In this document: positions 1 to 33,961 of the stretch, piece by piece
Layout of the letters: every line of letters begins with the position of its first letter
How positions within the stretch are numbered: the first letter of the stretch is position 1
From: Alphaproteobacteria bacterium
GTDB lineage: Bacteria; Pseudomonadota; Alphaproteobacteria; Sphingomonadales; Sphingomonadaceae
NCBI GenBank assembly: GCA_003241875.1
Contig: QBLU01000042.1
Coordinates: 1 to 33,961 of the forward strand
Direction of reading: 5' to 3'
DNA: 33,961 nt
Notes under the pieces: generated by a model
The model's input: the letters and a program-made list of their open reading frames with translations, nothing else
Told to the model about the DNA's origin: nothing
Databases searched by the model: none
Made by a program: the position numbers and the translations under genes

Positions 1-712
1 TGCCGGGGCCCCACAGGATGACGGGGCCCGATGACAGGCCGCGCCGGCGCCGGCTCGCCGACACCACCAGCCAGATCAGGATGATGACCATCCAGACGAT
101 GGTGCCGATCGGGATGCCGCGACCGTCGCCGGAGGGCCGGGCCTGTGCCGCCGCGGCGGCTGCCTGGGCCTGCTGGTCGGTGGGCAGCTCGAGCAGCGTG
201 ACCAGCGCCTCGGTGCCGGCGGTGACCCCGCCGGCCATGTCGCCCGCCTTGAAATAGGGGATGATGTTGCGGCGGATGATCTGCGACGTCAGCGCGTCGG
301 TCAGCGTGCCTTCCTGGCCATAGCCGACTTCGATGCGGACCTTGCGTTCGTTGGGGGCGACCAGCAGCAGTACGCCGTTGTTGGTGGCCTTTTGCCCGAC
401 GCCCCAGGTGCGGAACAGCTGGTTGGCATAGTCCGCGATGTCGTTGCCCTCGAGGTCCGGCACCGTCGCGACCACAAGCTGGGTGGTCGTCGAGGTTTCC
501 AGCGCCGCGAGCCGGGCTTCGAGCGTCGCGACCGTGTCGGCGGGCAAGATGCCGGCGGCATCGGTGACCCGGCCGGTCAGTTTCGGAAACGCCGGGGCGG
601 CGAGCGCGGGCCAGGCGACAAGGCCCAGGACCAGCGCCACGACGAGCAGGATGCGCGTCGCCAGTCCGTTACGCGGCGCAGCAGCGGTCCGGTCGAAATG
701 CCCGGAGACCAT
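1..712 (-). CDS. TPM domain-containing membrane protein (partial, C-terminus cut by window edge)
   Basis: The reading frame runs leftward from an ATG at 712 and leaves the window still open, so the C-terminus is missing. The N-terminus has a hydrophobic export segment (residues about 21-37, ending in PALA-A). A TPM domain follows (about residues 40-165), with the recognisable stretches GRVTDAAGIL, NNGVLLLVAPNERKVRIEVGYG and a glycine-rich GGVTAGTEAL. After an alanine/glutamine-rich linker comes one transmembrane segment (IGTIVWMVIILIWLVV) and a basic RRRR cluster near the edge. This matches YgcG-type TPM proteins, whose tails are often glycine-rich. It lies 58 bp downstream of lemA on the same strand, the usual lemA-TPM operon. 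The biochemical role is not settled; an envelope function is inferred. Family assignment is firm, function is not. Confidence 0.88.
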   Translation of the reverse strand, partial: MVSGHFDRTAAAPRNGLATRILLVVALVLGLVAWPALAAPAFPKLTGRVTDAAGILPADTVATLEARLAALETSTTTQLVVATVPDLEGNDIADYANQLFRTWGVGQKATNNGVLLLVAPNERKVRIEVGYGQEGTLTDALTSQIIRRNIIPYFKAGDMAGGVTAGTEALVTLLELPTDQQAQAAAAAAQARPSGDGRGIPIGTIVWMVIILIWLVVSASRRRRGLSSGPVILWGPG

Positions 713-770
713 GGGCAAGCGTCCCTTTATCGTGGAAGCCGGGCCGGCGGCGCGCGCCGGCCCGTGGGCA

Positions 771-1370
771 TCAGAAGGCGACGGTCGGCGCCGTATTGGC
801 GTTGACGGTCGTCGCCTTGAACGGCGCGATCGGCTTCGAGCCATAGATCACCTTGGCGGCGACCATCGACGGGAAGGTCCGGATCTCGGTATTATAGTCC
901 TGCACGGCGGCATTATAATCGCGGCGGGCGACGGTAATGCGGTTCTCGGTGCCTTCCAATTGCGACTGGAGCTGCAGGAAGTTCTCGTTCGACTTGAGCT
1001 CGGGGTATTTTTCCACCGTGACGAGCAGGCGGCCGAGCGACTGGCCGAGCTGGCCCTGCGCCTGGTCGAACGCCGCCACCTGGGCCGGATCGGTCAGCTT
1101 GGAGGGATCGACGGTCACCTGTGTCGCGCTGGCGCGCGCGCGGGTGACGGATTCGAGCACGTCCTTTTCCTGGGCGGCAAAGCCCTTCACCGTGGCGACA
1201 AGGTTGGGGATCAGGTCGGCGCGGCGCTGGTACTGGTTCTCGACGTCGCCCCATTTCGCCTTGACCGCCTCCTCCTTGGTCGGGACGGTGTTGACGCCGC
1301 AGGCGGACAGGCCAAGGGCCAGGCCGGCGAGCAGCGCGGCGCGGGTGGCGCGAGTGGCGATACGTCCCAT
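771..1370 (-). CDS. lemA: LemA family lipoprotein
   Basis: A 199-residue protein. It begins with a lipoprotein signal (MGRIATRATRAALLAGLALG then the lipobox LSAC, Cys at about residue 25). A long helical LemA domain follows, with the family hallmarks KWGDVENQYQRRADLIPNLV and RRDYNAAVQDYNTEIRTFP. The frame extends further upstream, but I place the start at the ATG at 1370 because GGAGGGTAAGG sits about 10 nt before it and the lipobox then falls at the right distance. The in-frame ATG at 1388 lacks a Shine-Dalgarno sequence. LemA proteins are periplasm-facing helical-bundle proteins of uncertain function, often encoded next to TPM proteins, as here. Divergent from mscL across a 145-bp gap that must hold both promoters. 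Confidence 0.93.
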   Translation of the reverse strand: MGRIATRATRAALLAGLALGLSACGVNTVPTKEEAVKAKWGDVENQYQRRADLIPNLVATVKGFAAQEKDVLESVTRARASATQVTVDPSKLTDPAQVAAFDQAQGQLGQSLGRLLVTVEKYPELKSNENFLQLQSQLEGTENRITVARRDYNAAVQDYNTEIRTFPSMVAAKVIYGSKPIAPFKATTVNANTAPTVAF

Positions 1371-1515
1371 GATAACCTTACCCTCCATGGCCGGCACGCG
1401 GCGCGGCTTCGCAAATTTCCCGTTCCGGTTCGGCGCCGACCGTGGCACAACCCCGATACCGGAACGGTCGCATACATAATGCGCCGGCAGCGATTGCAAT
1501 AGGGGTACGACATCC

Positions 1516-1947
1516 ATGTTTCAGGAGTTCAAGACCTTCATCGCCCGGGGCAACGTGCTCGATCTCGCCGTGGCCGTCGTCATCGGTGCCGCCTTCGGCA
1601 CCATCGTCAGTTCGCTGACCGACGGTATCATCATGCCGTTCATCGGCGCGGCAACGGGCGGGGTCGATTTCTCCAGTCATTATCTGCTGATCGGCGATGT
1701 GCCGGCCAGCTACACCGGATCATTGACCGATTATGACGCGCTGAAAAAGGCCGGCGTCGCGATGTTCGGCTATGGCAAGTTCCTGACGGCGGTGTTGAAC
1801 TTCCTGATCATCGCCTTCATCATTTTCCAGATCGTGCGGACGGCCAACAAGCTCGTGAAGCCGGCGGACGCGGCGCCGGCAGGGCCCACGCCATCCGAAG
1901 TGCTGCTCGCCGAGATCCGCGACGAACTGAAAGTCCGCCGGCCTTGA
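1516..1947 (+). CDS. mscL: Large-conductance mechanosensitive channel MscL
   Basis: 143 residues, normal size for MscL. MscL is an inner-membrane pentamer that opens under membrane tension to release solutes during hypo-osmotic shock. The amphipathic N-terminal helix MFQEFKTFIARGNVLDLA leads into TM1 (about 17-45, AVAVVIGAAFGTIVSSL then DGIIMPF). A periplasmic loop (about 46-82) is followed by TM2 (about 85-107, FLTAVLNFLIIAFIIFQIV) and a C-terminal charged helix preceded by a proline/alanine linker. AGGGGT lies 9-10 nt before the ATG. The stop codon overlaps the TTG start of the next gene (TTGA), suggesting coupling of four genes in a row. Confidence 0.98.
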   Translation: MFQEFKTFIARGNVLDLAVAVVIGAAFGTIVSSLTDGIIMPFIGAATGGVDFSSHYLLIGDVPASYTGSLTDYDALKKAGVAMFGYGKFLTAVLNFLIIAFIIFQIVRTANKLVKPADAAPAGPTPSEVLLAEIRDELKVRRP

Positions 1948-2771
1948 TCGCGCTGCCGGCCCTGCCGGATAGTGTACCGCTGTGGCTGGTCGGCGGCGTC
2001 CTGGTGCTGCTGTTTGTTGTCGCGTGCAGCATAGGCTATCGCGTCCACGGCCGGCTGCAACCGTCGGTCGGCGGCGCTGGCGCCGAAGACGAGACCCAGG
2101 TGCTGTCGGCGGCGTTGCTGCTGCTGGCCCTGCTGATCGGCTTCACCTTCTCGATGGCTCTTGGACGCTATGACACGAGACGTCAGATTGTCGTGCAGGA
2201 GGCCAACGATATCGGGACGGCGTGGCTGCGGGCCGGGCTGGTGCCGGGCGAGCCGGGACAGATGCTGCAGGATCGGCTCGCCGCCTATGCCGCGACCCGG
2301 GTATCGACCGCCGCGAATACCGGTGATCCCCGGCTTTTCGCCGCCCGGATGGCGCGCGGCGCGGCGCTGCGCCGGGAGATCTGGACGCTGACGGCCGCGG
2401 CCATCGCCCCCGATAGCGGTACCGCACAGTCGGCGGCGCTGGTCGCGGCGGTCAATGCCGTGCTCAACACCGCAACGACCCGCGCCGCGGCGATCGAGGC
2501 GCGGGTGCCGTCAAAGGTCATCGACCTGCTGATCGTCTATGCCATCGTCGCGGCGTTCATGCTCGGGAACGTGCTCGCCGCGCATGGCTCGCAGCACCGC
2601 GTCGCGACCTTTATCTTGTTCACGCTGCTGGCCATGACGATCACGCTGATCCTCGATCTCGATCGGCCGCAATCGGGCGACATCACGATCAGCCAGACGC
2701 CGCTGGTCGATCTGGTCGCCGATATCGGTCGGCCGCGGCCGTCGGCGCCAACACCAATGGGGATGCCATGA
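1944..2771 (+). CDS. DUF4239-like (bestrophin-like domain) membrane protein
   Basis: 275 residues with four predicted membrane segments in two pairs: about 12-31 (VPLWLVGGVLVLLFVVACSI), 53-70 (LSAALLLLALLIGFTFSM), 192-209 (DLLIVYAIVAAFMLGNVL) and 219-236 (VATFILFTLLAMTITLIL). Between the pairs lies a long soluble segment. The sequence after TM2, MALGRYDTRRQIVVQEANDIGTAWLRAGL, is typical of the DUF4239/bestrophin-like family, as is DLDRPQSGDITISQ after TM4. No catalytic motif is evident; a channel-like role is a family-based guess. The start is taken as TTG, overlapping the mscL stop by 4 bp, because no ATG or GTG precedes TM1 in frame. Its own stop overlaps the next start as ATGA. Confidence 0.85.
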   Translation: MIALPALPDSVPLWLVGGVLVLLFVVACSIGYRVHGRLQPSVGGAGAEDETQVLSAALLLLALLIGFTFSMALGRYDTRRQIVVQEANDIGTAWLRAGLVPGEPGQMLQDRLAAYAATRVSTAANTGDPRLFAARMARGAALRREIWTLTAAAIAPDSGTAQSAALVAAVNAVLNTATTRAAAIEARVPSKVIDLLIVYAIVAAFMLGNVLAAHGSQHRVATFILFTLLAMTITLILDLDRPQSGDITISQTPLVDLVADIGRPRPSAPTPMGMP

Positions 2772-3331
2772 TCATCGCCGCGCTCATGCTCGCCGCTGCC
2801 ACCGTGGCGCCACCCAAGCCGCCACCGCCGCCTACGCTCACGCTGTTCGCGCAGCCGTTTTTTCGCGGCAACAGCGTCACCTATGCCATGGACGAAGGCG
2901 ATGTACGGCCCGGGTTCACCCCGCACAGTGTCAAGGCCGGCGGCCGCTGGCTGGTGTGTTCGGAACCGCGCTTCAAGGGGCGCTGCATCGAACTCGCCGC
3001 CGACTATCCCGTCGATGCCGCGCTCGGTCTGAACTTCAACATCCGGTCGGTGCGCGGGCTGCAGCCGGGAAGTGGCGCCGCCACGCCGCCACCCGGGGTT
3101 GCCCCGGAAGGGCCATCGCTGGCCGGCAGCAGCGCGCGTTTCTTCGCGGCGCCGCGTTTCGGTGGCGAACGCGCGCTCGCCTGCCCCAACGGCGCGCCCG
3201 AAGTACGCTGCGCCAGGCGCACGGCCGAGGACCTGTGTCGCCGCGCCGGCTATCGCAAGGCCACCAACTTCATCCTCGAAAGCGAGCGCGGGCTGTATTA
3301 TCTCGCGGACCTGCTGTGCACGCGGCCATGA
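2768..3331 (+). CDS. Beta/gamma-crystallin-like secreted protein
   Basis: 187 residues. A short signal-like N-terminus (MIIAALMLAAATVA) and a proline run (PPKPPPPP) precede one beta/gamma-crystallin domain of two Greek-key motifs: LTLFAQPFFRGNSVTY (about 24-39) and WLVCSEPRFKGRCIEL (about 61-76). Each carries the aromatic-x-x-x-x-F-x-G pattern. After a glycine/proline linker a third motif-like stretch, ARFFAAPRFGGERAL (about 117-131), is followed by a cysteine-bearing helical segment CARRTAEDLCRRAGYRKATNF. Bacterial members are usually exported and some bind calcium; the D/N-x-x-S calcium signature is not obvious here. The start ATG overlaps the upstream stop (ATGA) and the stop overlaps the following META gene (ATGA), so it is probably coupled to mscL. 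Confidence 0.82.
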   Translation: MIIAALMLAAATVAPPKPPPPPTLTLFAQPFFRGNSVTYAMDEGDVRPGFTPHSVKAGGRWLVCSEPRFKGRCIELAADYPVDAALGLNFNIRSVRGLQPGSGAATPPPGVAPEGPSLAGSSARFFAAPRFGGERALACPNGAPEVRCARRTAEDLCRRAGYRKATNFILESERGLYYLADLLCTRP

Positions 3332-3780
3332 TGCGGATCGGGCTGATGCTCATGGCGCTGGCACCGGTGCTGCTGGGCGGCTGCAACAAGGCGATGGCCA
3401 TCGCCAAGGGGCAGGCACCGGTGGTCGCCGGCACTCTGGAGGGCGGGCCGTGGCTGGTGGAGGACCTCAACGGCGGCGGCATCATGGACAATGCCCGGGT
3501 CGACCTGACCTTCGACCCCGGCGACCAGGGCACCAGCGTCGTCATCGGCCGATCGGGCTGCAACCGTTATCGCGGCGCCTGGCAGCAGGACGGCGCCACG
3601 CTGAAGCTCGGCCCGCTGGCGAGCACGATGATGGCCTGCACGCCGGCGCTGATGGACCTGGAGCGCAAGTTTCTCGGCACGCTGGAGGCGGTGCGGACCG
3701 TCACCTATGACGAAACCGGCGCGGCGATGCTGAAGGCGCCCGACGGTCGAATCATGAAAATCCGCCGCGAGACGCGCTAG
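3328..3780 (+). CDS. META domain lipoprotein (HslJ-like)
   Basis: 150 residues. A lipoprotein signal MMRIGLMLMALAPVLLGGC has its acceptor Cys at residue 19. A META/HslJ-type domain follows: GGPWLVEDLNGGGI near the front, GRSGCNRYRGAWQQDGATLKLGPLASTMMAC in the centre, and ALMDLERKFLGTLEAV next. The GCNRY and TMMAC stretches are the recognisable family signature. META-domain proteins are envelope-associated and linked to stress or antibiotic tolerance in some bacteria; the molecular activity is unknown. Two consecutive ATG codons (3328, 3331) are possible starts. The first overlaps the previous stop as ATGA. The stop shares the palindrome CTAG with the stop of the convergent SH3 gene. Confidence 0.87.
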   Translation: MMRIGLMLMALAPVLLGGCNKAMAIAKGQAPVVAGTLEGGPWLVEDLNGGGIMDNARVDLTFDPGDQGTSVVIGRSGCNRYRGAWQQDGATLKLGPLASTMMACTPALMDLERKFLGTLEAVRTVTYDETGAAMLKAPDGRIMKIRRETR

Positions 3781-4328
3781 CGCCCGATCGCCTCGTTGGG
3801 ATAGGTGCCCCACAGCTGGTTGCGCAGGATATAGCCCGAGCGGCCACCGTTGGAGACGCGGCACCAGACGTTTTCACACAGGGTGATGGTGACGACGGTG
3901 CCCGGCTCGATGCGCCAGGCGACGCGGGCCTGCAGGTCGGGCGAGGTGTAGAGGGTGCGGATGCCGCCGGTGACAAAGCCGGTGCGTTCCCCGGTCAACA
4001 GCGACTTGTTCATCCAGCCGATAGTGCCTTCGGGATCGCGGACCTGCCGCCAGATGCCGTATTCGCGGAGTATCTCGAGCGGCAGCCCGCGCCGCTTGTA
4101 TTCCCAGGCAATCGGGAAGCGGCGGTCATCGGGCCCGGTGCGCATCATCGCACTATTGGATTTCAGCGAAACGAAGCGCGGCACCGGCAGGTCGGTGGTG
4201 CCGTCGGCACGTTCTTCGACAGCGCGGGCCGGCATGGCGACGAGCAGCGCCAAGCCGCAGGCGGCAATCGGCGCAAAGCCGCAGGCGGCAATCAGGCCAG
4301 AAACGGCAATCGAAAGGCGGTGGCGCAC
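3777..4328 (-). CDS. Secreted bacterial SH3-domain protein (DUF1058-like)
   Basis: About 183 residues. The N-terminus is an unusually long signal-peptide-like region ending in LALLVAMPARA. Two SH3-like repeats follow. Repeat one spans about residues 50-110 (VSLKSNSAMMRTGPDDRRFP ... WRQVRDPEGTIGWMNKSLLTG). Repeat two spans about 118-175 (RTLYTSPDLQARVAWRIEPG ... CRVSNGGRSGYILRNQLWG). This two-SH3 secreted architecture is common in alphaproteobacteria; wall or ligand binding is inferred. No ATG is available in frame. GTG codons at 4328, 4334 and 4346 are all possible and none has a convincing Shine-Dalgarno. The signal peptide contains an in-frame 24-bp duplication (4252-4293). The gene diverges from the dehydrogenase at 4374 with only about 45 bp between starts. 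Confidence 0.85.
   Translation of the reverse strand: MRHRLSIAVSGLIAACGFAPIAACGLALLVAMPARAVEERADGTTDLPVPRFVSLKSNSAMMRTGPDDRRFPIAWEYKRRGLPLEILREYGIWRQVRDPEGTIGWMNKSLLTGERTGFVTGGIRTLYTSPDLQARVAWRIEPGTVVTITLCENVWCRVSNGGRSGYILRNQLWGTYPNEAIGR
4252..4293. repeat. Tandem 18-bp repeat with 24-bp period inside a signal-peptide coding region
   Basis: The 18-mer aagccgcaggcggcaatc occurs at 4252-4269 and again at 4276-4293. The period is 24 bp, or 8 codons. On the minus strand it encodes the repeated residues IAACG(F/L)A in the signal peptide of the SH3 protein, lengthening the hydrophobic region by 8 residues. Both copies are seen directly in the sequence. Confidence 0.85.
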
Positions 4329-4373
4329 CGCCACGTCTTGACGCACCCGGCGGCGCGGGGCAACCCTTTGGTC

Positions 4374-5378
4374 ATGCCTGCTCCCAATGTGCGCCCCCGG
4401 CCAAAGGTCATCGTGACACGGCGCCTGCCCCAGGCCGTCGAGGCGCGCATGGCCGAGCTCTTCGATGTCGAGCTCAATCTCGGCGACGAGCCGATGAGCC
4501 AGGCGCAGCTTGCCGATGCCGCACGGCGCAGCGACGTGCTGGTCGCCACCGTCACCGACGAGGTCGACGCCGCGGTGTTTTCCGCCGCCAGCGAGACCGG
4601 AAAGTTGAAATTGCTCGCGAATTTCGGTGTCGGCGTCGATCATATCGATCTTGGCGCCGCCCGCGCCGCCAAGGTCGTCGTCACCAACACGCCCGGCGTG
4701 CTGACCGACGATACCGCCGACATGGTGATGGCACTGATTCTCAGCGTGCCGCGCCGGCTGGCGGAGGGCGAAAAGCTGGTGCGCGCCGGCGAATGGCACG
4801 GCTGGTCGCCGACGGGGATGCTCGGCCACCGCATCACCGGCAAGCGGCTGGGTATCATCGGCATGGGTCGCATCGGCCGCGCCATCGCCACCCGCGCGCG
4901 GGGTTTCGGCCTGACCGTCCACTATCACAACCGCCACCGCCTGCCGCCCGAAGTGGAGGGCGAACTGGAAGCGACGTGGTGGGATAATCTCGACGCCATG
5001 CTGGCGCGGGTCGACATCATCACGATCAATTGCCCGCACACGCCCGAAACGCACCATCTGATCGGCGCGAAGCAGTTCTCCCTGATGCAGCGCCAAGCCT
5101 ATATCATCAATGCGGCACGCGGCGAGATCGTCGATGAGAATGCGCTGTGCGAGGCGCTGGCGGCCGGAAAGATCGCCGGCGCCGGGCTCGATGTGTTCGA
5201 GAATGAACCGGCGATCGACCAGCGGCTGATGGATTTGCCGGGCGTCGTGCTGATCCCGCACATGGGCAGCGCCACCTTCGAGGGACGCCAGGCGATGGGC
5301 GAGAAGGTCATCGCCAATATCCGGGTGTGGGTCGATGGCCATCGCCCGCCGGATCAGGTGCTGGAGGGGTGGGCGTAG
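4374..5378 (+). CDS. D-2-hydroxyacid dehydrogenase (glyoxylate/hydroxypyruvate reductase-like)
   Basis: 334 residues from the ATG at 4374. The frame is open further upstream, but that part overlaps the divergent gene's start. NAD(P)-dependent oxidoreductase interconverting 2-hydroxy- and 2-oxo-acids in the cytoplasm. Rossmann motif GMGRIG at about 163-168. Catalytic triad candidates: Arg249 (NAARGEIVDE), Glu278 (VFENEPAID) and His296 (IPHMGSAT). The substrate-binding loop NFGVGVDHID is at about 83-92. The residues after beta-2 (HYHNRHRL) include Asn-Arg rather than an acidic residue, which favours NADP(H), though this is an inference. The length fits GhrB/GRHPR-type glyoxylate/hydroxypyruvate reductases, but phosphonate or other 2-oxoacid substrates cannot be excluded. 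Confidence 0.93.
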   Translation: MPAPNVRPRPKVIVTRRLPQAVEARMAELFDVELNLGDEPMSQAQLADAARRSDVLVATVTDEVDAAVFSAASETGKLKLLANFGVGVDHIDLGAARAAKVVVTNTPGVLTDDTADMVMALILSVPRRLAEGEKLVRAGEWHGWSPTGMLGHRITGKRLGIIGMGRIGRAIATRARGFGLTVHYHNRHRLPPEVEGELEATWWDNLDAMLARVDIITINCPHTPETHHLIGAKQFSLMQRQAYIINAARGEIVDENALCEALAAGKIAGAGLDVFENEPAIDQRLMDLPGVVLIPHMGSATFEGRQAMGEKVIANIRVWVDGHRPPDQVLEGWA

Positions 5379-5436
5379 CGCCGCGAGCGCGCTGGCGCAG
5401 CCAGGCGCGCCGACAGCGCTAGCCCGGCCGGCGGGG

Positions 5437-5455
5437 CGGTCGGGCACCCCGACCG
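5437..5455. other. Perfect 8-bp stem-loop downstream of the dehydrogenase
   Basis: CGGTCGGG, loop CAC, CCCGACCG. It lies 58 bp after the dehydrogenase stop in a 210-bp intergenic stretch. There is no T-tract on either side, so it is not a textbook intrinsic terminator. It may still act as an mRNA 3' end or stabilising hairpin. The rest of the gap holds a SigF-type promoter (5530-5555) and otherwise nothing I recognise. Confidence 0.4.
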
Positions 5456-5529
5456 AACCCGTCCGACGCCAGCATGGGCTTTGCCCTTGCCTCTGCCCTC
5501 CGCCTGAGCTGACGCTCCACCCCCAACCT

Positions 5530-5555
5530 GTAACAACCACCCTCAAACCAGCGAA
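5530..5555 (+). promoter_or_regulatory. Candidate SigF-type (ECF) promoter of the DUF1223 gene
   Basis: GTAACA, then exactly 16 nt, then CGAA, ending 33 bp before the ATG at 5589. It matches the GTAACC-N16-CGAA consensus that I recall for Caulobacter crescentus SigF promoters at all positions but the last base of the -35 element. A copy with a perfect match (7585-7610) precedes the sigF-like gene in this window. Spacing would put transcription start near 5561, leaving a short 5' leader of about 27 nt. Confidence 0.6.
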
Positions 5556-5588
5556 CTCTCCGGCACCCCCGCCACACGAGTCCCCGCC

Positions 5589-6266
5589 ATGCGCACCGCC
5601 ATCCTCGCCGTCGCCCTCATCGCCAGCACCGCCCAGGCCGCCGACGCCACCCATCCGACCGTTGTCGAACTTTTCCAGTCGCAGGGGTGCTCGTCGTGCC
5701 CGCCGGCCAACGCCAACGTCAACGCGCTGGCCGGGCGCCCCGATGTCCTGGCGCTGTCGTTCGCGGTAACTTACTGGGACGGGCTCGGCTGGAAGGACGG
5801 TTTCGCCAGGCCGCAATATACCGAGCGGCAATGGGCCTATGCTCGCGCTTTCGGCAATGCCCAGGTCTGGACGCCGCAGGTCGTCGTCAACGGCCGCGCC
5901 ACCGTCGTCGGCAGCAAGCTGGCGCCGTTGCAGGCGCTCGTTGCAAGGACCGACCGCGGCACCACCGGGCCGCTGCTTCGCATCGCCGGGGACACGGTGG
6001 TGGTCGACGGGCGCACCACGGCTGCAGTCGATGTCTGGCTCGTCCGTTACGACCCGCGCAGCGTCGAGGTCGCGATCAAGGCCGGCGAGAACGGCGGACG
6101 GACACTGCCGCACCGCAATATCGTCCATGAACTGGTGCGGATCGGGCGCTGGAGCGGCGGCAGCGCGCGTTTTGCCGTCCCGGCGGCGCGCCGGCCGGGC
6201 CTCGACACCGCGGCCTTTGTGCAGGCGGGTGCCGGCGGCGCCATCATCGCCGCGGCGCGCGGTTGA
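5589..6266 (+). CDS. DUF1223 secreted thioredoxin-like protein
   Basis: 225 residues. Signal peptide MRTAILAVALIASTAQA cleaves before ADATHPTVVELF. The DUF1223 family has a thioredoxin-like fold. The redox-type motif C34-S-S-C37 lies in ELFQSQGCSSCPPANANVN. Further family stretches are YWDGLGWKDGFARPQYTERQ and TPQVVVNGRATVVGS (residues about 59-110). A beta-rich second half (about 125-225) follows. It is probably a periplasmic redox or thiol-related protein; no substrate is known. It stands alone on the plus strand and ends 3 bp from the convergent nrsF stop. A SigF-type promoter sits directly upstream, so control by the neighbouring ECF sigma factor is a strong inference. Confidence 0.9.
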   Translation: MRTAILAVALIASTAQAADATHPTVVELFQSQGCSSCPPANANVNALAGRPDVLALSFAVTYWDGLGWKDGFARPQYTERQWAYARAFGNAQVWTPQVVVNGRATVVGSKLAPLQALVARTDRGTTGPLLRIAGDTVVVDGRTTAAVDVWLVRYDPRSVEVAIKAGENGGRTLPHRNIVHELVRIGRWSGGSARFAVPAARRPGLDTAAFVQAGAGGAIIAAARG

Positions 6267-6269
6267 GCT

Positions 6270-6935
6270 TTACCAGCGCACCAGCCGCGGCAGCAGCCAG
6301 CGGCTGAGCAGCGCCACGCCGAGCACGGCGCCGCCGTACCAGACGGCGACATACAGCGGATCATCGTGGCTGCAGTGAAATCCGAAGACAAAGGCCCCGG
6401 AACCGGCCGCCGCCAGCCCGGCCGCCATCGCCGTTTGTTCGGGCCGGGTCGGCGCCCCCCGCCGCATCAGCGCGACGAGCGCCGCGATCATTGGCAGCGA
6501 CAGCAGGAAGATACTGATCAGGCAGTCGACACCCTGCCGCCAGTCCAGCCGTTCGGCCAGCGACGGCGCGTGCGTGGTCGCATCGATCAGCCAGCCGAGC
6601 CCGAGTGCAACGGGAACAACGACGCCCAGCGCCCGCCACAGGCGCGCCAGCCGCGGGCCATTGGTGACCGCGGGATCGAGCGAGACCAGCAGCGCCGTCG
6701 CCGACAGGCCGGCAAAGATCGCCAGGGCTGCCGCCTTCCACCAAAAGGCCATGTCACCCATTGCGGCGGGCATGTCGGGCCGCATGCCGCGCAGCGCGAT
6801 CAGCAGCGGAATCTCGACAATAACGAGCGCCGCGATGACCAGCGCATCCCGTGTCCAGTGCCGCGGCCGCACCGGGCGCAGGTCGGCGACAAGATCGTCG
6901 ATCAACGGATCATGCGGGGTAAAATCACGCGTCAT
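6270..6935 (-). CDS. nrsF: NrsF-type membrane anti-sigma factor (DUF1109)
   Basis: 221 residues with six predicted transmembrane segments (about 31-48, 63-84, 100-117, 136-155, 168-186, 195-215). The short cytoplasmic N-terminus HDPLIDDLVADLRPVRP is the typical sigma-binding part of DUF1109/NrsF proteins. The family holds an ECF sigma factor inactive at the inner membrane. Two cysteines, Cys138 (GVDCLIS) and Cys188 (GFHCSHDD), lie 50 residues apart. I recall Caulobacter NrsF using Cys131 and Cys181 in the response to dichromate and cadmium, the same spacing. The ATG at 6935 is preferred over a GTG just before it; either way the start overlaps the sigma gene's end (11 bp), so the two are translationally coupled. 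Confidence 0.93.
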   Translation of the reverse strand: MTRDFTPHDPLIDDLVADLRPVRPRHWTRDALVIAALVIVEIPLLIALRGMRPDMPAAMGDMAFWWKAAALAIFAGLSATALLVSLDPAVTNGPRLARLWRALGVVVPVALGLGWLIDATTHAPSLAERLDWRQGVDCLISIFLLSLPMIAALVALMRRGAPTRPEQTAMAAGLAAAGSGAFVFGFHCSHDDPLYVAVWYGGAVLGVALLSRWLLPRLVRW

Positions 6936-7524
6936 CACTGTTACCTTCGACCAATCGTGCCAGCCGGCCGAGGCCGCGATGGATGTTCACCTTGACCAGC
7001 GCGACCGATTGGCCGGTCCGCGCCGCTGCTTCCTCGATCGACAGGCCATCGATCTTGACCAGCCGGATGACCTCGGCCTGTGCCGGCTTCAGCGTCGCCA
7101 TCAGGCCGCGCAGGGCCGCGGCACTGGTCACCGCCGTTTCATGATCGGGGGTCGACAGCGTGTCGGGCAGGACGTCGGCGGCATGACGCCCAGCGTTGCG
7201 CAGCCGGTCGATCCATTTGTAGCGCGCGATGCCGGCGAGCCACGGCCCGAACGGCCGCGCCGGATCCCAGGTGTGGCGTTTGGCATGGATGGCGACCAGC
7301 GTGTCCTGCACGGCATCCTCGACCGCCGAAGGCGGCAGCCGCCGGGCGAAATAGCGCAGCAGCCAGGGCCGCAGCTCGGCGAGCAGCCGGCGATAGGGCG
7401 CCGCTTCGCCGGCCTGGGCGGCGGCCATAAGGGCAGCCCAGCCGTGCGGATCGGTGTCGGCCGCGGTCCCCGGTGGCGACTCAGGCGGCGGCACGACGGC
7501 AAGCGAAGCAAATGCGGCGAACAT
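6925..7524 (-). CDS. sigF: ECF RNA polymerase sigma factor, SigF-like
   Basis: 199 residues from the ATG at 7524, which has GGGAAGG at a good distance; an upstream GTG (7533) sits on top of that site. Sigma-2 region at about 43-112 (AYxRLL-type start PYRRLLAELRPWLLRYF, VEDAVQDTLVAIHAKRHTWD, WLAGIARYKWIDRLR). Sigma-4 region at about 137-190 (LKPAQAEVIRLVKIDGLSIE, EAAARTGQSVALVKVNIHRG). Small size, no extra domains, and the overlapping nrsF gene identify it as the SigF/ECF type of alphaproteobacteria that responds to oxidative or heavy-metal stress. An autoregulatory promoter is visible 61 bp upstream. Metal or oxidant sensing in this organism is inferred from family knowledge. Confidence 0.94.
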   Translation of the reverse strand: MFAAFASLAVVPPPESPPGTAADTDPHGWAALMAAAQAGEAAPYRRLLAELRPWLLRYFARRLPPSAVEDAVQDTLVAIHAKRHTWDPARPFGPWLAGIARYKWIDRLRNAGRHAADVLPDTLSTPDHETAVTSAAALRGLMATLKPAQAEVIRLVKIDGLSIEEAAARTGQSVALVKVNIHRGLGRLARLVEGNSDDA

Positions 7525-7584
7525 CGCTGCCACCTTCCCGGCATGGCGCCTTTTGATATCGCGCGACTTGCCACGTCCCGGTCA

Positions 7585-7610
7585 TTCGCCGGCGCGCCGG
7601 GAAAGGTTAC
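7585..7610 (-). promoter_or_regulatory. SigF-type autoregulatory promoter of sigF-nrsF
   Basis: Read on the minus strand: GTAACC (7610-7605), a 16-nt spacer, CGAA (7588-7585). This equals the GTAACC-N16-CGAA consensus that I recall for Caulobacter SigF targets. It lies 61 bp before the sigma gene's ATG, giving a leader of about 55 nt. The spacer contains a perfect 12-bp palindrome CCGGCGCGCCGG (7589-7600). Autoregulation is the expected behaviour of such sigma operons. Confidence 0.72.
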
Positions 7611-7617
7611 ACCCGGG

Positions 7618-9036
7618 TCAGTCGCCGGTCAGGATGCGATCGACCAGCTGCTTCACCGTGGGCACGAAGCCATTCGAATAGAACGGGTCCTTGGCGAAGC
7701 GGAAGGCCGAATGCCCGCCGAACATCAGGTTCTGCTCGGTATCGCCGCCGTGGACGATGTCCTGCAGAGTCTTCTGGATGCAGAAACTACGCGGGTCGGC
7801 GAGCCGGCCGGTGGTGTTGGTCTCGTTGTCGGCCCAGCTCGAAAAGCCGCATTGCGACAGGCAGCCCATGCAATCCGACTGGTCCTTGCGGATGACGGCC
7901 TTGTCGGCGGGCGTGACGAAGATCAGCGTGTTGTCGGGCGTCTTCAGCGCGTCGGTAAAGCCGGCGCCGTACCAGCCGCGAGCGTGCAGCAGGTCGTCAC
8001 GGGTGACGTAATAATTCTTCCGGCCGACGCCGACATCGAGCAGGAACTGGTGGTCGCCGGTCGCCGTCGTCGAAAATGCGACCTGGCGTTCCGACCGGCC
8101 TTCGAGGTTGCGCAGGAACGGGTTGCGCACCGCGCTCGAATAGAAACCCGTCGGCGAGAATTTGTGGAGCAGGATGTCGCCTTCCTCCAGCGTCATCAGC
8201 CGCTGTTTCCAGCCTTCCGGGATCGGGCTTTCCTGGGTTAGCAATGGCCGGGTGCCGAACTGGAAAACGATCTGGCCGAGCTCGGGATTGTCGATCCAGT
8301 CGGTCCATTCGCGCAGCGCCCAGACCCCGCCGGCCATGATGATCGGTACCGAATCGGCGATGCCGGCTTCGCGCATGGTGGCGCGCAGGTCGCGAACCCG
8401 GGGGAACGGGTCCTGCGGCACGCGCGGGTCCTCGGCGTTCGACAGGCCGTTGTGGCCGCCGGCGAGCCAGGGATCTTCGTAAACAACAGCGCCGAGCCAT
8501 TCCGCAGCCTTGGAATAGGCGCGTTTCCACAGCGCGCGAAAGGCGCGGGCGCTGCTGATGATCGGATAATAATAGACTTCGTGATGTGCAGCGATCTCGC
8601 TCAGCTTGTACGGCATGCCGGCGCCGCAGGTGACGCCATTGACGAGGCCCTTGGTGCGCGACAGCACGCCTTCGAGGACCCGCTGGGCGCCGCCCATTTC
8701 CCACAGGACGTTGATGTTGATGGCGCCGATGCCGCGCTGCAGTTCGCTCGATGCCATGTCATAGGCGCGCTCGACCTGCTGGACGGCGCCGGCAATGGCA
8801 TAATCGACGAGCTCCTCGTGGCGCTCGCGGCGGGTCAGGGCGCGATAGACCTGGGGGATGATGCGGCCGGTCGGATCATAGCTGTCGGCATTGACGGCGG
8901 AGATGGTGCCAACACCGCCGGCCAGCGCCCAGGCACCGGATGAAAGGTGATTGGTCGCGGCGACGCCCTTGCCGCCTTCGACCAGCGGCCAGACCTGGCG
9001 GCCGCCCATCGCTATCTGCTTCAGCCCGTTCAACAT
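7618..9036 (-). CDS. Nitronate monooxygenase-like flavin enzyme with putative Fe-S motif
   Basis: 472 residues from the ATG at 9036. The frame extends to 9786 but that part is antisense to the next gene and unconserved in look. It is an FMN TIM-barrel of the NPD/nitronate monooxygenase superfamily. Stretches include GGRQVWPLVEGGKGVAATNH (about 11-30), the glycine-rich VNGVTCGAGMPYKLSE, VVYEDPWLAGGHNGLSN and IIMAGGVWALREW. Near the C-terminus Cys389-x2-Cys392-x3-Cys396 (CMGCLSQC) plus Cys419 form a cluster resembling the [4Fe-4S] ligands of old-yellow-enzyme-type dienoyl-CoA reductases. Such long forms are frequent in sphingomonads under the name nitronate monooxygenase, but the true substrate is unproven. 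Divergent from the YqcI/YcgG gene (159-bp gap). Confidence 0.88.
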   Translation of the reverse strand: MLNGLKQIAMGGRQVWPLVEGGKGVAATNHLSSGAWALAGGVGTISAVNADSYDPTGRIIPQVYRALTRRERHEELVDYAIAGAVQQVERAYDMASSELQRGIGAININVLWEMGGAQRVLEGVLSRTKGLVNGVTCGAGMPYKLSEIAAHHEVYYYPIISSARAFRALWKRAYSKAAEWLGAVVYEDPWLAGGHNGLSNAEDPRVPQDPFPRVRDLRATMREAGIADSVPIIMAGGVWALREWTDWIDNPELGQIVFQFGTRPLLTQESPIPEGWKQRLMTLEEGDILLHKFSPTGFYSSAVRNPFLRNLEGRSERQVAFSTTATGDHQFLLDVGVGRKNYYVTRDDLLHARGWYGAGFTDALKTPDNTLIFVTPADKAVIRKDQSDCMGCLSQCGFSSWADNETNTTGRLADPRSFCIQKTLQDIVHGGDTEQNLMFGGHSAFRFAKDPFYSNGFVPTVKQLVDRILTGD

Positions 9037-9195
9037 GGTATCTGGATCCAGCCTGGCGCCCCCGCGCGCATTGCAATGGTGTAAGGCCCAATCGTGCCCA
9101 AAGCGCAAGTCCATGATGCGCGGCGCACGGCCACAGGGGCCGACTGATAAGGAACATTTGGCATCGCTATCGGTTTCGCGTGGCAGGAGACGTTC

Positions 9196-9891
9196 ATGAC
9201 CCCCGATAATGACCACCCGCTGGCGGAGCGCTTTCGCGCGTTCGTCCGTAATCCCGAATTTCCGTGCGTCGGCGCCAAATCGGCGCTGAGCCGAGGGCGC
9301 ATGCGCATCGTCGTTGCCCGCGACCTGGCGTCGGCCTGGGATGATCTCCGCATCCTGCCCCAACTGACGGCTCTGGCGAAAGATTATCGCGCCGAGCCTG
9401 AGTTGTTCCAGTCGCTGGTCGTCGTTTTCGAGGGCCCCGAGGCAATCGAGGAGGCGGTGTTCGAGCATCACCTGTGGGAACGTGTCCAGTCGCTGGCCGA
9501 CAAGGACGCCCTCTGGTTTGGCCAGCCGCACGACCCGCGCGTCAGCGACGATCCCGACGATCCGCATTTCTCGCTGAGTTTCGGAGGCGAGGCCTTCTTC
9601 GTCGTCGGCCTGCATCCCGGCGCCAGCCGCCCGGCGCGGCGATTCGAGCGCCCGGCGCTGGTCTTCAACCTCCACGACCAGTTCGAGGAATTGCGTCGCC
9701 AGCAGCGTTACGAGGGCCTTCGCGCCAAGATCCTGCAGCGCGATGAGGCGCTGGCCGGCTCGATCAATCCGATGCTGGCCCGTCACGGCGCTTCGTCGGA
9801 GGCGCGCCAGTACAGCGGCCGCGTCGTCGGCAACGACTGGAAATGCCCCTATGCCGGGCGCGGTGCCGGTGCCGAGCTCGAACAGGCCTGA
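9196..9891 (+). CDS. YqcI/YcgG family protein (GntA-like heme-dependent N-hydroxylase family)
   Basis: 231 residues. Family signatures are the N-terminal FPCVGAKSAL (about 22-31), a central FFVVGLHPGASRPARRF (about 134-150), LVFNLHDQFEELR and a C-terminal NDWKCPYAG. Members studied include GntA of guanitoxin biosynthesis, a heme enzyme that N-hydroxylates a guanidino group; related enzymes act on arginine-like substrates. His residues in GLHP and NLHDQ are conserved-looking and could serve the heme site (inference). AGGAG lies 8 nt before the ATG. Only 3 nt separate it from the DUF1989 gene, so the two are an operon. No guanitoxin cluster is present, so the native substrate is unknown and the name GntA should not be read as toxin production. 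Confidence 0.88.
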   Translation: MTPDNDHPLAERFRAFVRNPEFPCVGAKSALSRGRMRIVVARDLASAWDDLRILPQLTALAKDYRAEPELFQSLVVVFEGPEAIEEAVFEHHLWERVQSLADKDALWFGQPHDPRVSDDPDDPHFSLSFGGEAFFVVGLHPGASRPARRFERPALVFNLHDQFEELRRQQRYEGLRAKILQRDEALAGSINPMLARHGASSEARQYSGRVVGNDWKCPYAGRGAGAELEQA

Positions 9892-9894
9892 TCG

Positions 9895-10473
9895 ATGCAG
9901 GAGATTCCGCCGCGCAGCGGCACGGCCTTCACTCTCGACCGCGGCCAGCGCCTGACCGTCATCGATCCCCAGGGCGAGCAGGTTGCCGACCTGCTTGCCT
10001 TTGCGCGCGCCGATATCGACGAAGTGATTTCATCGGGTCGGACGCTGGATTACCTCAGCCGCATCTATTTGACGGCGCCGGATCCGATCTATTCGAACCG
10101 GTCGAACATCCTGCTGCGGATCGTCGAAGACACCGTCGGCCGGCATGATTTCCTGCTGACGCCATGCTCGCGCGATACGTTTCGCATCATCTATGGCGAT
10201 GAACAGCCGCATCGGGGCTGTTTCGGCAATCTCGCCGAGGCGCTGGCGCCCTATGGCATCGTGCCGGACCGCATTCCGGTGGCGTTCAACCTGTTCATGA
10301 ACGTGCCCGTTGACGGCACCACAGGTGAGCTGAAGGTGCTGCCCCCGCTCAGCAAGGCCGGCGATCGCATCGTGCTCGAGGCCGAGACCGACCTCATCAT
10401 CGGGCTGACGGCGTGCTCGGCGCTGCAGTCCAACAACGGCAGCTTCAAGCCGATCCACTATCAGATCGACTGA
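9895..10473 (+). CDS. DUF1989 / urea carboxylase-associated family protein
   Basis: 192 residues, a single DUF1989 domain. Recognisable segments are LTVIDPQGEQVADLLAFA (about 20-37), GRHDFLLTPCSRDTFRIIYG (about 82-101), NLAEALAPYGI, VAFNLFMNVPVDGTTGELKV (about 129-148) and LIIGLTACSALQSN. Cys91, Cys109, Cys174 and His84 are candidate catalytic or metal residues. Relatives, the urea-carboxylase-associated proteins, include the CgdA/CgdB subunits of carboxyguanidine deiminase, so hydrolytic chemistry on a guanidino or related C-N group is plausible. No urea carboxylase or allophanate hydrolase gene is nearby. It follows the YqcI/YcgG gene by 3 nt, which argues for consecutive steps of one pathway. 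Confidence 0.9.
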   Translation: MQEIPPRSGTAFTLDRGQRLTVIDPQGEQVADLLAFARADIDEVISSGRTLDYLSRIYLTAPDPIYSNRSNILLRIVEDTVGRHDFLLTPCSRDTFRIIYGDEQPHRGCFGNLAEALAPYGIVPDRIPVAFNLFMNVPVDGTTGELKVLPPLSKAGDRIVLEAETDLIIGLTACSALQSNNGSFKPIHYQID

Positions 10474-10535
10474 CCCGGCAATCATTGGTTCAGGTGCGAT
10501 GCTGTTCGGTTGCGGCCGGACACACGAGGGAACGC

Positions 10536-11150
10536 ATGCTGGGACTGGTAGGGGTGGCGATGGCCGTACTGGCCGCGAGTCCGCTGCCCGATATGGATGC
10601 GGCGGTGCTCGCCGAAGTCAATCGCGCCCGCACAGCGCCGCGCGCCTATGCCGAAGTGCTGAGGGACTATCGCCGCCACTACCGCGGCCGCGTCGTCGAT
10701 GATCCCGGCGACCCGGGCTATCGCACCACCAGCGAAGGCGTGCGCGCCGTCGACGAGGCGATCCGGTTCGTCGAGCGCCAGCCGCCGTTGCCGCCGCTCT
10801 CGGCTGCCGATGTGCTCGCCGCCGCCGCCGGCGACCATGCCGCCGCGCAAGGAGCGCGCGGCGATGTTGGCCATGTCTCGGCCGACGGCGCGACGCCGGG
10901 TGACCGGGTCAGGCGCCGCGGCGGTGGGCCGTATATGTCGGAAACCATAGCTTATGGCTCGACCAACCCGGTTGCCGTCGTCCGCCAGCTGATCATCGAC
11001 GACGGTGTCCGCGATCGCGGCCATCGCGCCGTCATATTCGATCCGCGCCTGCGCTTTGCCGGGGTCGGTTGCGGTCCGCACCCCGTTTACATCGCGCTTT
11101 GCGTCATCGATTTCAGCGCGACACCGGATGGTCGGCCGGCACCGCGATAA
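10536..11150 (+). CDS. Secreted CAP (SCP/PR1-like) domain protein
   Basis: 204 residues from the ATG at 10536, preceded by GAGGGA. A signal peptide (MLGLVGVAMAVLAASPLP) leads into a CAP domain. VLAEVNRARTAPRAYAEVL is the typical first helix. AAGDHAAAQGARGDVGHVSADG supplies the first His pair, SETIAYGS the Glu, and RDRGHRAVIFDPRLRFAGVGCG the C-terminal His motif. Bacterial CAP proteins are exported and of mostly unknown activity. It is 62 bp after DUF1989 on the same strand but has its own good ribosome site and may be separate. It ends just before a hairpin shared with convergent pnp. Confidence 0.9.
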   Translation: MLGLVGVAMAVLAASPLPDMDAAVLAEVNRARTAPRAYAEVLRDYRRHYRGRVVDDPGDPGYRTTSEGVRAVDEAIRFVERQPPLPPLSAADVLAAAAGDHAAAQGARGDVGHVSADGATPGDRVRRRGGGPYMSETIAYGSTNPVAVVRQLIIDDGVRDRGHRAVIFDPRLRFAGVGCGPHPVYIALCVIDFSATPDGRPAPR

Positions 11151-11170
11151 ACCGCTGTCCCATGAGACCG

Positions 11171-11199
11171 AAAAAGGGCCGCCCCTTTCGGGACGGCCC
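11171..11199 (-). terminator. Intrinsic terminator of the rimP-pnp operon
   Basis: On the minus strand a GC-rich hairpin (GGGCCG ... CGGCCC arms at 11194-11199 and 11176-11181, extended by CCC/GGG around the loop) is followed directly by TTTTT (11175-11171). It lies 27 bp past the pnp stop. It may also slow plus-strand transcripts from the CAP gene, though that side lacks a T-run. Confidence 0.85.
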
Positions 11200-11225
11200 C
11201 GTTCCGTTTCAGCCGGAGCCGAAGA

Positions 11226-13619
11226 TCAGTCGCGCGAACCCGTCAGGAAGTCGGGCAGGCTGCCACCTTCCTGGGGGGCGTCTTCACGCGGTGCACGCTC
11301 TGGACGCGGGCCGCGGTCGCCTTCGCTGCGCGGGCCGCGGTCGCCTTCGCTGCGTGGGCCGCGGTCGCCTTCGCTCCGGGGACCACGATCACCGCCGTCG
11401 CGACGCGGGCCACGATCGCCACCATCACGGCGCGGACCACGGTCATCACGACCACCACCATCACGACGCGGACCACGATCACCGCGGGGGCCGCGATCAT
11501 CGCCACCTTCACGCGGCGGGCGGGTGTCGGCGATTTCCTCGCCCGTCTCCTGGTCGACCAGGCGCATCGACAGGCGGACCTTGCCGCGCTCGTCGACAGC
11601 GAGGACCTTGACCTGCTGGCCTTCGGTCAGCGCGTCCTTGACGTTGGCGACGCGCTCGTTCTTGATTTCCGAGATGTGGACGAGACCGTCCTTGCCACCC
11701 ATGAAATTCACGAACGCGCCGAAATCGACCATCGACACGACCTTGCCGGTGTAGATCTTGCCGACTTCGGCTTCCATCGTGATGCCTTCGATCCACTTGC
11801 GGGCCGCGGCGATCTTTTCCGGGTCCGACGAGGCGATCTTGACGGTACCGTCGTCCTCGATGTCGACCTTGGCGCCGGTCGTCGCGACGATTTCGCGAAT
11901 GACCTTGCCGCCGGTGCCGATGACGTCACGGATCTTGTCCTTGGGCACCTGCATCGTTTCGATACGCGGCGCGTGCGACGACATTTCCTCGCGGGTGTGA
12001 TCGAGCGCCTTGGCCATTTCGCCGAGGATGTGCTGGCGGCCGGCCTTGGCCTGGTCCAGCGCGACCTTCATGATCTCTTCGGTAATCCCGGCGATCTTGA
12101 TGTCCATCTGGAGGGCGGTGACGCCTTCCGAGGTGCCGGCAACCTTGAAGTCCATGTCGCCCAGGTGATCTTCGTCACCCAGGATGTCGGACAGGACGGC
12201 AAAGTCCTTGCCTTCGAGGATCAGGCCCATGGCGATACCGGCGACGGGACGCGTCAGCGGCACACCGGCGTCCATCAGCGCCAGGCTGGCGCCGCAGACG
12301 GTGGCCATCGACGACGAACCGTTTGATTCGGTAATGTCGGACAGGACGCGGATCGTATAGGGAAAGGCTTCCTTGGCCGGGAGCACACCGTGGACGGCGC
12401 GCCAGGCGAGCTTGCCATGGCCGATGTCGCGGCGGCTGGGCGCCCCGAAACGACCGACTTCACCCACCGAGTATGGGGGGAAGTTATAGTGCAGCATGAA
12501 GCGTTCGTAGCGCAGGCCGTCGAGGCCATCGATCATCTGCTCGGCATCGGCGGTGCCCAGCGTCGTCGTGACGATCGCCTGGGTTTCGCCGCGGGTGAAC
12601 AGCGCCGAACCATGGGTGCGTGGCAACAGGCCGACCATCGCTTCGATGGTGCGGACGGTCTTGGTGTCGCGACCATCGATGCGGCTGCCGTCCTTCAGGA
12701 TGGCGCCGCGGACGATCTCGCCCTCGAGCTTCTTGAAAAGCTTGCCGGCTTTCTGCTGGGTGGCGCTGTCGGCATCGGCGAACAGCGGCTTCATCTTGGC
12801 CTTGGCATCGGACAGCGCCTGCTGGCGATCCGACTTCTTGGTCAGCTTGTAGGCGGCGGTGATGTCGCTGCCGACAGCCTTGCGGATCTGGGCCAGCATC
12901 GCGGTGTTGTCCGGAAGCGCCAGTTCCCAGGGGTCCTTGGCAGCCTTTTCGGCAAGCCCGATGATCGCGTCGATCACCGGCTGGATGCCGCGGTGGGCAA
13001 ACATCACGGCGCCAAGCATCTCGTCTTCCGAAAGCTCCTTGGCTTCGGATTCGACCATCATCACGGCGTCATGGGTGCCGGCGACGACGAGGTCGAGGCG
13101 ACCGGCGGCGATCTCGGCCTTGGTCGGGTTGAGGATGTACTCGCCATCGACGAAGCCGACACGAGCCGAAGCGATCGGACCCATGAACGGCACGCCGGAA
13201 ATGGTCAGCGCGGCCGATGCGGCGATCATCGCGACCATGTCGGCCTCGTTCTCGCCGTCATAGCTCAGCACCTGGCAGATGACGTTGATTTCGTTGTAGA
13301 AACCTTCCGGGAACAGCGGGCGCAGCGGGCGATCGATCAGGCGGCTGGTCAGCGTCTCATGCTCGGTGGCACCGCGCTCGCGCTTGAAGAAGCCGCCCGG
13401 GATGCGGCCGGCGGCCGAATATTTTTCCTGGTAGTGGACGGTCAGCGGAAAGAAATCCTGGCCTTCCTTGACGCTCTTGGCAGCCGTGACGGCGCAGAGA
13501 ACGACGGTTTCGCCATAGGTGGCGAGGACGGCGCCATCTGCCTGGCGCGCGATGTGACCGGTTTCGAGGGTCAGCTTGCGGCCGCCCCATTCGATTTCCT
13601 GTTTGTGGATATTGAACAT
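11226..13619 (-). CDS. pnp: Polyribonucleotide nucleotidyltransferase (PNPase)
   Basis: 797 residues. It is a phosphorolytic 3'-5' exoribonuclease, trimeric, of the RNA degradosome. Domains in order: RNase PH 1 (about 1-210), helical linker, RNase PH 2 (about 310-540; [38 protein letters not shown]), KH (about 555-615; [13 protein letters not shown] with GTGG loop) and S1 (about 625-690; [20 protein letters not shown]). The roughly 100-residue tail is made of Arg/Gly/Asp-rich repeats ([17 protein letters not shown]), longer than in E. coli; such tails are common in sphingomonads and may bind RNA or partners. It ends in SLPDFLTG. Last gene of the operon, 178 bp after rpsO, with stem-loops in its leader. 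Confidence 0.98.
11319..11498. repeat. Coding tandem repeats in the PNPase tail (RGG/RGP-like)
   Basis: The minus strand encodes three exact copies of the octapeptide DRGPRSEG (11319-11390, 24-bp period). They are preceded by several variants of DRGPRRDGG (11391-11498). The DNA repeats closely (cgcggtcgccttcgct units), so the number of copies may vary between strains by slippage. The tail resembles disordered Arg/Gly RNA-binding segments. Confidence 0.85.
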
Positions 13620-13667
13620 GCTTGCGTCTTTCGTGTGCGCGCTGCGACCCTATTGTCGCGACGCTGT

Positions 13668-13720
13668 GCGGGCTGGTTTCAGGCCCGCGGCCTGTGTGGC
13701 GGGCGGCCGCAACTGCGGCC
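13668..13720 (-). promoter_or_regulatory. Two stem-loops in the pnp leader
   Basis: GCGGGC/GCCCGC arms (13668-13673 and 13683-13688, 9-nt loop) and GGCCGC/GCGGCC arms (13705-13710 and 13715-13720, loop AACT). Both lie in the 178-bp rpsO-pnp gap, 48 bp and more upstream of the pnp start. In E. coli a pnp leader stem is cut by RNase III and mediates PNPase autoregulation; a similar role here is inference from position only. Confidence 0.4.
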
Positions 13721-13770
13721 CTTGCCTGCCGTCCGGGGCCCGCGACCATCGCCGGCACCCGGATAGACAA

Positions 13771-13792
13771 ACGGCCCCCGTTCGGGGGCCGT
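13771..13792 (-). terminator. Stem-loop after rpsO (weak terminator or processing site)
   Basis: A perfect 9-bp stem ACGGCCCCC/GGGGGCCGT around a 4-nt loop, 5 bp past the rpsO stop. On the minus strand it is followed by TTGTCTATCC, a poor T-tract, so read-through into pnp is likely. It may protect the rpsO 3' end or partially terminate. Confidence 0.55.
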
Positions 13793-13797
13793 TCGGG

Positions 13798-14067
13798 TTA
13801 CTTGCGAAGACCGAGCTTCGCGATGAGATCGGTGTAGCGCGCACTGTCGATCTTCTTCAGATAATCGAGCAGCGAGCGGCGCTTGTTGACGAGGACGAGC
13901 AGGCCGCGACGGCTGTGATTGTCCTTGGCATGCGTCTTGAAATGTTCGGTCAGGTTGGCGATGCGCTCCGAAAGGATAGCAACCTGGACTTCGGGCGAAC
14001 CCGTGTCGTTGGCGGCGCGGGCATTGCCCTTGATGACGTCGGCCTTGCGTTCTGCGGTAATCGACAT
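13798..14067 (-). CDS. rpsO: 30S ribosomal protein S15
   Basis: 89 residues, the standard S15 length. Family sequence throughout: [20 protein letters not shown] (about 21-40), [31 protein letters not shown] and C-terminal [10 protein letters not shown]15 binds 16S rRNA early in assembly of the platform. TAGGAG, which overlaps the truB stop codon, lies 7 nt before the ATG, so translation is tied to truB. The rpsO-pnp order is conserved widely in proteobacteria. Confidence 0.99.
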
Positions 14068-14076
14068 CGGATACTC

Positions 14077-14970
14077 CTATGATTCAATGTTGAACCCGCG
14101 GAGCACCCGGACCGCTTCTGGGTCGATCTCGACAAGCGCCACGGGAACAGAGCCGAGGCAGGCGAGATAGGTGCCGGGTGTGGCGGGGTGCCCGAAAAGC
14201 CTGCGCCCCTGTCGGAGTGCCGCCGCTTCGTCGGGATCAACAGCGAGAGCCGGGATGTCGTCCAGCCCCGCCATCAGTGGCAGGATGACCTGTTCTAGCT
14301 GCGCCCCCTGCACCAGCATCTCGAATTTGTCCAGCGATATCGCCTGTTCGATACGGAACGGGCCGGCGCGGGTGCGGCGCAGCATGGTGACATGGCCGAC
14401 GCTGCCCAGCGCCAGCGCGAGATCGCGGGCGAGGCTGCGGATATAGGTGCCCTTGGACACGGTCGCCGACAATGTCGCGTTGTCCGGCACCGATTCGGCC
14501 AGCCGAAGTTCGTGGATGGTGACGTGGCGCGTGGCCAGTTCCACCGTCTCGCCGGCGCGGGCGAGGGCATAGGCGCGTTGGCCGTCGACCTTGAGCGCCG
14601 AATAGGCCGGCGGCACCTGGTCGATAGGGCCGGTGAAGCGCGGCAGGATGGCGGTGATGGCGGCCCTCGTCGGCCGCACGGCGGACGTGGCGATCACGGC
14701 GCCTTCGGCATCCTCGGTCGCCGTCGCGGTGCCCCACTGCACGGTGAAGTCATAGCCCTTGGTCGCATCGAGCATCCGGCCGGCGAGCTTGGTCGCCTCC
14801 CCGATGGCGATCGGCAGCACGCCGGTGGCCAGCGGATCGAGCGTGCCGCCGTGGCCGATGCGATCGGGGCGGATACCCACCCCGCGCAGGATGCGCTTTA
14901 CGGCCGCGACGCCCTGTGCGCTCGACAGGCCGAGCGGCTTGTCGAGGATAATCCAGCCGTTGATGCTCAA
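14077..14970 (-). CDS. truB: tRNA pseudouridine(55) synthase TruB
   Basis: 297 residues. It makes pseudouridine 55 in the T-loop of tRNAs. Starts with GWIILDKPLGLSS; catalytic Asp45 in HGGTLDPLATGVL; YALARAGETVEL and SKGTYIRSLARDLA (about 160-175) follow, then a C-terminal PUA-like region. The start must be the TTG at 14970 because the conserved N-terminus begins there and no ATG/GTG is near. This TTG overlaps the stop of the GNAT gene (TTGA), implying coupled translation. Placed between rbfA/GNAT and rpsO as in the usual infB operon. Confidence 0.97.
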   Translation of the reverse strand: MSINGWIILDKPLGLSSAQGVAAVKRILRGVGIRPDRIGHGGTLDPLATGVLPIAIGEATKLAGRMLDATKGYDFTVQWGTATATEDAEGAVIATSAVRPTRAAITAILPRFTGPIDQVPPAYSALKVDGQRAYALARAGETVELATRHVTIHELRLAESVPDNATLSATVSKGTYIRSLARDLALALGSVGHVTMLRRTRAGPFRIEQAISLDKFEMLVQGAQLEQVILPLMAGLDDIPALAVDPDEAAALRQGRRLFGHPATPGTYLACLGSVPVALVEIDPEAVRVLRGFNIES

Positions 14971-15533
14971 GTGGCGCCGCGCAACAGGTCGGATTCCTCG
15001 CCCGGCAGCAGCGAAAACACGCAGGTGTCGCGGACATGGCCGGTCCAGGTGATCTTGTTCGATCGCAAGATGCCATCGAGCCGGGCGCCGAGCTTGCGCA
15101 CCGCCGCCTGCGAACGGGTGTTGCGGACATCGATGTCGAAAACGATGCGGACGATGCCGCAGGCCCGGGCATGGCCAATCATCAGGCGTTTCAGCCGCAG
15201 GTTGAAGCCGCTGCCGCGGACGGACGGGTGGAGATAGGTGAAGCCGATGGCGACAACATGATTCGCCGCGTCATGATCGTACCAGGACGTGCAGCCGACG
15301 AGCGCATCGCCATCGAAAACCGCATAGGCGGCGCGGCCAAGCAGCATGGCGAAGCCGGGATCGAAATGCTCGCCATGCAGCGACACCGAATAGATCGCCC
15401 AGATTTCGCTGTCGGCGGCGCACGCGGCGCGCAGGCCCTCGCGATGCGCCTCGGCAAGTGGTTCGAGTCGCAGCGTGCCGTCGGCGAGCGGGACGTGCAC
15501 CTCAGCCGTCGTCGTCAAGCGCGTCTTCCTCAT
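14967..15533 (-). CDS. GNAT family N-acetyltransferase (RimJ/RimL-like)
   Basis: 188 residues if the ATG at 15533 is used. A TTG at 15518 has a better ribosome site (GAGGAAG) and would give 183 residues; the GTG at 15500 is also open. It has a GNAT fold: GTLRLEPLAEAHREGLRAAC at the start, VGCTSWYDHD, an acetyl-CoA binding region around VAIGFTYLHPSVRGSGFN, then RIVFDIDVRNTRSQAAVRKLGARLDG, typical of RimJ/RimL-type enzymes. The substrate is unknown. It sits inside the translation operon between rbfA (overlapping its 3' end) and truB (4-bp overlap), so a ribosome- or tRNA-related target is tempting but unproven. Confidence 0.88.
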   Translation of the reverse strand: MRKTRLTTTAEVHVPLADGTLRLEPLAEAHREGLRAACAADSEIWAIYSVSLHGEHFDPGFAMLLGRAAYAVFDGDALVGCTSWYDHDAANHVVAIGFTYLHPSVRGSGFNLRLKRLMIGHARACGIVRIVFDIDVRNTRSQAAVRKLGARLDGILRSNKITWTGHVRDTCVFSLLPGEESDLLRGAT

Positions 15534-15957
15534 CGCGCACGTCGGACAGGCGGCGCGGCTTGGCCGCCGGCTCCAGGTCGCGGGCGATCGACGGCTGGCG
15601 TAGGATCGCATCGATACGGGCGCCGGCGTCGAAGCGTTCGTCGGCGCGGAACCGCAGATCGGGGGTGTATTTGGTCACCATCTGGCGGGCGACTTCGCCG
15701 CGCAGGTAACGGGCATGGCTGGCGAGCGCCTTGACGACAGCCTGGTCGTCGCCGCCGCCCAGCGCCTTGATAAACACCGTGGCGTGGCGCAGGTCGGCAG
15801 TGACGCGAACCTCGCTGACCGACACGATCGTCCGCTGCAGCAGTTCGTCGCGCAGTTCGCCGCGGCCGATCACCTCGGCGAGCGCATGGCGCACCTGTTC
15901 GCCGATGCGCTGCTGGCGAATCGAGCGGCCTTGGGAATCGGGGGTGGCACGGGCCAT
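15502..15957 (-). CDS. rbfA: Ribosome-binding factor A
   Basis: 151 residues. RbfA is a KH-like factor that binds 30S precursors and helps mature the 16S 5' end. The helix RQQRIGEQVRHALAEVIGRG (about 14-33) is followed by VSVSEVRVTADLRHATVFIKAL and LRGEVARQMVTKYTPDLRFRAD (about 86-110). The tail is acidic (DVRDEEDALDDDG). It lies 165 bp after infB with several hairpins between, so it may have its own promoter as well as read-through. Confidence 0.97.
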   Translation of the reverse strand: MARATPDSQGRSIRQQRIGEQVRHALAEVIGRGELRDELLQRTIVSVSEVRVTADLRHATVFIKALGGGDDQAVVKALASHARYLRGEVARQMVTKYTPDLRFRADERFDAGARIDAILRQPSIARDLEPAAKPRRLSDVRDEEDALDDDG

Positions 15958-15997
15958 GATGAAACTTATGCCTAGCTCAAATTAAAAAGAAGAGCGT

Positions 15998-16104
15998 CGC
16001 GGCAAAGCCGCGCCGTCGGACGGGTTCGGGCGGGGTATCCGCCCGCCCCGCCGGCCGCTCGCGCGCGAGTCCGTGCGCTGCTCCCCGATCGCTGCGCAAT
16101 CGGG
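15998..16104. repeat. Cluster of stem-loops between infB and rbfA
   Basis: Three short perfect stems: CGCGGC/GCCGCG with loop AAA (15998-16012), CGGGCGG/CCGCCCG (16027-16045) and CCCGAT/ATCGGG (16084-16104). On the minus strand the one nearest rbfA is followed 5-10 nt later by CTTCTTTTT, so it could act as a weak terminator after infB. The same AT-rich stretch (TTTTTAATTTGA) could alternatively supply a promoter for rbfA. This is the only long break in the operon before rpsO. Confidence 0.4.
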
Positions 16105-16122
16105 TCGCTGCGCTCGGCCGCG

Positions 16123-18873
16123 CTAGAGTGTCCGATCGCGCATCTCGACTTCATAGGTCTCGACCACGTCGCCGGCCTTGACGTCCGAGGACGCTTCCAG
16201 CGTGATACCGCATTCGAGGCCGGCCTTGACCTCCGCGACGTCGTCCTTGAAGCGGCGCAGCGAGGCGATGACACCGGTGTAGATGATGACATCGTCGCGC
16301 ATGACGCGGGCGCGCAGGGCCTTCTTGATGAAGCCTTCGGTGACGCGGATACCCGCCGCCTTGCCGGTCTTGCCGGCCTGGAAGACTTCGAGAACCTGGG
16401 CGCGGCCGACGACCGTTTCCAGCGCTTCCGGACCCAGCTGGCCCGCCATCGCCGCCTTCACTTCGTCGATCAGGTCGTAGATGACGTCGTAATATTTCAG
16501 CGCCACGCCATCGCGCTGGGCGATTTCGCGGGCCTTGGCATTGGCACGGACGTTGAAGCCGATGATCGGCGCACCGCTCGCCTTGGCCAGCGTCACGTCG
16601 GATTCGGTGATGCCACCGACACCGGCGGCCAGCACCTTGGCCTTGATGAGATCGGTCGAGATCTTGTTGACCGCCCCGGCAATGGCTTCGGCCGAGCCTT
16701 GCGTATCCGCCTTGATGACCAGCGGATAAACCTGGGCCTTGGCCTGACGCAGCACCGAGAACATCGTCTCGAGGTTGGCCGGTTCCTGCTCGATGCGCTT
16801 GGCATTGGCGAGGCCGGCGCGATAATCAGCGACCTCGCGAGCGCGGGCTTCGCTCTCGACGACGGTGACCGGGTCACCGGCGGCGGGAACGCCCGTCAAC
16901 CCGAGCACTTCCACCGGCATCGAAGGCGTGGCCTCCTTCACCTGGGCACCCTTGTCGTCGACCAGGGCGCGGACCTTGCCCCATTCCTGGCCCATCACGA
17001 AGATGTCGCCACGCTTGAGCGTGCCGCGGCGAACGAGGACCGTCGCCAGGGCGCCCTTGCCCTTGTCGAGCCGCGCCTCGATGACGCTGCCTTCGGCTGC
17101 GCGATCGGGGTTGGCCTTCAGCTCCAGGATTTCGGCCTGCAGCAGGATCTTTTCGATCAGCTCGTCGAGGCCGGTCTTCTGCGTTGCCGAAACTTCGACA
17201 TCCTGGACTTCGCCGCCCATCGATTCGACCTGCACGTCATACTGCAGGAGCGCCTGGCGGATCTTTTCCGCGTTGGCACCGGCCTTGTCCATCTTGTTGA
17301 TGGCGACGATCATCGGGACACCGGCAGCCTTGGTGTGCTGGATGGCCTCGATGGTCTGCGGCATGATGCCGTCGTCCCACGCCACCACCAGGATGACGAT
17401 GTCGGTCACGCTGGCGCCGCGGGCGCGCATCTGGGTGAAGGCTTCGTGGCCCGGCGTGTCGAGGAAGGTGATCTTGTCCTTCGACTTCGTCGTGATCTGA
17501 TAGGCGCCGATGTGCTGGGTGATGCCGCCGGCCTCGCCCTTGACGACATTGGTGCCGCGCAGCGCGTCGAGCAGCGACGTCTTGCCGTGGTCGACATGGC
17601 CCATGATGGTAACGACCGGCGGCCGCGGCAGCAGGTGATCATCGACATCCGCGCCGCCGACCATGCCGATTTCGACATCGGATTCGGACACGCGAACGAT
17701 GTTGTGGCCGAATTCGGTCAGTACCAGCTCGGCAGTGTCCTGGTCGAGCTCGTCGACGGCTGCCGACGGCACGCCCATGCGGGCGAGCAGGCGGACGACG
17801 TTCGACGTACGCTCGGCCATGCGGTGCGCCAGTTCGGCGACCGTGATGCGATCAGGGACGGTAACGTCGCGGACCTGCTTCGCCTGGCTGCCGAGGCGAC
17901 CGCGTTCCTTTTCACGGGCACGGCGCAGCGCGGCGAGCGACCGGGTGCGGACGCTGTCATCCGAATCGAGCGCGCGGGTGACGGTCAGCTTGCCCGACTG
18001 GCGGCGATCGTCGCCCATGCGCAGGCGCGCCGGCTTGGCGGCGAGGTCGGGCTTGCGACCCGGCAGAGCGCGAACACGCAGGCGCTCCTCTTCCTCGTCG
18101 AGCTCGACCAGCGTCTGCGGCGTGTCGCTCGGCACCGGATCGGGGCGAGTGGCGATTTCTTCCTCGCGGGCGCGCTTCTCCTCGAGACGCAGGCGCTCGG
18201 CCTCGGCGGCTTCGGCGCGGGCGGCTTCCTCGCGGATGCGGCCTTCCTCGGCCATGCGCAGCCGGTCTTCCTCGGCCTGGCGCAGCAACAGTGCCTGGCG
18301 CTCCTGCCGGGTCATCAGGTCGGTGGCGGCGGGGCGACGCTGCTCCTGGACCGGCGGACGCACCGGCGGCTTGGCAGCGGGGCGTGCGGCAGCGGGCGCC
18401 GGCGTTGGCGTCGGGGCCGGAGCGGGCGTTTCGACCTTGGCGACGGGCGCCGGCTCGGGCGCCTTCGGTTGCGGGGCCGGCTGGCGCTCGACCGGGCGGA
18501 ACATCACCGGCGGCGGCACCGGCCGCGCGGGTGCGGCGGGCGCGACCTCGGGTGCAGGAGCAGCAGCCACCGGGGTCGGCGTCGGCGTTGCAACCGGAAC
18601 CGGGGTCGGCTCCGGAGCGCGGGCAACAGGCGCTTCCGCGGGCGCTGCGACAGGCGCCGCCGGCGGCGGGGCTGGCGCGGCGACGGGTGCCGGCACTTCG
18701 ACGACGGGCGCCGGATCACCTGGGCGATGCAGCACGCGCGCACGTTTCACTTCCACGACCACCTGCTTGGTGCGGCCATGGCTGAAGCTCTGTTTCACCT
18801 TGCCCACTTCGACAGCCTTGTTCAGGCCGAGGGGGGCTCGCATGCCGAGCTTGGGTTTGTTGTCGTCACTCAT
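16123..18873 (-). CDS. infB: Translation initiation factor IF-2
   Basis: 916 residues. A GTPase that brings initiator tRNA to the 30S subunit. The short N-terminal IF2_assoc-like part ([20 protein letters not shown] and [10 protein letters not shown]) is followed by a long Pro/Ala-rich disordered stretch (about 55-190), a Glu/Arg-rich helical segment (about 200-270, [20 protein letters not shown]), the IF2 N2 domain, then the G domain with G1 [15 protein letters not shown]3 DTPGHEAF and G4 NKMDK, and the C-terminal beta-barrel domains ending in [20 protein letters not shown]. The start [10 protein letters not shown] at 18873 lies 10 nt after ylxR. The Pro/Ala linker is longer than in E. coli, as usual for alphaproteobacteria. 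Confidence 0.98.
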
Positions 18874-18883
18874 CAAGTCGTGC

Positions 18884-19642
18884 CTAATGCCTTTCAGCGG
18901 TCGCCACGGCAACTGCCGCGGCGGCCTGTTCTTCGTCGTCTTCGTCTTCTGCCTGGTGCACCTTGCCGCCGTTGAAGGCCGCCCAGCGTTCCAGCGCCTG
19001 CATCACCCGCGCGGCGCTGGCAGCGTCGGATATCGCGGCATGTACAACATTCTCGCGGCCAAGGGCCATCGACAATTGGTCCCGCCCGACCGGCAACACG
19101 ATGGATGGCGTGCCGGGGGAGGCGCCGCGGCGCTTTGCCTCCAGCTTGCCGACACCATCGGGGCGGGCATCGCCGGCGTGAATCAACAGGCGGATCTTGC
19201 CCTTGATCAGCGCCTCGCCGATGCGTTCGTGTCCCCATATCAGGTTGCCGGCGCGGTTTTCCAACCCCAGCCGGTCGAGCGCGCGGCGTTCCAGCCCGGC
19301 GGCGATCTGGTCGGGCAGGTCGTCCGGCAGCTTCAGCGCATTGGACTTGAAGGCGCGGGCGAGCGCACCCTTCAGCTTGCCCTTCGCCATTGCGGATTCG
19401 AGGATGGCGCGGTCGGCAACGATCCAGGCACCGCGGCCCGGCAGCTTGCCGTTGAAATCCGGTGCAACCTGCTGCTCGGGGCCGACGGCAAGCCGAATCA
19501 GCGACGCCCGCGGGCCGTGCGCCTGGGTCAGGACGCAGCGGCGTTCAGGGGCTTGTGCGCCGACGGCGCACGGGGCCGGCCCCGCATCGGCAGGGTCGGC
19601 AACGCCGGTGATGTCGGCCGTCAGATGCTCATCGTGTTCCAT
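18884..19642 (-). CDS. ylxR: YlxR (DUF448) RNA-binding protein with L7Ae-like C-terminal region
   Basis: 252 residues from the ATG at 19642, overlapping the nusA end by 14 bp. N-terminal YlxR domain: ERRCVLTQAHGPRASLIRLA (about 33-52), LPGRGAWIVADRAILESAMA. The alphaproteobacterial form is longer than the roughly 90-residue Firmicutes protein and adds a second region (about 120-235; LLIHAGDARPDGVGKLEAKR and LSMALGRENVVHAAI) resembling L7Ae/YlxQ-type RNA-binding folds. So YlxR and YlxQ functions are probably fused. It ends in an acidic then Ala/Val-rich tail (EDEDDEEQAAAAVAVA). The role is not known in detail; location between nusA and infB is highly conserved. Confidence 0.93.
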   Translation of the reverse strand: MEHDEHLTADITGVADPADAGPAPCAVGAQAPERRCVLTQAHGPRASLIRLAVGPEQQVAPDFNGKLPGRGAWIVADRAILESAMAKGKLKGALARAFKSNALKLPDDLPDQIAAGLERRALDRLGLENRAGNLIWGHERIGEALIKGKIRLLIHAGDARPDGVGKLEAKRRGASPGTPSIVLPVGRDQLSMALGRENVVHAAISDAASAARVMQALERWAAFNGGKVHQAEDEDDEEQAAAAVAVATAERH

Positions 19643-21179
19643 CCGCGGGTGCGTCCTCCCCGGCGGATTCGAACCAGTGGGCGCGCGCGGCCATGATGAT
19701 GCGGTTGCCGTCGTCTTCGGAAATGCCGAAGTCGCGCAGCACGCCGATGTTCTTCGACACCAGCTCGTCGGTGGCGAGATCGCCGAGGTCGTCGAGCGTC
19801 TTGATGCCCTTCTTGCCGAGCGCAACGAGCATCGCCTCGCTCAGGCCCTCGATGGCGGCAACATCGTCCTCGACGCCAAGCGTCTTGCGCTCCTCGCGGG
19901 CAGCAGCCTCGCGGCGATCGAGCGCCTCGACGGCGCGGTTCTGCAGCTCGGCGGCGAGATCGTCGTCAAAGCCTTCGATGCTCGCCAGCTCGGCGATCTC
20001 GACATAGGCGACTTCCTCGAGCTCGCTGAAGCCTTCCGCGACCAGCAGCTGGGCCAGCGTCTCGTCGACATCGAGCTCGCTTTCGAACATTGCCGACTTC
20101 TCGGTGAATTCCTTCTGGCGGCGCTCGCTCTCGTCGGCCTCGGTCATGATGTCGATCTGGCGACCGGTCAGCTGGCTGGCGAGGCGGACGTTCTGGCCGC
20201 GGCGACCGATGGCGAGGCTCAACTGGTCATCGGGGACGACGACATCGATGCGATTGTCTTCCTCGTCCATCACCACCTTGCTGACTTCGGCGGGCTGCAA
20301 TGCGTTGACGACGAAGGTCGCGACATCGGGCGACCAGGGGATGATGTCGATCTTTTCGCCCTGCAGCTCCTGGACGACGGCCTGGACGCGGCTGCCCTTC
20401 ATGCCGACGCAGGCGCCGACCGGGTCGATCGACGAATCGCGGCTGATGACGCCGATCTTGGCGCGGCTGCCCGGGTCGCGGGCAACGGCCTTGATCTCGA
20501 TGATGCCGTCATAGATTTCCGGCACTTCCTGGGCGAACAGCTTTTTCATGAAGTCGCCGGCAGCGCGCGACAGGAAAATCTGGGGCCCGCGCGGTTCGCG
20601 GCGGACGCTTGCGATGAGGGCGCGGACGCGATCGCCGGGCTTCAGCACTTCGCGCGGGATCTGCTGGTCGCGGCGGATGACGCCCTCGGCCTTGCCCAGG
20701 TCGACGACGACATGGCCGAACTCGGCGCGCTTGACGAGGCCGGTGATGATCTCCCCGGCGCGGTCCTTGAATTCCTCGTACTGGCGGTCGCGCTCGGCAT
20801 CGCGGACCTTTTGAACGATGACCTGCTTTGCGGCCTGGGCGGCGATGCGGCCGAACTCCACCGGCGGCAGCGGATCGACGATGAAGTCGCCGAGCTTGGC
20901 CTCCTTGTCTTTCTTCAGAGCGCCCTTGAGGTCGATCTGCTTGAAGAAATCCTCGGGCTCCTCGACGACTTCGAGGACGCGCCACAGCCGGGTTTCACCG
21001 CCCTTGGGGTCGATCTTGGCGCGAATGTCGTTTTCGGCGCCATAGCGGGCGCGGGCGGCGCGCTGGATGGCGTCTTCCATGGCCTCGATGACGATGGTCC
21101 GGTCGATCGACTTTTCGCGTGCCACCGCATCGGCGATGGCGATCAGTTCGGCGCGGTTGGCGGTGACGGCGGTGGCCAT
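19629..21179 (-). CDS. nusA: Transcription termination/antitermination protein NusA
   Basis: 516 residues. It binds RNA polymerase and nascent RNA, acting in pausing, termination and antitermination. N-terminal polymerase-binding domain (about 1-125, beginning near AIADAVAREKSIDRTIVIEA), S1 domain (about 130-200, GEIITGLVKRAEFGHVVVDL), KH1 (about 230-280, SSIDPVGACVGMKGSRVQAV) and KH2 (about 300-345, LSLAIGRRGQNVRLASQLTG), then two helical acidic repeats (about 360-430 and 440-500). GSRVQAVVQELQGEKIDIIPW is diagnostic. Starts 4 nt after rimP stops; its end overlaps ylxR. Confidence 0.98.
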   Translation of the reverse strand: MATAVTANRAELIAIADAVAREKSIDRTIVIEAMEDAIQRAARARYGAENDIRAKIDPKGGETRLWRVLEVVEEPEDFFKQIDLKGALKKDKEAKLGDFIVDPLPPVEFGRIAAQAAKQVIVQKVRDAERDRQYEEFKDRAGEIITGLVKRAEFGHVVVDLGKAEGVIRRDQQIPREVLKPGDRVRALIASVRREPRGPQIFLSRAAGDFMKKLFAQEVPEIYDGIIEIKAVARDPGSRAKIGVISRDSSIDPVGACVGMKGSRVQAVVQELQGEKIDIIPWSPDVATFVVNALQPAEVSKVVMDEEDNRIDVVVPDDQLSLAIGRRGQNVRLASQLTGRQIDIMTEADESERRQKEFTEKSAMFESELDVDETLAQLLVAEGFSELEEVAYVEIAELASIEGFDDDLAAELQNRAVEALDRREAAAREERKTLGVEDDVAAIEGLSEAMLVALGKKGIKTLDDLGDLATDELVSKNIGVLRDFGISEDDGNRIIMAARAHWFESAGEDAPADGTR

Positions 21180-21183
21180 TGTC

Positions 21184-21834
21184 TCAGTCCTCGGCAGAAT
21201 CGTTGATTGCGTCGTTGTCGTTGTCGGCGTCTTCGGTCTCGATCACTTCGTCGGCACCGCCGGCATCGAGCGGCTTCGACGCCTGGATCAGCTTTTGCGT
21301 CAACACCAGCTTGGCGGCGGTGATGGCGGCCAGCGGCAGCACCACCGGGCCGACGCTTTTCACCAGCAGCGTCACCATATCATCTTTGCGGCCGTCGATC
21401 ACGCCATGCGCGCGGGCGCGGCCGTCGACCGGCGGGTCGAGTTTCAGGCGCACTTCATGGCCCAGCCACTTGTCCCAGTCGGTCGGCCGGGTCAGCGGCC
21501 GGTCGATGCCGGGCGACGACACCTCCAGCGCATATTCGCTGGCGATCGGATCGGCTTCCTCCAGCGGCAGGTCGAGCGCGCGGCTGATTTCGGCGCACTG
21601 GTCGAGCGTCAACTGGCCGGTGGCGCGGTCTTCGGCCATCACCTGCAGCGTCATGTCGCCGGGCTTGCCCGACAACTGGACGCGCACCAGGTCGAACCCC
21701 AGGTCGGTGACCACGGGGGCGATGATGGCGTTCAGCGTCGCGTCGAGACTGGCGTTATCGGTCAATGCGGTTCCTGCAAGCACCTCCGGCGGCGGACGGG
21801 AGCGTTCCCGGCCGACCTCCATGCGGTTACCCAT
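21184..21834 (-). CDS. rimP: Ribosome maturation factor RimP
   Basis: Up to 216 residues. RimP binds 30S precursors during maturation. N-terminal domain: LNAIIAPVVTDLGFDLVRVQ, GQLTLDQCAEISRALD, YALEVSSPGIDRPLTRPTDW (about 100-120); C-terminal Sm-like domain: KLDPPVDGRARAHGVIDG, LPLAAITAAKLVLT. The tail is acidic (EDADNDNDAINDSAED). The first 23 residues are Arg-rich and unlike other RimPs. A TTG at 21765 with AGGAA upstream would give 193 residues and agrees better with the candidate promoter at 21849-21877, which would leave the ATG at 21834 almost leaderless. First gene of the operon. Confidence 0.93.
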   Translation of the reverse strand: MGNRMEVGRERSRPPPEVLAGTALTDNASLDATLNAIIAPVVTDLGFDLVRVQLSGKPGDMTLQVMAEDRATGQLTLDQCAEISRALDLPLEEADPIASEYALEVSSPGIDRPLTRPTDWDKWLGHEVRLKLDPPVDGRARAHGVIDGRKDDMVTLLVKSVGPVVLPLAAITAAKLVLTQKLIQASKPLDAGGADEVIETEDADNDNDAINDSAED

Positions 21835-21848
21835 GTAGAGATGACGGC

Positions 21849-21877
21849 CCTATAGTCCGCGGCGGCGGCGGCGGCAA
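21849..21877 (-). promoter_or_regulatory. Candidate housekeeping promoter of the rimP-nusA-pnp operon, with GGC microsatellite spacer
   Basis: On the minus strand: TTGCCG (21877-21872), exactly 17 nt, TATAGG (21854-21849). The spacer is mostly a (CGC/GCC) triplet run. Transcription would begin near 21842. No other sigma-70-like pair stands out in the 163-bp gap to the divergent gene. Assignment is by eye only. Confidence 0.35.
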
Positions 21878-21997
21878 GGGTGCACTGCATCGTGGCCGGA
21901 CCGGAGCATGTTTGTTGGCTGCGTGTTATGACCGTTCACATTGTGTTGCCGCATGGTTGGCCATAGCGTTTCGATGATCGACAGGAGTTACCATCAC

Positions 21998-22513
21998 ATG
22001 TCCCGGACTGTTTCCCTCTTCGCCCTGGCAGCGCTGCTCGCCGTCACCGTCCCCGCCGGCGCGCAGGACCAGAGCCAGCCGCAGGAAAAGCCGCGCAGCG
22101 ACATCGACAAGGTCGGCGACACTGTGGAGAATATCGGCGCGCGACCGCTGAAGGACCTCAACATCATCAAGGCCAAGGTTGCGCCGGAAATCGAGCGCAT
22201 CATGGACGCGCCCTATTCGCTCCAGGGCATCCGGACCTGCACCCAGTTCAAGACGGCGATCACCCGCCTGACCGGCGTGCTCGGTCCCGACGTCGATTCG
22301 CCGCAGCTGCAGAAAAAGGACAAGACGCCCGCCGAACAGGCGCTGTCGCTCGGCGAATCGGCGGCGGGCGGCATCATCCCGTTTTCGGGCGTCATCCGGC
22401 GTCTGTCGGGTGCCGAAGCCCGCCAGAAATACGCCCAGGCGGCGATCTATGCGGGATCGGTGCGCCGCGCATATTTGAAGGGCACGGCACGCGCCAAGGG
22501 CTGCAAGGTCTAG
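21998..22513 (+). CDS. Small secreted protein of unknown function
   Basis: 171 residues from the ATG at 21998, with AGGAG 8-9 nt upstream. A clear signal peptide (MSRTVSLFALAALLAVTVPAGAQ) is followed by a charged, glutamine-rich stretch, then a mainly helical region: DIDKVGDTVENIGARPLKDL (about 38-57), IRTCTQFKTAITRLTGVLGP, GIIPFSGVIRRLSGAEARQK, ending KGCKV. Two cysteines (in RTCTQ and KGCKV) could form a disulfide in the periplasm. I do not recognise the family; it looks like a conserved hypothetical of sphingomonads. Its stop shares CTAG with the convergent xerD stop. Confidence 0.8.
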   Translation: MSRTVSLFALAALLAVTVPAGAQDQSQPQEKPRSDIDKVGDTVENIGARPLKDLNIIKAKVAPEIERIMDAPYSLQGIRTCTQFKTAITRLTGVLGPDVDSPQLQKKDKTPAEQALSLGESAAGGIIPFSGVIRRLSGAEARQKYAQAAIYAGSVRRAYLKGTARAKGCKV

Positions 22514-23418
22514 CCGTTTTGGTCGGCCAGCGGGTGGCGGGTGTTGACGAGCTCGACCAGCGCCTTCGACGCGACATGGGTGTAGATCTGCGTGGTCGCA
22601 ATGTCGGCATGGCCGAGCAGCGTCTGCAACGTCCGCAGATCGGCGCCGCCCTCGAGCAGATGCGTGGCAAAGGCGTGACGGAGCACGTGCGGCGACACGC
22701 GGTCGGGAGGAATTCCGGCCGCCGCCGCGAGTTCCTTGACGATCTGGTACAGCCGTAGCCGCGTCAGGTGCGTGCCGCCGCGCGACGGAAACAGGTACCG
22801 CGCGTCGATCGGTACCAGTGCGGCGTGCGCCGCCACCGCAGCTTCGGCGCGTGATCCGATCGGCACCAGCCGCTCCTTGCCGCCCTTGCCGGCCAGCACG
22901 ATGAACCCGCGACCCGGCCGCACGCCGTGGCGCGGCATCGACACCAGCTCGGTGGCGCGCAATCCAGAGCCATAGAGCAGCTCGACCAGCGCCGCGAGGC
23001 GCAGCGTGCGCGGATTGGCGGGCTCGGCCGCCAATTTATCGGCGAGCGCCGCGAACAGCCGGTCGACATCACGCGGGTCGAGCGTCTTCGGCAGCGGCCG
23101 TGCAGCGGTGGCGGCGGCGAGGTCGCGCCCCGGATTGTCGGCGCGAATGCCGTCCGACAGCAGGAACGCCAGGAATTGCCGCACCGCCGAGCCCTTGCGC
23201 GCGGCGGACGCACGGGCCAGCCCGGCCCAATGCGCCGACAGCCGCGCCAGTTCCGGGGCCTGTGCGGTGCCCAGCCGGCCATCGAGCCAGGCGCTTGCCT
23301 GCTGGAGATCGCGGCCATAGGCGAGCAGCGTGTTGCGCGCCGCGCCGCGTTCGGCGGCGAGCATATCGAGGAACAGGGCGATCAGGCGGGCATCATCGGG
23401 ACCCGCTGCGGCGGTCAT
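22510..23418 (-). CDS. xerD: Site-specific tyrosine recombinase XerD
   Basis: 302 residues, the usual Xer size. N-terminal SAM-like core-binding domain (about 8-95, FLDMLAAERGAARNTLLAYGRDL) and C-terminal catalytic domain (about 110-295). Catalytic residues visible: Arg154 (GSGLRATEL), Lys178 (AGKGGKERLVP), His244 and Arg247 (SPHVLRHAFATHLL), His270 (LLGHADIATTQ) and Tyr279 (IYTHV). It resolves chromosome dimers at dif together with XerC. Assigned XerD rather than XerC from its position near aroK-aroB, the common alphaproteobacterial arrangement; motif reading alone cannot separate the two. The start overlaps the 607-residue gene upstream by 4 bp (ATGA). Confidence 0.93.
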   Translation of the reverse strand: MTAAAGPDDARLIALFLDMLAAERGAARNTLLAYGRDLQQASAWLDGRLGTAQAPELARLSAHWAGLARASAARKGSAVRQFLAFLLSDGIRADNPGRDLAAATAARPLPKTLDPRDVDRLFAALADKLAAEPANPRTLRLAALVELLYGSGLRATELVSMPRHGVRPGRGFIVLAGKGGKERLVPIGSRAEAAVAAHAALVPIDARYLFPSRGGTHLTRLRLYQIVKELAAAAGIPPDRVSPHVLRHAFATHLLEGGADLRTLQTLLGHADIATTQIYTHVASKALVELVNTRHPLADQNG

Positions 23419-25238
23419 GCCCGGGTCATCGCCTCCGCCACGATCAGCCGGGCCTCGTCGCCGCGCCCGACCCGGACCAGCGCCGCCACGATGTGATACA
23501 GGTGCAGCGGCGGCACGTCGGCCCAGCCGGCCTGCAGCCCGGTGGCGGCGAGCAGCGCCACTTCGCCGGTGCGGCCGGCGGCGGCGGCGGCATCGATCGC
23601 CCGCGTCCAGCTGTTGGCGGCGCGGGGCAGCAGGTTACCGCGCAGCCCGTCCCAATCACCGCCGCGGGCGATGCCGAGTCCCGCCAGCCCGGCGACCATC
23701 ATGGCGGCGTGCCGATCGTCGGCGCCGCTGTCCGATCGCCAGCTGTCGAACGCCGATGCTGTCGCCGGCGCGGCGCCGACGGGCGCCAGCACTGCCCAGG
23801 CGGCAGCGCGCACCTTGGCGTCGGCCTTGTCGGCGATCGGCCACCAGCGCCGGGCCGCGTCGGTCATGCCGGCGGCGACCAGCGCCGCGACGATGTCGCC
23901 GCTGTCGGCGGCACTCTCGGCGCTGATCGGCAGCCGCGCCGCCGCGGTTGCCGATTCGAGCAGCGCGCCATAGCGATCGTCGATGCCGCCGCTGGCCCAG
24001 ATCGCCTTCAGCGCATTGCGGCGGTCGGTCATGCTGGCGCCGGCAAAGGCGGTGCGCAGCCGGCCGCCCGGCGTATCGGCGGCCGCATCGCCGGGCGACA
24101 GCGCCGCAATGCCGCTGGCCAGTTCGGCGGCCGACACGGTGCCGAGCACCGCCGCCGGGCGCAGCGCCGCCAGCCGTATCTCGGGCGCGACGCCGGGCGC
24201 CCGCACCAGCCAGCCGAATCGCGCCGGGCCGAGGCCCGCCAGCTTTTCGGCCGGCACCTGCACCCCGGCCGCTGTCGCCACGCCATAGCGATACGGGGTC
24301 ATTGCCGGCGCCTCGTTCCAGTCGATGTTCGTCGCCCGGCCGGCACCGCCGGCGATCGTCGCGACGCGTTCGCCCAACCGCACGTCGAACGGCTCGACGA
24401 TCGTGGCATCGGCGCGCAGCGCGTCGAACAGCCGGGCGGCGGTGATGTCGTCACCCTGCACGGCGGCGCACATGCCGACGGCGAGCTGCCACAGCGGATC
24501 CCGCGACAGCAGCCGGCCGGTGCTGGCGATGGGGCACAGGCCGTTGATGTCGGCGGCGGCGAGCGCCACCTGGGCCGAGACCCGGTACAGGCTCGGGCTG
24601 TAGCGATCGACCGGCACCATGTCGGTCAGCGCTTTGGCGCCATCGATCTCGCCCATCCGCATCAGCAGCCACGCCCGCGCCGCGACCCAGTCGCCCGGGA
24701 CGATGCCCCACGGCGCGGCGCTTTCGCTCAGCAGCGCACGGCGCAGCGTGATGGCGACCCAGCGCGACGCCGTCGGTGCCTGCATGCGATAGGCGAGGCC
24801 CGACAGGAACGCGCCGCGCGAGCCGGTGAAAGTGGCGAGGCCATAGCCGCCGGTGGCGGTGGTCAGCGGACCGAAAACGGTGATGTCGCGCCCGGTCGGC
24901 GCTGTCGCGGCAAAGGGATCGACCTGTTGCGGTTCCGGCGGGAGCAGCGCCGGCAGCAGCGGTGCAGGCGGCAGGGCATCGGTGGTAACCGTCGCGTCGT
25001 CGGGCAGCAGGTCGGGCGCCGGCGCCACCGCCGCGGGCGGCGCGTCGAAACCGTCGGGCAGCAGCGATCGGGGCGATGCGGGATCGGTTTCGGAGGGCGG
25101 CACCGCGGGCTGGGTGTCGCTCTGCTGGCCGATGACCGGCAGCGCCAGCAGCGCGGCGATGCCGCCGGCGGCCAGCCACCGGGCACGGCGGCGCGGTCCG
25201 GCCTGTCGCTTTGCCTTCACCGCTTCCATCCGCAACAT
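23415..25238 (-). CDS. Conserved exported protein of unknown function between xerD and aroK
   Basis: 607 residues. A basic N-terminus (AVKAKRQAGPRRRARW) precedes one hydrophobic segment (LAAGGIAALLALPVIG, about 21-36) acting as signal or anchor, then a Pro/Ala-rich low-complexity stretch to about residue 110. The rest is almost wholly alanine-rich helices without recognised catalytic motifs, e.g. SRWVAITLRRALLSESAA, GDWVAARAWLLMRMGEIDGA, GMTDAARRWWPIADKADAK. The pattern resembles helical solenoid (TPR/SEL1-like) repeats, but no repeat consensus is firm. Four-bp overlap with xerD suggests co-translation. The start at 25238 (GGAG upstream) or the Met three codons later are both possible. No function assigned. 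Confidence 0.78.
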   Translation of the reverse strand: MLRMEAVKAKRQAGPRRRARWLAAGGIAALLALPVIGQQSDTQPAVPPSETDPASPRSLLPDGFDAPPAAVAPAPDLLPDDATVTTDALPPAPLLPALLPPEPQQVDPFAATAPTGRDITVFGPLTTATGGYGLATFTGSRGAFLSGLAYRMQAPTASRWVAITLRRALLSESAAPWGIVPGDWVAARAWLLMRMGEIDGAKALTDMVPVDRYSPSLYRVSAQVALAAADINGLCPIASTGRLLSRDPLWQLAVGMCAAVQGDDITAARLFDALRADATIVEPFDVRLGERVATIAGGAGRATNIDWNEAPAMTPYRYGVATAAGVQVPAEKLAGLGPARFGWLVRAPGVAPEIRLAALRPAAVLGTVSAAELASGIAALSPGDAAADTPGGRLRTAFAGASMTDRRNALKAIWASGGIDDRYGALLESATAAARLPISAESAADSGDIVAALVAAGMTDAARRWWPIADKADAKVRAAAWAVLAPVGAAPATASAFDSWRSDSGADDRHAAMMVAGLAGLGIARGGDWDGLRGNLLPRAANSWTRAIDAAAAAGRTGEVALLAATGLQAGWADVPPLHLYHIVAALVRVGRGDEARLIVAEAMTRA

Positions 25239-25343
25239 CGATCTCCGCGCCCCGGGTTCGAGGCATTGCCGGCGCCGATTCCTTGCGCGCCTGTTACGGC
25301 ACCGCTGTCACCGCGCCGCGCGCCGTGTATAGCGAGGGGAGAC

Positions 25344-25922
25344 ATGGAGTGCGACGCCAAAATCCCGGGCGCTGACCCCGATTTGCGTGCCGCCGCGGCG
25401 CGACCGGTGGCGCTTGTCGGCCTGATGGGCGCCGGCAAGACGACGATCGGCCGGCGGCTGGCGTTGCGGCTGGGCCTGCCGTTCGTCGATGCCGATGCGG
25501 AAATCGAGACCGCCAGCGGGCTGAGCGTCGCCGAGATCTTCGAACGTTTCGGCGAGGCGCATTTCCGCGATGGCGAGCGCCGCGTCATCGCCCGGCTGGT
25601 CGATGGCGATCCCAAGGTGATTGCCACCGGCGGCGGCGCCTTCATCCAGGACGATACGCGGGCGCTGCTGCTCGAGCGCGCCCTCGTCATCTGGCTCGAC
25701 GCCGATATCGCGACGCTCGTCGACCGCGTGCGCCGCCGCAACACCCGCCCGCTGCTGAAGGGCCGCGACCCCGGCGAGGTGTTGCGAACGCTGGCAGCGG
25801 TGCGCAACCCGATCTACGCCACCGCTCACCTGCGCATTGCCAGCAAGGCCGGGCCGCATGGCGAGACTGTCGATACCATCGTCCGCGCGCTCGCCGCGGC
25901 CAACCGCGGAACGCCGGCATGA
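25344..25922 (+). CDS. aroK: Shikimate kinase
   Basis: 192 residues from the ATG at 25344, with GAGGGGAG just upstream. It phosphorylates shikimate at the 3-hydroxyl, the fifth step of chorismate synthesis. Walker A GLMGAGKTT at about 26-34; shikimate-binding Asp in FVDADAEIE (about 47-55) and Arg in FRDGERRVI; Walker B-like ATGGGAFI; lid region RRRNTRPLL with Arg contacts; C-terminal AAVRNPIYATAHL. Its stop overlaps the aroB start (ATGA). The aroK-aroB pair is standard. Confidence 0.97.
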   Translation: MECDAKIPGADPDLRAAAARPVALVGLMGAGKTTIGRRLALRLGLPFVDADAEIETASGLSVAEIFERFGEAHFRDGERRVIARLVDGDPKVIATGGGAFIQDDTRALLLERALVIWLDADIATLVDRVRRRNTRPLLKGRDPGEVLRTLAAVRNPIYATAHLRIASKAGPHGETVDTIVRALAAANRGTPA

Positions 25923-27022
25923 TCGTTGAAGTCCCCCTGGGCGAACGCGCCTATCCCATCCACATCGCGCCGGGGCTGCTCGGCAATGCGGCGCCGTTGC
26001 TCGGGCCGCTGGCGCCGCGCGGTCGGCTGGCGCTGGTCACCGACAGCAATGTCGCGGCGCTGCACCTGCCGGCCTTCACCGCCGGGCTGGCCGCCGGCGG
26101 CATCGCCATCGACGAGATCGTGCTGCCGCCCGGCGAAGCGACGAAGGACTGGGCGACGCTCGCCCATGTCACCGAACGGCTGCTGCAGCTTGGCGTCGAG
26201 CGCGGCGACGCCGTGGTGGCGCTGGGCGGCGGCGTCATCGGCGACCTGACCGGCTTTGCCGCCAGCATCCTCAGGCGCGGCTGCAGGTTCGTGCAGGTGC
26301 CGACAACGTTGCTGGCGCAGGTCGATTCGTCGGTCGGTGGCAAGACGGCGATCAATGCGGCGGCGGGCAAGAACCTGGTTGGCGCCTTTCACCAGCCGGC
26401 GCTGGTGCTGATCGATCCGCAGGTGCTGGCGACGCTGCCGCCACGCGAGCTGCGCGCCGGCTATGCCGAGGTGGTGAAATACGGGCTGATCGGCGACCCG
26501 GCTTTCTTTGCCTGGTGCGAGCAGAATGCCGCGGCGGTGCTGGCCGGCGATGCCGGGGCGCAGGCCCAGGCGATCGCGGTGTCGTGCCGTGCCAAGGCGG
26601 CCGTGGTGGCGGCCGACGAGCACGAGACCGGCGACATCCGGGCGCTGCTCAACCTCGGGCACACCTTCGGCCATGCGTTCGAGGCGGAGGCCGGGTTTTC
26701 CGATCGCCTGCTGCATGGTGAAGGCGTGGCGCTGGGCATGGCGCTGGCCTTCGACCTGTCGGCGGCACGCGGGCTTTGTGCGGCGGAAGACGCCGCGCGG
26801 GTGCGGGCGCATCTGCTGGCCTGCGGGTTTACCCTGTCACCGCAGGCGCTTGGCCTGGCCGCGCCGGCCCACACGCTTGTCCACCACATGCGGCAGGACA
26901 AGAAGATGAAGGCCGGCACGCTGCCGTTCATCCTGGCGCGCGGCATCGGCCAGGTGTTCGTGGCGCGCGACGTGCCGCTGGCGGATGTGGAGGCGTTTCT
27001 GGCGCGGGTGGTTGCCGGCTGA
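25919..27022 (+). CDS. aroB: 3-dehydroquinate synthase
   Basis: 367 residues. It converts DAHP to 3-dehydroquinate using NAD and a divalent metal, the second shikimate step. NAD-binding loop ALGGGVIGDLTGFAAS (about 101-116), VPTTLLAQVDSSVGGKTAIN (about 127-146), GKNLVGAFHQP, and metal ligands in ELRAGYAEVVKYGLI and NLGHTFGHAFE, plus the distal HGEGVALGM. The active-site Arg/Lys motif RQDKKMKAGTLPFIL is near the end. Full-length, coupled to aroK. A REP-like palindrome follows 20 bp after the stop. Confidence 0.98.
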   Translation: MIVEVPLGERAYPIHIAPGLLGNAAPLLGPLAPRGRLALVTDSNVAALHLPAFTAGLAAGGIAIDEIVLPPGEATKDWATLAHVTERLLQLGVERGDAVVALGGGVIGDLTGFAASILRRGCRFVQVPTTLLAQVDSSVGGKTAINAAAGKNLVGAFHQPALVLIDPQVLATLPPRELRAGYAEVVKYGLIGDPAFFAWCEQNAAAVLAGDAGAQAQAIAVSCRAKAAVVAADEHETGDIRALLNLGHTFGHAFEAEAGFSDRLLHGEGVALGMALAFDLSAARGLCAAEDAARVRAHLLACGFTLSPQALGLAAPAHTLVHHMRQDKKMKAGTLPFILARGIGQVFVARDVPLADVEAFLARVVAG

Positions 27023-27042
27023 CGGGTGGGTTGGGTCGCGCT

Positions 27043-27095
27043 CAGGCTGAGCTTGTCGAAGCCCGTCGTGACCCGGCTTCGACAAGCTCAGCCTG
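27043..27095. repeat. REP-like 21-bp perfect inverted repeat (GAGCTTGTCGAAGC type)
   Basis: Two exact 21-nt arms (27043-27063 and 27075-27095) with an 11-nt loop; the core is GAGCTTGTCGAAGC. This core is a familiar dispersed extragenic palindrome in sphingomonads and some other proteobacteria. It lies between the convergent aroB and hydrolase genes and could serve as a bidirectional terminator or mRNA-stabilising stem. Confidence 0.85.
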
Positions 27096-27116
27096 GGCGC
27101 TGCCCTCATGCAATTG

Positions 27117-28043
27117 CTACTTCGTCTCCAGTCGATCCCCCGGCGCCAGTCGCGTCCTCAACTCCTTGGCCAGGAACGCCTTGTCCTTCGCCGCGCCGAG
27201 CAGGGTCGCCCCCCAGAACGCCGTCGTCGCCGCGGCCGTCACCGCCTTCACATGCGGGTCGACCGGGCGTGCGGCGCGGCGGGCGTTGCCGCTGAACACC
27301 ATGTGGTCGGCGCCGGCAAAGACCAGCAGGTACTTTTCGCCCGGCGGCATGGCGCGATACGGCGCGGTGCGCTGCGCCTCGGCGGCGACGCGCACCTCGG
27401 CGGGGGCCAGCGCCGGGGCACCATCCTCGCTGCCGGTGATCGACAGGAACGGCATGCCGATCTTGCCAAAGGCATCGCCCGCATCGCCGACGAACGGTGC
27501 CGACGGGCTGAGCGCGATCGCGGCGCGGATGCGGCGATCGGCCAGCGTCACCCCGCCGCCCCAGCGCTGGCCGGCGAGCGCCTGGGCTGTCCACGCGCCC
27601 ATGCTGTGGCCGGCAAAGCCGATGCGGTCGGGATCGATGCGGGCAAGGTTGCAGGCGCCTTCGCGCGGCCGGCGCGTCGCTTCGTTGAGGACGAAGCGCG
27701 CATCGCCGACCCGCGCCAGCAGCTGTTCGGCGGTTGCCGCGGCCCGCACCCGCGCCGGCACATCCGCCGGGGTCGGCGCGTCGCGATAGACGGCGACGTC
27801 GCTGCCGGCATGCTGCATCTGGATGACGGCAAGGCCGCGCGCCGCCCAGGCCGTGGCCCACAAGGTGCCGCCGCTGGTGTCACCGCCGAGGCCATGGCTG
27901 AACAGCACCAGCGGCACCTTGCCGCCGCCGGCGGGCATGCGCACCCGCACCGGCACGTCGCGGTTGCGGGCGTCGTCGTGCCAGACGGCGTTGCAGACCG
28001 GGCCGGGTGTCGCGGCGAGCAGCAGTGCGAACAGGGCAATCAG
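27117..28043 (-). CDS. Secreted alpha/beta hydrolase (dienelactone hydrolase/PAF-acetylhydrolase-like), probable CTG start
   Basis: 308 residues if the CTG at 28043 is used. Oxyanion-hole motif SHGLGG, nucleophile elbow GFAGHSMGAW, acid candidate in TGSEDG and His in AGADHMVFS; the layout matches COG4188-type predicted dienelactone hydrolases or lipases. The only standard start is a GTG at 27956, giving 279 residues without an export signal. But upstream in frame is LIALFALLLAATPGPVCNAV, a convincing signal peptide core, and GAGG sits 8 nt before the CTG that would start it. A TGA stop lies further upstream within a REP-like element, so no ATG/GTG/TTG can serve the longer form. Either CTG initiation or recent loss of the original start is likely. 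Confidence 0.8.
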   Translation of the reverse strand: MIALFALLLAATPGPVCNAVWHDDARNRDVPVRVRMPAGGGKVPLVLFSHGLGGDTSGGTLWATAWAARGLAVIQMQHAGSDVAVYRDAPTPADVPARVRAAATAEQLLARVGDARFVLNEATRRPREGACNLARIDPDRIGFAGHSMGAWTAQALAGQRWGGGVTLADRRIRAAIALSPSAPFVGDAGDAFGKIGMPFLSITGSEDGAPALAPAEVRVAAEAQRTAPYRAMPPGEKYLLVFAGADHMVFSGNARRAARPVDPHVKAVTAAATTAFWGATLLGAAKDKAFLAKELRTRLAPGDRLETK

Positions 28044-28065
28044 GTGGCGTGCCTCGCGTTTCCGT

Positions 28066-28133
28066 ATCCCCGGCCGGGCCGGGGATCATCGCGGCACCAC
28101 ACAGGAAAGCCGGGTCCCGGGTCAAGCCCGGGA
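28066..28133. repeat. REP-like double palindrome (TCATCCCGGG type)
   Basis: Two hairpins: ATCCCCGGCC/GGCCGGGGAT around a single G (28066-28086), and TCCCGGG/CCCGGGA around TCAAG (28115-28133). The second carries the common dispersed sequence TCATCCCGGGCTTGACCCGG on the minus strand. The pair fills the gap between the phoD-like stop and the hydrolase start region. Confidence 0.75.
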
Positions 28134-28142
28134 TGACAGCGG

Positions 28143-29759
28143 CTAGGCCAGCACCATCCTGCGCCGCCCGCGCTGCACCGTCGCGGCCTGGCCGGTGCTG
28201 GTGGCCGTCGTCCGTTCCCTGATCGTCGACATGAACACCCAGTCGCAGCGCGCCGATTCGGGCGTGAAGGCGACGGTCATGTAGCCGCGTCGGCTGGTGT
28301 CGCACCATGTCATCTCGGGGCTGGCGGCGACCAGGGCTTCGCGAACCCGTGCCGGATCGGCCTTGAGCGCGCTTTCATAGCCCGGGCTGGTCACAGAATG
28401 GCCGGCGAATTCGACTCCCGCCGGCTTGCCGCCTTCGGCGAGGTCGAATGCCCAGGCGTTGTGGCTGTCGCCCGACACGACGACCATGTCGGCATTTGCG
28501 GCCTGTGCCGCCTTCAGCAGCCGCTTGCGCGCCTGGGGATAGCCGCCCCAGCTGTCCATGTTGCTGGGGATGCCGGCAGCCGCCGCCATCACGCCGGCGT
28601 TGACATAGCCCTGGATGCGCTTGTCGGCATCGGCGCCGAGCAGGCTCATGCCGTCCTTGGGCGCATATTGGTTGCCCATGACGATCTGCTGGGCGACGAG
28701 CTGCCACTTCTGGCCATCCTTGACCGACGCCTTCATCGTGTCGGCGAACCAGGCTTCCTGTTCGGCGCCCAGCAGCGATCGGCCGGCATCGCTCCACGCG
28801 CCGTCGCGGAAGCTGACAAGGCCGGCCTTGCCCTCCTTCAGCGCCGGGCCGAGCTCAAGCGGCTTGTCGCGCCCGGTGTTGCGGGTGTCGAGCGTCAGCA
28901 GGCTGACAAGATTGCCGATGTCGTAGCGGTGATACATGCGATCGGGCTGGGGCAGCCATTCGCGATTCGCCTTGGTCGCCGCTGACAGCCGCGCACCGAA
29001 ATCGCCTTCCTCCGGCTGATGGTTCTGGGCGCCGCCCTTCCAGGTGTCGTTGGCGACTTCGTGATCGTCCCAGATGTTGATCATCGGGAACAGCCGGTGG
29101 ATTTCCTGCAGGCCGGGATCGACGCGATAGCTGGCATAGCGCTGGCGATAATCGTCGAGCCGGATCATCTCGGTGGCGGGCTCGATTTCGCGCCCGGCCA
29201 GCGTTTCGGCAGCGCTCGGGTAGCTGCCGCGGGCGTATTCGTACAGATAGTCGCCGGTATGGACGACGAGATCGATGTCGTTGCGGGCCGCGGCATGGGC
29301 ATAGGCGTTGAACCAGCCGAACGGCTTGTTGGCGCAGCTGAACACCGCGATGTTGAAGCGCGCCAGCGGCCCTACCGGCAGCGTGCGGGTGCGGCCGACC
29401 GGCGACATGCTGCCGTCGGGCGCGGTGAAGCGGTAGAACACCCAGCCGCCCGCCGGCAGCCCGGTGATGCTGGCTTGCGCGGTGCCCCAGGTCTCGGGGC
29501 CGGCGCTGGCCTCGGCGCGCTTGATGATGGTGCCCATGCCGGCGTCGGTGGCGACCTCGACCTTCAGCACGGTGTCGCGGCCATCGGCGCTGGCATAGCG
29601 TGTCCATAGCTTGATCGAATCGGGACCCGGCGCGCCCGAGGCGACGCCATGGGTAAAGCCCCTGTCGGCCCAAAGCCCGGCGAGCGCCGGCCGCGTCGGC
29701 AGCAGCAGCCCGGCGGCGCCGGCAGCAAGGAAGGCGCGACGATCGATAGCAGGATACAT
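28143..29759 (-). CDS. phoD: PhoD-like alkaline phosphatase D, Tat-exported
   Basis: 538 residues from the ATG at 29759 (GGGGTGG upstream); the frame extends further but only as antisense to the next gene. Twin-arginine signal DRRAFLAAGAAGLLLP (Arg7-Arg8). PhoD N-terminal beta domain (about 30-130: FTHGVASGAPGPDSIKLWTR), then the metallophosphatase core: FSCANKPFGWFNAY, HTGDYLYEYARGSY, INIWDDHEVANDTW, LDTRNTG, QQIVMGNQY and SGDSHNAWAFDL. These carry the Asp/His/Cys metal ligands of the Fe3+/Ca2+ PhoD enzymes. Periplasmic hydrolysis of phosphate esters is expected. No Pho box recognised upstream. The gene starts 73 bp from the divergent DUF2256 gene. Confidence 0.95.
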   Translation of the reverse strand: MYPAIDRRAFLAAGAAGLLLPTRPALAGLWADRGFTHGVASGAPGPDSIKLWTRYASADGRDTVLKVEVATDAGMGTIIKRAEASAGPETWGTAQASITGLPAGGWVFYRFTAPDGSMSPVGRTRTLPVGPLARFNIAVFSCANKPFGWFNAYAHAAARNDIDLVVHTGDYLYEYARGSYPSAAETLAGREIEPATEMIRLDDYRQRYASYRVDPGLQEIHRLFPMINIWDDHEVANDTWKGGAQNHQPEEGDFGARLSAATKANREWLPQPDRMYHRYDIGNLVSLLTLDTRNTGRDKPLELGPALKEGKAGLVSFRDGAWSDAGRSLLGAEQEAWFADTMKASVKDGQKWQLVAQQIVMGNQYAPKDGMSLLGADADKRIQGYVNAGVMAAAAGIPSNMDSWGGYPQARKRLLKAAQAANADMVVVSGDSHNAWAFDLAEGGKPAGVEFAGHSVTSPGYESALKADPARVREALVAASPEMTWCDTSRRGYMTVAFTPESARCDWVFMSTIRERTTATSTGQAATVQRGRRRMVLA

Positions 29760-29805
29760 TTGGTCCACCCCGGATATATGCTTTGCGGCCGATAACCCGG
29801 CTTTG

Positions 29806-29817
29806 TGACAATTGTTA
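29806..29817. promoter_or_regulatory. Near-perfect palindrome between divergent phoD and DUF2256
   Basis: TGACAATTGTTA, one mismatch from a perfect 12-bp dyad, in an AT-richer patch 46 bp from the phoD start and 16 bp from the DUF2256 start. It could be an operator, but no regulator is identified and a short dyad can arise by chance. Confidence 0.25.
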
Positions 29818-29832
29818 AGGTAAGCTTTGGGA

Positions 29833-30003
29833 ATGGCCAAGATGCGGCAAAAGGCCGACCTGCCGACAAAGGATTGCGTGACCTGCGGTCGGCCCTTTGC
29901 CTGGCGCAAGAAATGGGCCCGCGACTGGGACAATGTCCGCCATTGCTCCGATGCCTGCCGCACCGGTGCCTATTCCCGCGCCGTCAAAAATGGGGCAGGC
30001 TGA
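29833..30003 (+). CDS. DUF2256 small zinc-finger-like protein
   Basis: 56 residues. Reads MAKMRQKADLPTKDCVTCGR, then PFAWRKKWARDWDNVRHCSD, then ACRTGAYSRAVKNGAG. Two cysteine pairs, C15-x2-C18 and C38-x3-C42, form a likely zinc site; RPFxWRKKW and the C-x3-C with preceding VxxCS are the DUF2256 signature. Highly basic. Its function is unknown; family members often lie near cryptochrome/photolyase genes, but none is in this window. It ends 25 nt before the aldolase gene on the same strand. Confidence 0.9.
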   Translation: MAKMRQKADLPTKDCVTCGRPFAWRKKWARDWDNVRHCSDACRTGAYSRAVKNGAG

Positions 30004-30028
30004 CGAAAATCATCTTGGGAGTCGCAAC

Positions 30029-30802
30029 ATGGCCACGCAATTGAAGCCGGTCGCCAACGTCAAGGACCAGGTGTCGGCCGAAGAATGGCAGATCCGCGTC
30101 GATCTCGCCGCCGCCTATCGGCTGGTGGCGCTGTACGGCTGGGACGACATGATCTTCACCCATTTGTCGGCGCGCATTCCCGGGCCGGAGCATCATTTCC
30201 TGATCAACCCGTACAACCTGATGTTCGAGGAGATCACCGCCTCGTCGCTGGTCAAGATCGACGTCGAGGGCCATCCGGTGATGGAAACGCCCTACATCAC
30301 CAACCCGGCGGGCTTCACCATCCATTCGGCGATCCACATGGCGCGCGACGATGCCCATGCGGTGATGCACGTCCACACCCGCGCCGGCCAGGCCGTCAGC
30401 GCGATGACCGAAGGGCTGATGCCGATCACCCAGACCGCGCTGATCGCCCGCCACGACCTCGCCTATCACGAGTATGAAGGCATCGCGACCGACCTCGAGG
30501 AGCGCGAGCGGCTGGTCGAGGACATTGGCACCAAGAACACCATGATCCTGCGCAACCACGGCACGCTGGCGGTCGGCGCGACGGTCGCGGAATGCTTCCT
30601 GCGGCTGTATTTCATCGAGCGCGCCTGCGAGGCCCAGGTCGCGGCGTTGTCGGCGGGCCGCGACGGCCTGTCGATGCCGCCGCAGGGCACGCCGGAAAAG
30701 GTCGCCGGGCAGACGCGGGGCATCGGCATGCTGGCCAATGGGCTGGCGTGGCCGGCGCTGATCCGCAAGCTGGACCGGATCGACCCGAGCTATCGGGACT
30801 GA
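30029..30802 (+). CDS. Class II aldolase/adducin family protein
   Basis: 257 residues from the ATG at 30029 (GGGAG upstream). Aldolase II fold: YRLVALYGWDDMIFTHLSAR (about 26-45), HHFLINPYNLMFEEITASSL, IHSAIHMARDDAHAVMHVHT (zinc ligands His-x-His), and NHGTLAVGATVAECFLRLYF with the third His. The catalytic Glu of sugar-phosphate aldolases is probably in FEEITASS. This subgroup (often annotated class II aldolase and adducin N-terminal domain) has no agreed substrate, and some members resemble decarboxylases or the adducin head. The C-terminal part continues to DRIDPSYRD. Convergent with DUF423 (18-bp gap). Confidence 0.92.
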   Translation: MATQLKPVANVKDQVSAEEWQIRVDLAAAYRLVALYGWDDMIFTHLSARIPGPEHHFLINPYNLMFEEITASSLVKIDVEGHPVMETPYITNPAGFTIHSAIHMARDDAHAVMHVHTRAGQAVSAMTEGLMPITQTALIARHDLAYHEYEGIATDLEERERLVEDIGTKNTMILRNHGTLAVGATVAECFLRLYFIERACEAQVAALSAGRDGLSMPPQGTPEKVAGQTRGIGMLANGLAWPALIRKLDRIDPSYRD

Positions 30803-30820
30803 ACTGTCACCGCCAGCGGC

Positions 30821-31195
30821 CTATTCCGGCTCGATCTTGTCGATCACCAGCGCGACGATCGCGATCCAGAACCAGCCGATCATCATCAGCGAGCCGCCGA
30901 TGGGGGCCAGCGCAGCGATCATGCGCGGCGCGCCCAGCGCCAGCGCATCGAGAACGACGGCAAAGATGAAGCTGCCGATGCTGACGGCCCAGGCCGGGCG
31001 CACCACCAGCGGCGAATTGCGCCAGGCGAGGAGCCCGAACACCGCGGCGACATGCGGCAGCTGGAACAGCACGCCGGTCATGATCCAGTCGCGCGCCTGC
31101 GGATCCTTGATGCCATGCGCGGCAAATGTCCCGAAGGCGAGCGCAATAATGGCGTTGAAGGCGGCAAAGGCCGGCAGGGCGCGAGGTTTCGTCAT
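30821..31195 (-). CDS. DUF423 (YgdD/TMEM256-like) membrane protein
   Basis: 124 residues, four transmembrane helices (about 8-27, 40-59, 68-88, 97-118). Typical pieces: AFGTFAAHGIKD after TM1, LFQLPHVAAVFGLLAW, AWAVSIGSFIFAVVLDALAL, and LAPIGGSLMMIGWFWIAIVAL. Present in many bacteria as YgdD and in eukaryotes as TMEM256; the role is unknown. Starts at the ATG at 31195. The 5' side is the large intergenic region before xth. Confidence 0.94.
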   Translation of the reverse strand: MTKPRALPAFAAFNAIIALAFGTFAAHGIKDPQARDWIMTGVLFQLPHVAAVFGLLAWRNSPLVVRPAWAVSIGSFIFAVVLDALALGAPRMIAALAPIGGSLMMIGWFWIAIVALVIDKIEPE

Positions 31196-31340
31196 TGCCC
31201 TTCATAACGTGCGCCGACGCCAAAAAAAGGTTAAAGAATTCGATACGCCGTCGACGAATGATGGCTGGACAGCGACGAGTTGCAACTTTCGCGATTTCGA
31301 ACCGTAGCTTCCTGAATGTTGTTCATGTCGGGTCAATGTC

Positions 31341-31514
31341 GGCGGGGGCATAAGACACGGGCGGTTGGCACCGCAGCCGGAGTTTGCCCCCTGTTATCTG
31401 GCTGCGACCCAGTGCCACCTGCTGCGTGACGAGCGCAAAAATGGCCCCCTGTTCCATGCCCCCGGAGCAGGGGGCCTACTTGCGTTCGGGTCAAGCGGCT
31501 TGCCGGCCCCTGCT
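31341..31514. other. Structured intergenic region with alternative stems (possible ncRNA or leader)
   Basis: This lies in the 367-bp gap between DUF423 and xth, the only gap over 300 bp. Elements seen: CGCAGCC/GGCTGCG (31371-31377 and 31399-31405) flanked by further GG(T)TGGCAC/GTGCCACC pairing; GCCCCCTG at 31386-31393 and GGCCCCCTG at 31443-31451; one complementary CAGGGGGCC (31468-31476); and GGCCCCTGCT (31505-31514), which also pairs with AGCAGGGGGCC (31466-31476). Three upstream/downstream segments thus compete for one partner. I recognise no known RNA family in it. Confidence 0.4.
31437..31476 (-). terminator. Possible minus-strand intrinsic terminator
   Basis: A 9-bp perfect stem GGCCCCCTG/CAGGGGGCC with a 16-nt loop is followed on the minus strand by ATTTTTGC. 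That is the right polarity to end a minus-strand transcript arising near the xth start. No gene is known to need it, so it may mark a small RNA or an attenuated leader of DUF423. Confidence 0.35.
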
Positions 31515-31562
31515 TGTAAGCGACAGGTGACGCTGGCGTCGCCATCCCCTACAGCCCGTTGC

Positions 31563-32363
31563 ATGACCCTGCGTATCGCCACCTGGAACATCAATTCGGT
31601 GCGTTTCCGGCTCGACATCGTCGAACGCTTTCTGCGCAACCACGCCCCCGACGTGCTGTGCCTGCAGGAAACCAAGGTGATGGACGATGCCTTCCCGCAT
31701 CCGATGTTCGAGGCATTGGGCTATCGGCACCGCCTGCTCAACGGCCAGCGCATGCATCACGGCGTCGCCACCCTGTCGCGCATCCCGATGATCGAGGAGC
31801 GCCGCTACGACTGGCAGGACAATGGCGAGGCCCGCCACATCGGCGCGCGGCTCGCCGTCGGCCCGGGCGCCGGCCTGCTGATCGAGAACGTCTATATCCC
31901 GGCCGGCGGCGACGTGCCCGACACCCAGATCAATCCCAAATTCGCGCAGAAGCTGGCGTTTCTCGGCCGCATGACGCGCTGGTCCGAATCGTTGCGCGAT
32001 GCCAGCGTGATCGTCGGCGATTTCAACGTGGCGCCGCTCGAATGCGACGTGTGGAGCCACAAGGCGCTGATCGACGTCGTCAGCCACACCCCGATCGAGG
32101 TCGCAGCGCTGGCAGCGCTGCAGCAGAGCCATGACTGGGTCGACATGGGCCGGCACTTCATCGCTGCGCCCGAGCGGCTGTTCACTTGGTGGAGCTATCG
32201 CGCCACCGATTGGCGGCTGTCCGATCGCGGCCGCCGGCTCGATCATATCTGGGTGTCGCCCGAGCTGGCGCCGCTGGCCAATCGCTTCGAAGTCATCGAG
32301 GACGCGCGCGACTGGGGCAAGCCATCCGACCATGTCCCGCAGTTGCTGACGCTCGACCTGTGA
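31563..32363 (+). CDS. xth: Exodeoxyribonuclease III
   Basis: 266 residues from the ATG at 31563. AP endonuclease and 3'-5' exonuclease of base-excision repair. The EEP-fold motifs are all present: [13 protein letters not shown] (about 6-18), CLQETKV with the metal-binding Glu, [23 protein letters not shown] (Asp/Asn active site), RRLDHIWVS and the final SDHVP His. Its length is typical. The stop overlaps the ribA GTG start (GTGA), so the three genes xth, ribA and the L,D-transpeptidase are translationally chained. Confidence 0.97.
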
Positions 32364-33433
32364 GCGGCGACGCGGCCTGGCGGGCCGAAGCGGCGGGCGA
32401 TGCGCTGCGCCGCGGCCGCATCGTCGGCGTCGGCACGCTCGCGATCCTGTCGGCAGAGCTGGCGGATGCGGCGACGCTGGCAGCGCTGGAGGCCGCTACC
32501 CGCGCCGGGCTGGTCATCACCGCGCGGCGCGGCGCGGTGCTGAACCTGACCAATCAGCTGGCCGCGGCCGTCGACGATCCGGAACCGGTGTGGGTCGATC
32601 GCCCGGCCTGGCTCGATCTCCCCGGCTCGCGCGCCGTCGCCGACCCAGTGCTCGATCTCGCGACGCCGTTCAAAGGGCCGTTCACGACGCGGGCGCTGGC
32701 CGGCGACCGCCAATCGGCGCGCGCCGCGATCGCGCTGGCCAAGCATGCCGCGCTGCTGCCGGCGGTCTATGCCGTGCCGATCGCCGGCGCCGCGCCGGTG
32801 GTGAGCGCTGATCCCGCGGCGGTGCTGGCGCTGCCCGCTGTCGCAGCCGATGTCCGGATTTCGTCGCGCGCGCGCCTGCCGCTGGCGCCGGCGGAGGATA
32901 CCGAGGTGGTCGCTTTCCGCCCCGGCGATGGCGGCCCCGAACATCTGGCGCTGGTCATCGGCGACCCGTCGCGTGCCGGGCCGGTCCTGGTGCGGCTGCA
33001 TTCGGCGTGCCTGACCGGCGATGTTCTCGGCAGCCTCAAATGCGATTGCGGCCCGCAGCTGCACGCGGCGCTGGCCGCCATCGCCGCCAATCCCGGTGGT
33101 GGCATCCTGCTCTATCTCCAGCAGGAGGGCCGCGGCATCGGCCTCCTCAACAAGCTGCGCGCCTATGCGCTGCAGGACCAGGGCTTCGACACCGTCGACG
33201 CGAACACGCGGCTGGGATTCGAGCCCGATGAGCGCGATTTCACGCTGGCCGCAACCATGTTGCAGCTGCTCGGCGTCAGCGAAGTCAGGCTGCTGACCAA
33301 CAACCCGCTGAAGGTCGCGGGCCTGGCTGCCCATGGTCTCATCGTCAGCCGCGTCGAGCACAGCATGCCGCCCAACCCGCACAACATCGCCTATCTCGGC
33401 ACCAAGCGCGATCGGCAGGGCCATCTGCTGTGA
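32360..33433 (+). CDS. ribA: GTP cyclohydrolase II with degenerate N-terminal domain
   Basis: 357 residues from a GTG overlapping the xth stop. The C-terminal half (about 180-357) is GTP cyclohydrolase II, first step of riboflavin synthesis from GTP: zinc ligands Cys217, Cys228, Cys230 ([18 protein letters not shown]), catalytic stretch [28 protein letters not shown] and [11 protein letters not shown]. The first 165 residues resemble a decayed DHBP synthase-type partner domain in position, but I see none of the acidic and cysteine motifs of an active RibB, so DHBP synthesis from here is unlikely. A separate ribB or ribBA should exist elsewhere. The stop overlaps the next start (TGATG). Confidence 0.94.
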
Positions 33434-33936
33434 TGCTGTCGGCGTCCGTCGCCGCCGGCACCGTCACGGCCTTTGGCGAGACCGTAGCGGCGGTGTTCGG
33501 CAAGGGCGGCGCGATTCCGGCCGCTGCCAAGCGCGAGGGCGATGGCGCCACGCCGCTCGGCATCTGGCCGGTGCGCGCCGCGCTGATCCGTCCCGATCGC
33601 ATGGCGGCGCCGGCGACGCGGCTGCCGTGGCGCTGGCTGCGGGCCGATGACGGCTGGTCCGACGATGCCGCCGATCCGGCATACAATCGCCCGGTCAGCC
33701 ACCCCCATCGCTTCAGTGCGGAACGGCTGTGGCGGGATGACCATGCCTATGACATCGTCATCGTGCTCGGCCACAACGACAGCCCGCCGGTGGCGCCGCT
33801 GGGCAGCGCGATCTTCTGGCACTGCACCCAGCCCGACCGCCGCCCGACCGAGGGTTGTGTCGCCATCGACCGGGCGGTCCTGGCGCGCTGGCTGGACCGG
33901 ATGACGCCCGGGGATGCCATCACGATAACGCCCTGA
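33433..33936 (+). CDS. L,D-transpeptidase (YkuD-type) family protein
   Basis: 167 residues. Catalytic-domain features: GKGGAIPAAAKREGDGATPL near the front, GHNDSPPVAPLGSAIFWHCT with His130, and TEGCVAIDRAVL with nucleophile Cys142. This is the His...Cys arrangement of YkuD-type enzymes that cross-link or attach proteins to peptidoglycan. No obvious signal peptide, so whether it acts outside the inner membrane is unclear; short single-domain forms like this are common in alphaproteobacteria. ATG at 33433 (TGATG overlap) preferred; a GTG three bases earlier is possible. The last 25 bases of the window hold nothing recognisable. Confidence 0.9.
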   Translation: MLSASVAAGTVTAFGETVAAVFGKGGAIPAAAKREGDGATPLGIWPVRAALIRPDRMAAPATRLPWRWLRADDGWSDDAADPAYNRPVSHPHRFSAERLWRDDHAYDIVIVLGHNDSPPVAPLGSAIFWHCTQPDRRPTEGCVAIDRAVLARWLDRMTPGDAITITP

Positions 33937-33961
33937 AAAGCAACGGGCGGGTCTTTCGACC

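Follow-up and report, generated by a model that had tools for sequence, protein, structure and literature searches.

The window (the whole 33,961-base stretch of sphingomonad DNA that was analyzed) probably carries a SigF/NrsF (ECF16) envelope stress switch together with one direct target of that switch, a DUF1223 gene, and we assign this reading a probability of about 80%. From left to right, the locus comprises the DUF1223 gene (positions 5589 to 6266, plus strand; 225 amino acids; Pfam PF06764, E value 8e-58), the membrane anti-sigma factor gene nrsF (6270 to 6938, minus strand; PF06532, 2e-42), and the ECF sigma factor gene sigF (6925 to 7533, minus strand; Sigma70_r2 and Sigma70_r4_2; start at GTG 7533 or ATG 7524). 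These Pfam matches agree with the identities that a preliminary description had given the three products, and nrsF and the DUF1223 gene are convergent, as it had also said, with their last bases at 6270 and 6266. The pair is placed in the SigF/NrsF (ECF16) group by its ECF sigma gene, which encodes both regions 2 and 4, by the NrsF gene behind it, and by GTAAC(C)-N16-CGAA upstream of sigF at 7610-7585.

The latter element is the predicted autoregulatory promoter of sigF-nrsF (7585 to 7610, minus strand), which reads GTAACC-N16-CGAA and lies 51 nt 5′ of the sigF GTG. The predicted SigF-type promoter of the DUF1223 gene (5530 to 5555, plus strand) reads GTAACA-N16-CGAA and ends 33 nt short of the ATG. 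Both elements have the sequence, the position, and the common 16-nt spacer that had been described, and the motif named there for Caulobacter SigF is indeed the SigF-binding sequence given in the available text of PMC3511200, GTAACC-N16-CGAA. The further claim that no other such pair occurs in the window was borne out: the two elements are its only exact GTAACN-N16-CGAA matches, and 100 dinucleotide shuffles of the window yielded a mean of 0.03 exact sites, with a maximum of 1 and none reaching 2. Relaxed matching with up to one mismatch is uninformative in the window, since 7 of the 100 shuffles reach the observed number (4 sites; 1.19 expected). Running in the same direction as sigF, a reading frame at 7618 to 9786 (minus strand), nitronate monooxygenase-like by eye in its 3′ half, ends 7 bases ahead of the sigF promoter site, and read-through into sigF-nrsF is possible.

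The DUF1223 product scores over the Pfam cut-off and contains only two cysteines, arranged as C34-S-S-C37 (CxxC). A structure model and fold comparison resolve it into a thioredoxin domain and a C-terminal beta domain, consistent with membership in the DUF1223 family. Its hydrophobic N terminus resembles a signal peptide by eye and ends in AQA, which suggests export. The structure of a DUF1223 homologue (Atu2684; 2axo) has been solved as a structural-genomics entry without stated function or regulatory context. NrsF likewise has only two cysteines, at positions 139 and 189 (numbered from the GTG at 6938), and their 50-residue spacing is the same as that of C131 and C181 in Caulobacter NrsF (PMC3511200, available text).

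Conservation of the upstream element in relatives is the main evidence for the link. Upstream stretches of at most 350 nt were read for 105 DUF1223 domains in 98 genomes of the family to which the window belongs (taken to be the Sphingomonadaceae), together with those of 20 DUF1223 genes from other families out of 30 order-level matches; a DUF1223 fragment in G150 (68 profile positions) was left out of the family count, and G259 contributed an N-terminal piece only. Within genomes that contain NrsF, all of them from the window's family, 72 of 96 DUF1223 genes are preceded by the exact site, 8 by a site with one mismatch, and 16 by none. The 16-nt spacer is invariant, spacers of 15 and 17 nt occurring in 0 of the 96 genes, and versions of the motif with its letters permuted matched a mean of 0.09 of the 96 (maximum, 3). 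Exact sites are spread over 29 of the 35 NrsF-containing genera with DUF1223. The sixth base of the site is loose among the 72 genes (57 C, 10 T, 4 G, and 1 A, the last being the window), and the one-base difference between the window's element and the Caulobacter motif therefore carries little weight. The sigF promoters of relatives were read in 30 loci, one of which (L074) was left out for too little upstream DNA; the 29 readable sigF-nrsF loci, window included, comprise 13 exact sites, 7 with one mismatch, and 9 with none. In G010, GCAAC stands in both the sigF and the DUF1223 promoters, a single case of apparent covariation. Region 4.2 of SigF, compared by eye between GTAAC and GCAAC species, displayed no diagnostic difference.

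Genomes in which NrsF was not detected gave a different picture, with the exact site upstream of 0 of 29 DUF1223 genes (9 from the family and 20 from other families), one mismatch in 4, and none in 25. All four one-mismatch sites are among the nine family genes (G002, G022, G015, and G392). The difference between 72/96 and 0/29 has a Fisher P value of 4e-14, and that between 72/96 and 0/9 within the family a value of 1e-5, both of which ignore relatedness. The association of the site with NrsF is confounded by phylogeny: only seven phylogenetically independent pairs were supported, a number that gives no power, and these averaged 0.8 with the association, 0.0 against it, and 6.2 without a difference for the exact motif (0.9, 0.6, and 5.4, respectively, when one-mismatch sites were counted).

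Adjacency to nrsF does not explain the site, because at least 48 of the 72 exact-site genes lie beyond 10 kb of the listed NrsF genes. Fifteen have a listed NrsF gene inside that distance, 26 share a contig with one but lie farther from it, 22 have it on another contig, and for 9 no NrsF place is listed. Some of the siteless genes are informative in another way. In G211 (L143:79-3960), sigF, nrsF, a bufA-like gene, an MNIO gene (PF05114), a DUF2063 gene (bufC), and the DUF1223 gene are arranged in this order on a single strand, separated by short gaps; the bufA-like gene, so called by eye and without a Pfam match, encodes a cysteine-rich peptide of 87 residues. The same order was recovered in G257, G387, and G294 by tblastn with the G211 proteins (two overlapping loci each), so that the DUF1223 gene is the last of a sigF-nrsF-bufA-MNIO-bufC-DUF1223 run in four siteless genomes. 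G309 has this order as well, with approximately 1.5 kb between bufC and DUF1223. Of the 16 family genes that lack the site, position in such a run accounts for 4 or 5 and leaves the rest unexplained; where the site is missing, a place behind sigF-nrsF can replace it. The prediction that motivated the analysis, namely, that DUF1223 is an effector of the NrsF-sensed response, thus gains support at the regulatory level from the conserved site and from these runs.

Outside the family, the link is present in a smaller share of genes. In a class-level sample of 370 genomes, 88 contained NrsF (82 of them with a match above the cut-off) and 189 contained DUF1223, compared with DUF1223 matches in 91 of 397 genomes in the sample of the window's family. 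Among 92 class-level DUF1223 genes outside the family (one of them, in G688, with only 22 nt of upstream DNA), those from NrsF-containing genomes had exact sites in 12 of 63 cases, one mismatch in 5, and none in 46; those from NrsF-negative genomes, counted with G674 (sub-cut-off NrsF match) and G731 among them, had 0 of 29 exact sites and 2 with one mismatch. The nrsF and DUF1223 genes are convergent in G793, as in the window, and are neighbors in another arrangement in G709 and G628. Among named relatives, the best 80 of at least 586 in the alignment of a probe whose first row is itself a site-bearing gene, and hence a nonrandom set, 26 carry the exact site, 5 a one-mismatch site, and 49 none. 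Two of the 26 (S. alba and MAG D8_MAG_00049) were already in the family set. The 26 include many Mesorhizobium (GTAACG), Neorhizobium, Rhizobium tubonense, Devosia, two Dyella, and Chelatococcus reniformis, where sigF-nrsF adjoins the site-bearing DUF1223 gene. Dyella belongs to the Gammaproteobacteria, and its two DUF1223 genes with an exact SigF-type site (L441 and L457) could reflect either an ancient association or the lateral acquisition of the whole unit. Two control genomes, one of them Caulobacter vibrioides, gave a PF06764 match, only one of the two matches being over the cut-off, and no locus of this species is among the best 80 of the at least 586 named relatives.

Raw genome-wide counts of the motif contribute little. 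The window's own genome (3.82 Mb) contains 5 exact GTAAC[CA]-N16-CGAA sites versus 4 for the reversed control pattern, and 12 NrsF-containing genomes together contain 62 exact GTAACC sites versus 52 for the control. Single sites thus mean little at these near-control numbers, most of them may be background, and the argument rests on placement and conservation. Conservation of the motif upstream of DUF1223 in relatives, whose absence had been named as refuting the link, speaks strongly in favor of that link; the raw numbers of the genome-wide scan barely exceed the reversed control. One exact site of the own genome (L002) falls inside a thiolase-like reading frame, as judged by eye, and was not counted as a target. 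Another (L003:1501-2077, G000:C45) sits right behind an electron-transfer flavoprotein subunit-like frame and before a terminator-like hairpin, both identified by eye, with a secreted-looking, methionine-rich reading frame without a Pfam match downstream; it is probably due to chance and was likewise not counted.

Better candidates for additional targets are found where the site recurs before a gene with a recognizable product. An exact site in the own genome (L001:1501-2068, G000:C21:72052-72619) precedes the gene of a DUF417 membrane protein identified by Pfam. DUF417 genes in G012 and G017 are also preceded by the exact site, and 9 other DUF417 loci are without it. RclC, a protein of E. coli that takes part in resistance to reactive chlorine, is also a DUF417 member. 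The exact site precedes msrB in G018, G023, and G026. With one msrB copy read per genome, sites with no more than one mismatch (mostly GTAAC...CGTA) precede it in 16 of the 19 genomes read from the genus versus 0 of 11 elsewhere in the order. The own msrB (L370, G000:C100, minus strand; site 1957-1932, msrB from 1860) is the weaker claim, because its site, GCAACC-N16-CGAA, has one mismatch and overlaps the end of the upstream reading frame. Near-motif msrB sites also occur in G002, G005, G009, and G015, where NrsF was not found; a second, related sigma factor may read them, or these genomes may have an NrsF that escaped detection. Finally, a SigF-type site in G004 (L217:1501-3025) is followed by genes for cytochrome b561 and an MsrP-like molybdopterin oxidoreductase, and a site in G021 precedes a cytochrome b561-like gene.

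The window's switch has counterparts among published systems. Caulobacter crescentus SigF-NrsF (CC3253-CC3252) is likewise an ECF sigma factor paired with a two-cysteine NrsF, with the site upstream of sigF (PMC3511200). The targets named for it in the available text of PMC3511200 and PMC8224329 are bufferin-type clusters (DUF2282, DUF692, DUF2063, and DoxX) and MsrP; the latter resembles the b561-molybdopterin oxidoreductase genes of G004 and the b561-like gene of G021, whereas a Pfam search of the window's genome for MNIO (PF05114) returned 0 matches, and we do not credit it with a bufferin cluster. No DUF1223 gene is named in those Caulobacter target lists, in the portions available, and consequently the link either does not hold everywhere or went unnoticed in that species. 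Sinorhizobium RpoE7 and Brucella BcrS (both ECF16; PMC6180224 and PMC8315932, available portions) share the kind of sigma/anti-sigma pair and the motif with the window; their targets are bufferin-type for RpoE7 and a methionine-rich peptide and Msr for BcrS, with no DUF1223 named in those portions. According to the accessible part of PMC3420878, Bradyrhizobium EcfF-OsrA (ECF16) controls methionine sulfoxide reductases as well as Bll1026, a periplasmic thioredoxin that is anchored in the membrane and was proposed as electron donor to a periplasmic Msr. Bll1026 is by analogy a close functional counterpart of the role that we propose for DUF1223, although it is paired with a DsbD-like protein and the EcfF motif differs, GTAAC(g,a)-N14-15-(c,t)CG(t,a) (PMC3420878). 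DUF1223 is absent from the main text of two papers on MNIO clusters (PMC12452194 and PMC13097082), and our search of the open-licence literature found nothing on DUF1223 together with a sigma factor, no function for DUF1223, and nothing on a sphingomonad ECF sigma factor with NrsF. The DUF1223 link apparently adds an overlooked, conserved member to a known regulon and does not define a new kind of system.

Three other accounts of the data were weighed. Chance placement of two background matches on either side of a single locus would fit the near-equality of the own-genome and control counts (5 and 4), but the fixed-spacer conservation in 72 of 96 relatives, set against 0.09 for permuted motifs, leaves chance with a negligible probability, and we rejected it on that conservation and on the window shuffles. 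The element could also be real but serve chiefly an ECF sigma factor other than SigF that has a similar specificity, SigF being only one of several readers. The near-motif msrB sites in four genomes without detected NrsF and the one-mismatch DUF1223 sites in four such genomes point in this direction, and in Caulobacter the transcription of sigF itself is driven by a second regulator as well as by SigF (PMC3511200, available text). We nevertheless regard this as unlikely, given that the exact site is missing from all 29 DUF1223 genes of the NrsF-negative genomes, that the DUF1223 site is identical to the sigF promoter in sequence and spacer, and that four genomes have the sigF-nrsF-buf-DUF1223 order.

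That same gene order lends itself to a different reading, in which DUF1223 is an accessory to the biosynthesis of bufferins (MNIO-modified copper-binding peptides) and SigF control merely follows, since DUF1223 stands behind bufC in the four runs. The window's genome keeps the site without an MNIO match, and eight further genomes without a PF05114 match (G004, G012, G013, G017, G023, G026, G033, and G050) carry exact DUF1223 sites as well. An accessory role is thus quite improbable in general, and as the only explanation for the window it was rejected, there being no MNIO match in its own genome.

Under the preferred reading, direct control of DUF1223 by SigF, stress from an oxidant or a metal would act on the two conserved cysteines of NrsF, and SigF would be released. 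RNA polymerase with SigF would then transcribe sigF-nrsF from the element at 7610-7585 and DUF1223 from that at 5530-5555, and elsewhere in the genome it would probably read the DUF417 gene and possibly msrB. The exported DUF1223 protein would serve as a two-cysteine, thioredoxin-like oxidoreductase of the envelope that reduces or protects oxidized or metal-attacked thiols, working alongside methionine sulfoxide repair. We infer this effector role from the predicted regulation, the N terminus, the CxxC motif, and the fold. The stresses reported for published relatives of SigF are copper, chromate, hypochlorite, or peroxide, but agents that generate reactive oxygen did not induce the Caulobacter SigF targets (PMC3511200), and Sinorhizobium RpoE7 fusions did not respond to peroxide, cadmium, or chromate (PMC6180224 and PMC8315932), as far as the available text of these sources goes.

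Judged from sequence, DUF1223 very probably belongs to the regular SigF envelope stress response and has been overlooked there. A broader proposal, which we offer tentatively and at somewhat less than even odds, is that DUF1223 is a core and anciently recruited SigF/NrsF (ECF16) effector across the Alphaproteobacteria and in part of the Gammaproteobacteria. It would act in the envelope as a thioredoxin-like reductase of thiols damaged by copper or oxidants, partnering with bufferins where these are present and otherwise with methionine sulfoxide repair and DUF417. DUF1223 is widespread, occurring in 91 of the 397 family genomes and 189 of the 370 class genomes, and has a solved structure for a relative but no stated function. 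A connection with one particular sigma factor would supply conditions, partners, and a simple genetic test. If the link is true, the SigF regulon would be wider than bufferins and MsrP, which suggests that a reducing partner belongs to the copper and oxidant response of the envelope.
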